From NCBI RefSeq assembly GCF_014203735.1, contig NZ_JACHJQ010000002.1, positions 310,001-374,000 of the forward strand: DNA of 64,000 nt, in the 5' to 3' direction. Below the pieces are notes generated by a model. It did not search any database, was not told the DNA's origin, and worked only from the letters and a program-made list of their open reading frames with translations. Positions 1 through 64,000 of this stretch are shown in pieces (position 1 is the stretch's first letter; each line of letters opens with the position of its first letter). Source of the DNA: Actinophytocola algeriensis (lineage in GTDB: Bacteria; Actinomycetota; Actinomycetes; Mycobacteriales; Pseudonocardiaceae). Position numbers and translations under genes: made by a program.

Positions 1-113
1 ACCAGCGCGAGCCCGAGCCCCGCCACCCCCGGGTACCGCCACGACAGGCCGAGCCCGGCCAGCACGGCACCGAGCACGAGCGCCCCGGTGCCACGCCACG
101 TCAGCCGGATCAT
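1..113 (-). CDS. DUF58-type membrane protein, 5' fragment
   Basis: Only the first 37 codons are inside the window; the gene runs off the left edge. The start reads MIRLTWRGTGALVLGAV and continues with a small hydrophobic stretch broken by a WRYPG turn, as in the two-helix N-terminus of DUF58 proteins. The ATG overlaps the TGA of the upstream MoxR gene by four bases (ATGA), so the two are translationally coupled. MoxR followed by DUF58 is a standard pair. The family assignment rests mainly on this context, because the diagnostic vWA-like part lies outside the window. Confidence 0.55.
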   Translation of the reverse strand, partial: MIRLTWRGTGALVLGAVLAGLGLSWRYPGVAGLGLAL

Positions 114-1090
114 GACGGCCGCGGCACCGGGACGCGCTCCACGGCCGCCGCCAGCACGTCCGCTGTCGTGGTGCCTGCCAGCAGCGCCTCCCTGGTGAGC
201 ACCAACCGGTGCGCGAGCACGGGCGCGGCGAGCCGCTGGATGTCGCTCGGCACCACGAAATGCCTGCCCTGTGCGGCCGCGTACACCTGCGCGCACCGCA
301 CCATGGCCCGGAGCCCACGTGTGCTGGCACCGAGCCGCAGCGCGGGGTCCGCACGGGTCGCGGTGCCCAGTTCGCCGATGTAGCCCAGGATCGGCTCGGC
401 CACGTGCAGCCCGGCGAGCAGCCTGCCGTAGCCGGTGACGGCCTGCGGGCTGGTCACGGTCGGCACCTGCGCCACCCGGCCCGCGGTGCTGCCGGGCCGC
501 AACACGTCCAGCTCGTGCGCGGGTTCCGGGTAGCCGATCGACGTGCGCACCATGAACCGGTCGAGCTGTGCCTCCGGCAGGCGGTAGGTGCCGTCGAGGT
601 CGATGGGGTTCTGCGTGGCCACCACCAGGAACGGCTCCGGCACGGCGTTGGCGACGCCGTCGACGGTGACCGTGCGCTCCTCCATCACCTCCAGCAGCGC
701 GGACTGGGTCTTCGCGGCGGCCCGGTTGATCTCGTCCGCCAGCACGACGTTCGCGAACACCGGGCCCGGCCGGAAGCTGACCTGGCCGGTGCGCGGGTCG
801 TACACCGAGGTGCCGGTGACGTCCGACGGCAGCAGGTCGGGGGTGAACTGCACGCGCCGCGACAGCCCGCCGAGCGCACCGGCGACCGCGCGGGCGAGCG
901 TGGTCTTCCCGGTGCCCGGCACGTCCTCGAGGAGCACGTGCCCGCCGGCGAACAACGCGACCAGCACGAGGTCGATCACGTCGCGCTTGCCGCGGACCGC
1001 GGTCTCCACCGCGTCCCCCACCTGGGTGTGCAGCACCTGGAACGCGGTGATCTCGTGCTCGCCGACGCCCTGCCCGGTGACCGCGGTCAT
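110..1090 (-). CDS. MoxR-family AAA+ ATPase
   Basis: This is a 326-residue chaperone-like ATPase. The P-loop (VPGTGKTT, about residues 57-64), Walker B (VVLADEINR, about 115-123) and sensor 1 (VVATQNP) are intact and the length is normal for the family. MoxR proteins are thought to help assemble or activate envelope and vWA-domain partners. The ATG at 1090 was chosen because it overlaps the TGA of the preceding Fn3 gene (ATGA), and the gene's own TGA overlaps the DUF58 start in the same way. The three genes therefore form one translationally coupled operon. The specific client is unknown; the Fn3 membrane protein and the DUF58 protein are the obvious candidates. Confidence 0.93.
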   Translation of the reverse strand: MTAVTGQGVGEHEITAFQVLHTQVGDAVETAVRGKRDVIDLVLVALFAGGHVLLEDVPGTGKTTLARAVAGALGGLSRRVQFTPDLLPSDVTGTSVYDPRTGQVSFRPGPVFANVVLADEINRAAAKTQSALLEVMEERTVTVDGVANAVPEPFLVVATQNPIDLDGTYRLPEAQLDRFMVRTSIGYPEPAHELDVLRPGSTAGRVAQVPTVTSPQAVTGYGRLLAGLHVAEPILGYIGELGTATRADPALRLGASTRGLRAMVRCAQVYAAAQGRHFVVPSDIQRLAAPVLAHRLVLTREALLAGTTTADVLAAAVERVPVPRPS

Positions 1091-3282
1091 GACTCGTTCC
1101 TCCTTGTGTACAAGAAAACCGCGATGACCAGCAGGCCGAGCCCAGCACCCGCCTGCCCGAAGTCGATCGGCTTCGCCACCGGCGACAGTTCGACGATCTT
1201 GCCGGTACCGAAGCAGGCGTACTTGCCGCACGTGGGTTCCCTCGGCCCCCGCACCGTCTTCGCCGCCGAGTCCACCGACTGGCTGCCGTCGCTCGCGTGC
1301 GCCCGGACCACGAGCCGGTTGCTGCCTTCCTCGACCCCGATCTGGGCGGAGGTCGCCGAGCAGGCGATCGCCACCGAGTAGCCCTGGGTCGTGTTGACGA
1401 GCTGGCAGCTCCCGTTGTGGCTCGCCCAGTCGCCGGGCGGGCTCAGCGCGACGAGACGGGTGTAGTCCTGCTGCCCGTTCGGCGCCGTGACCGTGCCGAT
1501 GATCACCGCGCCCGCGGCGGGCATGGACGGCGGAGGTGGCGGATCCGGCGGAGGTGGCGGCGCGGGCGGGTTCGTGGTGGTCGGCGCCGGGTTCGTGGTC
1601 GTGGGGTTCGTGGGCGTCGGGTTCGTGGTGGTCGGCGCCGGGGGCTGGGTCGTGGGCTGCGACTGCCGCGGCGGCACGTTCCAGGAGCCGGTGCCCGCGG
1701 TGCCGCGCCCCGCCCGGTTGGTCGCGGTGACGGTGATGTCGAGCCTGCCGTTGTCGCAGAACGTGCTGTCCGCGCACGGGACCGTGAGCCGCGCGCTCGT
1801 CTCCGTGGTCTGCGTGGTCTGGCTGCCGCCGGTGAAGTCGCCGCTCACGACGACCGTGTACGAGGTGATGGGGCCGCCGTTCTCGGTGGGCACGCCCCAG
1901 CTGACGGTGGTGGTCAGCTCGGTGTCGGAGCGGCTGCCGAGCATCGCGGTGATCCCGGGTGGCGCGCCGGGCGCACCGCGGTTCCCACCGCCGGGCTGGG
2001 ACGGTCCGGTGGTGGTGCCGGGTCCTGGCGCTCCGGGTGGCCTCGGCTGGTCCCCGCGGCCACCGGGCCGTGTCGGCTCTTCCGGCCGCGGGCTCGGGCG
2101 CGGCGGGGTGGGCACCTCCGGCATCGGCGGCCGGTCCGGGTTGACGACGGGCAGCTCCGGGCTGCGGATGGTGACCGGCCTGGTGGACCCGTCGGAGTCG
2201 ACGATCACGCCGCGCTCGGCGCCCGGCGCGCTGATGAACAGGCGGCCGTCGTCGAACACCAGCTGTGGGTCCATTCCGCCGGGAGTGGCGATGTCCTGCG
2301 CGGCGCGGCTGCCGGACCGGTCCAGCACGAGCACCTTGCCCGCCCCGAGGCACGGCACGTAGACGCGGTCGCGGAACACGACCGGCCGCCCCGGCCGCGC
2401 ACACCCGAGCGCGGCGACGTCGACCCGCACGACCCGGTCCCCCGCCACCAGCACCACGATCCCCTGCCCCGGCACGGACGCAGGCACGAGCCCGGCCGGA
2501 CTGCTTTGCGCGGCAAGCACTTCCCTCGGCAGCCGCGACGTCGCCCCGGCCACGTCCTGCCCGGTGCCGACCTGGCGGACCACGCCGCCGTCGAGCCCGA
2601 ACAGCGTGACACCCCTGCTGTGCGGGACGAGGACGGTCGCCGGGCCCGCGCCACGCACGACGTCGTCGGACTTCTCGTCGAACGCCTGGTCGTCGTCGGA
2701 CCACTCGAGCGCGTGGAGGTGCCCGTCGTGGTCGACGGCCCACACGGTGCCCTCGTCGTCGACCACCACGTCGGCGAGCGGAAGCCCGGCCCGCCAGGGC
2801 TTGCCGACGTCCACGAGCGTCACGGGATCGGCGTTGGTGATCGTGCCGGCGGCGCGGTCGACCACGTACACCCGGCCCTCGGAGACGAGCACCTTGCTGG
2901 TGGCACCCGGCGGCGCCTGCCGCCGCCCGCTGGCGAGCAACGTCGCGAGGTCGATCACGGTGATCTGCCCGCTCCGCCGGTCGAGCACGACGAGCACGCC
3001 GTCCTTCTGCGTGATCTCCAGCTGTGCGTCACCACCGCTGACCTGCAGCCGCACCTCAGGTCGCCCGGAGGCGGGGTTCACCTGGACGACCTCACCCCTC
3101 GGGTCGTCCGGCAGCCAGGTCAGCCCGTCCGAGACGTCGACCGCCGTCCGCGCCACCCCGGTCCCGAGCACGGCACCGGCGATGAGCAGCACCCCGAGCG
3201 ACGCGGCCCCGAAACTGGCCGAGTCACGCACGCGCCCTCGCGTGCCGAACAAACGCCGGGCAATCCCCTGAAGCACGGCCAT
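1087..3282 (-). CDS. Membrane-anchored fibronectin type III protein
   Basis: This 731-residue protein is predicted to be an extracytoplasmic sensor or scaffold. An N-terminal transmembrane helix (about residues 22-45) is followed by a beta-propeller-like region with repeated DGRLFI/DGVLVV blades (about 50-370). Next come a Pro/Thr/Arg-rich linker, one Fn3 domain (about 430-525), a second Pro/Thr/Asn-rich linker, an Ig-like segment and a C-terminal transmembrane helix ending in TRRNES. It is first in the Fn3-MoxR-DUF58 operon. In actinomycetes such operons often continue with transglutaminase, phosphatase and Ser/Thr-kinase genes, which would lie left of the window. No catalytic motif is visible. 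The ATG at 3282 precedes a typical basic N-terminus. Confidence 0.8.
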   Translation of the reverse strand: MAVLQGIARRLFGTRGRVRDSASFGAASLGVLLIAGAVLGTGVARTAVDVSDGLTWLPDDPRGEVVQVNPASGRPEVRLQVSGGDAQLEITQKDGVLVVLDRRSGQITVIDLATLLASGRRQAPPGATSKVLVSEGRVYVVDRAAGTITNADPVTLVDVGKPWRAGLPLADVVVDDEGTVWAVDHDGHLHALEWSDDDQAFDEKSDDVVRGAGPATVLVPHSRGVTLFGLDGGVVRQVGTGQDVAGATSRLPREVLAAQSSPAGLVPASVPGQGIVVLVAGDRVVRVDVAALGCARPGRPVVFRDRVYVPCLGAGKVLVLDRSGSRAAQDIATPGGMDPQLVFDDGRLFISAPGAERGVIVDSDGSTRPVTIRSPELPVVNPDRPPMPEVPTPPRPSPRPEEPTRPGGRGDQPRPPGAPGPGTTTGPSQPGGGNRGAPGAPPGITAMLGSRSDTELTTTVSWGVPTENGGPITSYTVVVSGDFTGGSQTTQTTETSARLTVPCADSTFCDNGRLDITVTATNRAGRGTAGTGSWNVPPRQSQPTTQPPAPTTTNPTPTNPTTTNPAPTTTNPPAPPPPPDPPPPPSMPAAGAVIIGTVTAPNGQQDYTRLVALSPPGDWASHNGSCQLVNTTQGYSVAIACSATSAQIGVEEGSNRLVVRAHASDGSQSVDSAAKTVRGPREPTCGKYACFGTGKIVELSPVAKPIDFGQAGAGLGLLVIAVFLYTRRNES

Positions 3283-3439
3283 TTCCCCAAGTCTCCCCGA
3301 CCTGCGCGCGCGAGATGCTACCGAGTCGGTCCGTCAAGGACCATCGGAACCGATGTCTCGGTGCCGCTTCGTCTTCGGAGCACTCGCACGCAGGGATTGG
3401 CGGGGATGTCGCCGCGCGGCGCGGTAGGCGCCATCCGGG

Positions 3440-4642
3440 TCAACGGCCGATGGCAGGCCCCGCGTCGAGGAGTTTGAAGTTCGTGTTGGTGCGGCCATCG
3501 TCCGGGGTGTTCTCGCCGTCGTGGAGGACGAGCAGGCCGTTCGGGTAGGCGCGGCCCAGCGGTGTGGTGCTGACGGCGGCGCCGTCGCTGTGCTCGACGC
3601 TGTCCACCCGCCCGTCGGCGACCGCGAAACCGCTCCTGTACCGGAGTCCGTCGCGGGTGATGTCGTACCTCGCGAAGGTGCTGTCGCCCTGGCTGGAGGC
3701 CAGCAGGGTGCGGCGGTGGCCGTACGCGATCGTGAGGCCTTCCGCGTCCGCGCTCAGGTGGGTGCCCGCCTCCGGGGGCGGCGGCGCGGTCGGCGTGCAC
3801 TCCTCCGTCTCCTCGTCGTACACCGCGGGCCGGCCGTACTCGCGGACCCGGTCGACCAGGACCGGTTTGCCGAAGCCCTTGCGGGACAACGGGATGCGCC
3901 AGATGCCGACATCTTCCTGGGCCGCGTAGAGCACGTCGTCCGTGCGGTCCACGACCATGCCCTCGACCTGCGGCCGCTCCCCCGGCTCGAGGCACGGGGT
4001 CCACGTGCCGCCACCGACGGCGAACTCGGCCGGGAGGTCGAGGACGGCCTTCCGGTGGTAGGTCACGCCGTCCGGGGTGACGGCGAGGCGGAACAGGCCC
4101 AGCCGTGTCTCGTTGCGCCTGCTCGCCACCACCCACGGGGCACCGCCCTCGGGGCCGGCCCACGTCGCGAGGCCGTACGCCGTGTGCTGCTCGGCCACCT
4201 CGGCCTCGTCGGTGCTGAACGCGAGCGGCGGGTTCGGCACGGTCACCTCGGTGAGCACCTGCCCGGCACCGGGATCGATCCGGTACACCCGGAGGCGGTC
4301 GAGGCCGCGGTCGCTGACGATCGCGTACCGGCCGACGACGTCGACGTTGTTGAAGCGGCCACCGGGCGCGGTGTCGAGGTGCTGCAGCTCGCGGCCACGC
4401 AGGTCGACGGCGGTGAGGCCACCGTTCTTGAGGGTGCCGACCACGACGCTCTCGGCGGGCCGGTCCGGGTTCACCCAGATGGCGGGGTCGTCGGCGTCGG
4501 CGTCGCCACCCGCCTCGTCGTCGTAGTTCGGGGCGGTCTCCGCCCGGGCGTCGAGGCGGTCGACGGGGCTCGCCGCGGCGGTGGACGGGACTGCCAGGAG
4601 CGCCGCCAGTACGCAGGCGCCGAGGATCGGGAACCGTGACAT
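3440..4642 (-). CDS. Secreted beta-propeller phytase
   Basis: The predicted 400-residue secreted enzyme would release phosphate from phytate in a Ca-dependent manner. A signal peptide starts MSRFPILGACVLAALLAV and ends near TAAAS. The mature part shows the phytase signature DDPAIWVNP, then GGLTAVDLRG, RFNNVDVV, a DRGLDRLRVYRID blade and the late VEGMVVD and ADAEGLTIAYG segments, all typical of the six-bladed phytase family. An ATG 17 codons upstream (4693) is open, but only the start at 4642 puts the hydrophobic core at the N-terminus. It stands alone, divergent from the S4 gene. Substrate assignment is by family only. Confidence 0.85.
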   Translation of the reverse strand: MSRFPILGACVLAALLAVPSTAAASPVDRLDARAETAPNYDDEAGGDADADDPAIWVNPDRPAESVVVGTLKNGGLTAVDLRGRELQHLDTAPGGRFNNVDVVGRYAIVSDRGLDRLRVYRIDPGAGQVLTEVTVPNPPLAFSTDEAEVAEQHTAYGLATWAGPEGGAPWVVASRRNETRLGLFRLAVTPDGVTYHRKAVLDLPAEFAVGGGTWTPCLEPGERPQVEGMVVDRTDDVLYAAQEDVGIWRIPLSRKGFGKPVLVDRVREYGRPAVYDEETEECTPTAPPPPEAGTHLSADAEGLTIAYGHRRTLLASSQGDSTFARYDITRDGLRYRSGFAVADGRVDSVEHSDGAAVSTTPLGRAYPNGLLVLHDGENTPDDGRTNTNFKLLDAGPAIGR

Positions 4643-4704
4643 GTGAGCAGTCTCGTCACCCGAGGTGTACGAGCGGTGAACCTCGTCGGTCATGATGTAC
4701 GACT

Positions 4705-5067
4705 GTGGAGTCCACCCGAGTGGACCGCTGGCTGTGGGCGGTCCGGATGACCAAGACCCGCTCGGACGCGGCGGCCGCGTGCCGCGGCGGGCACGTGCGG
4801 GTCAACGACCGCCCGGCCAAGGCCGCGACCAGCGTGTCAGCCGGGGACGAGGTGCGCCTGCGGGCCCACGGCCTGACGAAGGTCGTCGAGGTCACGAGGG
4901 TGATCCAGAAGCGGGTGGGGGCCCCCGAGGCGGCGATGTGCTTCATCGACCGCACGCCCAAGCCGCCGCCGGAGGCGCTCATGCCGGTCGCGCGGCGCGA
5001 CCGGGGCGCGGGCCGGCCGACGAAACGGGACCGGCGGGTGCTCGACAAGTTCCGCAACAACGAGTGA
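4705..5067 (+). CDS. S4-domain RNA-binding protein (Hsp15/HslR-like)
   Basis: A 120-residue basic protein starting with GTG. The S4 fold occupies about residues 4-65 (VDRWLWAVRMTKTRSDAA, then GGHVRVND and AGDEVRL). The C-terminus is a lysine/arginine-rich tail (GRPTKRDRRVLDKFR). Hsp15-type proteins bind 50S subunits carrying stalled nascent chains, so a ribosome-rescue or heat-shock role is the family expectation. A -10-like CATGAT ends eight bases before the GTG, suggesting a leaderless transcript from the short divergent region shared with the phytase gene. Confidence 0.88.
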   Translation: MESTRVDRWLWAVRMTKTRSDAAAACRGGHVRVNDRPAKAATSVSAGDEVRLRAHGLTKVVEVTRVIQKRVGAPEAAMCFIDRTPKPPPEALMPVARRDRGAGRPTKRDRRVLDKFRNNE

Positions 5068-5095
5068 GGCTGTGGCGCCCGTGAGCGCCACAGCC
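5068..5095. terminator. Bidirectional hairpin terminator
   Basis: A perfect 11-bp stem (GGCTGTGGCGC paired with GCGCCACAGCC) with a six-base loop starts directly after the S4 stop codon. It lies seven bases from the convergent msrA stop, so it can serve both genes. There is no U-tract, as is usual in actinomycetes. Confidence 0.8.
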
Positions 5096-5102
5096 CCGTG
5101 AC

Positions 5103-5609
5103 TCACGCCTGTGTGTCGGCCGGGATCGTCCAGTCCGGGCGCACGTAGTGGCAGGTGTAGCCGCCGGGGTGCTTGACCAGGTAATCCTGGTGCTCCTCCT
5201 CGGCGTCCCAGAAGGTGTCCGCCGCGGTCACCTCGGTGACGACCTTGGCAGGCCACTTGCCGGACGCGTCGACCTGCGCGATCGTCGCCTCGGCCGCACC
5301 CTTCTGCTCGTCGTCGAGGTAGAAGATCGCGGACCGGTAGCTGTCGCCGATGTCGTTGCCCTGGCGGTTCTTGGTGGTCGGGTCGTGGATCTGGAAGAAG
5401 AACTCCAGCAGCGCCCGGTAGTTCGTCGCCGCCGGGTCGTAGACCACCTCGATGGCCTCGGCGTGGCCCCGGTGGTCGCGGTAGGTCGGGTTGAGGACCT
5501 CGCCGCCGGTGTAGCCGACGCGGGTGGAGACCACCCCGGGCTGCTGCCGGAACAGGTCCTCCATGCCCCAGAAGCAACCGCCGGCGAGAATGGCGCGTTC
5601 GGTCGTCAT
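5103..5609 (-). CDS. msrA: Peptide-methionine (S)-S-oxide reductase
   Basis: A 168-residue cytoplasmic repair enzyme that reduces the S-epimer of methionine sulfoxide, normally recycled by thioredoxin. The GCFWG active-site motif is at residues 11-15, with catalytic Cys12. The further family blocks [39 protein letters not shown] and the C-terminal [12 protein letters not shown] are all present. The length is typical. A GGAAGGTGA ribosome-binding site precedes the ATG. It is a single-gene unit converging on the S4 gene. I see no regulator site nearby. Confidence 0.97.
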
Positions 5610-6015
5610 CAGTCACCTTCCCTTTCTCTGGCCCTACCCCTCTCAGCGCGGACGACCTGGTCGTCCTTACCCGGAGGTGGGTCACCTCACAGTCATTCTC
5701 GCCGCTCGTGCAACCCGGCGGCGCCCGGCCGGGTCATGGACCCGATCACCGGGCACGGGAGGAGACATGTGGCCGAGCCGGAGCGGGACTGCACACAGTC
5801 CTGACCAGGCTTTTCCTCGACACACGGCGACGCGGCCGTGCGGGAGACGGCCCAGGACGCGAAGGTTCCCGGGCTGGCCGAGGACCACCTGATACCGGCC
5901 CGGCCGGGGGCGCGGGAGGGCTGGACGTACAAGACCGACGCGGGCCGCCCGACCCCGGCCGCTCACCGAGGCGCGGCTGGCGCGGATCGGGCTCGCGATC
6001 GCCGGGTAGCGGATT
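5610..6015. other. Intergenic stretch with a possible decayed gene end
   Basis: This stretch of about 400 bases holds no intact gene. On the plus strand, 5838-6009 reads as coding-like sequence in two frames: VPGLAEDHLIPARPG and GWTYKTDAGRP in one, then LTEARLARIGLAIAG followed by TAG in another. That is what a gene tail with a frameshift would look like. I do not recognise the protein. No start, ribosome-binding site or upstream half could be found. Confidence 0.3.
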
Positions 6016-6038
6016 CTGTCGGTGGGGTGCGCCAGAAT
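6016..6038 (+). promoter_or_regulatory. PafBC/RecA-NDp-like DNA-damage promoter
   Basis: The sequence CTGTCGGTG, eight bases, then CAGAAT matches the actinobacterial RecA-independent damage promoter TTGTCRGTG-N8-TANNNT, with one mismatch in each box. The -10 ends six bases before the GTG at 6045, so the transcript would be leaderless. It lies directly ahead of the YjbR-like/LigD-polymerase pair, which fits a DNA-repair operon. Confidence 0.55.
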
Positions 6039-6044
6039 GGCCGC

Positions 6045-6407
6045 GTGGCAGTTCCAGACAGTCAGTTCCTGCGGATGATCGACCGGCTCGCGGAGGTCGA
6101 GCGCGCCGAGGGGCGCGACTACACGTCCTTCAGCGTGCGCGGCAAACGGTTCGGCTACTACTGGCCGCGCACGAAGACGACCGGGTTGAAGCAGACGCTG
6201 TCCGAACAGGAGGCCCTCGTAGCCGAGCGGCCGGACGTGTTCGAGGTGCAGTTCACCGCGGGCGGGTTCGGCTGGGTCGTGGTGTACCTGCAGGGCGTCG
6301 AGGCCGACGAGCTGTCCGAGCTGGTCTACGAGGCGTGGCGGCTGTCGGCGCCGGAGGACCTGGTCGAGGCCAACCCTCTGAAGCGGGTGTCCCGTGGCAG
6401 GCGGTGA
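6045..6407 (+). CDS. MmcQ/YjbR-family DNA-binding protein
   Basis: A 120-residue protein of the YjbR/MmcQ fold (about residues 20-115), with the family-typical FSVRGKRFGYYW near the start and GFGWVVVYLQGV plus a YEAWRLSAP helix near the end. YjbR-like domains resemble a DNA-binding double-wing fold, but the biochemical role is not established. The GTG at 6045 was chosen over an open frame extending upstream, because the homologous region begins here and a -10 hexamer sits six bases before it. The stop overlaps the LigD polymerase start by 14 bases. The two are therefore co-expressed, suggesting an accessory role in end joining. Confidence 0.8.
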   Translation: MAVPDSQFLRMIDRLAEVERAEGRDYTSFSVRGKRFGYYWPRTKTTGLKQTLSEQEALVAERPDVFEVQFTAGGFGWVVVYLQGVEADELSELVYEAWRLSAPEDLVEANPLKRVSRGRR

Positions 6408-7404
6408 CGTCGAGGTCCTCGATGTCGCGGGCCACGAGGTGCGGATCACCAGCCCGGGCAAGGTGTTCTTCCCGGAGCGCGGTGACACGAAGCTGGACCT
6501 GGCCCGGTACTACCTGGCGGTGGCGGAGCCGCTGATGGCGGCCATGGGTGGGCGCCCGGTGATGCTGCAGCGGTTCCCGAACGGGGTGACGGGTTCGTCG
6601 TTCTTCCAGAAGCGGGTGACGCCGACGAAGGCCGACCCGTGGCTGACGACCACGAAGGTGTCGACGCCGAACGGCACGGTGTCGGACGCGCTCGTCGCGG
6701 TGGACCTGGCGCACGTGCTGTGGGCGGTGAACATGGGCTGCCTCGGGTTCCACGTGTGGCCCAGCACCGCGGCCGACCCCGACCACGCCGACGAGCTGCG
6801 CATCGACCTGGACCCGAGCCCCGGCGTCACGTTCCCGATGATCCGCGAGGCGGCGGCGGAGATCAGGACGCTGCTCGGCTCGCTGGGCATCGCGTGTTTC
6901 CCGAAGACCACCGGCAACCGAGGCCTGCACCTGTACGTCCGGCTGGAGCCCCGCTGGGACGGCTACCAGGTGCGGGCGGCGGCGGTCGCGATGGCGCGTG
7001 AGCTGGAACGGCTGCGGCCGGACCTGCTGACCGCCGCGTGGTGGAAGGAAGAACGCGGCGCCCGCGTGTTCATCGACTTCAACCAGAACGCCCCGCACAA
7101 GACGGTGTTCGGCGCGTGGTCGGTACGCGCCAACCCGCACGGACAGGTGTCGACCCCGTTCGAGTGGCACGAACTGGAGACGATCGAGCCACGCTCACTC
7201 ACCATGGCGACGGTCCCGGCCAGGGTGGCGGAACAGGGCGACCCGTGGGCGGCGATGGTCCCCCAGTCGCTGGAGCCACTGCTGGCCATGTCGGAACGCG
7301 ACATGGCCTCGGGATTGATGGACGCCCCCTGGCCACCGGTATACCCGAAGATGCCGAACGAGCCACCCCGCGTCGCCCCGAGCCGCGCACGCAAAGAGGA
7401 GTGA
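6394..7404 (+). CDS. ligD: LigD-type NHEJ polymerase (primase-polymerase) domain protein
   Basis: A 336-residue stand-alone polymerase domain of bacterial non-homologous end joining, which adds ribo- or deoxynucleotides at broken ends with Ku and a ligase. Visible features are the phosphate-binding entry VFFPERGDTKLDLARYY, the catalytic ELRIDLDPSPG (Asp-x-Asp), the TGNRGLHLYVRL His-containing strand and FIDFNQNAPHKT with the third acidic residue. Ligase and nuclease domains are absent, as in many actinomycetes where they are separate genes; Ku is not in this window. The GTG at 6394 overlaps the upstream gene by 14 bases. Expression is probably driven by the damage-type promoter at 6016. Confidence 0.93.
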   Translation: MAGGDVEVLDVAGHEVRITSPGKVFFPERGDTKLDLARYYLAVAEPLMAAMGGRPVMLQRFPNGVTGSSFFQKRVTPTKADPWLTTTKVSTPNGTVSDALVAVDLAHVLWAVNMGCLGFHVWPSTAADPDHADELRIDLDPSPGVTFPMIREAAAEIRTLLGSLGIACFPKTTGNRGLHLYVRLEPRWDGYQVRAAAVAMARELERLRPDLLTAAWWKEERGARVFIDFNQNAPHKTVFGAWSVRANPHGQVSTPFEWHELETIEPRSLTMATVPARVAEQGDPWAAMVPQSLEPLLAMSERDMASGLMDAPWPPVYPKMPNEPPRVAPSRARKEE

Positions 7405-7469
7405 CACGGGCGCAAGCCCACCCCACCCCCCTCCGGCGAGGACAAGCACACCGAGGCACCGAACCCCGA

Positions 7470-9269
7470 TCAGACCCGGTTCGCCGACAGTGGCGCGTCG
7501 TCGTCCGCGTCCAGGAAGCCGCCGGACTGGTGCTGCCACAGCCGGGCGTAGACACCCTCCGCCCGCAACAGCTCCTCATGGCTCCCCTGCTCGAGAATCC
7601 GGCCGCGGTCCATGACGATGAGCTGGTCCATGCGGGCGACCGTGCTCAGCCGGTGCGCGACCACCAGCGCGGTCCGGTCCTCCATGATCTGCCACAACGC
7701 CTGCTGGATCAGCACCTCGCTCTCCGAGTCCAGCGCACTGGTCGCCTCGTCGAGCAGCAGGATCGGCGCGTCCCGCAGGATGGCGCGGGCCAGGGCCACG
7801 CGCTGGCGCTGGCCACCCGACAGCTTGACGCCCCGCTCGCCGACGAGGGTCTCGAACCCCGAGGGCAGTGTCTCCGCGAACTCCGTGACGTGCGCCGCGC
7901 GTGCCGCGGACAGGATCTCCTGCTCCGTGGCGGACGGCCGGGCGAACGCGATGTTCTCGTGCAGGGTCCGGTGGAACATCGCCGGTTCCTGGGGCACGTA
8001 GGCGATCAGGCTCCGCAGGTCGGCCTGCCGCAGCCGCGAGATGTCCTGCCCACCGATGCGGATGGTGCCGCCCTGGATGTCCATCATCCGCAGCAACAAC
8101 TGCGTCAGCGTGCTCTTCCCGCCACCCGAACGGCCGACCAGACCGACCTTCGCACCGGAAGGCACCTCCAGGTCCAGCCCGTCGAACAGCACCGGCGCGC
8201 CTGCGTGGGCGAACCGGACGTCGGAGAACCGGATGTCGGCCGGGCCGGTGCGCAGCGGTTCCGGGGACGGCGGGTCGAGCACCGTCGGCGGTTCCAGCAG
8301 CAGCTCGGTGAACTGCGCGGCCTCCGTCAGTGAGCTCTCGAGCCTGCGGTAGATCTGGTTGAACTCGAACATGATGCGGGTGGCACTGGTGAAGTACGCG
8401 AAGGTGACGACCAGCGCCTCGACCCCGAGCCGGCCGCCGCCGAGGCTGATCGCGAGCACCAGCCCCGCCACGTTGGTCAGCACGGACAGCGGCGCGACGA
8501 CCGTGTCGATCCGCAGGTTCGCGTAGTCCCACGACCGGATCGCGAGGCGGCGCTGCTCGGCGACGCGGCTGCGGTGCTCCGCCGCTTCCCGGTCCTCGGC
8601 GGCGAACGCACGCACGGTCGCCATGTTCGTGAGGCTGTCGGCCACGTGCCCGGCGACGCGGGCGATCGCGGCCTCCCGCTTGTCCACCAGCGCCTGCCTG
8701 CGCCGCACCAGCGGCGCGATCACGCACCCGGTCAGCACGATCAGCAGCACCAGCACGAACACGAGCACCGGGTCGTACCGCCACAGCACGAACGACGCGA
8801 ACCCGAGCGGCACCAGCGTCGCGACGACCGAGAACGCCATCGTGTCGACGAACTCCTCGAACCGCGTCGCGAAGCTCAGCACCCGTTTGGTGAGCGAACC
8901 GGCGAAGTTGTCGTGGAAGAACGCGGCGTCCTTCGCGAGGAGCTCGTTCATGCCGAGCACGTACAGGTTCTCGATGCCCCGCCCGTCAGTCCTGTTGAGA
9001 CAGTGGATGCCGACGCGCCAGAACACCTCGGTGAGCAGCAGCGCACCCGCGAACGCGAATACGGACGGCAGGACGGTGCCGACGGACACCGGCACGCCGG
9101 ACGCGATCTTCCCCGCGAGGTCGGCCACGACCAGCGGCGCCACGTACAGGATGCAGGTGTTCCCCAGCGCGGGCAGCAACAGCGCGGGAACGGAGAGCCG
9201 TTTGTTGCGGCCCAGTTCCCGCCGGTAGTGACGCAGCGCGAGCAACACCGCGGTTTTGCGCTTGGACAC
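7470..9269 (-). CDS. ABC exporter, fused membrane and ATPase domains
   Basis: A 599-residue type IV (ABCB-like) exporter half-transporter. Six transmembrane helices occupy about residues 20-310, and the nucleotide-binding domain follows from about 345. It has Walker A GRSGGGKST, Q-loop YVPQEPAMF, signature LSGGQRQR, Walker B ILLLDEATSALD and H-loop VVAHRLS, all intact, so a homodimer should be active. The GTG at 9269 (SKRKTAVLLALRHYRREL) follows a GGAAGGGG ribosome-binding site; an in-frame ATG upstream at 9377 lacks one. It is divergent from the ferredoxin reductase. Substrate unknown; lipid, peptide or drug export are all possible. Confidence 0.93.
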   Translation of the reverse strand: MSKRKTAVLLALRHYRRELGRNKRLSVPALLLPALGNTCILYVAPLVVADLAGKIASGVPVSVGTVLPSVFAFAGALLLTEVFWRVGIHCLNRTDGRGIENLYVLGMNELLAKDAAFFHDNFAGSLTKRVLSFATRFEEFVDTMAFSVVATLVPLGFASFVLWRYDPVLVFVLVLLIVLTGCVIAPLVRRRQALVDKREAAIARVAGHVADSLTNMATVRAFAAEDREAAEHRSRVAEQRRLAIRSWDYANLRIDTVVAPLSVLTNVAGLVLAISLGGGRLGVEALVVTFAYFTSATRIMFEFNQIYRRLESSLTEAAQFTELLLEPPTVLDPPSPEPLRTGPADIRFSDVRFAHAGAPVLFDGLDLEVPSGAKVGLVGRSGGGKSTLTQLLLRMMDIQGGTIRIGGQDISRLRQADLRSLIAYVPQEPAMFHRTLHENIAFARPSATEQEILSAARAAHVTEFAETLPSGFETLVGERGVKLSGGQRQRVALARAILRDAPILLLDEATSALDSESEVLIQQALWQIMEDRTALVVAHRLSTVARMDQLIVMDRGRILEQGSHEELLRAEGVYARLWQHQSGGFLDADDDAPLSANRV

Positions 9270-9406
9270 GGCGCCCCTTCCCACGATCCCCCGGAAACAC
9301 GCCGATGAACCATGCTGCCCGACCGCCCCGGCGCGCGGCGACCGAATATCGTGCGGGAGTCCAGCGCTGTCGGTCACGCTGTCGGGCAGGAGATGGGAGA
9401 CGTGTC

Positions 9407-10600
9407 ATGAGGTGTGTGCTCGTCGGTGGCGGGGTCGCGGCCGCGGCGACCGCGGCCGCGCTGCGCAGACGCGGGTACGACGGCGAGATCGTGCTCGTGG
9501 CCGACGAGCCGGACGCGCCGTACGAGCGGCCGCCGCTGTCGAAGGACGTGCTCGCGGGCGGTGACGTCGTCCCGGCCCGCAAACCGGAGTGGTACCGGGA
9601 CAACGGCGTCGGGCTGCGACTGGGCACGCGCGCCACCTCGATCGACACCACCACGCGCACGGTCCGGCTCACCGACGGTGACGACCTTCGCTATGACACG
9701 CTCGTGCTGGCCACCGGGATGCGGGCGCGCAGGCTGGCGGGTTTCGATGGCGCGCGGATCCACTACCTGCGCACCGCCGCCGACGCCCGTGCGCTGCGCG
9801 CCGACCTCGTCGCGGCCGAGCGGGTCGTCGTGCTCGGCGCCGGGTTCGTCGGCTGCGAGGTCGCGGCGTCCTCGGTCGGGCTCGGCAAGCAGGTCACGAT
9901 CTTCGAACCGGAACCCACGCCACTCGCCCGCGTGCTCGGCGTGAAGATCGGCGCCGCCGTGCTGGACATCCACCGGGCCCGCGGTGTCGAGGTGCGGACC
10001 GGCGAGTACGTGGAGACGTGCACTCCGTCCGGCGGCCGGCTGGTCCTCGAGTCGAACCTCGGGCACCGCGTGGACGCGGACCTCGTGGTCGTCGGCGTCG
10101 GCGCGCTGCCCAACGACGACCTCGCGCGGCACGCGGGGATCGAGACCGGCAACGGCATCCACGTCGACGAGTACGGCCGCACCTCCGCACCCGGCGTGTG
10201 GGCGCTCGGCGACGTCGCCGCCCAGCTCCACCACGGCAGGCGGGTCCGGGTCGAGCACCACGACAACGCGCTGCGGCAGGGCCAGACGGTCGCCGCGAAC
10301 ATCACCGGCGAGCAGAAGCCGCACACCGACCCGCACTGGTTCTGGTCCGACCACTACGAGCACAAGCTCCAGTCCGTCGGCCACGCCCGCGACCTGGACG
10401 ACCTGGTGCTGCGCGGCTCCGTCGAGGAGGGCGTGTTCTCGGCGTTCTCCCTCACCGACGGCCGGCTCGACGGCGTGATCTCGCTCGGGCGGCCCGGTGA
10501 CGTGCTGGCCGTCCGCCGCGCACTGCTCGCACCGCACACGGTGACGGCCGACGAGCTGCGCGACGAGTCGCTGCCGCTCAAGCAGCTCCTGTCACGCTGA
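9407..10600 (+). CDS. Ferredoxin/rubredoxin-type NAD(P)H reductase
   Basis: A 397-residue FAD-dependent reductase that would pass electrons from NAD(P)H to a ferredoxin, typically for a cytochrome P450 or Rieske oxygenase. The FAD motif GGGVAAAATAAALRRRG starts at residue 6. The NAD(P)H motif VVVLGAGFVGCEVAA lies near 140, the second FAD motif (GVWALGDVA) near 265, and the C-terminal reductase domain (HWFWSDHYEHKLQSVG) follows. The ATG at 9407 follows a GGAGATGGGAGA site; 34 open upstream codons look non-coding. No ferredoxin or P450 is adjacent. The 3' end overlaps the convergent tctA stop by nine bases. Confidence 0.93.
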   Translation: MRCVLVGGGVAAAATAAALRRRGYDGEIVLVADEPDAPYERPPLSKDVLAGGDVVPARKPEWYRDNGVGLRLGTRATSIDTTTRTVRLTDGDDLRYDTLVLATGMRARRLAGFDGARIHYLRTAADARALRADLVAAERVVVLGAGFVGCEVAASSVGLGKQVTIFEPEPTPLARVLGVKIGAAVLDIHRARGVEVRTGEYVETCTPSGGRLVLESNLGHRVDADLVVVGVGALPNDDLARHAGIETGNGIHVDEYGRTSAPGVWALGDVAAQLHHGRRVRVEHHDNALRQGQTVAANITGEQKPHTDPHWFWSDHYEHKLQSVGHARDLDDLVLRGSVEEGVFSAFSLTDGRLDGVISLGRPGDVLAVRRALLAPHTVTADELRDESLPLKQLLSR

Positions 10601-12097
10601 CGAGTCGACGTGCTCCTCTTCGCGCCTGCGCAGCGCGCGCCGCACCAGCGGCAGCACCGCGACGAGCACGAACGCGGCCAGCAGCGTGCCCGAGATCGGC
10701 CGGGTGAAGAACCCGGTCGCGTCCCCGTCGAAGATCAGCAGCGACCGACGCAGCGAGTCCTCCAGCAGTGAGCCGAGCACGAACGCCAGCACCAGCGGGC
10801 CGGGGTCGAACCCGAGCTTCTTCATCAGGTAGCCGATCGCGCCGAACACGATCACCAGCACGATGTCGAACACGTCGTTGTTGACCGTGTACACGCCGAT
10901 GAGCGTGATCAGCACGGTGATCGGCGCCAGCACCGTGGCCCGCACCCGCAGGATCCGCACGAACAGCCCCACCAGCGGAATGCTCATGATCAGCAGCAGG
11001 ATGTTGCCGATGTACATGGAGTTGACGACGCCCCAGAACAGCTCCGGCTCCTGCGACACGAGCTGCGGGCCGGGGCTCACGCCCTGGATGAGCAGCGCGC
11101 CGAAGATCACCGCCATCGTCGCGTTGGCCGGGATGCCGAGCGTCAGCAGCGGGATGAACGAGGACGTGGCCGCCGCGTTGTTCGCGGTCTCCGGCGCGGC
11201 GACGCCCTCGACCGCGCCCTTGCCGAACCGCGACGGGTCCTTGGCGCGGCGCTTCTCCAGCGCGTAGGCGGCGAGCGAGGACAGCACGGCGCCGCCGCCG
11301 GGCAGGATGCCGAGGACGAACCCGATCAGCGAGCCGCGGCCGATGGCGCCGGACGACTGCCGCAGGTCCTTGCGCGACGGCCACGCGTTCGCGACCTTCG
11401 CGGGTGCCTGCGTCGCGCGGTGCCGCTCCTCCAGGTTGTAGAGGATCTCGCCGAGCCCGAACAGGCCCATCGCGATCGGCACGAAGTCGATGCCGTCGGC
11501 CAGCGACAGGTTGTCGAACGTGAACCGCTCCGCCGAGGTGAACCCGTCCCGGCCGACCGTCGCGAGCAGCAGGCCGACGGACGCGGCGACGAGCGCCTTG
11601 ATCCGGTGCCCGCTGCTGACCGTCGAGACGAGCAGGATGCCCAGCAGTGCGAGCGCGGTGTACTCGGGCGGCCCGAAGTCCAGCGCGAACCCGGCCACCA
11701 GCGGCGCGAGCAGTGACAGCGCGATGATCGACACGGTGCCGCCGACGAACGAGCCGATGGCGGCGATGCCCAGCGCGGTACCGGCCTTGCCCTGGCGCGC
11801 CAGCTCGTGCCCGTCGAACACGGTGACCACCGACGACGCCTCACCGGGCAGTCGCAGGAGGACGGACGTGATCGTGCCGCCGTACTGGGCGCCGTAGAAG
11901 ATGCCCGCCAGCATGATGATCGCGGTCACCGGCTCGATGCCGAACGTCACGGGCAGCAGGATCGCGATCGTGGCCGCCGGGCCGAGGCCGGGCAGCACGC
12001 CGATCAGCATGCCGATGACCACGCCGATGAGGCAGTACAGCAGGTTCGTCGGTTCCAGGACGACACCGAAGCCGTCGATCACCGGGGAGAGGTCCAC
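10592..12097 (-). CDS. tctA: Tripartite tricarboxylate transporter, large permease TctA
   Basis: A 501-residue integral membrane protein with about 11-12 helices. It shows the TctA signature LIGVLPGLGPAATIAILLP near residue 30 and a second related glycine-rich block, FVLGILPGGGAVLSSL, near 265. These are the two inverted halves of the family. The GTG start follows AGGAG. It forms the inner-membrane channel of a binding-protein-dependent, ion-driven carboxylate importer with TctB and TctC encoded just upstream. Next to a galactarate-type dehydratase, a sugar diacid (galactarate, talarate or glucarate) or tartrate is a likelier substrate than citrate; that is inference. Confidence 0.94.
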   Translation of the reverse strand: MDLSPVIDGFGVVLEPTNLLYCLIGVVIGMLIGVLPGLGPAATIAILLPVTFGIEPVTAIIMLAGIFYGAQYGGTITSVLLRLPGEASSVVTVFDGHELARQGKAGTALGIAAIGSFVGGTVSIIALSLLAPLVAGFALDFGPPEYTALALLGILLVSTVSSGHRIKALVAASVGLLLATVGRDGFTSAERFTFDNLSLADGIDFVPIAMGLFGLGEILYNLEERHRATQAPAKVANAWPSRKDLRQSSGAIGRGSLIGFVLGILPGGGAVLSSLAAYALEKRRAKDPSRFGKGAVEGVAAPETANNAAATSSFIPLLTLGIPANATMAVIFGALLIQGVSPGPQLVSQEPELFWGVVNSMYIGNILLLIMSIPLVGLFVRILRVRATVLAPITVLITLIGVYTVNNDVFDIVLVIVFGAIGYLMKKLGFDPGPLVLAFVLGSLLEDSLRRSLLIFDGDATGFFTRPISGTLLAAFVLVAVLPLVRRALRRREEEHVDSSA

Positions 12098-12109
12098 TGT
12101 CGGGTGCTC

Positions 12110-12652
12110 CTAGAACAGGTGCGGGATCGGCACGGCCAGCGCGGCCACGAAGACGAGGTAGAACCCGGCCACCACCCCGAGCGAGGTGATGATCGAGGTG
12201 CGCCAGCTCTCCCGGCCGAGGAAGCGCAGCCACACGAGGCACAGCAGCGCGGCGGGGATCTCGAACCCGGCGACCTCGATGACGGCGACGAACACGACCA
12301 TCGACGCGAGCGCCGCCACCACGAGCCACGTGGTCCCGGTGAACTTCTCGGCGTCGTGCACCTGGCGTGCGAGAGCGAGCAGGACCACCCCGAGGACGGT
12401 GAGCACCGCGCTCACCAGCAGCGGCCAGGTGCCCGGCCCCGGCTCCCGCGCGGTCCCGGCCCCGAGCGCGACCGACCCGAGGACGGCCGCGACGCCGATG
12501 GCGATCACGACGACCGCGGTGACGGCGTTGCCGAGCGGGCCCGCCGCGGGCGGCCGGTTCTCGTGCTCGAGCGCCTCGACGTCGTGGACCGCGTCGGCGA
12601 GCGGGTGCCCGTGCTCGGGCACCCGCTCCTCCGGGGTGTCCCGGTCGGTCAC
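12110..12652 (-). CDS. tctB: Tripartite tricarboxylate transporter, small permease TctB
   Basis: A 180-residue protein with about four transmembrane helices after a hydrophilic, acidic and proline-containing N-terminus of about 40 residues. Key features are the PGPGTWPLLVS turn and the later FEIPAALLCLVWLRFLG segment. GTG at 12652 overlaps the tctC TGA (GTGA), giving translational coupling, and tctA follows 12 bases downstream. TctB is the poorly conserved partner of TctA; its identity is secured by size, topology and position. Confidence 0.88.
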   Translation of the reverse strand: MTDRDTPEERVPEHGHPLADAVHDVEALEHENRPPAAGPLGNAVTAVVVIAIGVAAVLGSVALGAGTAREPGPGTWPLLVSAVLTVLGVVLLALARQVHDAEKFTGTTWLVVAALASMVVFVAVIEVAGFEIPAALLCLVWLRFLGRESWRTSIITSLGVVAGFYLVFVAALAVPIPHLF

Positions 12653-13647
12653 TGCCCGGCGCCCAGGTCGATGCCGTGCTCCTCCACCACCGACTTGTAG
12701 TTGTCGAGGCTGTCGGTCCACTGGCCGCGCAGCTCGGTGCCGTCGACCTCGTTCGGCGTCAACTGGTTGTCCTCGTTGAACTTCTTGTACGCGTCGGTGC
12801 CGAACGCCTTCTGGAACGAGCCGCGCAGCGTGTCGAGGACCTCCTTCGGGGTGCCCTTCGGCGCGAACACGGCGCGGGACTGCTGCACCGGCACGTCGTA
12901 GCCCTCCTCGACCGCGGTCGGGGTGTCGGGCAGGTACGACGGGCGCTTCTCGGCGAACGTCACGATCGGCGTCAGCTCACCGGCCTCGATCTGCTCGACC
13001 GCCTCACCGAGCTGGATCGCGCCCACGTCCACCTGCCCGCCCAGCACCGCGGTCAGCGTCGGGGAGCCGCCGTCGAACGGCACCGCCGTGGCCTCGATGC
13101 CGGTCTGCGCGAACAGCAGCGCCTGCGACAGCTGGCTGCCGGTGCCGACCCCGGTGGTCCCGTACTTGATCGCCTTGCCGGCCTTCTTCAGGTCCTCGAC
13201 CGTCTTCAGGCCCGACGACGGAGCGCTGACCAGCACGTAGTCGTCCTGGGAGATGCCGGTGACGATCTCGTAGTCGGCGATGTCGAGCGCCTCGTCCGCC
13301 GGTACGGCGAGTGGCGTGATGTACGCGAGGCTGCCGTTGTAGACCATGAGCGTGTGGCCGTTCGGCTCCTTGCCCGCCAGCTCCTTCGCGGCGAGCGCGC
13401 CGTTCGCGCCTGGCTTGTTCTCGACGGTGACGGCGACGCCGAGGTCGTCGGACACGGTGTCGGCGAGCGCACGCGCGATGAGGTCGGTGCTGCCGCCCGG
13501 GTCCTGGCCGACGTAGATGGTCACCGGGTCGCCGCCCGGGAAGCCGGACCCGTCACCCGAACCGCCGCCGAGGTTGCTGCCGCAGCCGGTGAGCGCGAGG
13601 GCCAGTCCGGCGCCTGCCACCGCCAGCCTGGCGACGTTGGTCTTCAT
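12649..13647 (-). CDS. tctC: Tripartite tricarboxylate transporter binding lipoprotein TctC
   Basis: A 332-residue solute-binding lipoprotein: basic start MKTNVARLAVAGAG, lipobox ALTGC near residue 20, a Gly/Ser linker, then the two-lobed Bug/TctC fold (VGQDPGGSTDLIARALA, VENKPGANGALAAKELA, YGTTGVGTGSQLSQALLF, VPFDGGSPTLTAVLGGQVDVG). Family members bind carboxylates through main-chain and water contacts. The ATG at 13647 follows GAAGGAG. It is the first gene of tctCBA, transcribed divergently from the dehydratase gene. Regulation probably acts from the shared region 13648-13825. Confidence 0.94.
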   Translation of the reverse strand: MKTNVARLAVAGAGLALALTGCGSNLGGGSGDGSGFPGGDPVTIYVGQDPGGSTDLIARALADTVSDDLGVAVTVENKPGANGALAAKELAGKEPNGHTLMVYNGSLAYITPLAVPADEALDIADYEIVTGISQDDYVLVSAPSSGLKTVEDLKKAGKAIKYGTTGVGTGSQLSQALLFAQTGIEATAVPFDGGSPTLTAVLGGQVDVGAIQLGEAVEQIEAGELTPIVTFAEKRPSYLPDTPTAVEEGYDVPVQQSRAVFAPKGTPKEVLDTLRGSFQKAFGTDAYKKFNEDNQLTPNEVDGTELRGQWTDSLDNYKSVVEEHGIDLGAGQ

Positions 13648-13706
13648 GTTTCTCTCCTTCGAGAAGTCCGGCAGCCGTGCCCTTGGATTCGGGGAGCGTA
13701 ATTTTC

Positions 13707-13767
13707 GGTATCGATGCGTGTCCAAAACCCTTGAAGCATGGTTTGATACCTTTCGCGCATCGATGCC
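13707..13767. promoter_or_regulatory. Divergent promoter region with inverted repeats
   Basis: The 178-base region between tctC and the dehydratase holds GGTATCGATGCG (13707-13718) facing CGCATCGATGCC (13756-13767), 11 of 12 positions complementary. Between them is the palindromic GGTTTGATACC (13740-13750). Such paired sites suggest a dimeric repressor, for example GntR-type, controlling both directions. No regulator gene is adjacent, so the protein is unknown. Confidence 0.45.
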
Positions 13768-13825
13768 GTTCAGGTATGGAGCAATGCGCAACTAACCTTG
13801 GACAGGCATCGCGCGACGTTATTGC

Positions 13826-14977
13826 ATGGTTCTCATGACCTCCGTCCCTGCCGCCGTTCTCGACCGGATCTCCTCGGTGACGCTCTCGTCGGTGACGCTG
13901 CCACTGCCGACCGGCATCAGCGACGCGAAGGTGCTGACCGGCAGGCAGCGCCCGATGACCGAGGTCGCGTTCCTGTTCGCCGAGATCACCACGGAGGAGG
14001 GCCACCACGGCGTCGGGTTCAGCTACTCGAAGCGTGCCGGCGGCCCCGCCCAGTTCGCCCACGCTCGCGAGGTCGCGCCGGACCTGGTCGGCGAGGACCC
14101 GAGCGACATCGGCAGGCTGTGGACCAAGCTCGTGTGGGCGGGTGCGTCGGTGGGTCGCAGCGGTGCCGCCACGCAGGCCATCGCGGCGATCGACGTGGCG
14201 CTGTGGGACCTCAAGGCCAGGCGCGCCGGCCTGCCGCTCGCGAAGCTGCTCGGCGCGCACCGCGACTCGGTGCGCTGCTACAACACCTCCGGCGGGTTCC
14301 TGCACGAGACGATCGAGCAGGTCAAGGACAACGCGACGCGCACGCTGGCGGCCGGCGTCGGCGGCATCAAGATCAAGGTCGGGCAGCCGGACTGGCGTGA
14401 GGACCTGCGCCGCGTCGCCGCGGTCCGCGAGCACATCGGCCCGGACGTGCCGCTGATGGTGGACGCGAACCAGCAGTGGGACCGGCCGACGGCCATGCGG
14501 GTGAGCAAGGCCCTCGAGGAGTTCGACCTGGTGTGGATCGAGGAACCGCTCGACGCGTACGACGCGGAAGGGCACGCCGAACTGGCCCGCTCGCTCACGA
14601 CGGCGGTCGCGACCGGCGAGATGCTGACCAGCGTGGCCGAGCACCACGAGCTGCTCCGCCACCGCGCGGTCGACATCCTGCAGCCGGACGCGCCGCGCAT
14701 CGGTGGCATCACCCAGTTCCTGAAGCTCGCGACGCTCGCCGAGCACGCCGGTGTCGGCCTGGCGCCGCACTTCGCGATGGAGATCCACGTCCACCTGGCG
14801 GCCGCGTACCCGGCCGAGCCGTGGGTGGAGCACTTCGACTGGCTGTACCCGCTGTTCAACGAGCGCCTGGAGATCGGCGGCGGGCGGATGCACCTGTCCG
14901 GCAGGCCGGGGCTCGGCATCACACTGTCCGCGCAGGCTCGCGAGTGGACGGTCGACTCGGTGACCGTCAAGGCGTGA
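13826..14977 (+). CDS. L-talarate/galactarate dehydratase (enolase superfamily)
   Basis: A 383-residue mandelate-racemase-type dehydratase expected to convert galactarate or L-talarate into 5-keto-4-deoxyglucarate. The N-terminal capping block ISDAKVLTGRQRPMTE and FSYSKRAGGP are hallmarks of the TalrD/GalrD group. The barrel carries the KxK base pair (K182, K184), metal ligands D213, E239 and E265, and a His at 315 (APHFAMEIH). A second ATG three codons in (13835) is an equally possible start; no strong ribosome-binding site precedes either. Divergent tctCBA supplies the likely substrate. Its TGA is the first element of the 137-bp repeat that follows. Confidence 0.87.
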   Translation: MVLMTSVPAAVLDRISSVTLSSVTLPLPTGISDAKVLTGRQRPMTEVAFLFAEITTEEGHHGVGFSYSKRAGGPAQFAHAREVAPDLVGEDPSDIGRLWTKLVWAGASVGRSGAATQAIAAIDVALWDLKARRAGLPLAKLLGAHRDSVRCYNTSGGFLHETIEQVKDNATRTLAAGVGGIKIKVGQPDWREDLRRVAAVREHIGPDVPLMVDANQQWDRPTAMRVSKALEEFDLVWIEEPLDAYDAEGHAELARSLTTAVATGEMLTSVAEHHELLRHRAVDILQPDAPRIGGITQFLKLATLAEHAGVGLAPHFAMEIHVHLAAAYPAEPWVEHFDWLYPLFNERLEIGGGRMHLSGRPGLGITLSAQAREWTVDSVTVKA

Positions 14978-15248
14978 ACGCGGGAGCGGAACGACGGAGC
15001 GGGCGCCGTCTGGACTGACGAGCACGGCGGTTCCTGCGCGAGGAACGAGCCCAGGGGCCGCCGCGCGCAGGAGGGAAGACGGTGTCTCAGCGGAGGAGTG
15101 CAGCGACCCATTGAACACGGGAGCGGAACGACGGAGCGGGCGCCGTCTGGACTGACGAGCACGGCGGTTCCTGCGCGAGGAACGAGCCCAGGGGCCGCCG
15201 CGCGCAGGAGGGAAGATGGTGTCTCAGCGGAGGAGTGCGGCGACCCAG
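14975..15248 (+). repeat. 137-bp structured repeat, two tandem copies
   Basis: Copy 1 is 14975-15111 and copy 2 is 15112-15248, identical but for a handful of positions. Each folds on paper into a long stem: 15001-15010 pairs with 15078-15087 and 15138-15147 with 15215-15224. The loop holds the conserved strings GGACTGACGAGC and GGAGGGAAG, plus nested hairpins (CGGCGG with CCGCCG, GTTCCT with AGGAAC). The single stem difference, C15080 to T15217, keeps a G-U pair. The 3' end contains GGAGGAG, which serves as ribosome-binding site for the next gene. A diverged third copy lies at 58741-58860. Confidence 0.9.
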
Positions 15249-16174
15249 TGAACACGGTACTCGTCGGCTTCGGGGCGCTCGTCCTCGTCATCGCGGTCGG
15301 CTGGGTCGCCGGGCGGGTGCGGGTGCTCGGTGACGGCGCGTCGGAGGTGCTGTCGCGCCTCTCGTACTTCGTCGCCACCCCCGCCTTGCTGCTGCTCACG
15401 CTGGCCGGTGCCGACCCCGGTGTGCTGGTCTCCCCCGCGCTCGTGGCGACCGCGGGCAGCGCCGTGCTGTGCGCGCTGCTGTACGCCGTGGTGGCGCGGT
15501 GGCGGTGGCGGGCACGGCCCGCGGAGCTGGCCACCGGCGGCCTCGCGTCTTCATATGTGAACGCGGGCAACCTGGGCGTACCCATCGCGGTGTACGTGCT
15601 CGGCGACGCGTCGTACGTCGCGCCGGTGCTGCTGTTCCAGGTGCTCGTGCTGGCGCCCGTCGGACTGACCGTGCTGGCGGGTTCGCGGGCGGAGTCACCG
15701 TCCAGGGTCCGGCTGCTGACCCAGCCGCTGCGGACGCCGGTGGTGCTCGGCTGCGCGCTGGGCCTGCTGGTGGCGGCACTGGGTGTGCGGCTGCCTTCCC
15801 TCGTGCTGCAACCGATCGAACTGCTCGCCGCGCTCGCGGTGCCCGCCGCGCTGCTGGCGTACGGCATGAGCCTGCACGGCGCGCCCCGCCCCGCGTCCGG
15901 CGACGGCGCGAGCCGGGTGTGGCTCGCGGTCGCGCTGAAGACGGTCGCGCAGCCCGTGCTGGCGTACGTCCTCGGGCGGTGGGTGGCGGGCGTGGAGGGG
16001 ACGGCGCTGCTGGCGGTGGTGATCACGTCGGCACTGCCCACCGCGCAGAACGTGTTCGTGTACGCGACCGCCTACGACCGGGGCACCCGCCTGGCGCGGG
16101 ACGTGGTGCTGCTGTCCACCGTGCTGTCGGCGCCGGTCCTGGTCGGGGTGGCCGTGCTGCTGGGGGCGTCATGA
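15248..16174 (+). CDS. AEC-family (auxin efflux carrier-like) transporter
   Basis: A 308-residue membrane protein with about ten helices in two inverted halves. The family-typical broken-helix glycine/asparagine motifs are visible: ASSYVNAGNLGVPIAVYVLG (about residues 98-117) and the later VITSALPTAQNVFVYATAY. Bacterial AEC members move organic acids such as malonate or malate. The GTG at 15248 is the last base of repeat copy 2 plus two bases; GGAGGAG within the repeat is its ribosome-binding site. The TGA overlaps the mqo ATG by four bases. Context suggests uptake or efflux of an acid handled by the neighbouring oxidoreductases. Confidence 0.88.
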   Translation: MNTVLVGFGALVLVIAVGWVAGRVRVLGDGASEVLSRLSYFVATPALLLLTLAGADPGVLVSPALVATAGSAVLCALLYAVVARWRWRARPAELATGGLASSYVNAGNLGVPIAVYVLGDASYVAPVLLFQVLVLAPVGLTVLAGSRAESPSRVRLLTQPLRTPVVLGCALGLLVAALGVRLPSLVLQPIELLAALAVPAALLAYGMSLHGAPRPASGDGASRVWLAVALKTVAQPVLAYVLGRWVAGVEGTALLAVVITSALPTAQNVFVYATAYDRGTRLARDVVLLSTVLSAPVLVGVAVLLGAS

Positions 16175-17553
16175 CGGACGTAGTGCTGGTCGGGGCCGGG
16201 ATCATGAGCGCGACGCTGGCCGCGCTCATCCGCGAGCTGGCGCCGGAATGGCACGTGACGGTGGTGGAACGCCTGCCGGGCGCGGGTATGGAGAGCTCGC
16301 ACGCGTGGCACAACGCGGGCACCGGCCACGCGGGGCTGTGCGAGTTCAACTACACGCCGCGGCGTGCGGACGGCACGATCGACGTGACCGCCGCGGTGCG
16401 GATCGGCGAGCAGTTCGCGACGTCGCTGGTGTTCTGGGCGCGGCTGGTGTCCCAGGGGCGGCTGGCCCCGGACTTCATCCGGCCGGTGCCACACATGGGT
16501 TTCGGCCGCGGCGTCGACGGGGTCGCGTACCTGCGGGCGAGGTACGCGGCGCTGCGGGACCACCCGTTGTTCGCGGACCTGGAGTACACGGCGGACCGTG
16601 CGCGCCTCGCGGAGTGGTTGCCGCTGGTGTCGGCGGGCCGCACGGACACGGTCGCGGTGACGAGGTCCCCGCAGGGCACGGACGTCGACTTCGGCCGCCT
16701 GACCCGAGGTCTGCTGGCGGACGCGGATGTGCGGTACGGAACCGAGGTGGTGGCGCTGCGACGGGCCGGTGACCACTGGCAGGTGCACCTGTCCGATGGC
16801 ACGGCTTCGCGGGCGCGGTTCGTGTTCGTCGGCGCGGGCGGGGCGACGCTGCCGCTGCTGCGGTCGGCGGGTGTGCCGGAGGTGCGGGGGCTGGGTGCGT
16901 TCCCCATCAGCGGGCAGTTCCTCCGCACGTCACGGCCGGACCTCGTGGCGGCACACCACGCGAAGCTGTACGGGCACGCGGAGCCGGGTGCGCCGTCGAT
17001 CTCGGTGCCACACCTGGACTCGCGGGTCGTCGACGGGACCGGGCACCTGCTGTTCGGCCCGTTCGCCGCGTTCTCACCGAGGTTCCTGGCCCACGGCAGG
17101 CGAACGGACCTGTTGCGTTCTGTGCACCGCGACAACGTCCCGGCACTGCTGGCGGCGGCGCGGGACAACCGGGGACTGGTCGCGTACCTGGTGCGGCAGC
17201 TGACCCAGACGATGCCGGGCAGGCTCGCCGTACTGCGCACGTTCGTCCCGGCCGCCCGCGACGAGGACTGGGAGCTGATCACGGCGGGCCAGCGGGTGCA
17301 GGTGCTGCGCAGGACGAACGGCCGGGGCACGATCGCGGGCTTCGGCACGGAACCGGTCGTGTCGGCGGACGGCACACTGGCGGGCCTGCTCGGCTCGTCG
17401 CCGGGCGCGTCGTCGGCCCCCGCGACGATGATCGACATCCTGGCGAGGTGCTTCCCGGCATGGCGGCCGAGGCTGCGAGACCTGGCCGACGACGACCTGA
17501 CCGAAGCCAGGAAAACCCTGGGGCTGACAGGAAAATCCGATGACCTTCCTTGA
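16171..17553 (+). CDS. mqo: Malate:quinone oxidoreductase
   Basis: A 460-residue FAD-dependent membrane-associated dehydrogenase that oxidises malate to oxaloacetate with a quinone acceptor. The N-terminal VLVGAGIMSATLAALIREL, ESSHAWHNAGTGHAGLCEF and the later ISGQFLRT, HAKLYGHA and FGPFAAFSPRFL blocks match the family. It is about 30-40 residues shorter than classical Mqo, mostly at the ends. Coupled by ATGA overlap to the AEC carrier and overlapping the next oxidase by 14 bases, it belongs to an organic-acid operon. It may be a paralogue specialised for another 2-hydroxyacid rather than the TCA-cycle enzyme. Confidence 0.85.
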   Translation: MTDVVLVGAGIMSATLAALIRELAPEWHVTVVERLPGAGMESSHAWHNAGTGHAGLCEFNYTPRRADGTIDVTAAVRIGEQFATSLVFWARLVSQGRLAPDFIRPVPHMGFGRGVDGVAYLRARYAALRDHPLFADLEYTADRARLAEWLPLVSAGRTDTVAVTRSPQGTDVDFGRLTRGLLADADVRYGTEVVALRRAGDHWQVHLSDGTASRARFVFVGAGGATLPLLRSAGVPEVRGLGAFPISGQFLRTSRPDLVAAHHAKLYGHAEPGAPSISVPHLDSRVVDGTGHLLFGPFAAFSPRFLAHGRRTDLLRSVHRDNVPALLAAARDNRGLVAYLVRQLTQTMPGRLAVLRTFVPAARDEDWELITAGQRVQVLRRTNGRGTIAGFGTEPVVSADGTLAGLLGSSPGASSAPATMIDILARCFPAWRPRLRDLADDDLTEARKTLGLTGKSDDLP

Positions 17554-18921
17554 GCGGCTTCGAGCCGTTGTGGGCGAGTCCGGCCTGCTCACCGAGCCCG
17601 GCCTCATGGCCGGGTACCTCACGGACTGGCGTGGCGCCTACCGGGGCCGGGCCGCCGCGGTCGTCCGGCCCGCGTCCACGGACGAGGTCGCGGCGGTCGT
17701 CAAGCTCTGCCACGACGACGGTGTCGCCGTGGTCCCCAGGGTGGCAACACCGGCCTGTGCGGCGGCGCCGTGCCCGACGACTCCGGCACGCAGGTGGTCC
17801 TGTCGCTCACCCGCCTGCGGCGCATCCGCGCCCTCGACCCCGCCAACCACACGATCACCGTCGAGGCCGGGGTGGTCCTCGCGGACGTCCAGGCCGCGGC
17901 GCGCGGCGCGGGCCTGCTGTTCCCGCTGTCCCTCGGTGCGGAAGGCAGCTGCACCATCGGTGGCAACCTCGCCACCAACGCCGGTGGCACGGCCGTCCTG
18001 CGTTACGGCACCATGCGCGACCTCACGCTCGGCCTCGAGATCGTGCTGCCGGACGGCCGCGTCTGGGACGGGCTCCGCGCACTCCGCAAGGACAACACCG
18101 GCTACGACCTGAAACACCTGTTCATCGGCGCGGAAGGCACGCTCGGCGTGATCACCGCCGCCGTGCTCACGCTCTTCCCCGGCATCCGCGCCCGCGCCAC
18201 CGCGTGGGTCGCGCTGCCCTCGCCGCGGGCGGCGGTCGACCTCATCGGTCAGGTCCGCGCCCTCGCCGGGGACCGCCTCACCACGTTCGAGCTGATGTCG
18301 CGCCAGGCCGTCGAGTTCGTGCTGCGCAACGGGAACCGCGACCCCTTCCGCGAGCCACACCCGTGGTACGCGCTCGTCGAGCTCACCGACACGCTCCCGG
18401 ACTCCGATCTCGACAGCGTCCTCGCCGCCGCGATGACCGGCGTGACCGACGCCGTGCTCGCCGCCGGGCCCGCGCAGGCCGCCGCGCTGCGGGGGTTGCG
18501 GGAAGGGATCTCCGAGGCGCAGAACCACGAGGGGCCGAGCCTCAAGCACGACGTGACCGTGCCGATCAGCGACCTCCCGGCGTTCGTCGAGCACACCGGC
18601 GCGGCACTCAGGAAGGCCGTGCCCGGCATCCGGCTCGTCACCTACGGGCACGTCGGCGACGGCAACCTGCACTACAACCTCAGCAAACCGCCCGGCTCCG
18701 GCGACGCCGCGTTCGCCGCACGAGCCGACGAGCTGGCGCGGATCGTGTACGACGCGACGGCGAGCTTCGGCGGCAGCATCAGCGCGGAGCACGGCCTCGG
18801 TCAGTCCAAAACCGAGACGATCCGCGACTACAAGCCGACTGTCGAGCTGGACCTGATGGGGCAGGTCAAGCGGCTGCTCGACCCGGCGGGGCTGATGAAT
18901 CCCGGCAAGGTCGTCACGTAA
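17540..18921 (+). pseudogene. FAD-linked D-2-hydroxyacid dehydrogenase, frameshifted
   Basis: The reading frame starts MTFLERLRAVVGESGLLTEP and breaks at the CCCC run 17734-17737. One extra C would restore PQGGNTGLCGGAVPDDSG, the classic pyrophosphate loop of the FAD_binding_4/GlcD family. The rest is well conserved: GAEGSCTIGGNLATNAGGT, FIGAEGTLGVIT, YGHVGDGNLHYNL and EHGLGQSK. With the base restored the protein has 460 residues, the usual size of D-lactate or D-2-hydroxyglutarate dehydrogenases. As sequenced, translation leaves the frame after about 65 residues. It overlaps mqo by 14 bases in the same operon. A genuine mutation and an assembly error are both possible. Confidence 0.88.
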
Positions 18922-18972
18922 CCGTCACGGCCACGCCCCGCCGAGGCAAAGAGGCACGGCGAGCCTGGAGGC

Positions 18973-20208
18973 ATGAGTGCCAGATCCAGCTCGTGGACCC
19001 GTGAGCTCGTCGAACTCGCCGCCCTCTTCCTCGCGGTCGCGGCGGCGGACCTGTTCGCCAACTCGGTCGCGCACGTCTCCAGCGGTGTGGTCATCCTCGC
19101 CGTGCTGGCGGTGGTGCTGATGGTGTGCGCTGTGGTGCACCACCGGATACGGCACCGCCCCCGGCCACCGGCACCGGCGCCCCCCTCGGTCGTGGAGGAG
19201 GACATACCACCGGCGGCGATGTGGCGAGTGCGCGCGACGGTGCGGGACACCCCGGGCAGCCTCGCGGGTCTCGCGGCGGGGCTCGCGAGCCGGGCGGTGA
19301 ACATCCTGTCCGTGCAGGTCCACCCGGTGACGGACGGCGTGGTCGACGAGTTCCTGGTCGAGTCCCGGGCACCGGCGGAGGCGATCGCGGCGGCGGTGCG
19401 GCACGGTGGCGGGCGGGACGTCACTGTCACCGCGGCCGACGCCCACGACCTGGTCGACATCCCGACCCGCATCCTTTCGATGATCACCACGGACGTCACC
19501 GACGGGATCGACCTCGCCCGATCTGTCCGCACGCTGCTCGGTGAGTGCGAGCTGCGGTGGGAGCCTTCCGGCTCACCGACCGACGGTGCCGAGGGCACGA
19601 CGATGCGGCTGGCTGATCCGGAGGGCGGGGTGCTGACGGTGTCGCGGTCCGGCGCCGGGTTCACACCGGCCGAGTACGCGCGGGTGCGTGCGTTGCTCGA
19701 ACTGGACGGCGAGTTCGCGCGGTGGTTGCGGGCGCAGCATTCGGCGGTGTTGCTGGCGTCGGGCGAGGAGCTGACCGTGCGGCAGGCGTCGGTGGCGGAT
19801 GTACCCGCCTTGCTGGCGATGCACTTCCGGTGTTCCCGGCGGTCCCGGCGGCTGCGGTACCTCAGCGGCACCCGCACGTCCGCCGCCGATCTCACGCGGT
19901 TGGTGAACCGGCGGCACGGGCGGACGCTGGTGGTCGTCGACCCGGGCGGAGACGTGGTGGCGATGGGGAACCTGATGCACGACGGGCCGGATTCGGAGAT
20001 GGCGTTGCTGGTCGAGGACGCTTGGCAAGGACACGGGATCGGCTCGATGCTGTTGCGCCGGTTGCTGGCGGCCGTGCCTGGTGGCCGGGCGGTGGTCGCC
20101 GTGGCCGAGCAGGGGAACGGGGCGATGTCGGCGGTGCTTCGGCGCGCTGGGGCGGAGTTGGACCGGGTGGAGGCCGGCGTCGCACATCTGACGTTGCCCG
20201 CGCGGTGA
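18973..20208 (+). CDS. Membrane-anchored ACT-domain GNAT acetyltransferase
   Basis: A 411-residue fusion. Two transmembrane helices (about residues 10-55) and a proline-rich linker lead into an ACT domain (about 83-155: WRVRATVRDTPGSLAGLAAG, then ILSVQVHPV and DEFLVESRAP). A variable region follows, then a GNAT acetyltransferase domain (about 265-400: LTVRQASVADVPALLAMH, with acetyl-CoA loop EDAWQGHGIGSMLLRRLL). ACT domains usually bind amino acids, so amino-acid-gated protein or small-molecule acetylation at the membrane is a reasonable hypothesis. GGAGG precedes the ATG. It may be read through from the mqo operon but stands 50 bases apart. Confidence 0.8.
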   Translation: MSARSSSWTRELVELAALFLAVAAADLFANSVAHVSSGVVILAVLAVVLMVCAVVHHRIRHRPRPPAPAPPSVVEEDIPPAAMWRVRATVRDTPGSLAGLAAGLASRAVNILSVQVHPVTDGVVDEFLVESRAPAEAIAAAVRHGGGRDVTVTAADAHDLVDIPTRILSMITTDVTDGIDLARSVRTLLGECELRWEPSGSPTDGAEGTTMRLADPEGGVLTVSRSGAGFTPAEYARVRALLELDGEFARWLRAQHSAVLLASGEELTVRQASVADVPALLAMHFRCSRRSRRLRYLSGTRTSAADLTRLVNRRHGRTLVVVDPGGDVVAMGNLMHDGPDSEMALLVEDAWQGHGIGSMLLRRLLAAVPGGRAVVAVAEQGNGAMSAVLRRAGAELDRVEAGVAHLTLPAR

Positions 20209-20265
20209 GGGCCTTGTGCTGCCCACCGCGGGCCGCTCCGGGCTCCCGGGTCGGAGCAAAGGAAA

Positions 20266-20310
20266 ACCCTGCGGTGCTGCCAGGTCGGGGGTCCGCCAGC
20301 ACCGCAGGGT
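20266..20310. terminator. Bidirectional hairpin between convergent genes
   Basis: ACCCTGCGGTGCTG (20266-20279) and CAGCACCGCAGGGT (20297-20310) form a perfect 14-bp stem around a 17-base loop. The hairpin lies between the ends of the ACT-GNAT gene and the PA14/DUF1080 gene and probably terminates both. The other bases of 20209-20402 show nothing further. Confidence 0.8.
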
Positions 20311-20402
20311 CACTCACCTCATCGCACCGGCCCCCGGTGTCGTTACACCGGTCCGGCAGTCATGCGAAGTGTGAATTCCTGATCACTCCACGCACCGGTG
20401 GT

Positions 20403-23359
20403 TCACGCCAGCGGCTCGATCCAGATGTTGCGGAAGCGTGGGTTCGCACCCGCGTCGCCGTGGTCCTGCAGACGGATCGACTGCGGTGACGCGTCCTCCG
20501 GGAGGTTGTCGCCGGTGCCGCCGTCGATCTCCACGTCGTTGTGGACCGTCACGCCGTTCCACACGACCGTGACCCGCGCGTTCGCGGTCTTGTTGCCCGC
20601 GCTGTCGAACCGGGCCGCGCGGAACGTGATGTCGTAGGTCTGCCACGTGCCCGACGCGGTGGCGGCGTTGGTGCTCGGCGCGCGCTTGTTGTAGACCGAG
20701 CCCGCCTCGTTGATCGCCGCGGGCTTGCCGAACGACTCCAGCACCTGCACCTCGTACCGTTCCTGCAGGAACACGCCGCTGTTGCCGCGGGCCTGCCCGG
20801 TCACCTCGGGCGGGTACACCGGCTCGTACCACTCGACGTGCAGCCGGAAGTCGCCGAACTTCTGGCGGGTGCGGATGTCGCCACCCAGCGACTCCATCGA
20901 GCCGCCGGACACCGGCCAGGTCGCCGCGCCGCCGGAGCGGGCCTCCCACGCGTTCAGGTTCGTGCCGTCGAACAGCACGACCCGGCTGCCCGACGTGACC
21001 GTCAGCTTGTCGAGGTTGACGTTGCCGCTGTCACCGGAGTCGTACTTGTACACCACCGTGTTGTTGCCCGCGTTGAGCGGCACCGCCTCGGTGTGCGTCG
21101 CCCACGTGTCCCAGTTGCCCGTGCTCGCCAGCGACACCTGTTTCACCTTGGTGCCGTTGACGTACAGGCTCACGGTCTTGGTGCCCGCGAACGGGTTCGG
21201 GCCGTTGGAGTACCGCAGCCCGAGGTTGTGCGTGCCCGCCGACGCGGCGGTCACGGTGAACGACGTGGTGGCGCCCTGGGTCCAGTACCCGTCGACGAAC
21301 CCGGTGCCCGAGTAACCGGTGTGGTCGGTGTTGACCCCCGCGCCGCCGGACAGGCCCGCGGTCTCGGCCTCGTAGTCCCTGGCCTGACCGGTCGTGCCGA
21401 CGAGCGCGTTGAGCGTGTACCAGGCCTCGGTGCTCCACAGCGTCGCACCGGACTCGGCGCGAACGGCCGCGGCGACCGGACGTGCACGACGCGACCCGCC
21501 TGCAGGCCGGCGAGCTTCAGCGTCACCTTCCTGCGGTCCGCGGACGGGGTCGCCGAGGTGACGGACAGGGTCTGCTGGTCGACCTTCGGGCCGCCGTAGT
21601 CCGCGGTCGGCACGTACCGCCACTGCTGCACCTGGTACTTCGCCGCCAGGTCCTGCACCGTCGCGGTGGACAGCGGTTGCGTGTACTCCAGCTCGAAACC
21701 GCCGTCGATCGCGCGCATGGCGAGGATGTCGAAGGCGTTCGTGCCGTTCGGGGTGAGCTTCTGCAGGCCGTGGGACAGCTTGCCCGGCTGGCCCCAGTTG
21801 CCGCCCGCGCCGATGCCGCCGGTGTAGATGGCGCCGTCGGGTCCGAGGCTGATGCGGCTCACGCCCGCCTCGAGTCCTTGCGTCATGCGGAAGACGGCGC
21901 CCTGGTACTCACCGTTGACCTTCTCGAGGTACGCGCGCTGCAGGCCGCCGTAGGTGACGTCCCCGAACACCATCTGCCCGGCGAACGGGCCCGCGGTGAG
22001 CTGGACGGGGTTGACCGGGGAGTTCGCGATCTCGTTCTGCGGCAACCACAGCACGGGCTGCGTCACGGGCCTCGAGTCGAAGGGGCCGTCCGGGTTCATG
22101 TAGTGGTTGAAGAACCGGTCCTGCTTGATGTGCAGCAGTTTCGACGACGGCAGCCAGCCACCCTGGTTGTCGGTGACGAAGATGTCGCCGTCGGGTCCCC
22201 AGCCGATGCCGTGCGGGGTGCGCAGCCCACCGGCCACATAGGACACCGCACCGGTCGCCTTGTTCACCTTGATGGTCGTGCCGCGGTTGGGTGCGGGCTG
22301 CGGGTCGGTGGTGGCGCCGCCGTAGTTGATGGAGACGGACAGGTTCAGGTAGAAGAAGCCGTCCTTGTACAGCAGGCCGAACGCGAACTCGTGGAAGTTC
22401 CCGCCGAACGGCCAGGTCGCGACCGTGCGGTAGTTGTCGGTGACGCCGTCACCGTTGGTGTCGTTCAGCTCGGTGAGGCCGTCCTTCTCCGACACGTACA
22501 GCTTGCCGTCGACGTACTTGATGCCCATGGGCTCCTTGAGCCCGGACGCGATGCGTTGGGTCGTGACGCGTGACGGGTCGGTGTTGCCGGTGACGCCGGA
22601 CAGGAGGTGGACCTCGCCGAGCTCGTTGTCCGAGCCACCCCAGGTCGCGATGGCGAGCCGGCCGTCCGGCAGCCAGTCCATGGCGCTGACCTGCGGCTCG
22701 AAGCCGTTGGGGCGCAAGTTGGTCAGGGTGTAGCCGGGGTGCACGCCGGTGAGCGGGATGCCGTCGCCCGGTGAGTCGGCGCCGCCCTCGCACTCCTTGC
22801 GGCCGGGCGCGGTCACCCGGACGACACCGGCGTCGGTCGACAGGACGCTGTTCGGCACGACCGTGAACGCCGACGCGCCGGGCGGCCGCCATTCGAGGGT
22901 GACCTGCTGGCCGCCCGCGTTGTCGAAGTGGTCGATGCGCAGCGCGTGGTAGCCGGGGGTGAGGTTGACCGAGCCCTCGGCGGGGGTCGGCGAGTGCAGT
23001 CCGTCGTGGTTGACGACGGTCGTGCCGTCGATCCGCAGCCGGGAGCCGTCGTCGCTCGTGAGCCGGAAGGCGTGCGTGCCCGCCGTGGCGATGTTGATGT
23101 TGCCGGTGACCTCGGACTGGAAGAAGTCGCCGATCCCGAACTCGTTGCCACTCCAGTTGATCGTGGGCATCAGCTTGTCGACGTTGGGCGTCTGCCCGGC
23201 TTTCAGCGTGCAGAGCCTGGTCAGCTCTGTCTGCAGGTCGTAGACCCGCAGTGTCACACCGGGTTCCTGGGGCGGCACGGCGGCCGCCGAGGCGGCTATG
23301 ACGGGCAGGACTCCGAGACTTGTGAGGGCAGCACAAAGTCCACCGAGTATTCGGCGCAT
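20403..23359 (-). pseudogene. Secreted PA14-sorbosone dehydrogenase-CBM6-DUF1080 protein, frameshifted
   Basis: A very large exported protein for oxidative sugar breakdown. Restored, it has 985 residues: signal peptide (MRRILGGLCAALTSLG), PA14 domain (about 35-165), glucose/sorbosone dehydrogenase-like propeller (about 205-600), a linker (PFA-AESGATLWSTEAWYTLN), a CBM6 (YEAETAGLSGGAG, about 655-770), and a C-terminal DUF1080/3-keto-disaccharide hydrolase lectin-like domain (VLFDGTNLNAWEARSG, RGNSGVFLQERYEVQVLES). The frame breaks near 21458, where one missing C on the plus strand (G in the coding strand) removes CBM6 and DUF1080 from the product. GGGAGAAG precedes the ATG. The operator at 23420 lies 61 bases upstream. 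Confidence 0.85.
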
Positions 23360-23419
23360 GTCTTCTCCCGAGTTGGCTGGATGCAGGGGGTCACAGCCGC
23401 GTTACGAACCGTAGGACCA

Positions 23420-23442
23420 CTTTTGTCGACGGTCAACAAAAG
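23420..23442. promoter_or_regulatory. Palindromic operator, site 1
   Basis: CTTTTGTCGACGGTCAACAAAAG is 23 bases long, read here as arms CTTTTGT(C)GAC and GTCAACAAAAG, with A and T extending it to 25. It matches the site at 24327-24351 at about 20 of 25 positions. It sits upstream of the PA14/DUF1080 gene, where a repressor would block transcription. The AT-rich palindrome is striking in this GC-rich background and resembles ROK-type operators. Confidence 0.65.
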
Positions 23443-23509
23443 TCGGTCGAAGACATGCAAAGTTACGTCAAACGGACGCAATAGTCCGATGGGTAGCCAA
23501 ACTCCGGGC

Positions 23510-23662
23510 TCAGGACGGCGTGAAGCCGCCCTCGTTGTCCTTGTGCGCGGGCTCCGGCGGGACCATCTCGTCGCGTTCCGTCTCGGGTTGTTTCACCTCG
23601 CGGGCCAGCTCCTTCGCTTCCTTGATCTTGCGGGCCACCTCGTCCAGCTCGGGGTTCGGCAT
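23510..23662 (-). CDS. Small charged protein of 50 residues
   Basis: A short gene with an excellent AAGGAG ribosome-binding site six bases before the ATG. The product starts MPNPELDEVARKIKEAKELA and ends KDNEGGFTPS. It is strongly charged, with a predicted amphipathic helix over residues 5-25 and no signal or membrane segment. Third-position GC is high throughout, which supports coding. Function is unknown to me; it stands alone between the operator region and the SnoaL-like gene. Leads to nothing recognisable downstream before the PA14 gene promoter. Confidence 0.65.
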   Translation of the reverse strand: MPNPELDEVARKIKEAKELAREVKQPETERDEMVPPEPAHKDNEGGFTPS

Positions 23663-23767
23663 CGTCGCTCCTTCGTGGGTCGCCAACTCGGGCTACCACG
23701 CCGGACAGCCGCGAAACTGGCACAGGACGTGGCTGATCGACTACCCGCCGCCACAGATGTTCAACCG

Positions 23768-24262
23768 TCAACCTTCTCGGCTTGCAACCTGTTCCACCGC
23801 CCAGCGGTTCGCCGTCAGGCGGAAGCTCGGCAGGTCGTCGAGTGACGACATGGCCTCGTAGATGCGCTCGTAGCCGGTGTGGGTGATGCGCCAGCGGCCG
23901 CCGTCGGCACGGCGGTAGCGGTCCTCGTAGTACGCGGCGCCGGTGATCACCAGGCGGTGGGCCTCGACGATGACCGTGTCCTGGAACGCCCACCTGCCGA
24001 CCGCCTCGGCGCCGTCGATGTCGATCTCCGGCTGCGTGGCGAAATGCGTGGTGGTCATGCCCTCGCCCAGCTTGTCGCGGAGGAACGCGACCAGCGCGTC
24101 CCGCCCGTCGAAGTGGAGCGGGCTGCCGTAGACGGGCGTGCCGTAGTCCGCCGTGGCGTCGACGGCCAGAGTGTCCGCGAGGCCGTCCCAGTCCTTGGTG
24201 TCCACGCAGCGGAGGTAGCGGTGCTTGAGACGTTTGATCTCTTCGAGCGCGACTAGGTCCAT
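23768..24262 (-). CDS. SnoaL-like/NTF2-fold protein
   Basis: A 164-residue cone-shaped alpha+beta barrel protein (SnoaL_4 type). The characteristic start EEIKRLKHRYLRCVDTKDWD is followed by LAVDATADYG, HFATQPEIDIDG, GRWAFQDTV and GRWRITHTGYERIYE. Members bind small hydrophobic or ring-shaped ligands and include dehydratases, isomerases and non-catalytic proteins, so no reaction can be named. It is transcribed away from the isomerase operon. Its start lies 64 bases from the operator at 24327, so the same regulator could influence it. Confidence 0.85.
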   Translation of the reverse strand: MDLVALEEIKRLKHRYLRCVDTKDWDGLADTLAVDATADYGTPVYGSPLHFDGRDALVAFLRDKLGEGMTTTHFATQPEIDIDGAEAVGRWAFQDTVIVEAHRLVITGAAYYEDRYRRADGGRWRITHTGYERIYEAMSSLDDLPSFRLTANRWAVEQVASREG

Positions 24263-24326
24263 GCCTCAAGCTTCCGCCGGACCGCTGGGCAACACAAGAA
24301 CGTGTTCTCATTTGATCATGACAGCC

Positions 24327-24351
24327 ACTTTTGTTGTTGATCAACGAAAGT
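24327..24351. promoter_or_regulatory. Palindromic operator, site 2
   Basis: The 25 bases begin ACTTTTGTTGTTG and end ATCAACGAAAGT. They repeat the arrangement at 23420-23442, with CCACTTTTGT and TCAAC-AAAGT shared. The site is 168 bases before the isomerase ATG and close to the SnoaL-like start, giving the same putative regulator control over both halves of the keto-sugar locus. Confidence 0.65.
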
Positions 24352-24518
24352 ATGCACGTATTCGCAGAAAGCGTGCGATACTTCACGCCGAAGTCTTCAC
24401 ACAGCTGTCACAAGCAGCTCACGGCCGGCCTCCACAGGACGTCAGTTTCGCACGGGCTCAGCGCCCCTTCCCCTCCTCCGCCATGGCTGAGCCCTGTCCG
24501 CAGAAAGGTCATCTCTCC

Positions 24519-25637
24519 ATGAACGACCAGCACGGCAGACGTACGTCCCGGTTCACCCGCCGTGACGTGTTCAAGGCGTCGGCAGGCGCCGCCGCGGTAC
24601 TGGGCGCGGCCGGACTCCCGGTCCTCGCGACCGGCACCCCCGCCCTCGCCGACGACAACGGCCGCAAGAACAGACACGGCAAAGGGTTACGCGTCGAGCC
24701 GCTGATCCCCAGCCGCAACCGGGGCATCATCCTCTACAGCGTCCGCGACCGGATCTCCGCTGCCCCCGACGACAGCGGGATCCCGTACGGCTTCGAGCGC
24801 GTCCTCGCCCGCCTCGCCGAGATCGGCTACAAGGAGATCGAGTTCGCCGGCTACAACCAGCACACCTCGATCCTCGGCCGCCAGATCACGCCGCGTGAGA
24901 TCCGCAAGATCCTCGACGACAACGGGCTCGTCGCGAACGGCACGCACACGTCGATCAACCCGGCCACCTTCGAGCAGCAGATGGACATCGCCGAAGAGCT
25001 GGGCATGAAGAACATCGGCACCGGCAGCGACCCGACGAACAGCGTGTACACGGCCGACTGGGACGCGGCCGCTGACACCTGGAACGACCTGGGCCGCGCG
25101 GCCCGCAAGCGGGGCCTGCGCCTGTACACCCACAACCACGACGCCGCGTACGGCTTCCTGCTGGACGCGGGCCCGCTCGACGCGAACGGCAAGCCGACCC
25201 GTTCCTCTGGCACGCGCCGCCTCGAGTACTTCTTCGAGAAGACCGACCCGCGCTACGTGTTCTTCGAGATGGACGTGTTCTGGGCCTACGTCGCCCGGTT
25301 CAAGCACCACACCTACACCGACCGCCGTGGCAACCAGCAGACCGACCTGTTCGACCCGATCCTGACCGTCGCGCCGCGCACCACCCGGTTCCCGCTGTTC
25401 CACGCCAAGGACGGCAACAAGAACCCGGCCGTCGGCAACGGGTACGACATGGTCCCGCTCGGCACCGGCGACATCAACTTCCAGCAGTTCTTCCAGACCA
25501 TCGGCGAGCAGGACTTCCACCACGCCAACTGGGAGCAGGACTCCGCGCCGGGCGGTGCCGCGAACCCAGGACAGTCCATCGACTTCGCCTCGGTGAGCTA
25601 CACCAACATGTCCGAGCTGACGATCTACAAGCGCTGA
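24519..25637 (+). CDS. Tat-exported sugar phosphate isomerase/epimerase-like TIM barrel
   Basis: A 372-residue protein beginning MNDQHGRRTSRFTRRDVFKASAG, a clear twin-arginine signal with a cleavage site near ALADD. The mature part is an AP_endonuc_2/xylose-isomerase-like barrel: GIILYSVRDRI, EIGYKEIEFAGYNQ, NGLVANGTHTSIN, LGMKNIGTGS, LRLYTHNHDAAY, FFEMDVFWAYVARF and LFHAKDGNK. The His, Glu and Asp residues are consistent with a metal site. Exported members sit beside ThuA and DUF1080 genes and probably act on 3-keto sugars. An AAAGG site precedes the ATG; upstream open codons lack coding character. It is 25 bases ahead of the ThuA gene, in one operon. Confidence 0.88.
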   Translation: MNDQHGRRTSRFTRRDVFKASAGAAAVLGAAGLPVLATGTPALADDNGRKNRHGKGLRVEPLIPSRNRGIILYSVRDRISAAPDDSGIPYGFERVLARLAEIGYKEIEFAGYNQHTSILGRQITPREIRKILDDNGLVANGTHTSINPATFEQQMDIAEELGMKNIGTGSDPTNSVYTADWDAAADTWNDLGRAARKRGLRLYTHNHDAAYGFLLDAGPLDANGKPTRSSGTRRLEYFFEKTDPRYVFFEMDVFWAYVARFKHHTYTDRRGNQQTDLFDPILTVAPRTTRFPLFHAKDGNKNPAVGNGYDMVPLGTGDINFQQFFQTIGEQDFHHANWEQDSAPGGAANPGQSIDFASVSYTNMSELTIYKR

Positions 25638-25662
25638 CCCCGAGTAACGCGTGGAGGGAATC

Positions 25663-28600
25663 ATGGCAGCTTCCCGAAGACGCCGGTGGCTCGCCGGTGC
25701 GATCGGCTTCATCTCCGCCGCGGCACTGAGCGTGCCCGGCACCACCCCGGTCGCGGCGGAGCCCGCGACCGGGGACGTCCCCACCTCGACCGGCGCGGAG
25801 AACGGCCCGGCCGCGCTCCGATCCGAAGCCAGGGCACCGGAGAACTACAAGGTCCTGGTGTTCACGAAGACCGACGGCGAGCGCCGCCCCTCGATCAGGG
25901 ACGGCGTCGCGACCATCAAGCAGCTGGCCAAGGCCAACGGTTTCCAGGTCACCTCGACGCAGGACGCGGGGGCGTTCACCGCGGCGAACCTGGCGAAGTT
26001 CCGGGCGGTCGTCTTCCTCAACACCACCGGCAACGTGCTGAACTCCGCGCAGGAGAGCGCGTTCGAGGGCTACATCCGGGCAGGCGGCGGTTACGTCGGC
26101 GTGCACGCGGCCGCCGAGACCGAGCCGGACTGGGCGTTCTACCAGAACCTCGTCGGCACCAAGGTGGCCGGCGTGGCGAGCACCGGCCGCGGCAACGTGG
26201 CCGTTGCCGACCGGGCGCACCCGTCGACCGAGACGGTGAGCAGGACGCTGACGCTGACCGAGGAGTGGTACAACTTCGCGGCCAACGTGCGTGGCAAGCA
26301 GCACGTGCTCGCCACGGCCGACGAGAAGTCGTTCACCGGCGGTGCCATGGGCTTCGACCACCCGGTCGCCTGGTGCCAGGACCACGTCGGCGGGCGGAGC
26401 TGGTACACCGGCCTCGGCCACTCGATCGAGTCCTACCGCGACAACAACGTGCGCAAGCACCTGCTGGGCGGCATCGAGTGGGCGGCGGGCGTCGTCGAGG
26501 GCGACTGTGGCGCGACCGTGCTCGGCAACTACGAGAAGGTCACGCTCAACGACGAGCCAGGCGAGCCGATGTCGCTGGCCGTCCTGCCGGACGGGCGGGT
26601 GCTGCACAACACCCGCGGCGGCGAGATCCGGCTCTACGACCCGGAAAGCGGCGCCAGCCCGGTCATCACGACCGTCCCGGTCTACAGCCACGACGAGGAC
26701 GGTCTGCAGACCCTGTCGATCGACCCGGACTTCGCGACCAACAAGTGGGTCTACATCTACTACTCACCCAAGCTGAACACGCCGGTCGACGACCCGTCGA
26801 CGCCAGGTGTCAACGAGGGTGACGCGCCGCTGTCGAGCACGGACCCGACCGTGTGGGACAAGTTCAAGGGCTACAACCAGCTGTCGCGCGTCAAGTTCGT
26901 CGAGTCGCCGACACCGCACCTCGACCTGGCCACCGAGCAGCAGATCCTGCGCGTGCCCGCCGACCGCGGCATCTGCTGCCACGTCGCGGGCAAGGTCAAG
27001 TTCGACGGCAAGGGCAACCTGTACCTGATCACCGGTGACGACACCAACGCGGGCGGGTCGGACGGCTACACGCCGATCCACGACGGTCCGAACGCGGCAC
27101 CGGGGCTGGACGCGCGTCGTTCGTCGGCCAACACCAACGACCTGCGCGGCAAGCTGCTGCGGATCAAGGTGAAGGCCAACGGGACGTACACGAACCCGAA
27201 GGGCAACCTGTTCCCCGAGGCGGAGGACTACGACGACAAGACCCGTCCGGAGATCTTCCTGATGGGCCTGCGCAACCCGTTCCGGTTCGACGTCGACCCG
27301 TCCGGCCGGGTGTACGTCGCGGACTACTCCCCCGACTCGCGCACCTCCAACCCCGCGCGGGGACCGGAGGGCACGGGCCGCTGGTTCAGCACGAACAAGG
27401 CGGGCAACTGGGGCTGGCCCCTGTGCGTCTCGCCGAGCCTGCCGTACTTCGACTACGACTTCGACACCCGTACGCCGGGGTCGGCGTTCAACTGCGGCGC
27501 ACCGGTGAACGACTCGCGGCACAACACGGGCAAGCGCGTGCTGCCCGCGGTGCAGCAGGCGCAGTTCTGGTACACCTACGAGGCGCGGACGCCGTGTGCC
27601 GGGTCCTATCTGGACAACCCGCCGACGGCGTGCGACTTCAAGTGGCCGGTCATCGGCACCGGTGGTGTCGGCCCGCACGGCGGCCCGATCTACTCCTACG
27701 ACAGTGCGTCCACTTCGGAGACGAAGTTCCCGGAGTACTACCAGAACTCGGTGGTGTTCGGGGAGTTCACGCGGGACAAGCTGTTCATGATGCGGACCGA
27801 CGGCAAGGGCAACCTGACCGGGGTGGAGCAGTTCCTGCCCGGGTTCGTGTTCGACAACCCGATGGAGATGGAGTTCGGACCGGACGGCAGCCTGTACGTG
27901 CTGGAGTACGGCGACGGGTTCTTCCGCCCCAACCCGGACGCGCAGCTGTCGGTGATCCGGTACGTGAAGGGCACGCGGTCGCCGGTCGCGGTCCTGAACG
28001 CCACGCCGACCTCGGGCCAGGCACCGCTGACCGTGTCGTTCGACAGCACGGGCAGCCACGACCCGGACCCGGGTGAGTCCATCTCGTACGCGTGGGACTT
28101 CACAGGCGATGGGACCGTGGACTCCGCGGACCCGGTCACGTCCCACACGTACACGGCCAACGGGACCTACACCGCGAAGCTGACGGTGACGGACTCGAGC
28201 GGCAAGACCGCGGTGCTGACCCGCGTCATCACGGTCGGCAATACCGCACCGACGGTCACGGTGACGTCGCCGGTGGCGGGATCGTTCTTCGACTGGGGCG
28301 ACGACGTCCCGTTCGAGGTGACGGTCACCGACCCGGAGGACGGCACGATCGACTGCTCGCGGGTGACCGTGACGTTCGTGCTCGGGCACGACAGCCACGG
28401 CCACGGTGCGGGCTCGACCACCGGCTGCACCGGTGTGCTGCCGTCCCCCGCGGACGGTGCCGACCACGCCGGTGGCTACCTGTACGGCGGGATCAGCGCC
28501 GAGTACGCCGACCTCGGCGGCGGTGGCCAGCCACCGCTGACCACGATCGGCCAGGTGGTCATCCAGACACCGCGCCAGCAGGCGGAGTTCGCCCAGGTGC

Positions 28601-28986
28601 GGCAGGGCGTCGAGATCGCGAACACCTCCGACACCGGTGGTGGGCAGCAGCTCGGCTCCGTCGACAACGGTGACCTGATCGCGTTCGACCCGATCAACCT
28701 GGGCGACGCGACAGCGGTGACGTTCCGGTACTCGGGTGGTTCGGCCGCGACGGCAGGCCAGCCGAGGGCGGCGGTGGAGCTGCGGCTCGACTCGCCGACC
28801 GGACCGCTGGTCACGACGGCGACGCTGACCGCGACGAGCGGGAACAACGCGTGGGCGAGCCAGACCGTGCCGGTGTCGCAACCGGCGGGTGGGCACGCGC
28901 TCTACCTCGTGTTCCGCTCCGTCCCCAACGGACCCGCCACAGGGTTGGTCAACCTGAACTGGGTGGAGTTCACCCCGGCGGGCTGA
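25663..28986 (+). CDS. Secreted ThuA-sorbosone dehydrogenase-PKD-CBM6 protein
   Basis: An exported multidomain protein of 1107 residues. After a signal peptide (SRRRRWLAGAIGFISAAAL) come a ThuA glutaminase-like domain (about 60-275: YKVLVFTKTDGERRPSI, GGGYVGVHAAAET, GLGHSIESY) and a glucose/sorbosone dehydrogenase propeller (about 285-765: MSLAVLPDGRVLHNTRGG, DEDGLQTLSIDPDF, LMGLRNPFRFDV, NWGWPLC). A PKD domain (about 772-860), an Ig-like linker and a CBM6-like module (about 965-1107) complete it. GGAGGG five bases before ATG 25663 decides the start over GTG 25651. ThuA proteins accompany 3-keto-trehalose/sucrose metabolism; oxidation or hydrolysis of polymer-bound sugars outside the cell is likely. 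Confidence 0.9.
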   Translation: MAASRRRRWLAGAIGFISAAALSVPGTTPVAAEPATGDVPTSTGAENGPAALRSEARAPENYKVLVFTKTDGERRPSIRDGVATIKQLAKANGFQVTSTQDAGAFTAANLAKFRAVVFLNTTGNVLNSAQESAFEGYIRAGGGYVGVHAAAETEPDWAFYQNLVGTKVAGVASTGRGNVAVADRAHPSTETVSRTLTLTEEWYNFAANVRGKQHVLATADEKSFTGGAMGFDHPVAWCQDHVGGRSWYTGLGHSIESYRDNNVRKHLLGGIEWAAGVVEGDCGATVLGNYEKVTLNDEPGEPMSLAVLPDGRVLHNTRGGEIRLYDPESGASPVITTVPVYSHDEDGLQTLSIDPDFATNKWVYIYYSPKLNTPVDDPSTPGVNEGDAPLSSTDPTVWDKFKGYNQLSRVKFVESPTPHLDLATEQQILRVPADRGICCHVAGKVKFDGKGNLYLITGDDTNAGGSDGYTPIHDGPNAAPGLDARRSSANTNDLRGKLLRIKVKANGTYTNPKGNLFPEAEDYDDKTRPEIFLMGLRNPFRFDVDPSGRVYVADYSPDSRTSNPARGPEGTGRWFSTNKAGNWGWPLCVSPSLPYFDYDFDTRTPGSAFNCGAPVNDSRHNTGKRVLPAVQQAQFWYTYEARTPCAGSYLDNPPTACDFKWPVIGTGGVGPHGGPIYSYDSASTSETKFPEYYQNSVVFGEFTRDKLFMMRTDGKGNLTGVEQFLPGFVFDNPMEMEFGPDGSLYVLEYGDGFFRPNPDAQLSVIRYVKGTRSPVAVLNATPTSGQAPLTVSFDSTGSHDPDPGESISYAWDFTGDGTVDSADPVTSHTYTANGTYTAKLTVTDSSGKTAVLTRVITVGNTAPTVTVTSPVAGSFFDWGDDVPFEVTVTDPEDGTIDCSRVTVTFVLGHDSHGHGAGSTTGCTGVLPSPADGADHAGGYLYGGISAEYADLGGGGQPPLTTIGQVVIQTPRQQAEFAQVRQGVEIANTSDTGGGQQLGSVDNGDLIAFDPINLGDATAVTFRYSGGSAATAGQPRAAVELRLDSPTGPLVTTATLTATSGNNAWASQTVPVSQPAGGHALYLVFRSVPNGPATGLVNLNWVEFTPAG

Positions 28987-28998
28987 CCAGGGGTTGAT

Positions 28999-29028
28999 GC
29001 GGGGGCCGGTGCGCGCACCGGCCCCCGC
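28999..29028 (+). terminator. Strong GC hairpin terminator
   Basis: GCGGGGGCCGGT and ACCGGCCCCCGC pair perfectly over 12 bp around GCGCGC. The hairpin begins 13 bases after the ThuA gene stop. Confidence 0.85.
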
Positions 29029-29089
29029 AGTGCCCCGTCCGCGTGGGGTGGGTACGAAAACCGTGCCCACCCCGCGTGGACGGGGCACT
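29029..29089 (+). repeat. Second, very long hairpin before the DinB-like gene
   Basis: Directly after the terminator, AGTGCCCCGTCC...GGGGTGGG faces CCCACCCC...GGACGGGGCACT around a short AAAAC-containing loop. The stem is about 28 bp with only G-U wobbles interrupting. It ends where the probable -10 (TACCAT, 29089-29094) of the next gene starts. It may be a second terminator insulating that promoter, or a binding site. Confidence 0.7.
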
Positions 29090-29102
29090 ACCATGTCCAC
29101 AC

Positions 29103-29606
29103 GTGATCGAACGTCCTGAACCACCGCTGACCGGCGACGAACGCGAGACCCTGCGCGTGTTCCTCGACTTCCACCGCGCCACCCTGGCGATGAAGTGCGA
29201 CGGTCTGTCCGATGAGGACCTGCGGAAGCGGTCCATGCCACCGTCCACTTTGACCCTGCTGGGGCTGGTGCGGCACATGGCCGAGGTCGAGCGCACCTGG
29301 TTCCGCAGGGTGATCAACGGCGAGGACCTGCCGCTGGTGTGGTCGGCCGAGGGTGACTACCAGGTCGCGTACGCCGCGTCGGACTCCACGCGGGCGGAGG
29401 CGTTCGCCGTGTGGGAGACGGAGGTCGCGCATTCGCGCCGCATCGAGCGGGAGGCCGCGTCGCTCGACGTCATCGCGTACAACCCGCGCTGGGAGGCGGA
29501 CGTCTCGCTCCGGCTGGTGATGCTGCACCTCATCCACGAGTACGCCCGCCACAACGGCCACGCCGACTTCCTCCGCGAGGGCATCGACGGCGTCACCGGC
29601 GCCTAG
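29103..29606 (+). CDS. DinB-superfamily (DUF664) protein
   Basis: A 167-residue four-helix bundle of the DinB/MDMPI type: LRVFLDFHRATLAMKCDGL, the LTLLGLVRHMAEVERTWF helix with the family's first conserved His, and VMLHLIHEYARHNGHADFLR with the two further His of the metal triad. Members include mycothiol-dependent isomerases and bacillithiol transferases, and many uncharacterised proteins. The GTG start follows a TACCAT hexamer at the right distance for a leaderless mRNA. The 3' end overlaps the convergent MerR gene by 14 bases. A thiol-linked detoxification role is only a family-level guess. Confidence 0.88.
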   Translation: MIERPEPPLTGDERETLRVFLDFHRATLAMKCDGLSDEDLRKRSMPPSTLTLLGLVRHMAEVERTWFRRVINGEDLPLVWSAEGDYQVAYAASDSTRAEAFAVWETEVAHSRRIEREAASLDVIAYNPRWEADVSLRLVMLHLIHEYARHNGHADFLREGIDGVTGA

Positions 29607-30300
29607 CCACCGGGATCTCCAGCACGGTGGCGCTGACGCCGTCGCCGTCGGTGAGGCGTTCCTCCAGGGTCGGTCCCGTGATGGCGAGTTCGTGGCGCCG
29701 CAGCCAGTCGAACAGGTCGTGGCCCGCGCGGACCACGTCGCCAGCGGGCGGGACGACCGCACGCACCACGTCGCGTGCGGGCAACGTGAGGCTCTCGGCC
29801 CCGTACCCGGTCGCCAGTGCGGCGACGAAGTCACCCGAGGGCGGCGCGTCCAGCCACGTCAACAGGGTCGCCCCCGCCGAGCACCGGGCGCCGAGTTCCG
29901 CGGGGTCGGCGACCCGCAGGTAGTCGACGCGCAGGCGGCGGGCACCCGCCCTGGTCTGCTGGGGCAGGATCGAGGTCGCGGTCGCGAGGTGGTCCTCGGC
30001 GGCGGCCACGGCCGCGGTCATGGCCGCGATGTCCTGGCGGAGGTGGACCACCGTGTCGGCGAGGGCCTGCCGCACCTGCGTATCGGGCGCGTCCACGAGG
30101 TCGGCGATCCGGCGCAGCGGCAGGCCGAGGCGCTGGAGTCCGCGGATGCGTGCCAGCCTGGTCAGCTCCGCCACGCCGTACCACCGGTAACCGGTGGCCG
30201 GGTCGACAGCGGCAGGCCTGAGCAACCCGATCTTGTCGTAGTGGCGCAGGGTGCGGTCGGAAACCCCGGCCATCCCGGCCAGCTGACCGATGCGCCACAT
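29593..30300 (-). CDS. MerR-family transcriptional regulator
   Basis: A 235-residue regulator. The winged-helix DNA-binding domain covers residues 1-70 (WRIGQLAGMAGVSDRTLRHY, then YRWYGVAELTRL). A long coiled-coil follows (about 75-115), then a GyrI/effector-like C-terminal domain ending TVLEIPVARRR. The GyrI-like half suggests a small aromatic or drug-like inducer (TipA/BltR style). It is divergent from a small membrane protein whose promoter has the extended spacer that MerR proteins act on. The start is the first ATG of the HTH, 44 bases from the target gene. Confidence 0.92.
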   Translation of the reverse strand: MWRIGQLAGMAGVSDRTLRHYDKIGLLRPAAVDPATGYRWYGVAELTRLARIRGLQRLGLPLRRIADLVDAPDTQVRQALADTVVHLRQDIAAMTAAVAAAEDHLATATSILPQQTRAGARRLRVDYLRVADPAELGARCSAGATLLTWLDAPPSGDFVAALATGYGAESLTLPARDVVRAVVPPAGDVVRAGHDLFDWLRRHELAITGPTLEERLTDGDGVSATVLEIPVARRR

Positions 30301-30305
30301 CGTGG

Positions 30306-30337
30306 TTGACCCTCTCCCTGCGTCAGGTTCCTACGGT
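30306..30337 (+). promoter_or_regulatory. MerR-type promoter with 20-bp spacer
   Basis: TTGACC (30306-30311) and TACGGT (30332-30337) are separated by 20 bases instead of 17. The spacer carries a partial dyad (GACCCT facing AGGTTC). This overlong spacer is the hallmark of promoters remodelled by MerR activators. The -10 ends seven bases before the ATG at 30345, so the mRNA should be leaderless. Confidence 0.7.
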
Positions 30338-30344
30338 CGGCGCC

Positions 30345-30992
30345 ATGTCCACCCACCACGACACCCGGTTCACGGGTGCGCTGCTGCTGACCGCGCTGAC
30401 CGCCATGATCGCCGGTGCTGTCATCGTCGTGCCATCGGGAATGACCCTGAATCCGGCCGAGCCGGCCGCCGCGTTGGCCGCGGTCGCTGCCCGGCCGGGA
30501 CTGCACCTCGTCGAGCTGGGACTCGACGTGACCGGCTGGCTGGCCCTCACCGCGGGCGCGCTGACCATGGCCGCCCGCGCGCTGCTGCCCGCGGGACTGC
30601 TCGCCTGCGCCGGTCTGGCCGGGCTGCTCCACGACGCGGGCAACCTGGCGGTGACCCAGCTCGCCGCCGACGCGGACGATCCCACGGTGATCGCGGTGGC
30701 CGGCGCGGTCCTGCTCACGGCCAAGTGGTCGGTCAACCTGGCAGGCCTGCTCTGGGTGGCAGCGACCGCGACCGCCGTGCTCCAGCTCCCCATGACGGCA
30801 GGCCTGCGGCGCGCCGGGGTGGTCGTGGCACTGTCCGGTCTCGCCGCCGTCGTGCTGCCATGGACCACCGGGGTCGACGGCCCCTCGGCGGCACAGGAGC
30901 AACTCGGCTACGCCCTCCACCTGCCGGTCATGGTCTGGTACGGCGTGCTGGCCCTGCGCGACCTGCGCGCACGATCCGAGGTGCGCGGTTAG
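30345..30992 (+). CDS. Six-helix membrane protein under MerR control
   Basis: A 215-residue integral membrane protein starting MSTHHDTRFTGALLLTALTA with about six hydrophobic helices. Small residues dominate and short loops connect the helices (VPSGMTLNPAEP and WTTGVDGPSAAQEQLGYALH are the longest). I recognise no transporter or enzyme motif. Divergent pairing with MerR and the MerR-type promoter imply that it is the regulator's target, perhaps an efflux or resistance membrane component. Confidence 0.75.
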   Translation: MSTHHDTRFTGALLLTALTAMIAGAVIVVPSGMTLNPAEPAAALAAVAARPGLHLVELGLDVTGWLALTAGALTMAARALLPAGLLACAGLAGLLHDAGNLAVTQLAADADDPTVIAVAGAVLLTAKWSVNLAGLLWVAATATAVLQLPMTAGLRRAGVVVALSGLAAVVLPWTTGVDGPSAAQEQLGYALHLPVMVWYGVLALRDLRARSEVRG

Positions 30993-31386
30993 CGGGATTC
31001 GACGGTGGTCCGCCTGCTGTCCGGTCCGCGTGCGGTGATGTCGCGTCACCGGCCGTACGGCTGGTAGGGCAACACCTCCGGTTCACGTGGCGGCTGGATC
31101 AGACCCGTGCCCGGGCGAAAGGGCCCGCCCGCGACGATGGAGCAGAGTCCTCGCGTGGACGATCGTCGCGTTGATCGGCACCGGGTGCTCCGGGGCGGAC
31201 TAAAGGTTCATGGAGCGCCAAGAAGTAAACGTCCTCGACCGCGACACAAGGAATTCCGCAAGGGGATAGCACGAGCGCTCAGGTACAACGGTGTCCTCGA
31301 ACCCGACTTCCCCACGGAGCTGGCGACGATCGCCAACAAGCGGTGACACCGATCAGCGGCAGGCGGGTGCCGCTCCGCGTCCTCGC
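30993..31386. other. Intergenic stretch with probable lipoprotein gene remains
   Basis: About 390 bases without an intact gene. On the plus strand 31147-31203 reads VLAWTIVALIGTGCSGAD and stop, a lipoprotein signal with a GTGC lipobox. In a different frame, 31278-31346 reads RYNGVLEPDFPTELATIANKR and stop. These look like the head and tail of a decayed small lipoprotein gene. No ribosome-binding site or continuous frame joins them. Confidence 0.3.
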
Positions 31387-32682
31387 CTACTTGACCAGCG
31401 CCTGTACCTGCTCGCCCGCTGTCGTCATCGCGTCGGCGGGTGACGAGCTGCCGATCAGCACGGCCTGCACCTGCTCCGCGATCACCGTCTCCATCTGCGC
31501 GTACTCGGGGAACCGCCAGAACGGGTTCTGCGACGCGGTCTTCGTGATCCGCTCGCTGAACGCCTTCGTGAACGGGTCGTTCGCCACCGCGTCGGACGCC
31601 AGGCCCTTCTCGGTGGTCGGCGGCAGCGCCAGCTTCGCGAAGAACTCGTCGGTGGCGGCCTGGTCGGAGGTCAGCCACCGCGCGAACGACGTGGCCGTGT
31701 TCGCGGCCTCCCCCTCGACCACCACGATCACGTGCCCCCACAGCTGCGCCTGCGGGTCGTCACCGGACTTCAGCACCGGGCGGGCGACCGGGTCGAGCTT
31801 GTCGGCGAGCTGCTTGTCCGGCGAGTCCTTGATGACCGCGCCCTTGCCGACGATCGCGTCGTCGTAGATCGCGGCGCGGCCTTGGCCGAACAGCGCACGG
31901 GCGTCGAACCGGTCCACGTCCGGGGCGATCAGCTTCTGGTCGTACAGCTTCTTGTACCAGGTGACCGCCTCGACCGACGCGTCGTCGCCGATCGTCACCC
32001 TGTCGCCGTCGAGCAGGGTGCAGCCGAAGGTCTTCATCCAGAACAGGATGTCCTTGAGCTGCGCCACCTTCGTCGACGCGGCGTAGGGCACCACGCCGCC
32101 GCCGAGCCCCTTCAGCTCGACCAGCGCGGCCTCGAAGTCCTCGATCGTCTCCGGGAACTCGGTGATCCCGGCGCGCGACAGCAGCTCCTTGTTGGTCACG
32201 AGGCCGATCGCACCGGTCGTCCACGGCAGGCCGAGCTGCTTGCCCTCGTACTGACCGGACTCGAGCGCGGTGCTGGTGTACCCGCCGTCCTTGGCCGCGT
32301 CGCCGAGGTCGCGCAGCTTGCCCAGCGCCGCGAGCGCACCGAGCCACGCGATGTCGAGCTGCGCGGCACCGACCAGCTTGTCGCCGCGCACCTGCAGCGT
32401 CAGCTGGTTGAGGTACTCGTTGTACGGGTAGGACACCGGGTTGACGGTCAGGCCGTCCTTCGTGGTGATCGTGTCGAGCAAACCCTGCACGACCGGCTTG
32501 CCCGCCTCCTCGTTCAACGTCCACGACGCGAACGAGAACGTCTTCTCGTTGGCCTTCGGGTCGTCGGCGGCGAGCGGTTCGGTCTCCTTCGGCGCCGGCG
32601 CGCACGCGGCGAGCCCCGCCGCGCCGAGCCCGGCCGCGCCGAGGAACTGGAGCATGCGGCGACGGCTGTAGGCGGTAGTCAT
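31387..32682 (-). CDS. Sugar ABC transporter solute-binding lipoprotein
   Basis: A 431-residue family 1 (MalE-like) binding protein. The N-terminus SRRRMLQFLGAAGLGAAGL has a twin-arginine-like signal and the lipobox LAAC. The mature fold shows TFSFASWTLNEEAGKPVV, LDIAWLGALAALGKL, YEGKQLGLPWTTGAIGLVTN, GQGRAAIYDDAIVG and a C-terminal SPADAMTTAGEQVQALVK helix. It is third in the permease-permease-binding-protein operon behind an IclR gene, 34 bases after the second permease. Substrate is probably an oligosaccharide or uronate released by the locus's secreted enzymes. Confidence 0.92.
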   Translation of the reverse strand: MTTAYSRRRMLQFLGAAGLGAAGLAACAPAPKETEPLAADDPKANEKTFSFASWTLNEEAGKPVVQGLLDTITTKDGLTVNPVSYPYNEYLNQLTLQVRGDKLVGAAQLDIAWLGALAALGKLRDLGDAAKDGGYTSTALESGQYEGKQLGLPWTTGAIGLVTNKELLSRAGITEFPETIEDFEAALVELKGLGGGVVPYAASTKVAQLKDILFWMKTFGCTLLDGDRVTIGDDASVEAVTWYKKLYDQKLIAPDVDRFDARALFGQGRAAIYDDAIVGKGAVIKDSPDKQLADKLDPVARPVLKSGDDPQAQLWGHVIVVVEGEAANTATSFARWLTSDQAATDEFFAKLALPPTTEKGLASDAVANDPFTKAFSERITKTASQNPFWRFPEYAQMETVIAEQVQAVLIGSSSPADAMTTAGEQVQALVK

Positions 32683-32716
32683 CAGTGACCTCCGGGGTGA
32701 AGAGAAAGGTGTGGGG

Positions 32717-33622
32717 TCAGCCCTTCACGGCGCCCGCGGTGATGCCGCCGACCAGGAAGCGCTGCAGGGCGATGAACGCGATCACGACGGGCAGTGAGAC
32801 GACGAGGGAGGCCGCCATCAGCTCCGGCCACGCCGTCTGCGCCTCGCCGAGGTAGGTGTTGGCGAGACCGGGTGGCAGCGTCTGCTTGTCCGGGCCCGCG
32901 AGGGTGAGTGCGAAGATGAAGTCGTTCCAGCCGCGGACGAACGCGAACAGCCCGGCGGCCACCAGACCCGGCACGGACAGCGGCACGATCACCGAGTGGA
33001 TGATCCGCAGCTGGGAGGCGCCGTCGATGCGGGCGGCCTCGATCAGCGAGTCGGGGATGGTGTCGAAGAAGCCCTTCAGCATCCACACGCACAGCGGCAG
33101 CGTGAACGTCGTGAAGGACAGCACCAGCGCCGTGTACGTGTTGAGCAGGTCGTACGCGTCGAACACCGCGTACAGGGTCACGAGCAGCAGCGCCTGCGGG
33201 AACATCTGCGACGACAGCACGAGGTACATCAGCGACCGGCGGCCGCGGTAGCGGTACTTGGAGAACGAGTACGCCATGTACGCCGACACGATCACCGACA
33301 GCACGGCGGTGACGCCGGAGACGATCGCGCTGTTGACGAGGTAGTCGAACAGCTGCGAGTTCCCGGCGAGCGACGCGAAGTGCTCGAAGGTGACGTCGGC
33401 AGGGAACAGCGCGGGCGGGTAGGCGAACACCTTGCCGTCCGGCGTGAGCGCGGTCGCCAGCATCCAGTACACCGGCAGCAGCGCGAACCCGCCGAACACG
33501 ATGATCGTCACCCAGGCGGCGACCCGCACGGCGGGCCGTTCGCGGTCCAGCGGTGAGCGGCGGCGCGGTCGCGCCTCGCGCTCCTCCCCGGCGAGCACCG
33601 GGGTGTCCAATGTGGTCGTCAC
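32717..33622 (-). CDS. Sugar ABC transporter permease (MalG-like)
   Basis: A 301-residue permease with six helices after a hydrophilic 40-residue N-terminus. The EAA loop reads EAARIDGASQLRIIHSVIVP (about residues 205-224), the contact site for a MalK-type ATPase. The C-terminal FLVGGITAGAVKG is the standard MalG ending. GTG 33622 overlaps the TGA of the preceding permease (GTGA). No ATPase gene is in the operon, so it must share a multitasking ATPase such as MsiK encoded elsewhere. Confidence 0.93.
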   Translation of the reverse strand: MTTTLDTPVLAGEEREARPRRRSPLDRERPAVRVAAWVTIIVFGGFALLPVYWMLATALTPDGKVFAYPPALFPADVTFEHFASLAGNSQLFDYLVNSAIVSGVTAVLSVIVSAYMAYSFSKYRYRGRRSLMYLVLSSQMFPQALLLVTLYAVFDAYDLLNTYTALVLSFTTFTLPLCVWMLKGFFDTIPDSLIEAARIDGASQLRIIHSVIVPLSVPGLVAAGLFAFVRGWNDFIFALTLAGPDKQTLPPGLANTYLGEAQTAWPELMAASLVVSLPVVIAFIALQRFLVGGITAGAVKG

Positions 33623-34542
33623 GCCTTCTCCTCCCGGTCCACCACGCGGAGGTAGCCGACGACGAGCACGAGCAGCAGCACCATCCACAGCAGACCGATC
33701 GCACCGGCCCTGCCGAGGTCGTGTCCTTTGTAGAACGTGTCGTACACGGCGACGGCGAACGTCTCCGTGGTCCCGGCGGGGCCGCCGCCGGTCATCACGT
33801 AGATCGTGTCGAAGTGCTGGAAGTTCCAGATCAGCTCCAGCAGCAGGACCAGGCCGATGATCCCGCGCAGGTGCGGCACGGTGACCGACCGGAACCGGCG
33901 GATCGTGCCCGCGCCGTCGACCTGGGCGGCCTCGTGCAGTTCGGGCGGCACGGTCTGCAGGCCGGCGAGCAGCATGACCATCATCCACGGGAAGCTGGCC
34001 CACGTCTTCGCGATGATCACCGCCGCCATCGCGGTGCCGGGGCTGGAGAGCCACGCCTCCGGCTCGTCGACGATCCCCAGCGCCTCGAGCACGCCGTTGG
34101 CGACGCCGTAGTTCGCGTTGAAGATCCACATCCAGAGGAAGGAGGTGACCACGGCGGGCACGAGCCACGGCAGCAGGAACGCGCCACGCAGGAACCCGCG
34201 GCCCCTGATGCGGGTGTTGAGCGCGAGCGCGAGCGCGAACCCGATCACGAACGGCACGAGCGTGGTGCCGACCGTGAACACGAGTGTCTGGCGCAGCAGC
34301 GGGAGGAAGTCGGAGTCGAGGACCGCCCTGATGTTCTCCAGCCCGACGAACCGGCGGCCAGGTTCGACGAGGCTCTGCTCGAAGAACGCCGTGACCAGCG
34401 AGGAGATCAGCGGGTAGAGGACGACCGCGACGAGGAGCGCGAGGCCGGGCAGTACCAGCAGGATCGCGAACGCGCCACCGGACAGCCCTTGCGCGGGCGT
34501 GCCCTGTTTCCTTGGCGGGGCGGGCCTCGTCGCGGTGGTCAC
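33619..34542 (-). CDS. Sugar ABC transporter permease (MalF-like)
   Basis: A 307-residue permease with six predicted helices and the EAA-loop motif EAAQVDGAGTIRRFRSVTVP (about residues 215-234). The family signature FLLPWLVPAVVTSFLWMWIF is in the middle and YLRVVDREEKA at the end. GTG 34542 overlaps the TGA of the IclR gene by four bases, so regulator and transporter are translated together. It pairs with the MalG-like partner. Confidence 0.93.
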   Translation of the reverse strand: MTTATRPAPPRKQGTPAQGLSGGAFAILLVLPGLALLVAVVLYPLISSLVTAFFEQSLVEPGRRFVGLENIRAVLDSDFLPLLRQTLVFTVGTTLVPFVIGFALALALNTRIRGRGFLRGAFLLPWLVPAVVTSFLWMWIFNANYGVANGVLEALGIVDEPEAWLSSPGTAMAAVIIAKTWASFPWMMVMLLAGLQTVPPELHEAAQVDGAGTIRRFRSVTVPHLRGIIGLVLLLELIWNFQHFDTIYVMTGGGPAGTTETFAVAVYDTFYKGHDLGRAGAIGLLWMVLLLVLVVGYLRVVDREEKA

Positions 34543-35330
34543 GACCGGCTCGCTGGGGCGTGGACCGGGCCGAGGTAGCCGAGGCCGGTGCTGATGGAGT
34601 CCGCCACCTCGATCACGCGGCGGGCCAGCTCCTCCTCGCGGCGCTCCAGGTCCATCGCGGACAGCGGACCGGAGATGGAGATGCCCGCGACGACGCTGCC
34701 CGCGCGGTCCAGGATCGGCGCCGCGATGCAGGCCCTGCCCAGCGCCAGCTCCTCCACCTCGGTGGCGTAGCCCTGCGTGCGCACCTGCTCGACGATCCGG
34801 TCCAGCTCGTCGTGCGTACCCGGGGTGTTCGGGGTGTAGCGGTGCAGGTCGTCGCCGAGCAGCGCTTTGCGGTCGGGCACGCCCAGCAGCAGGCACTTGC
34901 CGATTCCCGTGGCGTGCAAGGGGTTGCGCTGTCCCATGAGGACGAACGACTTCGGCGCGAGCCGTCCCTCGAAGTTGCACAGGTAGAACATGGTGTCGCC
35001 GCGGCGTTCCGCCACGTTCGCGCCGAGACCGAGCGTGTGCGCCAGGTCCTGCGCGCGCTGCCGGGCCTCCCGGTGCACGGGGTGCTGGTTGACCGCGACA
35101 CCCGCGAGCGTGATCAGCGCGGGCCCGAGCCGGTAGAGCCCGCTCACCGGGTCCCGCTCGACGTAGGAGATCTGCTCCAGCGTCGCCAGGAGGCGGGACG
35201 CGGTCGACTGGCCGAGACCGGAGTGCTTGGCGACGTCGGACACCCGCAGCTCCGCGCGCCCCTCCAGGAACGCGCCCAGCACGGTGGCGGCGCGTTCGAC
35301 GCTCTGGTTGGTGCCTGCTTCGGCGGCCAC
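34539..35330 (-). CDS. IclR-family regulator of the transporter and dehydratase genes
   Basis: A 263-residue regulator. The winged HTH is at about residues 8-70 (NQSVERAATVLGAFLEG, SDVAKHSGLGQSTASRLLAT). The effector domain follows, with RNPLHATGIGKCLLL and the conserved GRACIAAPILDRAGSVVAGISISG. GTG 35330 follows AAAGGGAG. It heads its own operon with the ABC importer and is divergent from the enolase-superfamily gene. The perfect palindrome at 35363-35391 between them is the obvious binding site. The effector is probably the imported sugar acid or a breakdown product. Confidence 0.93.
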   Translation of the reverse strand: MAAEAGTNQSVERAATVLGAFLEGRAELRVSDVAKHSGLGQSTASRLLATLEQISYVERDPVSGLYRLGPALITLAGVAVNQHPVHREARQRAQDLAHTLGLGANVAERRGDTMFYLCNFEGRLAPKSFVLMGQRNPLHATGIGKCLLLGVPDRKALLGDDLHRYTPNTPGTHDELDRIVEQVRTQGYATEVEELALGRACIAAPILDRAGSVVAGISISGPLSAMDLERREEELARRVIEVADSISTGLGYLGPVHAPASRS

Positions 35331-35362
35331 TCTGCGCGCTCCCTTTACTTGAAACCATCTCG

Positions 35363-35412
35363 CAACATGTGCGACTCTTGCGCACATGTTGGCCATCGTC
35401 AAGCACATGTTG
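35363..35412. promoter_or_regulatory. IclR operator: perfect palindrome plus extra half-site
   Basis: CAACATGTGCG (35363-35373) and CGCACATGTTG (35381-35391) form a perfect inverted repeat with a seven-base spacer. A third copy of the half-site, CACATGTTG, lies at 35404-35412, nine bases before the dehydratase ATG. It is centred in the 90-base divergent region, so it can control both operons. Confidence 0.75.
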
Positions 35413-35420
35413 GGATCGAG

Positions 35421-36575
35421 ATGCAGATAGTGGGTGTCGATACCTACATCCTGAAACTGCGGGCTGACAGTGCGTACCTGGGCGCGCTCGCGGACGGTTC
35501 CTCCCCGGAGGCGGGCTACCAGGTCCGGCCACCCTGGCGGAGCATCTACTCGGACCGTTACGAGACGCTGCTGGTCCGCGTCACCGCCGAGGACGGCACC
35601 ACCGGCTGGGGTGAGGCCCTGGCGCCGGTCGCCCCCGAGGTGCCCGCGGCGATCGTGGACCTGCTGCTCGCCCCCGTGCTGCGCGGGATGTCGGCGGTCG
35701 CCCCGCGCCCGGCGTGGTCGCGGCTGCGCGACCTCATGCGCGAACGCGGTCACCTCGTGGGACATCAGGCCGACGCGCTCGCGGCGGTGGACATCGCGCT
35801 GTGGGACCTCGCGGGCCGCGTCACCGGCCGCCGCGTGGCGGACCTCCTCGGCGGCGCCTTCCGCGAGGAGATCCCGGTGTACGTGTCGGGCCTGCCGAAG
35901 CCGACCGACGCCGAACGCGCCGCGCTGGCACAGGAGTGGGCCGCGCGTGGCGCGCGGCGGGTGAAACTCCACCTCGGCAACGGGGTCACGGCCGATCTGG
36001 CCACAGTGGACGCGGTGCGCGCGGCGGCACCGGAGCTGCGGATCGCGGTGGACGCGCACTGGGCGTACTCGGTGACCGACGCGTTGCGGCTGGCGGCCGG
36101 GCTCGCGTCGCGTGACGTGTGGTTCCTGGAGGCGCCGCTGGCGCCGGAGGACGTGGCCGGGCACGCGGAGCTGGTCGCCCGGTCGGCCGTGCCGGTCGCG
36201 GTGGGCGAGGCGCTGCGGACCCGGTACGAGTTCGACGACTGGGTCACGCGGCGGGCGTTGCGGATCGCGCAGCCGGACGTGGCCCGCACCGGCATCACCG
36301 AGGCGATGGCCATCAACGAGGTGTGCGCGGCGCGGCACGTGCCGGTCGCACCGCACCACTCCGTGGGTCTCGGCGTCGCACTCGCCGCTGGCCTCGCGGT
36401 GTCGGCGGCGGTCGAGGACCTGCCGTCGTTCGAGTACCAGCCGACGTCGTACGAGGTCGGCAACCGGATCCTCCGCGCGCCGCTGCCTGTCGGCGCGCAC
36501 ACCATGTCCCTCCCCCAGGGCCCCGGACTCGGCGTCGAGGTCGACGCCGACGCGGTGGCCGCGCTAGCCGGTTAA
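35421..36575 (+). CDS. Enolase-superfamily acid-sugar dehydratase (mandelate racemase type)
   Basis: A 384-residue enzyme expected to dehydrate an aldonate or aldarate to a 2-keto-3-deoxy acid. The capping domain (1-125) precedes a barrel with metal ligands D211, E237 and E263 and a conserved His 312 (APHHSVGLG). The usual KxK pair reads K182-L-H184, and the first metal strand is DAH (H213). This DxH pattern is seen in galactonate and mannonate dehydratases rather than racemases. The start codon is nine bases after the extra IclR half-site. A DHDPS-family lyase follows 13 bases downstream, which fits dehydration followed by aldol cleavage. Exact substrate unknown. Confidence 0.85.
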   Translation: MQIVGVDTYILKLRADSAYLGALADGSSPEAGYQVRPPWRSIYSDRYETLLVRVTAEDGTTGWGEALAPVAPEVPAAIVDLLLAPVLRGMSAVAPRPAWSRLRDLMRERGHLVGHQADALAAVDIALWDLAGRVTGRRVADLLGGAFREEIPVYVSGLPKPTDAERAALAQEWAARGARRVKLHLGNGVTADLATVDAVRAAAPELRIAVDAHWAYSVTDALRLAAGLASRDVWFLEAPLAPEDVAGHAELVARSAVPVAVGEALRTRYEFDDWVTRRALRIAQPDVARTGITEAMAINEVCAARHVPVAPHHSVGLGVALAAGLAVSAAVEDLPSFEYQPTSYEVGNRILRAPLPVGAHTMSLPQGPGLGVEVDADAVAALAG

Positions 36576-36588
36576 GGAGTCCCACCCA

Positions 36589-37485
36589 GTGCCGCACACC
36601 GTGCACGGTCTCGTCCCGATCCTCGCCACGCCGTTCCTGCCCGACGGGTCGCTCGACCTGCCGAGCCTGCGCAGGCTCACCGAGTTCCAGCTCGCGTCCG
36701 GAGTGGACGGTGTGGCGGTGTTCGGCATGGCGAGCGAGAACTTCGCCCTGACCGCGGCTGAACGCGACGTGGTCCTGCGGTCGGTGACCGATGTCGTGGC
36801 CGGCGCGGTGCCGGTCGTCGCGGGGGTGGCCGCCACGTCGACGGTCACCGCGCTGGAACAGGTGGCCGCGTTCGACGGTGTGTCGGCGGTGATGGTGCTG
36901 CCCCCGTTCATGGTGAAGCCGGGGCGGGCGCAGCTGGTGGAGTTCTACGCGTCGGTGGCGGCGGCGGGCCCCGAGGTGATGGTGCAGGACGCGCCCGGCG
37001 CCACCGGTGTCGCGATGCCGGTGCCGCTGATCGTCGAGCTGGCGAAGCTGCCTGGCGTGACGTCGGTGAAGGTGGAGTCGCCGCCGGCCGCCCCGAAGGT
37101 CGCGGCGGTGGTTGATGCGGTGGGTGACCCGGAGTTCGCCGTGCTGGGCGGCCAGAACGCACAGTTCTGCCTGGCGGAGTACGCGGGCGGCGCCGTCGGC
37201 ACGATGCCGGCGTGCGAGTTCCCCGACCTGCTCGCGCCGGTGCTGGCGGACTGGCGCAGCCCTTCTGCGCGTGCCGCGTTCACCCGCCTGCTGCCGCTGG
37301 TCCTCGCCGGGCTGCAGCAGGGCATCGCGTGGTCGATCCACAAGGAAGTGCTGGTGCGACGGGGGATCATCGCGCACGCGACGGTGCGCTCCCCCGCCGG
37401 AACGCCGTCGCGTGCGACGCTGGCGGAGCTGGACACGGTACTGGCGGACCTGGAGCTGCCACCGGCGCCAGGGGTGGCCCGATGA
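36589..37485 (+). CDS. Dihydrodipicolinate synthase-family lyase
   Basis: A 298-residue (beta/alpha)8 protein of the DHDPS/N-acetylneuraminate lyase family. The substrate-binding GMASENFALTAAER (TTGE-like) and Schiff-base lysine K161 (TSVKVES) are present. The catalytic tyrosine position, normally in a YN-x-P motif, reads QDAP (Q133, D134), so the proton relay must differ. Start GTG follows AAGGAG. Coming directly after an acid-sugar dehydratase, it most likely cleaves or further processes a 2-keto-3-deoxy acid. Alternatives are a decarboxylating dehydratase or an N-acyl lyase. Confidence 0.83.
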   Translation: MPHTVHGLVPILATPFLPDGSLDLPSLRRLTEFQLASGVDGVAVFGMASENFALTAAERDVVLRSVTDVVAGAVPVVAGVAATSTVTALEQVAAFDGVSAVMVLPPFMVKPGRAQLVEFYASVAAAGPEVMVQDAPGATGVAMPVPLIVELAKLPGVTSVKVESPPAAPKVAAVVDAVGDPEFAVLGGQNAQFCLAEYAGGAVGTMPACEFPDLLAPVLADWRSPSARAAFTRLLPLVLAGLQQGIAWSIHKEVLVRRGIIAHATVRSPAGTPSRATLAELDTVLADLELPPAPGVAR

Positions 37486-37576
37486 GCGGCCTGGCCTCCG
37501 GCCCCCGGTTTCCATCCTCCCAGACGACACCGACGATTCCGGGCCCCTGTGGACAACCGGTCCGCGGGCACCGGGA

Positions 37577-37599
37577 TTGTCGGTGCCCGCGACTACGCT
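37577..37599 (+). promoter_or_regulatory. RecA-NDp/PafBC-type promoter, copy 1
   Basis: TTGTCGGTG, eight bases, then TACGCT matches the actinobacterial DNA-damage promoter consensus TTGTCRGTG-N8-TANNNT exactly. It lies in the 250-base gap before the SDR gene, 90 bases upstream of an identical arrangement. Confidence 0.7.
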
Positions 37600-37666
37600 G
37601 GATCTCGGGGGGCCGAGGGCCGCGCCCGAGCGCGCGGCGGCGGGGTTGTGGATGGCGTGCGCCGGA

Positions 37667-37689
37667 TTGTCGGTGCCCCGGCCTACGCT
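37667..37689 (+). promoter_or_regulatory. RecA-NDp/PafBC-type promoter, copy 2
   Basis: TTGTCGGTG (37667-37675), CCCCGGCC, then TACGCT (37684-37689) is a second exact match. Predicted transcription would start about 40 bases before the SDR ATG. Flanking bases resemble those around copy 1 (GGATTGTCGGTG and CTACGCTGGA), so the unit is a degenerate 90-bp repeat. Confidence 0.7.
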
Positions 37690-37735
37690 GGAGTCCGGGG
37701 GCCGGAGGCCGCCCCGCCCAGCTGGATGGTGCGCG

Positions 37736-38452
37736 ATGACCGGGCTCGGCGTCCTCGTCGTCGGCAGCAGCTCGGACATCGGGCTCGCGATCGGGCGGGC
37801 GTTCACCGTGCGCGGGGACCGGGTGGTCGGGGTGTCGCTCGCGCGGCACGAGGACCCCGCGTTCGCCGAGACCATCGCCGCTGACTGCGCCGACCCGGCC
37901 GCCGCGACGGTCGCCGTCGAATCGGCCCACCACCTGCTCGGCCGGCTGGACGTCGTGGTGCTCGCGGCCGCCGCCCAGCCCGTCGCCGCCGCGGCCGACA
38001 CCACCGACGAGCAGTGGCGCGCCGCCGTCGGGGCCACCCTCGACTCCGCGTTCTTCGTGGCCCGCGCCGCCCTGAGGCGGCTGCCGGCCGGCGGCTCGAT
38101 CGTCGCCGTGTCGTCGGTCAACGCCACGCTCGCCGCGCCCGGTCTGCCCGGCTACGCGGCGGCCAAGGCCGGCGTCGAGGGCCTCGTCCGCCAGCTCGCG
38201 CTCGAGTACGGTCCGGCGGGCGTGCGGGTCAACGCGGTGGCCCCGGGCATGATCGGCAACGCCCACCTGCCCGCCGTCGCCGAGGGGTACCCGCTGCGTC
38301 GCGTCGGCCGCCCCGACGAGGTCGCCGCCGCCGTCGTGTTCCTCGCGGGCGCCGGGTTCGTCACCGGGGCGGTCCTGCCGGTCGACGGGGGCCTGTCCAT
38401 CGCGTCCCCCGCCGCCTGGCTCCGCCCCGACCTACGAGCCCGCTGGCTCTAG
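37736..38452 (+). CDS. Short-chain dehydrogenase/reductase
   Basis: A 238-residue classical SDR. The cofactor motif reads VVGSSSDIGLAIGRAF, a slightly divergent TGxxxGIG with Ser-rich loop. It is followed by the VVVLAAAAQP strand, catalytic Ser in SIVAVSSVNA, and the GYAAAKAGVEG (YxxxK) pair. VNAVAPGMIG and FVTGAVLPVDGGLS close the fold. It follows the lyase gene and may act on the same sugar-acid pathway. Two damage-type promoters separate it from that gene, so it may be induced independently. It overlaps the convergent kinase gene by four bases. Confidence 0.9.
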   Translation: MTGLGVLVVGSSSDIGLAIGRAFTVRGDRVVGVSLARHEDPAFAETIAADCADPAAATVAVESAHHLLGRLDVVVLAAAAQPVAAAADTTDEQWRAAVGATLDSAFFVARAALRRLPAGGSIVAVSSVNATLAAPGLPGYAAAKAGVEGLVRQLALEYGPAGVRVNAVAPGMIGNAHLPAVAEGYPLRRVGRPDEVAAAVVFLAGAGFVTGAVLPVDGGLSIASPAAWLRPDLRARWL

Positions 38453-40350
38453 AGCGCGTCCTTGGCGGACTGGTACGGCAGCTCCGCCACCACCTCGAAC
38501 TCACGGCCGGCGCGGCGGGCCGTGAACCGGCCGTCGGCCACCCCGACCCGGGTGCGCAGGTTCGCGAGGCCGCTGCCGCCCCCGTGCGCCTCTTCGAGGA
38601 CGCCGTCGTTGCCGATGCGCAGCCGGAGCGTGCCGTCGACGACGACGAGGGTGATCGTGCAGTGCAGTGCCGCGCTGTGCCGCAGGATGTTCGTGACCGC
38701 CTCGCGGACGACCATCGCCAGCACCCCGTCGACGTCCTTCGGGGCGGACGGCAGGCGCTCGGGCAGCCGCACCGCGATGCCCGAGGACGTCAGGATGTCG
38801 AACGCGAGGCCCAGCTCGCTCGTGAACGACAGCCGCAGGTCCTCCGTCGCGACCAGTCGCGCGTCGTCGCCCGCCTTGGCGCACAGCCACAGCAGGTCGT
38901 CCAGCTCGCACCGGGCCTGTGCGTCGTCGCGGCCGATCAGCGCCATGACCAGGTCCGTCTTCAGCGCCATCGCCGACAGGCCGAGACCGAGCAGGTCGTG
39001 GGTGTCGCGGGCCAGCCGGAGCCGTTCCCGCACCGCGGCCAGCTCCGCCAGTTCTTCCCGCAGCGCCGCCATCCGCACGGCCAGGCGGGTGAGCCACGCG
39101 AGCCCGTACACCAACAGCCCGAACGCGACCGCGGTGGCGGTGGCGTACCCGGTCCACCGCGGCAGCTCCTCTGGCGGCGAGCCGCCGGGCACCAGCAGGA
39201 TCAGCGCGGGCATGCTGGCGACGATCGCGCCGAACCACACCCACCGCGTCCGGTCCGGGAACAGCAGCAGCGCGGACCCGGCGAGGAACCCCGCAAACGC
39301 CAGCCCGGCGGGGCCGAGCAACGGGTACTGCACGTAGGTGAGCACCGCCTGCGCGGCGAACGTCCACCGCCACGCTGGCGGGTGTTCCTCGCGGCCGATG
39401 CCGGAGTGCCGCAGCTGCAACCCGGTGACGGCGCCGCCGGTGAGCACCGCGAGCACGAGCGTGCCCACCGGGTAGCCCGACTCACCCGGCAGCGCCACGT
39501 TGGCCGCGTTCTGCGCGGCGAACAGCACCAACACCGCCAGCAGCACGCCCGTCGCCAGGCGCGGCGCGAGCACCACGTCGGTCTCCTGCCGGGCACCGAT
39601 CCGCTCGTCCGACTCCGCCGCGATCCCCCGCGCCTCGGCGAGCATCTCGCGGGCGGTGACCCCGGCGGCCTCGATCTCCGCGCGGGCTATGTCGCGGCGG
39701 TCGGGCAGCGCCTCCCGTGCGGCGGTCGCCCGGTCGGTGACGGTCCGGACCCGTTCCCCGATCATGGACCGCAGCCGCTCGGCCACCGCCAGCCGCTGCC
39801 GGGTGACGGCGGCGGCCGCCAGCTCGTCGCGGGTCGACGCGACCTGGCGCACCAGCTCCGCGAGCCACGTCAGGCCGAACAGGGCGAGCCCGTTGTCCGC
39901 GAACGCGATCAGGAGCCACAGCCCCGCGTGCACCGCGGGCGTGTACGGCGGGCCGACGAACCCGAGCCAGACGACCTCCTCGACCACCGCGAGCGCGCCG
40001 AACACCACCCACGACGCGGGTGCGGGCACCGTGAGCAGCACCAGCCCGGCCAGCAGCCCGGAGATCCCGCCGACCCACCCGTTGCCGAACAACGCGAACG
40101 GGAGGTAGGTCAGCACGGCCTGCGCGCCGAGCAGCCACCAGCGCAGCCGGTACCACGGCTCGCGCGCGACCCCGCTCGCGAACCAGGTGGGCAGGACGAA
40201 CAGGGCCACCACGAACAGCACGTACCAGGAGTCGCCGTGGCCGACCGCGTCGACGGCGCGGCCCACGAGGAGCGTGCCGAGGAAGCCGAGCACGACGGCA
40301 CGTGCGCCACGCACCTGGCGGCGCGTGTCGTATCCGTCGGTTCCGACCAT
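38449..40350 (-). CDS. Orphan sensor histidine kinase with duplicated sensor half
   Basis: A 633-residue membrane kinase built from two related halves. Half 1 has six helices then a DHp-like coiled region (RQRLAVAERLRSMIGERV) in which the phosphoacceptor His is missing and no ATPase domain follows. Half 2 has six helices (about 325-440) and an intact HisKA_3 helix RERLRLARDTHDLLGLGL with the His. A HATPase_c domain follows with N-box REAVTNILRHS and GSGLANLRTRV. ATG 40350 was chosen; GTG 40356 is also possible, with TAGCCT placed for a leaderless start. No response regulator is adjacent. Confidence 0.85.
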   Translation of the reverse strand: MVGTDGYDTRRQVRGARAVVLGFLGTLLVGRAVDAVGHGDSWYVLFVVALFVLPTWFASGVAREPWYRLRWWLLGAQAVLTYLPFALFGNGWVGGISGLLAGLVLLTVPAPASWVVFGALAVVEEVVWLGFVGPPYTPAVHAGLWLLIAFADNGLALFGLTWLAELVRQVASTRDELAAAAVTRQRLAVAERLRSMIGERVRTVTDRATAAREALPDRRDIARAEIEAAGVTAREMLAEARGIAAESDERIGARQETDVVLAPRLATGVLLAVLVLFAAQNAANVALPGESGYPVGTLVLAVLTGGAVTGLQLRHSGIGREEHPPAWRWTFAAQAVLTYVQYPLLGPAGLAFAGFLAGSALLLFPDRTRWVWFGAIVASMPALILLVPGGSPPEELPRWTGYATATAVAFGLLVYGLAWLTRLAVRMAALREELAELAAVRERLRLARDTHDLLGLGLSAMALKTDLVMALIGRDDAQARCELDDLLWLCAKAGDDARLVATEDLRLSFTSELGLAFDILTSSGIAVRLPERLPSAPKDVDGVLAMVVREAVTNILRHSAALHCTITLVVVDGTLRLRIGNDGVLEEAHGGGSGLANLRTRVGVADGRFTARRAGREFEVVAELPYQSAKDAL

Positions 40351-40388
40351 CCTCACCAAACGGAAGGCTACCGGTTGACGCGGCGGGA

Positions 40389-40410
40389 GGGGCTCCCGAA
40401 CAGGAGCCCC
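40389..40410. terminator. Hairpin after the GH16 gene
   Basis: GGGGCTCC and GGAGCCCC pair over 8 bp around CGAACA. The hairpin lies eight bases beyond the GH16 stop and before the kinase start. Confidence 0.6.
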
Positions 40411-40417
40411 TGCCCAC

Positions 40418-41569
40418 TCAGGCCCGCACGAACTTCGCCGCGTCCGCCCGCGCGCAGCCGACGCCACTGGACGTGAGCTTGACATACCCGCTCTCCCCGG
40501 CCGCGAACGAGTACGTGCCCAGCGACACCCAGCCACTCGCCCCGGCCGTGCCGTCGACCCGCTTCGTGGCCGTGCCAGCACTGTGGCCGACGTCGTACCG
40601 CGCGTTCGGGTCGCTCCCGGAATGGGCGATCTTCCACACGTACACCTGGAAGCTGCCCGCGCCACCCAGCTTCGGCCGCCACGTCGCGGTGTTGCCCGCG
40701 GTGTGGCAGGTGGCGTAGCGGGTCGGCGACGTGTAGTTCCAGCCGTCGACGGTGGAGTCGTGCCAGCCGCCGGACTCGCTGTACCCGTACGCCGCCGGGC
40801 CCTCGTTGTCGAGGTAGTAGTCCTTCTGCCAGTACCGCACGTAGTCGAACTGCGCGACGCCCTCGCCGTTGGCCGTCTGCGGGTAGGCGATGCTGGTCAG
40901 CCAGATGTTGAGGTAGTCGTGCGTCCACTGGTCCGGCGTGTAGGACACGGTGTGGCGCAGCTGGCCGTCGATGTAGAACTTGACGGAGGTCTCCGACCAG
41001 TCGGCTCCGTAGGTGTGCCACTGTTTGACGTCGAGGCCGGAGTCGTAGGTGATGCCGGGGGCGTACGGGCCGCGCACGCCGCTGCCCTTCCACGTGATCA
41101 CACCGTGGTGCACGGTCCGCTGGTTGACCGAGTCCTGCTCGAGCACGTCGATCTCGGTCCGCTGCTCGGCGGGGAAGGTCGTGCTGCCGTTGCCCGCCTG
41201 CATCCAGAACGACGTGTGCCAGCCACCGGCCACGGGCATCTTCGCGCGGGTCTCGTAGTAGCCGTACCGCAACGCCTTCTTGCTGACGAGCCCGCCGCCA
41301 CTCCAGTCCTTCCCCTGCAACGGCGGCGATTCCGCCTTCAGGTCGATGGACATCAGACCGCCACCGACGGAAACGTTGTCCGGCCGCTGGGCGCTGCCGG
41401 CCTTGACGTCGGTGCGGTAGTTCCACCGCGACGTGTCCACGGCACTGCCGTTGAACTCGTCGCTGAAGACGAGCGTGTACCCGGACGAGGGCGGATCGGC
41501 GGCGGCGGGGACGGCGGTGACCGCGGCCGCGGTCAGTGCGAGAGCGGTGAGCAGGGCGCTCCTGCGCAT
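40418..41569 (-). CDS. Secreted GH16 glucanase/galactanase with C-terminal golvesin-like module
   Basis: A 383-residue exported endo-hydrolase. A signal peptide (residues 1-24, ending PAAA) precedes the GH16 jelly roll (about 30-262), with catalytic EIDVLE: nucleophile E139, D141 and acid/base E144. Supporting blocks are LVFSDEFNGSAVDTSRWN, YYETRAKMPVAGGWHTSFW and WSETSVKFYIDG. The C-terminal 120 residues form a beta-rich golvesin/xly-like domain. GGAGG precedes the ATG. The BNR protein gene lies 12 bases upstream in the same operon. The substrate could be a beta-1,3-glucan, agar-type galactan or similar; family membership alone does not decide. Confidence 0.9.
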   Translation of the reverse strand: MRRSALLTALALTAAAVTAVPAAADPPSSGYTLVFSDEFNGSAVDTSRWNYRTDVKAGSAQRPDNVSVGGGLMSIDLKAESPPLQGKDWSGGGLVSKKALRYGYYETRAKMPVAGGWHTSFWMQAGNGSTTFPAEQRTEIDVLEQDSVNQRTVHHGVITWKGSGVRGPYAPGITYDSGLDVKQWHTYGADWSETSVKFYIDGQLRHTVSYTPDQWTHDYLNIWLTSIAYPQTANGEGVAQFDYVRYWQKDYYLDNEGPAAYGYSESGGWHDSTVDGWNYTSPTRYATCHTAGNTATWRPKLGGAGSFQVYVWKIAHSGSDPNARYDVGHSAGTATKRVDGTAGASGWVSLGTYSFAAGESGYVKLTSSGVGCARADAAKFVRA

Positions 41570-41581
41570 GGGAACCTCCGG

Positions 41582-42838
41582 TTACCAGGGGGACGTGCGG
41601 ACGTGGAGCTGGTGGTCGGTGGGCGCTGTGAGGTACAGGTGGTCGGTGTCTCCGCGCCGGATCACCGCGAGGCGCTGCACGTTCACCCCCGGCAGCAGGG
41701 CCGTCTCGGCCCACGCACTCCCGGACGGGCGGGCGGCGAACGCCTGGTCACCACTGGCGGTGGCCTTCTTCGCGTAGTACACCCGCAGTCCGGTGCCCCA
41801 CGCGGTGACGTCGATCGCGGCGTGGGTGTCGTAGGCACCCGAGTAGACCGTCTTCCGCTGCCACGCGGCACCGGTCCACTCGGCGACCCGGACCTGCCAA
41901 CGTCCACCGTGGACGGTCCGGTAGCGGTAGGCGACAACGGGTTTCCCGCCGGACAGCGCCAGCTTCGCACTCTGCACCCCGGGCGGCCTGGTGGCGTCGT
42001 CGCGGTCGGTCGAGTCCTCCGCGCCCTCGAGCGGCTGGTACACGACCGGGCTGGTGACACTGGCGGGTGCGGTGACCACGGCACCCGCGGCGTTGTGGAA
42101 CTGCCCGGACGAGATGTCGTACCGCAGGTAGGACCCGAGGTGCCGCAAGGCGTTCGTGCCGCCGTACGCCCACTCCCACGAGATGTGCAGGTTGCCGTCC
42201 CCGTCCCCGGCGACGTCGTCCGGGTAGGCGACATGACCCGCCGACCGGGCGAACACCGCGACCCGCGTCCAGGTGTCGGCCGAGTTGTCCCACCGGTACA
42301 ACCGGCCCTCGGGATAGGCACGAATCACGAGGTAGACGTCACCGCCGTCGACCCGGGTGAGGTTCGGGTAGGTGTACTGACCACCTTGGTCCGGCATGTC
42401 GGCGGACCGGTTGACCATCGAGGTGACGTCGCCGGGGGCGGCGGAGCGGTAGTAGATCCAGTTGTTGCTGTGCATGGACACGAACGCGTGGATGAACCCG
42501 TCCCCGTCGACCGCGATCGAGGGTTGCTTGTGCCCGATGTCGTCCGGATACACCGAACAGGACCCGTCGGCAGCCTTGAGACAGCCGCGGGTCCACGTGC
42601 CGTCGGCCGCCTTGCGTCCGATGTAGACGGTGTGGGTGTCACTGGCACCGCCATTGGTGGCGCCAGGCCCACCCCACGCGTTGTAGGCGACGTACACCGA
42701 GCCGTTCAGCTCGTCCAGCGGCCGCCACCACCCGGCTTGGTTGGAGGCGTCTACGCGGTAGGGCACCTGCTCGGCGGCGGCGGCGGTGGCCGGGAGGACC
42801 AGCAGCAGCGCAAGGCAGGCGAGAACGACACGCCTCAT
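41582..42838 (-). CDS. Secreted BNR-type beta-propeller protein
   Basis: A 418-residue exported propeller (BNR_4-like). The signal peptide MRRVVLACLALLLVLPATAAA is followed by YVAYNAWGG, TVYIGRKAADGTW, HKQPSIAVDGDGFIHAF, YPNLTRVDGGDVYLVIR and GDGDGNLHISWEW blades. Related propellers include polysaccharide lyases and glycosidases acting on uronic-acid-rich or rhamnose-containing polymers. The GH16 partner and the intracellular acid-sugar dehydratase support that, but I cannot identify catalytic residues. Its upstream neighbour, 27 bases away, is the second IclR gene. Confidence 0.8.
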   Translation of the reverse strand: MRRVVLACLALLLVLPATAAAAEQVPYRVDASNQAGWWRPLDELNGSVYVAYNAWGGPGATNGGASDTHTVYIGRKAADGTWTRGCLKAADGSCSVYPDDIGHKQPSIAVDGDGFIHAFVSMHSNNWIYYRSAAPGDVTSMVNRSADMPDQGGQYTYPNLTRVDGGDVYLVIRAYPEGRLYRWDNSADTWTRVAVFARSAGHVAYPDDVAGDGDGNLHISWEWAYGGTNALRHLGSYLRYDISSGQFHNAAGAVVTAPASVTSPVVYQPLEGAEDSTDRDDATRPPGVQSAKLALSGGKPVVAYRYRTVHGGRWQVRVAEWTGAAWQRKTVYSGAYDTHAAIDVTAWGTGLRVYYAKKATASGDQAFAARPSGSAWAETALLPGVNVQRLAVIRRGDTDHLYLTAPTDHQLHVRTSPW

Positions 42839-42865
42839 CAGGACTCCTTTGTCCGGCGCGGAGAT

Positions 42866-43651
42866 TCAGTTCATCAGTGCGGTGGCGGTGTAGCCGAGCG
42901 CGGTGCTGACGGTGTCGGCGGTCTCGATCACCACCTGGGCCAGCTCGTCCCGGCGGTTGGCCAGGTCGAGCGCGGACAGCGACCCGGAAACGGAGATCGC
43001 GGCGACCACGGCCCCGTCCCGGTCCCGGACAGGCGCGGCGACGCAGGCACGTCCGAGCGCCAGCTCCTCGACCTCCATGGCGTAGCCGCGGGCGCGAACG
43101 TCCTCGAGCTCCGCTTCCAGGACGGAAAGGCTGGTGACGGTCCTGGCGGTGAACGCGGTCAGCTCACCGAGCAGGTCGCGCCGCTCGTCGACCGTGCAGC
43201 CCAGCAGCAGACACTTGCCAAGCCCGGTCGCGTGCAGCGGATTGGTCTGGCCGAGGAGCGTGAACGACCGCGGTGCCAGCTCCCCCTCGGCGTTGACGAG
43301 GTAGACCAGCCGGTCCCCGTGCCGACGGGCCACGTTCACCCCGAGCCCGAGCCGGGCGGCGAGGTTCTGGACGACCTGCCGGGCCTCACGGTGGACTGGT
43401 TGCTGGTTCGCCGCCGCACCCCCGACCCGCAAGGCGAGCGGCCCGAGGCGGTAGAGCGAGCTGACGGGGTCCCGCTCCACGAAGGCGAGCGACTCGAGCG
43501 TGGCGAGCAACCGGGTCGCGGTGGACAGACCAAGCCCGGCAGCCGAGGCAAGGTCCGAGGCCCGCACCCGCGTATGCCCGGCATCGGCAAGAGCCCGCAA
43601 CAACGACGCGGCCCGCTCCACGGACTGGTTGTTCCCAGTATCGGCAGCCAT
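42866..43651 (-). CDS. Second IclR-family regulator
   Basis: A 261-residue paralogue of the IclR protein at 34539. Both share NQSVERAA at the start, LLATLE-YVERDPVS in the wing, NPLHATG-GKCLLL and the EELALGRAC-AAP effector core. ATG 43651 was chosen because the paralogue begins at the matching residue; an ATG three codons upstream is open. It precedes the BNR and GH16 genes and probably controls them. A small TGCAA-N6-TTGCA dyad (43663-43678) just upstream may be its own site. The pair of regulators brackets the whole carbohydrate locus. Confidence 0.92.
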   Translation of the reverse strand: MAADTGNNQSVERAASLLRALADAGHTRVRASDLASAAGLGLSTATRLLATLESLAFVERDPVSSLYRLGPLALRVGGAAANQQPVHREARQVVQNLAARLGLGVNVARRHGDRLVYLVNAEGELAPRSFTLLGQTNPLHATGLGKCLLLGCTVDERRDLLGELTAFTARTVTSLSVLEAELEDVRARGYAMEVEELALGRACVAAPVRDRDGAVVAAISVSGSLSALDLANRRDELAQVVIETADTVSTALGYTATALMN

Positions 43652-43898
43652 GAGCACCATTCTGCAAGTCAGGTTGCAATATGAACCGAAGATAGAGTCA
43701 GTTCTGGAGCCGAACTACCGCCAAACGGGCCAAGGCCGGGTTGGGTTGGGTTGTCCTCGCCGGACGTTCTGCATGGTGTGGTTTGTCCTCGCCGGACGGG
43801 CTTTGCCTCCGGGGGCTCCTCGCCGGAGCAGGTCTCCGGGATGGCCTTGCGGGTTGGCATCTTCGGTGGCTTGGCATGATCGGGCGGCCTTGTGCTGG
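43652..43898. repeat. Short direct repeats in the IclR-PBP gap
   Basis: TTGTCCTCGCCGGACG occurs at 43751-43766 and 43783-43798, a 32-base period. A weaker third copy CTCCTCGCCGGAG lies at 43816-43828. A GGGTTGGGTTGGGTTG stretch precedes them. The region holds no gene and shows unusual G/T strand bias for the window. Its role is unknown. Confidence 0.6.
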
Positions 43899-45949
43899 TC
43901 AGGGCACCGGCTGTTCGGCAGGACCACCGAGAACCGAGGACATGGCAGCGAAGTACGGAGGCGCGGCAACGGTGCCACCGAAGGCACCATGGCCACAGTC
44001 GCCCAGGTGGACCGGCGGCCCTGGGCACAACTCCCCCGGCTCGGCACCGTCCGCGAACACCAGCGACGACACCGCGTAACCGTCCACGCCACCGACGAAC
44101 GCGACCGACTCGCTGGTCTGCGTCGTCCCGGTCTTTCCGATTCCCGGCCGGGACCACCCCGCGGCACGCGCGGGCGCCGCGGAGGTGCCGTCGATCGTGT
44201 CCTTGGCCAGTCCGGTCATCAACGTGTCGGCGAGACCGCTTGGCACGACCTGCGAACACGCCTGCGAAGACACCGGCACCGCGTGCCCGAACCGGTCCGT
44301 CACCGAGAACACCGGATCCGGCGGGCACCACGTCCCCCCGCTCAGCAGCGTCGCCGACACGTTCGCCAGTTCGAGCGGGCTCACCGGGCTGTTGCCCAAC
44401 GTGAACGACGGCTTGTCCCGGAAGTACTCCGACTGCGGCTGGTTCCGTTGCGGATCGTCCGACGACGGGGAAGGAGCGCCGCCCGCGTCATCGGACGCGA
44501 GCGTCGACCGCAACCCCAGCCGTTTCGCCATGTCCAGCACGGCAGGCAGCCCGACCTTCGTCTCCAGCCCCACGAAAGCGGTGTTCGGCGAGGTGGCGAG
44601 CCGTCGGCGAGCGTGATCGGATCCGGGTAGTGCCCATCGTTGTGCACGGTGTGGCAACGCCCACCGGACAACGCGAAACAGGACGAAGCCGGGTTCGGCA
44701 GCAACGTGTCCAGCCGGGCGTCCCCGGACGACAGGGCGGCGGCAGCGGTGAAGATCTTGAACACCGAACCGGCACCGAACGGATCACTGACGTCGGCCAC
44801 GATGTTCCCCGACGTCTCACCGGCACGAGCGTCGGTGCCGAGGTTCCGGTTGGCGACCATCGCGAGCACCTCATGCCGGTCCGACCCCGGCGTGATCACG
44901 GCGAAGGTGTTCGCGACCCCGTCCTGCGCGGTGGGCACGTTCGCCACCACCGCGTCCTTGGCGGCAGCACTGACCACAGGATCAAGAGTGGTGCGAATCG
45001 TGTAGCCGCCGGTGGCGATCCGGTCCGCCGACAACCCGGAAGCCGCCAGGTAACTCAGCGCGTACTGACACAGGAACCCGGCATCGGGTGCGGCACCGGC
45101 ACACGTGCTCGAAGGCACGTCCGGCCCGTCGGGCAACACCCCGAGCGGGGTCTTCTTGGCCGCCGCCCCGGTGGACTCGTCGATCGAGCCGGTGGCGACC
45201 ATCGCGTCGAGCACCTGGTCGCGCCGCTTCAGAGCGGCATCCGGATGACCATAGGGATCGAACAACGTGGGATTGTTGACCATCCCGGCAAGCAGCGCGG
45301 CCTGCTGCAGGTTCAGGTTCGGGACGGGCACCCCGAAGTAGGCCTGGGCGGCGGCCGCGGCCCCGTACACCCGGCCGGTGAACTCGACGACGTTGAGGTA
45401 GGAGGCGAGAATGTCGGGCTTGGCGGTCGTACGGTCCAGCTCGACGGCCGAGCGCGCCTCCCGGAGCTTCCTGGTGATCGTGTCGGCACGGTCCGCCTGC
45501 TGCGCGGCGGGATCGTTCCGGTCGACGACGTCGATCAGGTAGTTTTTGACCAGCTGCTGGGTGATGGTCGACCCACCCTCGGTGGGCCCGCCGCCGACGT
45601 CGTTGAGCAGCGCGCGGACCACGGCGGCCGGGTCGATGCCGTGCTCGGTGTAGAAGTGGCGGTCCTCGACGGACACGATGGCGGCCTTCAACGTGTCCGG
45701 CACCTGCTCGGCCGGCAGCGGCAGCCGGTACTGGTCGAAGATCGTCGCGATCAGGGTGCCGTTCCGGTCGGTCACGGTCGTGACCAGGGGGGTCTGCCCG
45801 GCGAGCGACGCGGGTGAGATCTGCGCGGCCGACGCGGCCACCTTCCCCGCCACGAACCCGCCGCCGAGCACCACCGGCGACAGCAACGCGGCGAGGAGCA
45901 CTCCGGCCAGCACGATCCCCCCGGCCAGCCGCAGCACTCCCCGCCGCAT
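43899..45949 (-). pseudogene. Class A penicillin-binding protein, frameshifted
   Basis: A bifunctional peptidoglycan glycosyltransferase/transpeptidase. With one base restored it has 683 residues: a membrane anchor (about 5-35) and GT51 domain (VEDRHFYTEHGID, GGSTITQQLVKNY, SYLNVVEFTGRVYGAAAAA). The transpeptidase has SVFK (active Ser), SPN in the second motif and KTGTT in the third. The frame breaks near 44600, where a G (plus strand) is missing between ITLADG and LATSPNTAFVG. As sequenced, the SPN and KTGT motifs are lost. GGAGGGG precedes ATG 45949. The duplicated good conservation on both sides argues for a very recent mutation or a sequencing error. Confidence 0.88.
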
Positions 45950-46042
45950 CCGCCCCTCCCCCGTTCCCCGAACTCCCGACAAGGAGATGGTGGTCCGCGA
46001 ACCTGAGGGAATCGTGTGACAGGGCTGAAAGAACCCGGTGTA

Positions 46043-46885
46043 TCAGGCGCGGCGGCCGACGGCGCCGTAACCCAGCAACCGGGCAGGCGACTCCTCGTGC
46101 CGCGGCCAGGCGAGGCTGCCGTCCGCCGCGCGGTCCGGACGCCACTGGTGCAACAGCACGAGACCGGGGTCGACCAGGTCCGTGCCCGCGAACCAGGACG
46201 CGATGGTCTCCTTGTCGCGCGGGTAGATCCGCTCGTCGGCCATCTCGTACAGCTTCAGCAGGCCGGCGAGCCGCTCGCGGGTCTCCGGGTCGGCCTCGTC
46301 CTGGCTCATCGTCGAGATCGCGATGTAGCTGCCCGCCGGGCACGCGTCCCGGTAGGCGGCGACCAGCCCCTCCGGGCCGTACTCGTCGCCGATGAACAGC
46401 AGCAGCCCGGCGCACAGCAGGCCGACCGGCTGGGTGAAGTCGATCAGCCGCCGCGTCTCCTCGTGCTCGAGCACCGTCCTCGGGTTGCGGACGTCGGCCC
46501 ACACCACGGTCGCGTTCTCGTTGTCCTTCAGCAGTTCGAAGCTGTGGTGCACGGCGACGGCCTCGTAGTCGACGTACACGACCCGCGTCGCCGGGTCCTG
46601 CCGCTGCGCCTGCTCGTGCACGTTGCCCGCGGTCGGGATGCCGGACCCGAGGTCGAGGAACTGGCGGATCCCCTGCGCCATCAGGTGGTCCACCACCCGC
46701 CGCAGCCACGCGCGGTTGATCCGCGCGATGTCCTTGACGAACGGCGCCACCTGCTCGACCTGCGCGGCGAGCTCACGGTCGGACTCGAAGTTGTGCGACC
46801 CGCCGAGGTAGTAGTCGTACATCCGAGCGGCGTTGGGCTTCTCGAGGTCGACGTCCCGGACGTTCGTGGGCGGCTTGGGGCTCAT
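46043..46885 (-). CDS. DUF574-family SAM-dependent methyltransferase
   Basis: A 280-residue methyltransferase of the actinobacterial PF04672 family. The invariant N-terminal block NAARMYDYYLGGSHNFESDR and the SAM site FLDLGSGIPTAGNVHE (about 77-92) are present. VVYVDYEAVAVHH and the C-terminal WFAGTDLVDPGLVLLHQW follow. The family is abundant in Streptomyces and Pseudonocardiaceae, often in many copies near regulators. Its substrates are unknown. It is a single gene between the PBP and the MFS transporter. Confidence 0.93.
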   Translation of the reverse strand: MSPKPPTNVRDVDLEKPNAARMYDYYLGGSHNFESDRELAAQVEQVAPFVKDIARINRAWLRRVVDHLMAQGIRQFLDLGSGIPTAGNVHEQAQRQDPATRVVYVDYEAVAVHHSFELLKDNENATVVWADVRNPRTVLEHEETRRLIDFTQPVGLLCAGLLLFIGDEYGPEGLVAAYRDACPAGSYIAISTMSQDEADPETRERLAGLLKLYEMADERIYPRDKETIASWFAGTDLVDPGLVLLHQWRPDRAADGSLAWPRHEESPARLLGYGAVGRRA

Positions 46886-46958
46886 GGAACCTGCTCCGTT
46901 CCGTGTGCGGTGGTGGGAGGACCCAGCAGGCAGCTTACGACCGCCGGGTCCTCCAAGA

Positions 46959-48329
46959 TCACACCGGCGCCGGGACCGCGGCGGGCCGCCTGCGCAACCC
47001 GGTCGCCGTCACCACCAACGCGAGCGCCGCCGCGGCCACCGGCACGACGAACGCGTCGTGGAGACCGGGCAGGCCGTGCGCGGCGACCGACAGCGACGTC
47101 GCCACCGCGAGGCCGATCGCGGCGCCGAACTGGAACGAGGTGTTCCACAGCCCGCTCGCGAGCCCCTGTTCCGCGTCGGCGACACCGTCCGTCGCGATGA
47201 TCGTCAGCGGGCCGTAGACCAGCGTGAAAGCCAGCCCCAGCAACACCATCGTCGGGAACATCGCCGACCAGTAGGACGCGTCGGCCGGGATCGACAGGAA
47301 CAACGCGTAGCCGACCACCGCGGCGGCCACACCCGCCACGATCACCGGCGGGTTGCCCCACCGCTCGACGAGCTTCGGCGTCACCGTGGGCGCGAGTACC
47401 GCGTCGATCGCCACCACCAGCAGCGCCAGCCCGGTCTCGATGGCCGACCAGCCACGCACCTCCTGCAGGTACAGCACGGTGATGAACTGGAAGCTGACGA
47501 ACGCGCCTGCGAACAGCACGGTGGCGACGTTGGCCCGGACCAGCGCCGTGTGGCGCAGGATGCCCAGCCGCACCAGTGGAGCGGACGACCGCCGCTCGAC
47601 CAGCACGAACGTGACCAGCAGCAGCACGCTCAGCGCCCCGGTCACCGCACTGGCGCGCACGGGCACCTCCGGCACGCGCACCACCGTGTACACGAGCACC
47701 ACCATGCCGGTGGTCAGGCTGAGCGCACCGGCGACGTCGAACCGGCGCGGCCCGGCCACCGGCACGTCGGCAGGCACCAGCCGGATCGCCATGACCAGGA
47801 TGAGCGCCGCCAGCAACACGGGTGCGAAGAACACCCACCGCCACCCGAGCGCGGTGAGCAGGCCGCCGACGACGAGGCCGAGCGAGAACCCGCCCGCCGC
47901 GGTGCCCGCATACCAGAGCAGCGCCTGGTTGCGCTGCGGTCCCTCCGGGAAGGTCGTGGTGATCAACGACAGGCCAGCCGGCGTCATGAACGCGGCGGCG
48001 AAACCGGTGACGAACCGGGCGAGGATCAGCACCCAGCCGTCGGTGGCGAACCCGCCCAGCCCCGAGAAGGCGAGGAACACCGCGAGCCAGAACACGAACA
48101 TCCGGCGGCGGCCGAGCAGGTCGGCGGCACGCCCGCCCAGCAGCATGAACCCGCCGTAGCCCAGCACGTAGGCGGACACCACCCACTGCAGCGCGGCGGT
48201 CGACATGCCCAGGTCGGCCCGGATCGCGGGCAGGGCCATGCCCAGCATGGAGACGTCGACGCCCTCCAGGAAGATCGAGCCGCACAGCACGAACAAGACG
48301 GCCCGTGCGCGGCCGCTCATCTTCTCCAT
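46959..48329 (-). CDS. MFS drug:H+ antiporter (DHA2-like)
   Basis: A 456-residue exporter with about 14 predicted helices. It has the motif-A region GGRAADLLGRRRMFV in loop 2-3, the antiporter motif region around TPAGLSLITTTFPEG, and VVGGLLTALGWRWVFF after helix 5. Members expel cationic or amphipathic drugs. It is divergent from an HxlR regulator with a 76-base shared region, the usual regulator/efflux-pump arrangement. The start at 48329 gives MEKMSGRARAVLFVLCGS. Confidence 0.92.
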   Translation of the reverse strand: MEKMSGRARAVLFVLCGSIFLEGVDVSMLGMALPAIRADLGMSTAALQWVVSAYVLGYGGFMLLGGRAADLLGRRRMFVFWLAVFLAFSGLGGFATDGWVLILARFVTGFAAAFMTPAGLSLITTTFPEGPQRNQALLWYAGTAAGGFSLGLVVGGLLTALGWRWVFFAPVLLAALILVMAIRLVPADVPVAGPRRFDVAGALSLTTGMVVLVYTVVRVPEVPVRASAVTGALSVLLLVTFVLVERRSSAPLVRLGILRHTALVRANVATVLFAGAFVSFQFITVLYLQEVRGWSAIETGLALLVVAIDAVLAPTVTPKLVERWGNPPVIVAGVAAAVVGYALFLSIPADASYWSAMFPTMVLLGLAFTLVYGPLTIIATDGVADAEQGLASGLWNTSFQFGAAIGLAVATSLSVAAHGLPGLHDAFVVPVAAAALALVVTATGLRRRPAAVPAPV

Positions 48330-48405
48330 TCACCACTCCTTGGTTACCAAACAGAACTCGGTTCTCTCTTGTTATGAACCTCATCCTGGGTCACTATTGG
48401 GAACT

Positions 48406-48846
48406 GTGGAAGAAGGCACTTCGCAAGAACCTGGTTACTGCGAGGGAACGGAGGACTTCGACGTCTGGCAGTGGCACTCCCGCGCGGACTGCGAGGTGCG
48501 GCAGATCCTCGACCGCATCGCGGACAAGTGGTCGCTGCTCGTGATCGCGCTGCTGGAGCGTCGGTCGCTGCGGTTCTCCGAGCTGCGCAAGGAGGTCGAG
48601 GGCATCAGCCAGCGCATGCTGACGGTGACCCTGCGCCAGCTGGAGCGCGACGGCCTGGTCAAGCGCAAGGCCTACCCGGTGGTGCCGCCCCGCGTGGACT
48701 ACGAGCTGACCGACATGGGCTGCACGCTCCACGAGACGATCAAGGCGCTGGTCACGTGGACCGAGGAGCACCAGACGGCCATCGCCGCCGCCCGCGCCGC
48801 CTACGACGAACGCACCGCGAAGGAACGCGAACTGCTGGGGCAGTGA
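48406..48846 (+). CDS. HxlR-family transcriptional regulator
   Basis: A 146-residue winged-helix repressor. The core is CEVRQILDRIADKWSLLVI, LRFSELRKEVEGISQRMLT and LRQLERDGLVKRKAYP, exactly the HxlR pattern. A cysteine precedes the first helix (ADCEV), the position often used for redox sensing. GTG 48406 was chosen because the homologous domain begins shortly after it. A CACTAT hexamer ends about nine bases before it. The AT-richer region 48330-48405 with GTTATGAACC and GGTTACCAAAC arms probably holds its operator and controls the divergent MFS gene. Confidence 0.92.
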   Translation: MEEGTSQEPGYCEGTEDFDVWQWHSRADCEVRQILDRIADKWSLLVIALLERRSLRFSELRKEVEGISQRMLTVTLRQLERDGLVKRKAYPVVPPRVDYELTDMGCTLHETIKALVTWTEEHQTAIAAARAAYDERTAKERELLGQ

Positions 48847-48901
48847 CGTCAGCCGGTGGTCCGGGTCGCGCAGACCCAGCCAAAGGAACCGGCGGCGCCG
48901 A

Positions 48902-49924
48902 TCAGTACCCCTCGTCCCGCAGTTCCTTCCGGTAGCCCGCGTCGATCGCGCGGCGTGCCAGTCCCGGTGCTCCCGCGAGCCCCCTGGCCACCAGCCGGGT
49001 CACGGACGCGGTCGCCTCGTTGCCCGCGAGGTGCCGCGCCCCGACCGCCATCAGGTCCGGTGCCCGCGCGGGATCGACGTGTGCGGACCGGTCCCACATC
49101 CGCGACGTCGCCACCGCCTCGTTCGCTCGCACCTCGGCCCGGTCGACGTGGATGACCAGTGCCGCGTGCGGTGGCTTTCCCTTGAGGGCCATGGTCGACA
49201 GGAGCGCGGGGTCGTCGCTGACGTACGCCGTGCCGCCCACGTGGAGGACGTCGGCGCGGCCGGGGACCAGTGCCGCGAGCGAGACCTCGTCGCACGTCAT
49301 GAGGTTGCGAAACGTGTCGGCGCGCTTGTTGCCCCTGCGGTCCGGGATCGCCAGGGTGTGCTCGTCGAGGACGCGCACGAACCCGGCCTGGTCGCCCCGG
49401 GGACTCGTGGTGCCACGGCCGTCGCCGTCCCACGACGACACCAGGACGAACGGCGACGCGGCCAGGAACCCGGTGAGCGTCCCACCGGACTCACCGCGCG
49501 AGCCGTGCGCCGCGCGCCACAGGCCGGACCGCAGGACGCACCGCCCGCAGTGCACCCACGTCTCGTGGAGGTCGAGCGTGACGCGGGCACCGGAAACGTC
49601 GGCCGAGCCGCTGACGCGCAACGACTCGCCGATCCCCGGCAGGAAGAACACCAGCGACGCACCACCGGACGGCAGTGGCGAGAGGTTCGGCAGGTCGAAC
49701 GACAGCCGGGTCGGTGTCGCCACGGTGGCGAAACCCGGCGCCCCGCCGACGACCGTGGTGTGCGGCACGCCGTCCCGGTCGCGGAACCCGAACCCGGCGA
49801 CGGACGCGTGCGCCAGCACGGCACGGCAGCCGTCGTCGAACGCGCCGGTCGCCTTCCGCAGGACCATCGCGGGCGGGGTGCCGATCATCGCCTCGACGGC
49901 CGCCACCGTCGTCACCTTGCGCAT
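48902..49924 (-). CDS. Pyridoxamine 5'-phosphate oxidase-family protein
   Basis: A 340-residue protein with FMN-binding split-barrel features, apparently two barrel-like halves. The C-terminal half reads DQAGFVRVLDEHTLAIPDRRGNKRADTFRNL, then VLHVGGTAYVSDDP and LVIHVDRAEV, the part that contacts FMN in PNPOx-like proteins. The N-terminal half includes ETWVHCGRCVLRSGLW. It likely oxidises or reduces a small cofactor or xenobiotic; no substrate can be named. It is divergent from an AraC regulator with only 11 bases between start codons, and a -10 element lies six bases before its ATG. Confidence 0.82.
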   Translation of the reverse strand: MRKVTTVAAVEAMIGTPPAMVLRKATGAFDDGCRAVLAHASVAGFGFRDRDGVPHTTVVGGAPGFATVATPTRLSFDLPNLSPLPSGGASLVFFLPGIGESLRVSGSADVSGARVTLDLHETWVHCGRCVLRSGLWRAAHGSRGESGGTLTGFLAASPFVLVSSWDGDGRGTTSPRGDQAGFVRVLDEHTLAIPDRRGNKRADTFRNLMTCDEVSLAALVPGRADVLHVGGTAYVSDDPALLSTMALKGKPPHAALVIHVDRAEVRANEAVATSRMWDRSAHVDPARAPDLMAVGARHLAGNEATASVTRLVARGLAGAPGLARRAIDAGYRKELRDEGY

Positions 49925-49938
49925 AGGGTCAACGTATG
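49922..49938. promoter_or_regulatory. Interlocked divergent leaderless promoters
   Basis: In GCATAGGGTCAACGTATGC, TAGGGT (49924-49929) is the plus-strand -10 for the AraC ATG at 49936. TACGTT (49936-49931 on the minus strand) is the -10 for the PNPOx ATG at 49924. Each hexamer is six bases from its own start codon and overlaps the other gene's start. Confidence 0.6.
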
Positions 49939-50688
49939 CCGACCAGAACGCGGCAGGTGGCCAACGATGACCGCGAACCGGCCAACCCGCTGATCTCGAT
50001 CGAGACGGACCTCGAACCCGGCCTCGCCACCGGGCAGCACACGCACCCCGACCACCTGATCGCCTGGTCGGCCACGGCAACGGTGTCCGTGCGCACCGGC
50101 ACCCGCGACTGGCTCGTGCCGCCGACCCACGCGCTCTGGATCCCCGCCCGCCTCCCCCACACGACCGAGGTGCGCCGCCCCGGCCGCGGCTACGCCGTCA
50201 TCGTCGCCAGGGACGAGCCCTCCCGCACGTGGCCGGAACCGACCGGCCTCCTGGTCACACCGCTGATCCGGGAACTGGTCATACACCTCGACCGGCACCC
50301 GGACCCGCTCGCCGTCCCGCTGCTCCTCAGCCTGCTCGATCCCGTGCCCAGCACGACGTTCCACGTGCCACTGCCGACCGACGACCGGATCAGGGCCATC
50401 GCCGACGCGCTCCTCGCCGACCCGGCCGACCAGCGGGACCTCACGGCGTGGGCACATGCCACCAACACCGGCGTCCGGACCGTCACCCGCCTGTTCGCGG
50501 CCGAGACCGGCATGACGTTCGCGCGGTGGCGGACCCTCGTCCGGATCCGGGCGGCGCTGACCCACCTCGCGGGCGGTGCCTCGGTCGGCGCCACGGCCCG
50601 CGCGGTTGGCTACCGCAAACCCGGCGCCTTCGCCGAGACCTTCCACCGCGTCACCGGTCACCACCCCGGCGTGTACCGGACGGGATGA
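49936..50688 (+). CDS. AraC-family regulator with cupin sensor domain
   Basis: A 250-residue regulator. The N-terminal cupin (about residues 15-95) carries [34 protein letters not shown] and RGYAVIVA. Two HTH motifs form the C-terminus (about 165-250: [20 protein letters not shown] and [21 protein letters not shown], ending HPGVYR). HTHPDHL resembles the metal- or ligand-facing edge of cupins. It almost certainly regulates the divergent oxidase gene, whose promoter overlaps its own. Confidence 0.93.
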
Positions 50689-51011
50689 CAGAACGCCGCG
50701 AGCGGTTCGGTCACGGTCGACACGTCCCCGCCGCACGATCACCGGCGAGAGCGCGGGCCGGGTGCCCGCGGCGCCGAAGACCGCGGCGCAACAGTCCGGT
50801 GTGGACACCCGAAAGGCGAGTGGCCGGGGCGGTGGTCAGCACGGCCGCGGCCGCCACGTTCGTCTCGTTCGACACCAGTTCGAGTCCGGCAACCGCTACC
50901 CGCAGCCGCGCAACACCGGCACCACGTTCCCGGCGCGCAGACCTGGCAGTTGATCGCCAACCAGTGAAGAATCCCGGTTGCGTACCAGCAGCAGCTCTTC
51001 GGGGAGGGCAC
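50689..51011. other. Intergenic stretch with gene debris
   Basis: Some 320 bases without a gene. Near the right end two frames read coding-like peptides: [19 protein letters not shown] in one, [10 protein letters not shown] with a stop in another. They could be the tail of a frameshifted exported protein. The last bases carry GGGGAGGG, the ribosome-binding site of the amidohydrolase. Nothing else is evident. Confidence 0.3.
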
Positions 51012-54000
51012 ATGCACGAGGTGACGCGCAGGGACGTACTCCGTGGCGCCGGTGTGATCGCCGGCGCCACGGTCCTGCACGGCAGCGCCGCGACGGCGAC
51101 ATCGGCGGCGGAACAGGGTGGTGCGGTCGGGCTCGGCCAGGGCACCAACATCTCCGCACAGGTGTCGCCGGACGGCGAACACGTCGCGTTCGACCTGGTG
51201 ACCGCGATCTGGACGGTGCCGGTCGGCGGCGGCACGGCCACCCGGCTGACCGGAGACGACACCGACGCGACCCAGCCCGCCTGGTCACCGGACGGGCGGA
51301 CGCTGGTGTTCCAGGCGTACCGCGACGGCAACTACCACCTGTACACGGTGCGGCCCGACGGCGGCGGTCTCCGCAGGCTGACGAGCGGCCCCTACGACCA
51401 CCGCGAGCCGAAGTTCTCGCCGGACGGCGCCACGATCGCGTTCTCGTCGGACCTCGGCGGGAGCTACGGCGTGTACACGCTCGACGTGGCGACGGGTGCG
51501 GTCACCGCACGCACCGACACCGCGGCGGAGGAGGCGATGCCCGCGTGGTCGCCGGACGGGCGCCGCCTCGCGTACACCGTCGACAGCACGGCCATCGACG
51601 TGCTCGACCTGGCCACCGGCACGACGTCCCGCGTGGTCACCGCGCCGGCCGGGGCGTCGCTGTACGGCCCGTCGTTCTCCCCCGGCGGCACGCTCGCCTA
51701 CGTCCGGATCGCGGGCGCGACCGCCGAACTGGTCGTCGGCGACCGCGTGGTCAGCGAGCAGGGCGAGGACGTGTTCGGGTTCGCGCCGTCGTGGCTGTCG
51801 CCGACCGAGCTGCTGCACACCGCGGACGGCCACCTCAAGCGCCGCACGCTCGACGGTGTCACGACGGTCGTGGCGTTCACCGCGGCGGTGCCGGTCGTCC
51901 CCCGGCCGGACTACCACCGGAAGGTCCGCGACCTGGACTCGACGCGGGAGCAGCGGGTGCTCGGCATCGCCTCGCCGGTCGCGTCACCGGACGGGCGGCA
52001 GGTGGCGTTCCGCGCGCTGAACGCGTTGTGGCTGCTGAGGATCGGCGACCCGGTGCCGGAACGGCTGGTGTCCGACGGTTACTTCGCGTCCGACCCCGAC
52101 TTCGCACCCGACGGTCGCTCGATCGTGTACGCGTCGGACCGTGCGGGTGACGCGGACCTGTGGCTGCGTGACCTCGCGACCGGCGAGGAGCGGCGGGTCA
52201 CCGGCCTCGCGGGCGCGCAGACCGCGCCGCGGTTCTCCCCCGACGGCGGCCGGATCGCGTACTGCGACCAGGACGGCGTGGTGTGGGTGGTGGACCTGGC
52301 GTCGGGCGCGGCGGCACAGGTGACACCGACGTTGTTCATGCCGGGCAGGCCTACGTGGTCACCGGACGGCCGGACCCTCGCGCTGGCGGCGGTGAAGCCG
52401 TACTCGCGGCGGTTCCGCGAGGGCACGAGCCAGGTGCTGACGGTCGACCTCGGCACGGGCACGCTCACGTACACCGAACCGATGCCGCACGCGTCGATCG
52501 CGACCCGCGGCGACGACGGTCCGGTGTGGTCGCCGGACGGGCGGCACCTGGCGTTCGTGGTCGAGTCGTGCGCGTGGGTGGTGCCGGTCGACGCGCGCGG
52601 CCGCTTCACGGGCACCGCGCGACAGGTGACCCACGAGGTGACGGACTCGCTGTCGTGGCTGGGCCCGGACCGGTTGCTGTACCTGCACAACGGGGCGCTG
52701 CGGTCGGTCGGGGTGTCCGGCAGGGGTGTCCGGGAGATCCCGCTGTCGCTGCGGTACCGCCCGGCGCGCGTGCGGCGGCACGACGTGGTGCGCGCGGGTG
52801 CGCTGTGGGACGGCAGCTCGCCGCGCCTGCGCCGGTCGGTCGACATCGTGCTGGCGGACGGCAAGGTCGAGGCGGTGCTGCCAGCTGGTTCCCGCCCGGC
52901 AGCACCGCCTACGGTGGACGCGTCGGAGCTGACGGTGATGCCGGGCCTGATCGACGCGCACGTGCACTGGCACCTGCGCGGCAGGCAGTGGGGCGACCGG
53001 CAGGGCAGGCTGTGGCTGTCGTACGGCATCACGACCACCCGGTCTCCTGGCGATCCCGCTTACCAGTACACGGAAACCCGGGAGGCCCTGGAGTCGGGAG
53101 ACCGGGTGGGCCCGCGCTACTTCGGCACCGGCGAGGCCGTCGACGGGTCGCGCGTGTACTACAACTTCATGCGCCCGACCCGGTCGGTGGCACAGCTGGC
53201 GCTCGAGCTGGAGCGCGCGCGGGCGCTGGGCTACGACATGGTGAAGACCTACGTGCGCCTGCCGGTGTCCGCCCAGCGCCGGGTGATCGCGGCGGCGCAC
53301 CGCGCGGGGATGCCGCTGTCGTCGCACTACCTGTACCCGGCCGAGCGCATCGGCATGGACGGCATGGAACACACGGGCGCGACGAACCGGCTCGGCTACT
53401 CACACACCGTGTCGCGGCTTGGCCGGGCGTACGAGGACGCGGTGCGGCTGTTCGTGCGGTCCGGCATGTCGATCACCCCGACCCTGTTCAACTCGTCGGC
53501 CATCTACGACAACGACCGCGCGCTGGTCGAGGACCCCCGCACCAGGACGCTGTTCCCGTCCTGGGAGTACGCCCAGTACGTGGCGAAGGCGGACGCGGCC
53601 CAGACGCCGGCGAACGCGACGACCCTGGCGCTGCTGGCCGCGAACGTGGACATGGTCCTCCGCATCCACCGCGGCGGCGGCTTCGTGATCGCGGGCACCG
53701 ACGCGCCACTGGACAACCCGGCGGTGTCCCTGCACGCCAACCTGCGCGCGAAGGTCAGGTTCGGCTTCACCCCGTACGAGGCCCTGACCACGGCTACCCG
53801 CAACCCGGCCCGGTGGCTGGGCCAGGCAGGCGACCTGGGCGAGATCCGCAGGGGCGCGCAGGCGGACCTGTCGTTCGTGTCGGGTGATCCGCTGACGGAC
53901 ATCCGCGCCGCGGCGGCCGTGCGGATGGTGATGAAGGGCGGCAAGCTGCACACGGTGGACGAGCTGCTGACCCCGTTCGCCACGCCCGCACCGGTCCCCG

Positions 54001-54092
54001 CACAGGTGACGACCGCACCTCCGGCCGTCCACCGCCACGACGACACGTTCTGGTGGCACGAACCGGAGTGGGCACACCGCTACTGCTGCTGA
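51012..54092 (+). CDS. Exported TolB-propeller amidohydrolase
   Basis: A 1026-residue enzyme. A Tat signal ([18 protein letters not shown]) leads into a long PD40/TolB-like propeller with repeated [21 protein letters not shown] and VWSPDGR blades (about 40-560). An amidohydrolase barrel follows (about 590-1000). Metal ligands are visible in [10 protein letters not shown] (near 648), MVKTYVRL (candidate carboxylated Lys), LSSHYLYP and GTDAPLDNP. The architecture matches exported amidohydrolases/dipeptidases that act on cyclic amides or peptides; the propeller probably gates access. GGGGAGGG precedes the ATG. It ends 13 bases into a convergent small gene. Confidence 0.92.
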
Positions 54093-54223
54093 ACCGGGAG
54101 CTTGGCGAGGGCGCGGTCGCGCCGCTCGAGAAGGTCCTCGACGGCCTCCTCACGCGCGGCGTCGTTGCCGTGCAACGCGATCCCGCGTTCGGTCCGCCAC
54201 GCCTCGCTGAACCCGGTCCGCAT
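54080..54223 (-). CDS. Possible small or truncated gene
   Basis: The minus strand reads [14 protein letters not shown] and continues through an acidic/basic helix ([18 protein letters not shown]) to TAG: 47 codons with very high third-position GC, which looks like real coding sequence. A GTG 11 codons upstream (54256) would add VPGRPSIVDGA. Farther upstream the frame stays open but loses coding character, and another frame contains a peptide SHDQRT. I suspect the tail of a broken gene rather than a complete one. No family recognised. Confidence 0.4.
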
Positions 54224-54256
54224 CGCGCCGTCCACGATGGACGGGCGGCCCGGCAC

Positions 54257-54523
54257 CGGCCGTGCGGCCCGGATGCCGAAGTCCGCTGATCGTGGGAAAG
54301 CCAGACGCCGAGTCGCCCGGGACCGTCGGCGCGGTACCCACCGCCGACGATCACCCCGCGCGGCGCGACATGCGCACCGCAACCGTGGAGCGACGGGCCG
54401 ACGGCAGGCGCGTGCGGAATGCCATGCGGGGAAGGTCGACGGCCGGTGCCTGCCCGTTATGTCCCGCGCGGGTCCGGTTTCGCTCGGTGGGTGGGGTGGG
54501 CGGCCCCGTCGTAGGCTCGGGCG
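54257..54523. other. Leader region of the FUSC gene
   Basis: I see no convincing gene here. At the right edge TAGGCT (54512-54517) is a -10 hexamer exactly six bases before the GTG of the FUSC gene, indicating a leaderless transcript. Confidence 0.45.
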
Positions 54524-55654
54524 GTGGTGCGTGTGCGGGTCCGGCGTGTGCCCGGGCTGCGGACGGCGAAGACGACCCTCGCGGCGGTGTTGTCGTTCGT
54601 GGTGGCCGACTGGATCGGTACGAGCGACGCACCGGTGCTCGCGCCGCTGACCGCGCTGCTGGTCATCCAGGTGACCATGTACGACACGGTCCGCGAGAGC
54701 CTGCAGCGGGTGGCGAGCGTGCTCGCCGGTGTGCTGGTGGCCGTCGGCGTGGCGGCGGTGGTCGGGCTGAGCTGGTGGAGTCTCGGTGGCGTCGTGGCCG
54801 TGTCGCTGGTCGTGGGGCGGTTGTTGCGACTGGGGCCGCAGCTGCTGGAGATGCCGATCAGCGCGATGCTCGTGCTCGCCGTCGGCGGGGACCGGGACGT
54901 CGCCGACAGCCGCGTGTACGAGACGCTCGTCGGTGCCGCCGTGGGGATTCTCGTCAACCTCGCGATCGCGCCGCCGTTGTACCTGCGGCCCGCCGGGGAC
55001 GCGGTGCGTGAGCTGTCCGAGCGGATCGCCGGGTTCAGCCGCGACCTCGCCGGCGGGCTCCGCGCGAGCTGGTCCCGCCAGGACGCGGACCACTGGCTGA
55101 CCGAAGCGCGGACCCTCAACGCCGACGTGGCCCGCGCCGACCGGGTCCTCGGCCGCGCGGAGGCAGGCGCCCGGCTCAATCCACGCGCCGCCTCGACCAG
55201 ACGGGAACAGCCCCGGCTGCGCACCGCACTGACCGGTCTCGAACGGTTCCAGCTCTCGCTGCGCGAGGTGTGCCGGGCCCTGCTGGACCGCACGTACTTC
55301 GTGCCCGAGGAGGAGCAGGCCGACGCCTACCCCACCGAGGTCCGGACCGCGCTCGCCGACTTCCTGGGCGCCGCCGCGGCCGCGGTCACGACGGCCACCG
55401 AGGGAGGCGAGGTGGCACTCGCGGACCTGGAACGCAAGCGCAACCGCCTGAGCACGCTGCTGATGGTCGACCCGCACGCCGACGAGGCCGCCTGGCAACA
55501 ACACGGCGCCTTGATGGCCGCGGTGGACCGCCTGCGGGTGGAGGTCGAGGCCGCTGCCCGGCAACCGGAGGAGACCTGGCGCCCTCCCCCGCTGACCGAC
55601 CGGCAGCGGCAAGCCGTGCGCCGCATGATGAGGAGACGACGCCGCCGGGCGTGA
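54524..55654 (+). CDS. FUSC/aromatic acid exporter-family membrane protein
   Basis: A 376-residue protein with about six N-terminal helices (residues 12-165) typical of the FUSC/ArAE_1 domain, e.g. AKTTLAAVLSFVVADW, SDAPVLAPLTALLVIQVTMY and MPISAMLVLAVGG. A long helical cytoplasmic tail follows (about 170-376), ending in a polybasic RRMMRRRRRRA. The single FUSC unit suggests a dimeric channel for organic or aromatic acids. The GTG start is leaderless. It is adjacent and convergent to the ABC operon, only four bases apart. Confidence 0.87.
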   Translation: MVRVRVRRVPGLRTAKTTLAAVLSFVVADWIGTSDAPVLAPLTALLVIQVTMYDTVRESLQRVASVLAGVLVAVGVAAVVGLSWWSLGGVVAVSLVVGRLLRLGPQLLEMPISAMLVLAVGGDRDVADSRVYETLVGAAVGILVNLAIAPPLYLRPAGDAVRELSERIAGFSRDLAGGLRASWSRQDADHWLTEARTLNADVARADRVLGRAEAGARLNPRAASTRREQPRLRTALTGLERFQLSLREVCRALLDRTYFVPEEEQADAYPTEVRTALADFLGAAAAAVTTATEGGEVALADLERKRNRLSTLLMVDPHADEAAWQQHGALMAAVDRLRVEVEAAARQPEETWRPPPLTDRQRQAVRRMMRRRRRRA

Positions 55655-55658
55655 GCCG

Positions 55659-56525
55659 TCAGGTGCGGGCTCGCTGGTGCGCGGCGAGGCGGGCGGCGAG
55701 CCACAGCGGCAGGGCGGCCGCGATACCGGTGAGCACGAGCAACGTCACCGACAACGTGCTCGCGTAGCCCAGCTCGCCGTACTCGAACGCGCGGCGGTAG
55801 ATCAGCAGGGGCGCGGTGAGGGTCGCGTTGGCCGGGCCGCCGTCGGTCACCAGCAGGGTGGGCACGAACGCGTTCTGGACCACGACGACCATGTCCCGCA
55901 CCGCGAGGACGAGGACGATCGGCGCCATCAGCGGCAGCGTCACCCGCGTCATCGCGAACCACGGGGAGCCGCCCTCGACCTCGATCGCCTCGTGGAGGCG
56001 GGCTGGGATCGCGAGCCGGGCGGCCAGGGCGACGACGAACGCCTCGCCCACCTGGAACGTCATGACGAGTACCAGGCCGAGCCGTGCTCCCCACGGCGTC
56101 GTCAGGAAACCCGGGTCGGGGACACCGAGCACGCCGAGCAGTGCGGGCAACGGGCCGTACAACGGGTTGAGGATCCACAGCCACAGCAGCGCCCACGCCG
56201 CGTCCGGGATGACCGACGGCAGGTACGCCGCGGCCCGGCCGACCGCCGTCCGCGCGCCGCGGCGCCGGGCCAGCAGCAGTGCGGCGCCGACCGCGAGCAG
56301 CAGCCGCAGCGGCACGACCACCGCGGCGACGAACGCGCTGATGCCGACGGCGTCCCAGAACGTGCCGTCCGCCGCCAGGCGCGTGAGGTTGTCGGCGCCG
56401 GTGAACTCCGGGGCCCGGAAACCGAAGTAGTCGGTGAACGCCAACGCGGCCGCCAACCCCAGCGGGACGAGGACCAGCAGCGCCGACCCCGCGAGGTAGG
56501 GCGCCGCGAGCGGCCACCTCCTCAC
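55659..56525 (-). CDS. Sugar-type ABC transporter permease (MalF-like)
   Basis: A 288-residue permease with six helices: LAAPYLAGSALLVLVPLGLA, then FWDAVGISAFVAAVVVPLRL, and the EAA loop EAIEVEGGSPWFAMTRVTLP (about 190-209). It is the last gene of the operon; GTG 56525 overlaps the ATPase TGA (GTGA). It pairs with the MalG-like permease encoded three genes upstream, an unusual separation of the two permease genes by the binding-protein and ATPase genes. Confidence 0.9.
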   Translation of the reverse strand: MRRWPLAAPYLAGSALLVLVPLGLAAALAFTDYFGFRAPEFTGADNLTRLAADGTFWDAVGISAFVAAVVVPLRLLLAVGAALLLARRRGARTAVGRAAAYLPSVIPDAAWALLWLWILNPLYGPLPALLGVLGVPDPGFLTTPWGARLGLVLVMTFQVGEAFVVALAARLAIPARLHEAIEVEGGSPWFAMTRVTLPLMAPIVLVLAVRDMVVVVQNAFVPTLLVTDGGPANATLTAPLLIYRRAFEYGELGYASTLSVTLLVLTGIAAALPLWLAARLAAHQRART

Positions 56526-57505
56526 CGGCGCGCACCCGTCTCGGCGTCGAAGTGGTGCTCGTCCTCGGGCCGCCACGTGACCACGACCTGTTCCCCCGGG
56601 TGCGGGGCGTCGGCCATCGGCACTCGCGCGAGCACGTCGTCCACCCGGACCAGGCACTCCTCACCGGCGGGTTCGACCGCCGCCACCGTTCCGGCGCGGC
56701 CCGCCCCGGAACGGTTCACCCGCACCCGTTCCGGCCGCACCCCGGTGACCACCCCGTCGACGGCGGGCAGCAGGTTCATCGGCAGCGGGCCGAAGGTCCG
56801 CGCCACGGCCGTCGTCGCTGGCCGGGCGTAGACCTCGGCCGGGATGTCGCACTGCAGCACCCGGCCCTGCGCCATGACCGCCACCCGGTCCCCCATCGCC
56901 ATCGCCTCGACCTGGTCGTGGGTCACGTGCACCATCGGCACGCCGAGGGACCGTTGCACCGCACGGATCTCGCCGCGCATCCGCAGCCGCAGCTCGGTGT
57001 CGACCGACGCGAGCGGCTCGTCGAGCAGGCACACCCGGGGCGACCGGATCATGGCGCGCGCGAGCGCCACCCGCTGCCGCTCCCCACCGCTCAGCTCGGT
57101 CGGCATCCGGGTCAGGAGCGGCTCGATGTCGAGCACGCGCGCCACCTCGCGGACGCGGGACTCGACATCGCGCCGCCGCGTTCCCCTGGCCCGTTCCCCG
57201 ATCCCGATGTTCGCGGCGACCCCCAGGTGCGGGAACAACGCGGCCTCCTGGAACACGAGGGCCACGTCCCGCCGCCCGGCGGGCACGCCGGTGACGTCGC
57301 GGTCGTCGATCAGGACACGGCCTGCGTCGAGCGGCTCCAGTCCGGCGATCACCCGCAGCAGCGTCGACTTCCCGGACCCGGACGGCCCGACGATGACGAG
57401 CAGCTCACCGGGCTTCGCCTCGAGGTCCACCCCGTCGAGGGCCATCACCCGGGCCCCGCGACGAGCCCGGAACTCCTTCCGCGCGCCCTCGACGACAACA
57501 CTCAT
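56522..57505 (-). CDS. ABC importer ATPase (MalK/UgpC-like)
   Basis: A 327-residue ATPase: Walker A GPSGSGKST (about 40-48), Q-loop VFQEAALFPHL, signature LSGGERQRVALARAM, Walker B VCLLDEPLASVD and switch His in VHVTHDQVEAM. A short TOBE-like C-terminal domain (about 240-327) makes it slightly shorter than MalK (about 370). ATG 57505 overlaps the binding-protein TGA, and its TGA overlaps the permease GTG. The presence of an own ATPase contrasts with the importer at 31-34 kb. Confidence 0.93.
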   Translation of the reverse strand: MSVVVEGARKEFRARRGARVMALDGVDLEAKPGELLVIVGPSGSGKSTLLRVIAGLEPLDAGRVLIDDRDVTGVPAGRRDVALVFQEAALFPHLGVAANIGIGERARGTRRRDVESRVREVARVLDIEPLLTRMPTELSGGERQRVALARAMIRSPRVCLLDEPLASVDTELRLRMRGEIRAVQRSLGVPMVHVTHDQVEAMAMGDRVAVMAQGRVLQCDIPAEVYARPATTAVARTFGPLPMNLLPAVDGVVTGVRPERVRVNRSGAGRAGTVAAVEPAGEECLVRVDDVLARVPMADAPHPGEQVVVTWRPEDEHHFDAETGARR

Positions 57506-58878
57506 CGGCTCTGCAGCAACGGATCGGCCTGCTTCCGGATCTCCGCGAGGACCTCGTCGAGCGGCACGCCGTCCTCGAAGGCCCGTTCCAGCTGGGTGCC
57601 GATCACGTCCTCGACCTCCGGCCACGACGGCGTCACCGGCGTGTGCCGCAGGTGCGGGATGGCGTCGAGGAACACCTGCGACGACGCGGGCGCGCGGGCC
57701 GGACTGAGGAACGCGGGCGACGTCGCCACGGAACGCAGCGACGGCACCGTGCGACCGCCGAGCGCGGTGAGCGTCTGCCCCTGCTGCCCGACGGCGTAGG
57801 CGACGAACTTCGCCGCGGCGGCGGCGTTCTCCGACCCACTCGCCACGCAGTAGGCGTCGGAGTGCAGCACCGACACCGGCTCACCCATGACCGGCAGGCC
57901 CGCGACGTCGAAGTCCAGGCCGCGCTGCTCCCGCAACGCCGGGACTTCCACCCGCGAGCTGAGGAACATCGCGACCTTCCCCGTCATGAACTGCTCGGGC
58001 AGTCCCTGCGCGGCGAGCTGCTCCTTGTCCGGGGTCGCGCCGCTGCCGATGAGGTCCACAACGGACTGCAGTGCGGCGCGAGCGCCGGGCTCGTGGAGGG
58101 TGGTGCGGGTCGGGGCCGCGTCGTCGTCGACGATGGTGCCGCCGTTGCTCCAGACCAACGGGGCCATGCGGACGATCGACGGGTCGATGCCGACCCCCTT
58201 CACCCCGTCCCGCGTCAGGGCCCCGGCCGTCGCCACGAAGTCGGCCCACGACCAGTCCGCCTTCGGGGCCGGCACGCCCGCCTGCGTGAACAGCGCGCGG
58301 TTCCAGTAGACGACGAGCGAGGAGATGTTCTGCGGCATGCACTGCAGCGCACCGTCGTAGGTGAACGCCCGCAACGGCTCCTCGTAGTAGTCGGCCGTGT
58401 CGACGCCCGCGTCCGCGAGCAGCGGGCCGATCGGCCGCACGGCGCCGCGCTGCACGAACGGCGCGTACTCGCGGTAGTTGATCAGGAAGACGTCCGGCGC
58501 GTCGCCGGACGCGAACGCGGTGGAGAGCCGGGTGAGGTGGTCGTCGCGGCTCACCGGGACGAGTTCGACCTCGCCGCCACCGGCCTCCTCGTAGGCGGAC
58601 ACGAGGCTGCGGTAGACGGCGGCCTCCTCCGGGTCGGCCCCGACCTGCACGGTGATCGGCGCGGTCGGGCTCCCCTCATCCGCGCCTGCGCCGTCGGAGC
58701 AGGCGCTCAGCACGAGGAGCACGGGGATCGCGAGCAATGTGAGCAGGAGCGACGGAGCGTGCGCTGTCCGGACTGACGAGCGCGCGCAGGCGCGAGGGAC
58801 GAGCGCCGAGCACGCGAGGAGGGAAGACAGCGTGCTAGTGGAGGAGCGACGCGAACCATCGGGCACTGTGTGTCTCAT
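57502..58878 (-). CDS. ABC solute-binding lipoprotein with repeat-derived N-terminal extension
   Basis: A 458-residue family 1 binding protein. The usual lipoprotein signal LLAIPVLLVLSAC lies at about residues 47-60 instead of at the start. The first 45 residues are encoded by a copy of the 137-bp repeat family on the opposite strand (58741-58860). The ATG at 58878 is favoured because it overlaps the upstream permease TGA (ATGA); no better start exists between it and the signal core. The mature fold has VQVGADPEEAAVYRSLVSAY, APDVFLINYREYAPF, PQNISSLVVYWNRALF and PVMGEPVSVLHSDAYCVA. Substrate: sugar or glycerol-phosphate type. Confidence 0.85.
   Translation of the reverse strand: MRHTVPDGSRRSSTSTLSSLLACSALVPRACARSSVRTAHAPSLLLTLLAIPVLLVLSACSDGAGADEGSPTAPITVQVGADPEEAAVYRSLVSAYEEAGGGEVELVPVSRDDHLTRLSTAFASGDAPDVFLINYREYAPFVQRGAVRPIGPLLADAGVDTADYYEEPLRAFTYDGALQCMPQNISSLVVYWNRALFTQAGVPAPKADWSWADFVATAGALTRDGVKGVGIDPSIVRMAPLVWSNGGTIVDDDAAPTRTTLHEPGARAALQSVVDLIGSGATPDKEQLAAQGLPEQFMTGKVAMFLSSRVEVPALREQRGLDFDVAGLPVMGEPVSVLHSDAYCVASGSENAAAAAKFVAYAVGQQGQTLTALGGRTVPSLRSVATSPAFLSPARAPASSQVFLDAIPHLRHTPVTPSWPEVEDVIGTQLERAFEDGVPLDEVLAEIRKQADPLLQSR
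58741..58860 (+). repeat. Diverged third copy of the structured repeat
   Basis: Aligned with 14983-15111: GACGGAGCG, GGACTGACGAGC, GAGGAGGGAAGAC and GGAGGAG are shared in order. The central part is shorter by about ten bases and diverged. The stem GTGCGCTGTC (58761-58770) with GACAGCGTGC (58828-58837) differs from copy 1 in both arms yet pairs fully. The element is antisense inside the lipoprotein gene's 5' end. Confidence 0.85.
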
Positions 58879-59726
58879 GATCGCTCCACCGAGGAGAAGA
58901 ACGACCGTTGGGCGATGCCGAACGCGAGCAGCGCGGGCGCTGTCACGAGCACCGCGGCGGCGAGGTAGATCGGGTACAGCGCGGCCTCCATCTCACTGAG
59001 GTTCCGCAACCCCAGCGCCACCGGCCAGTTGCCCGGCGACGACACGAGGGTCAGCGGATCCATGAACGTGGACCAGTAGTACAGCCCGGACAGTGCCGCG
59101 ACCGCGACCGCCGCCGGCCGGACCAGCGGCAGTGCGATCCGCCGCCACACGGCGAACGGGCTCAGGCCCTCCAGCGTGGCGGCCTCGAGCAGTGCCGAGG
59201 GTATGCGGGAGTAGGCCAGTGCGAACAGCAGCACGTAGAACGGTGTCGTGCCGGCGAGCGCGAGCAGGGCGACCGTGAACGGCGTGTCCGCGAGGCCGGC
59301 ACCGCGCAGCAGCACGACCCTCGGCACCCACAGCGCGGCGGCGGGCACGAGCAGCATGAGCACCGACACGCCGAGGAGCCACCGGCGCAGCACGCCGCGG
59401 GCGGTGACGATCGCGAGCCCGGCCATCGACGTCACGACCACGGTGACCGGAACCGCGACGACGACGAGCAGCAGCGAGTTCAGCAGCAGCCTGCCGAGCG
59501 GCATGAACCGCGGCACCGTCGCGAAGTTCGTCCACTCGACCGGATCGGGCCACAGGTCGAGCCCGTTGGGCGGCGGCTGCAGCGGGCGCTGCAGCGAACC
59601 CAGCACCATGACCGCGAGCGGCGCGAGGAAGACGGCGGACAGCACGATCACCCCGACGGTCCACCAGGTGGTGGTCCGTCGGGGTGGTCGGGTGGTGTCG
59701 TGCCGGGCCAGCGGAGCGCCCGTCAG
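58875..59726 (-). CDS. Sugar-type ABC permease (MalG-like), probable CTG start
   Basis: A 283-residue permease with six helices, EAA loop EAATLEGLSPFAVWRRIALP (about 195-214) and the standard C-terminal ending. No ATG, GTG or TTG lies between the upstream gene's stop and the first membrane helix. The CTG at 59726 overlaps that stop as CTGA, the same four-base coupling used at every other junction in the operon (ATGA or GTGA). It gives a sensible N-terminus TGAPLARHDTTRPPRRTTTW. Initiation at CTG is therefore proposed; a base-calling error for ATG or GTG is an alternative. Confidence 0.85.
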   Translation of the reverse strand: MTGAPLARHDTTRPPRRTTTWWTVGVIVLSAVFLAPLAVMVLGSLQRPLQPPPNGLDLWPDPVEWTNFATVPRFMPLGRLLLNSLLLVVVAVPVTVVVTSMAGLAIVTARGVLRRWLLGVSVLMLLVPAAALWVPRVVLLRGAGLADTPFTVALLALAGTTPFYVLLFALAYSRIPSALLEAATLEGLSPFAVWRRIALPLVRPAAVAVAALSGLYYWSTFMDPLTLVSSPGNWPVALGLRNLSEMEAALYPIYLAAAVLVTAPALLAFGIAQRSFFSSVERS

Positions 59727-62074
59727 CCCGCGTCGGCGAGCGAGGTCGTCCAGATGCTGCGCCCGTAGGTCGCGGCGTAGAGCGTGTCGCTGCCGTCGGG
59801 CAGGTCGATGTCGTTGACCGGCACCAGCGGCAGGTTCGCCCCCACCTTGATCCACGTCTTCCCGAGGTTGGTGGTGCGGAAGACGCCGACGTCGGTGGCG
59901 ATGAACAGCCAGTTCCGCTTCTCCGGGTGGCGGATGACGTCGTTGATCGGCGCCTGCGGGATGCGCTTGCCCGCGATGTCCTTCCAGGTGCTGCCACCGT
60001 CGGTGGTCATGACGAGGTGCGGGTACGGGTCACCGGAACGCCAGCCGGAGAAGGTCGCCCACGCCACCTTCGCGTTGTCGGGATCGACGGTGATGCGGGT
60101 GACCCAGCGGCCGGGGAAGACCGGGCTCTCCAGCTTCTCCCAGGTCACCTCCTCGGGCGCGGCCATCGCGTTGCGGCTGACCCACACCAGGCCGCTGTCG
60201 GTGCCCGCGTACACCAGGTCCGGGTCGGCCGGGCTGGTGCCGATCGCCGTGACGGTCCCGAAACCGGGTGCGCGGGGCTCGGTGCCCTCGGTGAGGTCCG
60301 GGCTGATCCGCTGCCACACGCGCTGACCGGGATCGGTGTTGATCCGGTTCACGAACTCGCTGCCACCGAACATGATCCGCGGGTCGGCCGCGAACTCGAG
60401 CGGCGCCACCCAGTTCTTGCGCGCACCGGGGATCGTCATCGAGAAGCCCGCGCCGTCGACGAAGCCGCGGCAGCCACCGTTCTGCGAGCAGCCGTAGTAC
60501 TTGCGGTCGTTCGTCGGGTCGATGCGGTTCATCATCCCGTCGCCGCCGACGAAGCCGAACCAGTCGCCGTTGACCGTGTTGTCATTCGCCCACGACTTCA
60601 GCGAGCCGTTGTCCTGGGAGCCCGCGTTGACCCGCGCACCGTCCTGGACCGACACGTCCATGGCGTAGAACTGCGTCACGGCGAGGTGCGGTGTCTTGGC
60701 CCACAGCCCCCGCGCGGCGCCGTTCTGGTTCGACCAGTAGAAGCCGCCGTCGTTGCCCAGGTACACCTTGCCCGGCGTGAAGGGGTCCCACTCGAGGCCG
60801 TGCTGGTCGGCGTGCGGGGTCTGCGAGGTGACCCACGTGAGGCCGCCGTCGCGGCTCTCCGCGAGGCTGACGCCCGCGGCGAACACGTGCATCGGGTCCA
60901 CCGGGTCGACGTACACGCGGCCGAACCACCAGGCGAACCCGCCGCTGATGCTCTGCAGGGTGCCGCCGCTGGTGGGGCCGACCGGGGTCCAGGTGGCGCC
61001 CGCGTCGGTGCTCGTGAAGAACCCGTTGAAGTTGCCGCCCGCGGTGCTGGAGATGAGGTAGGCGCGGTTGGGGTCGCTGTCGCTGAAGTCGACGCCCATG
61101 CGGCCGACGTAGGTCGCCGTGACCGGCTGCCCCTCGATGTCGACGCTCTGCGGGAGCGGCGCCATGTGGATGTTCGCCCACGTGCGGCCGCCGTCGGTGG
61201 AGCGGTACAGGTACGAGTTCTTGCCGTAGATGCGTGACTTCTCGTCCCGGATCTTGTCCCACGTGGTGGCGAGCATGATGTCCGGGTTGTTCTTGTTGAT
61301 GGTCACGTCGATCGCGCCGGTGGCGGTGCTGCCCGGGACGAGGACGCGGGTCCAGGTGTCGCCGCCGTTCTCGGTCATGAACAGGCCGCGGGTCGGCTCG
61401 GTGTCGTGCAGCGCGCCCATGACGGCGACGAACACCCGGTCGTCGTCACGCGGGTCGATCACGACCTGGCCGATGGTGTCGCCGGTGACCAGACCCATGT
61501 TGGTCCACGTCGCGCCATCATCGGAAGACTTGTAGACGCCCCTGCCGTAGTAGGCGGAGCCGCCACCGTGGTCGGGCTCGCCGGTGCCTGCCCAGACCAC
61601 GCCCCGCGAGTCCACCGCGACCGCGCCCATCGACTGGGGCAGCTGGTCGTCCCAAGCGGACTCGAACGTGGCGCCGGCGTCATCGCTGCGCCAGAGCCCA
61701 CCGGTGCCGGTGGCGATGTAGACGACGTTCCTGGTCGTCGGGTCGGCGGCGACGTCGCGGATGCGGCCGCCGATGTTGCTCGGGCCCAGTTCGGCCCACA
61801 CCTGGTCGGTGCTCGGCGAGCCCATGGCCGCCGTGCCCATCTGGTCGGACTGCGCGATCGCCTCGGCGACGGCGGCGTCCGGGATGGAGCCGTCCGGGTT
61901 GGCGCGCTGGAGGTACATCCACTCCTCGGCACCCAACGGGTTGGCGGTCGCCTGCCCCGCGGGTGTCGCCGCGGCGTCGCGCTCCGGTTCGGTGCCGGAA
62001 GCGGCACTGGCGCCCAGGAGGACCACGAGTGTCGCGGCCACAACGGGGACAGGTCTCTTTTTGCGCATTGCCAC
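59723..62074 (-). CDS. Secreted Asp-box (sortilin/GH74-like) propeller protein
   Basis: A 783-residue exported double-propeller-like protein. After a signal peptide (MRKKRPVPVVAATLVVLLGA) come at least eight Asp-boxes of the form S-x-D-x-G-x-T-W, e.g. SSDDGATW, STDGGRTW, STDAGATW, SRDGGLTW and TTDGGSTW. This architecture occurs in GH74 xyloglucanases, sialidase-like and VPS10-like proteins. I see no clear catalytic Asp pair, so function stays open. GGGAGG precedes GTG 62074. Its stop overlaps the permease start, so it is first in a five-gene ABC operon and probably captures or cleaves the imported glycan. Confidence 0.88.
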   Translation of the reverse strand: MAMRKKRPVPVVAATLVVLLGASAASGTEPERDAAATPAGQATANPLGAEEWMYLQRANPDGSIPDAAVAEAIAQSDQMGTAAMGSPSTDQVWAELGPSNIGGRIRDVAADPTTRNVVYIATGTGGLWRSDDAGATFESAWDDQLPQSMGAVAVDSRGVVWAGTGEPDHGGGSAYYGRGVYKSSDDGATWTNMGLVTGDTIGQVVIDPRDDDRVFVAVMGALHDTEPTRGLFMTENGGDTWTRVLVPGSTATGAIDVTINKNNPDIMLATTWDKIRDEKSRIYGKNSYLYRSTDGGRTWANIHMAPLPQSVDIEGQPVTATYVGRMGVDFSDSDPNRAYLISSTAGGNFNGFFTSTDAGATWTPVGPTSGGTLQSISGGFAWWFGRVYVDPVDPMHVFAAGVSLAESRDGGLTWVTSQTPHADQHGLEWDPFTPGKVYLGNDGGFYWSNQNGAARGLWAKTPHLAVTQFYAMDVSVQDGARVNAGSQDNGSLKSWANDNTVNGDWFGFVGGDGMMNRIDPTNDRKYYGCSQNGGCRGFVDGAGFSMTIPGARKNWVAPLEFAADPRIMFGGSEFVNRINTDPGQRVWQRISPDLTEGTEPRAPGFGTVTAIGTSPADPDLVYAGTDSGLVWVSRNAMAAPEEVTWEKLESPVFPGRWVTRITVDPDNAKVAWATFSGWRSGDPYPHLVMTTDGGSTWKDIAGKRIPQAPINDVIRHPEKRNWLFIATDVGVFRTTNLGKTWIKVGANLPLVPVNDIDLPDGSDTLYAATYGRSIWTTSLADAG

Positions 62075-62196
62075 GCGTTTCCTCCCGGTTCGGGTGAGCC
62101 GTGCCCCGGGTCACGGTAACACTGCGGAAGTCCGATTCGTCTGCCTCCGAACGGCCGCTGTTTTCCCTGTTTCCCAGTCCTGCCTAGAGTTGCGCC

Positions 62197-62652
62197 ATGA
62201 TCGGACGTGGGCTCGCACTGTCCGTGGTGGCGGCGTCGCTGCTCGTCACGGTGGGTTGCTCGGGCGGGGGCGACGCCGCGGCGTGCCCGGAACCGGCTGC
62301 CGCACCCGCGGCCGAGACCGAGCTCATGCCCGAGGGGCTGTCGTTCGAGCGGATCGGCACGGTCACGCACGTCGTGAGCACGGACGGCCACATCACCGTC
62401 CAGGCCGTCACGGCGAAGCCACTCGACGAGGTCACGGTGCTGATCCAGGACGCGGTGACGGCCGCGGGCTACCGTCCTGCTGGGATGGACAACGAGGGCT
62501 TCGAGGCCGAGGTCTTCTTCACCGCGGGGACGTACGCCGCGGGGCAGGCACTCGTCCGGCGCGGCGACTGCGAAGGCCAGTGGACCATCGACCTCGTCCT
62601 CGTCGACCCGAGCATGGTGCCCACGACGACTGGCCCCGCCCAGCCCAGCTAA
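62197..62652 (+). CDS. Small lipoprotein
   Basis: A 151-residue protein with signal MIGRGLALSVVAASLLV and lipobox VGC at residues 19-21. A small alpha/beta domain follows (FERIGTVTHVVSTDGHITVQAV, VLIQDAVTAAGYRP, EVFFTAG). No known family is evident to me. TAGAGT (62185-62190) ends six bases before the ATG, indicating leaderless transcription. The last four bases overlap the convergent MocR gene. Confidence 0.82.
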   Translation: MIGRGLALSVVAASLLVTVGCSGGGDAAACPEPAAAPAAETELMPEGLSFERIGTVTHVVSTDGHITVQAVTAKPLDEVTVLIQDAVTAAGYRPAGMDNEGFEAEVFFTAGTYAAGQALVRRGDCEGQWTIDLVLVDPSMVPTTTGPAQPS

Positions 62653-63986
62653 TCCACCGTGGTGTCTTCCGGGCGCTTGCCTGCGAGCTTCGCCAGGGTG
62701 TCCAACGTGGACGCGAGCACCTCGGGTGGCGGGGCGGACAGCGCCAGGCGGACCGCGTTGGGCGCCCGGCTCCGGCCCACCGCGAACGCCGCCGCCGGGG
62801 TGACCGCGATGCCGTGCCGTGCCGCGGCGGCGACGAACATCTCCGCGCGCCACGAGTCCGGCAGCTCCCACCAGCAGTGGAACGCGCCCGGGTCGGCGTG
62901 GACGGTGAAGCCCGCGAGCCGGTCGGCCACCAGGCGCTGGCGGGACGCCGCGTCGGCGCGTTTCGCGGTCGCGATGGTCTCCGCCGTGCCGTCGGCCGTG
63001 CACTGGGTGGCCGCGGCCAGCGCGAACCCCGTCGCCGCCCAGCCGCCCGAGCGGATCGCGCCCGCCACCGCGTCGGCGGTCGCCGGGGGCGGGACCAGGT
63101 AGCCCAGGCTCAGGCCCGGGGCGATCCGCTTCGACATGCTGTCCACCAGCGTCACGTGGTCCGGCGCGTACGCGGCCAGCGGGGGCAGTTCGTCGCGCAG
63201 GAAGGTGTAGATGCCGTCCTCGATCGCCGGGAGGTCACGTGCTGCCAGCACCGCCGCCAGCTCGGCGCGCCGCTCCGAGGGCATCGTGGTGCCCAGTGGG
63301 TTGTGCAGTGTCGGCTGGAGGTACACCGCGCGGACCTGCGCCTCCCGCACCCCCGACGGCAGCAGGCCGTGCTCGTCCAGCTCCAGCGGGACCAGGGTGA
63401 CGCCCAGCCTGGCGGCCACCGCCTTCACCACCGGGTACGTCATGGCCTCGACACCGAGCCTGCCGCCCACCGGCACCAGCGCGGCGATCGCGGCCGCGAT
63501 GGCCTGCCTTCCGTTGCCCGCGAACAGGATCCGGTCCGGCTCCGGTGCCCAGCCGGTGCGCGCCAGCAACCTCGCGGCCGCCGCGCGCGCGACCGGCGTG
63601 CCATCCACTGTGGACGGCCGCAGGGTGTCCGCCAGCACGTCCGGGCGCAGCAGCCGCGCCAGGCTCGCCGACAGCAGCTCCGCCTGGTCCGGCAGCACCG
63701 GGAAGTTCAGCTCCAGGTCGACCCGTGCCGTCGCCGGTTCGGCCAGTGCCGGTTCCGGGCCGGGGGCCGCCGCGCGCACGAACGTGCCCCGGCCCACCTC
63801 CCCCACCGCGAGGCCGCGGCGAACCAGCTCGCCGTACACGCGGGCGGCCGTCGACGCGGCGATGCCGTGGTGGCGCGCGAACCTGCGCTGCGGCGGGAGC
63901 TGCTCCCCCGCACGCAGCCGGCCCGCGGCGATGTCGTCGGCGACCTGGTCGGCGATCAGGCGGTAGTCGTCCACACTTCCCCACAT
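62649..63986 (-). CDS. MocR-family (GntR-aminotransferase fusion) regulator
   Basis: A 445-residue regulator. The GntR winged helix (residues 1-72: YRLIADQVADDIAAGRLRAG, PPQRRFARHHGIAASTAARVY) is joined to a class I aminotransferase-like domain (about 100-440). The PLP lysine is in DSMSKRIAPGLSLGY and the cofactor Asp/Tyr sites in IEDGIYTFLRDE and QPTLHNPLGT. MocR proteins sense PLP or amino compounds and usually act on a divergent gene, here off the right edge of the window. The start is 14 bases from the window end. Confidence 0.92.
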   Translation of the reverse strand: MWGSVDDYRLIADQVADDIAAGRLRAGEQLPPQRRFARHHGIAASTAARVYGELVRRGLAVGEVGRGTFVRAAAPGPEPALAEPATARVDLELNFPVLPDQAELLSASLARLLRPDVLADTLRPSTVDGTPVARAAAARLLARTGWAPEPDRILFAGNGRQAIAAAIAALVPVGGRLGVEAMTYPVVKAVAARLGVTLVPLELDEHGLLPSGVREAQVRAVYLQPTLHNPLGTTMPSERRAELAAVLAARDLPAIEDGIYTFLRDELPPLAAYAPDHVTLVDSMSKRIAPGLSLGYLVPPPATADAVAGAIRSGGWAATGFALAAATQCTADGTAETIATAKRADAASRQRLVADRLAGFTVHADPGAFHCWWELPDSWRAEMFVAAAARHGIAVTPAAAFAVGRSRAPNAVRLALSAPPPEVLASTLDTLAKLAGKRPEDTTVD

Positions 63987-64000
63987 TGCACCGAGAGCAT

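What the first reader, a model, noticed from the sequence alone, without database searches (positions are those of the whole stretch)
14975..15248. Dispersed structured repeat with compensatory base changes
Two tandem 137-base copies here and one diverged copy at 58741-58860 keep the same order of blocks (GACGGAGCG, GGACTGACGAGC, GGAGGGAAGAC, GGAGGAG). The outer 10-bp stem is preserved although its sequence changes. Between copies 1 and 3, stem position 7 goes C-G to U-A and position 2 goes G-C to U-G. Three further positions swap G-U and G-C, and copy 2 has a C-to-T that keeps a G-U pair. Covariation on three copies in one window is strong evidence that selection acts on RNA (or cruciform) structure. 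I know no named RNA class that fits. It could be an actinomycete RNA element, a mobile non-coding repeat or a translation-leader device, since it delivers GGAGGAG to the gene downstream.
Basis: seen in the sequence. Interest (0 to 1): 0.78.

Follow-up and report, generated by a model that had tools for sequence, protein, structure and literature searches.

The report
Mobile structured repeat in actinomycetes
The window carries three copies of a roughly 110-140-base repeat that inserts between bacterial genes, and although its sequence drifts its folded shape is kept across several groups of actinomycetes, which points to a mobile element whose folded single strand matters.

Summary
It belongs to a large family: at least 31 copies in this genome (Actinophytocola-like) and 4-39 in each of 12 further genomes (eight genera, chosen because each had one copy), but only 2 of 395 other genomes sampled from the phylum. 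The fold covaries strongly; even a pair inside the "invariant" loop flips C-G to G-C. G-U far exceeds A-C, so one strand is selected. Rfam has no match at its thresholds.

Four insertion sites were compared with relatives that lack the element. Three, including both sites in this window, are 4-base start/stop overlaps (GTGA, ATGA, GTGA). The fourth is a CTAG stop/stop overlap in one of the two closest relatives but a 115-base gap in the other. The element is therefore mobile and favours tight gene junctions, as mycobacterial MIRUs do, but it has no conserved ORF. No shared neighbour family or U-tract was found, and no Y1 transposase in six Actinophytocola genomes.

Best reading: a non-autonomous, MIRU/ERIC-like mobile repeat whose fold is the recognition signal for an unidentified mobilising factor, and whose 3' end can re-supply a ribosome-binding site. 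Transcription, catalysis and the mobiliser are untested.

The parts
14974..14977 (+). GTGA holding the TGA stop (14975-14977) of the upstream MR_MLE/enolase-superfamily gene; left side of the target overlap
   Evidence: the orthologous junction in G005 has a single GTGA and no element
14982..15110 (+). element copy 1 (unit without target)
15002..15010 (+). copy 1 outer stem P2, 5' strand
15011..15077 (+). copy 1 GA-rich core and inner hairpin P3 (TGGACTGACGAGC...GGAGGGAA)
15078..15086 (+). copy 1 outer stem P2, 3' strand
15092..15098 (+). GGAGGAG, RBS-like, copy 1
15119..15247 (+). element copy 2 (tandem, period 137)
15139..15147 (+). copy 2 P2, 5' strand
15148..15214 (+). copy 2 core
15215..15223 (+). 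copy 2 P2, 3' strand (C to T keeps a G-U pair)
15229..15235 (+). GGAGGAG, 12 nt before the GTG start of the transporter gene
15248..15251 (+). GTGA holding the GTG start of the downstream Mem_trans gene; right side of the target overlap
58746..58858 (+). element copy 3, antisense to the flanking ABC-transporter genes (permease and solute-binding protein on the - strand)
58760..58768 (+). copy 3 P2, 5' strand
58769..58825 (+). copy 3 core
58826..58834 (+). copy 3 P2, 3' strand
58840..58846 (+). GGAGGAG, copy 3

Best explanation
It is a non-autonomous mobile repeat of actinomycetes, about 110-140 bases, that inserts at junctions where neighbouring genes abut or overlap. Shown: one strand can fold as a long hairpin (outer stem P1 in about half of the copies, stem P2, a conserved helix with room for tandem G-A pairs, a variable hairpin P3), and this pairing is preserved by compensatory change on that strand. 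Shown: it is dispersed, tandemly amplified, patchy between genomes, and present at junctions that in relatives are tight gene overlaps. Inferred: a small GNA-loop hairpin P4 downstream (read from sequence). Inferred: the GA-rich core is the recognition signal of a mobilising factor acting in trans on the single strand (transcript, or ssDNA at the fork). Inferred: the ends (stop codon kept at the left, RBS-like purine run and start codon at the right) let a gene pair go on being expressed, so insertions are tolerated; tandem copies then arise by slippage or recombination.
For: Covariation: 97.0% of 270 cells paired, 7 of 9 P2 pairs with double changes on 30 sequences (30 of 44 candidates). On 122 distinct sequences 229 double-change cells against a shuffled mean of 50.3, 0 of 500 shuffles as high (hits from 100 chosen loci). 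The core pair (alignment columns 21-101, not in the model's structure) is CG 94, GC 22, UA 1, UG 1, none unpaired of 118; in a regex count 80 of 83 pair. Strand: G-U 42 against A-C 6 of 570 cells with no pairing demanded; 6 against 0 in copies antisense to both neighbours. Mobility: at 4 examined sites relatives lack the element, three of them clear 4-base start/stop overlaps; at site 4 G000 and G001 carry different subtypes at the same junction and G005 a 14-base remnant-like stretch. Multi-copy (4-39) in all 12 genomes searched out of 13 asked for, each chosen for having a copy; 2 of 395 other phylum genomes. 126 of 134 sites outside predicted genes. No neighbour family in more than 4 of 140 proteins.
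Against: No mobiliser found: Y1 transposase in 0 of 6 genus genomes, reverse transcriptase in 2 of 6, no split copy with an ORF in its loop recognised in the fetched loci. No clear long target duplication: flank repeats of 9 bases or more in 24% of 122 sites against 16% in mismatched pairs; at site 2 the ATGA is not repeated beyond the element and the solute-binding gene now starts, by my gene finder, at another codon. Site 3 is ambiguous (overlap in G574, 20-base gap in G583, 115-base gap in G591). Site 1 rests on one relative, because in G003 and G004 another gene lies upstream; site 2 also rests on one. One tested core pair (columns 25-98) is only 75% paired, and the outermost P2 pair fails in 27 of 122. 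Orientation towards genes differs between genera. No expression data. The RBS role is sequence and position only; the spacing in the window (12 nt) is longer than usual (recalled).
Confidence: 0.68

Rival explanations
1. The single strand acted upon is DNA: hairpins formed at the replication fork or as a cruciform are cut and joined by a hairpin-recognising recombinase, as in IS200/IS605 or attC-type systems.
For: P4 and many P3 carry GCGNAGC with flanking GA, motifs recalled as very stable in DNA; the G-U over A-C bias also appears in copies antisense to both neighbours (small numbers); G-T wobble is tolerated in DNA as well.
Against: No Y1 (PF01797) protein in 6 of 6 genus genomes searched; other recombinase families and other genera were not tested.
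Confidence: 0.22
2. The core is a catalytic or retro-mobilised RNA: tandem arrays, a near-invariant core and variable stems resemble small ribozyme architectures.
For: Near-invariant two-strand core with variable closing helices; head-to-tail arrays of 2-5.
Against: No Rfam ribozyme above threshold; one Hammerhead_II match overlapping the element in L010 at 19.6 bits (gathering 37, E 7.2). Reverse transcriptase not found in 4 of 6 genus genomes, which have 8-33 copies by the model.
Confidence: 0.08
3. It is a transcription terminator or 3' end stabiliser.
For: Sits between gene ends: >E< 28 against <E> 9; long GC-rich hairpin; in Nocardioides and A. suaedae the right end usually lies close to the stop codon of a facing gene.
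Against: A T-run of 4 or more follows on the element strand in 1 of 184 elements, on the other strand in 5 of 184. Inserted inside operon-like junctions. Patchy and multi-copy, unlike host terminators.
Confidence: 0.1
4. It is a cis-regulatory leader (riboswitch or attenuator) of the downstream gene.
For: RBS-like GGAGGAG before the start codon in the window's subfamily; 38 of 43 tandem-gene sites in Actinophytocola are co-directional.
Against: No shared neighbour function; antisense and convergent placements common; relatives have the same gene pairs without the element.
Confidence: 0.04

Closest known systems
MIRU (mycobacterial interspersed repetitive units)
   Same: Short repeats that appear mobile and insert at start codons of coupled genes (one passage read in PMC12548453, which cites Supply 1997); minisatellite-like tandem copies (abstract start of PMC3635867 in a search listing). 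The 'DTGA' target is recalled.
   Different: No conserved internal ORF coupled to the next gene. Strongly covarying fold across genera; also found between convergent genes and antisense to genes. Sequence kinship with MIRU was not tested.
ERIC (127-bp enterobacterial repeat)
   Same: Similar length, single long stem-loop, intergenic (passages read in PMC2267715).
   Different: Different host phylum; tight gene-junction target; near-invariant GA-rich core kept over nine named genera. ERIC sequence was not compared.
REP/BIME with RAYT transposase
   Same: Palindromic, extragenic; in Nocardioides paired in opposite orientation, BIME-like (title and abstract start of PMC2817692 seen in a search listing).
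   Different: No Y1 transposase in six genus genomes; the unit is about three times longer than the 40 bases listed for PU-BIME in PMC2267715.

Membership tests
MIRU | insertion at overlapping or coupled stop/start junctions | tested here: met
   3 of 4 sites compared with relatives are GTGA/ATGA start/stop overlaps when empty; the fourth is a stop/stop CTAG overlap in one relative and gaps in others
MIRU | internal ORF translationally coupled to the next gene (-4) | tested here: not met
   a frame open through the element ends at the right-hand DTGA in 10 of the 25 sites listed with a DTGA there, and not in the window; core length mod 3 is 1:76, 0:50, 2:21 of 147
MIRU | sequence homology to mycobacterial MIRU | not tested
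   no MIRU sequence was compared
REP/BIME (RAYT) | Y1 transposase (PF01797) in element-rich genomes | tested here: not met
   0 of 6 genus genomes; the control rings in 5 of 14 known genomes; other genera not tested
REP/BIME (RAYT) | units in alternating orientation | tested here: inconclusive
   6 of 134 sites are opposite-strand pairs, all in Nocardioides
ERIC | single long stem-loop, intergenic, about 127 bases | tested here: met
   a resemblance only
ERIC | ERIC sequence | not tested
   no ERIC sequence was compared
Any Rfam 15 family | score at or above the family's gathering score over the elements | tested here: not met
   window at gathering; six element loci at E<=10, none at gathering
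Intrinsic terminator | U-tract after the hairpin | tested here: not met
   T-run of 4 or more in 1 of 184 elements
Riboswitch/leader | consistent neighbouring gene function | tested here: not met
   the largest Pfam families match 4 of 140 neighbours
Group II intron / retroelement | reverse transcriptase in element-bearing genomes | tested here: not met
   PF00078 in 2 of 6 genus genomes

The most novel reading that the evidence does not exclude
An RNA-driven mobile element: the transcript of the repeat, through its GA-rich core, is the active agent (catalytic, or bound by a host RNA-processing or integrating enzyme). It inserts into tight gene junctions as a portable intercistronic linker that brings its own ribosome-binding site and start codon. 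This would be a mobile-element class defined by a conserved RNA fold rather than by a transposase and terminal repeats.
Probability: 0.12. Interest if true: 0.9.

Novelty: new variant of a known kind. Interest (0 to 1): 0.62.

Why it matters
As far as I recall, dispersed bacterial repeats such as ERIC or MIRU are confined to narrow host groups and their mobilisers are often unknown. Here one fold with a near-invariant core occurs in nine named actinomycete genera. That gives a comparative handle (covariation, strand bias, empty sites, a junction hit by two subtypes) for asking what recognises such elements. It also suggests how an insertion can enter a 4-base gene overlap without silencing either gene, and yields a covariance model for annotating what is now blank intergenic sequence.

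Tried and rejected
Rfam at gathering (window) and at E<=10 on six loci: nothing at a gathering score over the elements. Viral contigs with the exact pattern: 0. Phages with the window's pair: 0. Plasmids with a Nocardioides pair: one 37-base match at 89% in Natrononativus, judged incidental, not followed. Y1 transposase and reverse transcriptase as mobiliser in the genus: not supported. Copies whose loop holds an ORF: none recognised; the 19 left and 10 right 'halves' look like variant, truncated or locus-end copies. Long target duplications: much of the excess comes from adjacent partial repeats. Conserved ORF: rejected. Terminator: no U-tract. k-turn and hammerhead readings of CUGACGA: considered by eye with recalled criteria and not met. 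Literature: motif strings (two unrelated papers) and searches on repeats in Actinophytocola, Nocardioides and generic terms listed no description of this element; the library lacks most subscription papers, so this is no proof that it is unpublished.

Caveats on counts. One search's 134 sites leave out duplicates and elements too near a locus end; 16 have a gene on one side only; 8 fall 'inside' a predicted gene and were not resolved; 6 are opposite-strand pairs; 104 remain for orientation. Gene calls come from my own codon-usage finder, not an annotation. Alignment A3 used 30 of the 44 candidates; A6 used 100 chosen loci, and its rows were selected by a model that contains P2. Model counts per genome are lower bounds (12, 33 or 150 candidates scored), and the large surveys used stricter filters. 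Binomial tests treat related copies as independent; the reverse orientation bias in A. suaedae plus Nocardioides (12 against 4) is not significant (P 0.077). Five family-level model hits at E 2.6e-4 to 8.1e-4 are not counted as members. The exact pattern also gave one match in G008 (no model hit there), and its reversed control one match in G026; both are taken as chance. Stop codons at the 27 junctions are TGA in 25, but the genomes' general use of TGA was not measured.

Full report
What was checked. Copies 1 and 2 (window 14982-15110, 15119-15247) are a tandem pair of period 137, 133/137 identical. Copy 3 (58746-58858) is a diverged relative.

Family size and spread. The genome holding the window (G000) has 13 exact-pattern copies (0 for the reversed control) and 31 by covariance model. 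Exact-pattern counts in the six genus genomes G000-G005 are 13, 4, 66, 3, 0 and 25; model counts are 31, 19, 33, 8, 18 and 33 (33 candidates scored per genome, so a ceiling). Of 13 such genomes asked for, 12 were held and each has 4-39 copies; they were chosen because each had at least one. In a phylum sample 3 of 396 genomes match at E<=1e-5, one being the window's own. In the family 13 of 150 match at E<=1e-3: six Actinophytocola, two others below 1e-5 and five weak ones. So the element is multi-copy where present and not found in most genomes sampled.

Anatomy. From outside in: P1 (36 of 77 non-redundant copies have a helix of 9 or more pairs against 5.6% of mismatched flanks; none comparable is seen by eye in the window's subfamily), P2 (9-10 pairs), the two conserved strands UGGACUGACGAGC and GAGGAGGGAA, and a variable inner hairpin P3; downstream a small hairpin P4 of the form CGAGCGNAGCGAG, read from sequence. 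The conserved strands are not an open loop. The base pair joining their middles changes from C-G to G-C and U-A in concert (sequences: CG 94, GC 22, UA 1, UG 1, no mismatch among 118 cells; by regex: CG 62, GC 17, TA 1 and 3 mismatches of 83), and a neighbouring U-G becomes C-G or U-A. A further proposed pair (columns 25-98) holds in only 75%. With the supported pairs fixed, the remaining letters fall into place as tandem G-A pairs; that part is inference.

Selection on one strand. On 30 motif-selected sequences P2 is 97.0% paired with double changes in 7 of 9 pairs. On 122 distinct model-selected sequences the 14-pair structure is 95.3% paired and has 229 double-change cells against a shuffled mean of 50.3; sliding the partners by 1-3 columns destroys the signal. 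With no pairing demanded, 57 distinct flank pairs give Watson-Crick 464, G-U 42, A-C 6 and other 58 of 570 cells, 37 of the 'other' at the outermost position. The G-U over A-C excess marks the strand as written as the selected one. It also appears in copies antisense to both neighbours (6 to 0 in 14 copies). The fold is therefore probably not kept for the sake of the host mRNA that it happens to sit in.

Mobility. Four insertion sites were compared with relatives. Site 1 (copies 1 and 2): G005 has the same two genes overlapping by GTGA and no element; in G003 and G004 a different gene lies upstream, so they do not inform. Site 2 (copy 3): G004 has the two ABC-transporter genes overlapping by ATGA and no element; in G000 the ATGA is kept on the permease side only and the solute-binding gene starts at a different codon. 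Site 3 (A. suaedae, L112): none of eight relatives read shows an element; the convergent genes overlap at CTAG in G574, are 20 bases apart in G583 and 115 apart in G591, and other relatives have other neighbours or arrangements. Site 4 (L201): G002, G003 and G004 have a GTGA overlap; G000 has one subtype; G001 has an array of another subtype at the same junction; G005 has a 14-base stretch resembling the element's right end. At site 4 the downstream start codon reads ATG in the carriers and GTG in the three empty species, so the element appears to bring its own start codon, preceded by GGAGGAG. At the 27 co-directional junctions the upstream stop is TGA in 25.

Setting. Of 134 sites, 126 are outside predicted genes. 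In Actinophytocola tandem-gene junctions the element is co-directional in 38 of 43 (P 2.5e-7, copies treated as independent). In A. suaedae and Nocardioides it is more often antisense (12 against 4, P 0.077, not significant), usually with its right end close to the stop codon of a facing gene. Promoter-type intervals are rarer (<E> 9 against >E< 28). Neighbouring proteins (140 of 173 eligible scanned) share no family in more than 4 cases. There is no U-tract (1 of 184) and no conserved ORF.

Mechanism. Committed reading: a non-autonomous mobile repeat. A trans-acting factor recognises the folded single strand through the GA-rich core and inserts it at tight gene junctions; the ends preserve the stop of one gene and renew the RBS and start of the next. 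Shown: fold, strand, dispersal, empty sites, junction type at three sites. Inferred: the factor, the RNA or DNA nature of the intermediate, and the expression benefit. Against a RAYT or retro route: no Y1 transposase in 6 of 6 genus genomes, reverse transcriptase in only 2 of 6, and no ORF-bearing version recognised.

Comparison. It works like MIRU at the level of target and layout (one passage of PMC12548453 read) and like ERIC at the level of a single long hairpin (passages of PMC2267715 read). It fails the MIRU internal-ORF feature and the RAYT feature of REPs. Homology to MIRU or ERIC was not tested. Hence: new variant of a known kind. No description was found in the searches listed, which cover only the held library.

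Noticed in passing
window 20260-20316 (-): Rfam F6 TB sRNA (RF01791), 61.7 bits against a gathering score of 46: a known actinobacterial sRNA.
   Followed up: no
L069, L092, L110, L117, L120, L154 (Nocardioides): Pairs of elements in opposite orientation with their 5' ends facing, at similar spacing, five of six between convergent genes: BIME-like composites.
   Followed up: partly
L269 1135-1425 and L266 (site 4): The same gene junction carries different element subtypes in two species and a short remnant-like stretch in a third: an insertion hotspot or replacement.
   Followed up: partly
L100 4686-5090 (Actinomadura parmotrematis): Interlocked, apparently chimeric copies sharing half-motifs in one array.
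   Followed up: no
window 15098-16174 (+): An open frame runs from copy 1 through copy 2 into the transporter gene, so automatic annotation could mis-call its start.
   Followed up: no
L007 near 1401-1443 (-): A second tandem copy runs into a stretch of N; copies also lie at contig ends in G002, so copy numbers in draft genomes are probably underestimates.
   Followed up: no
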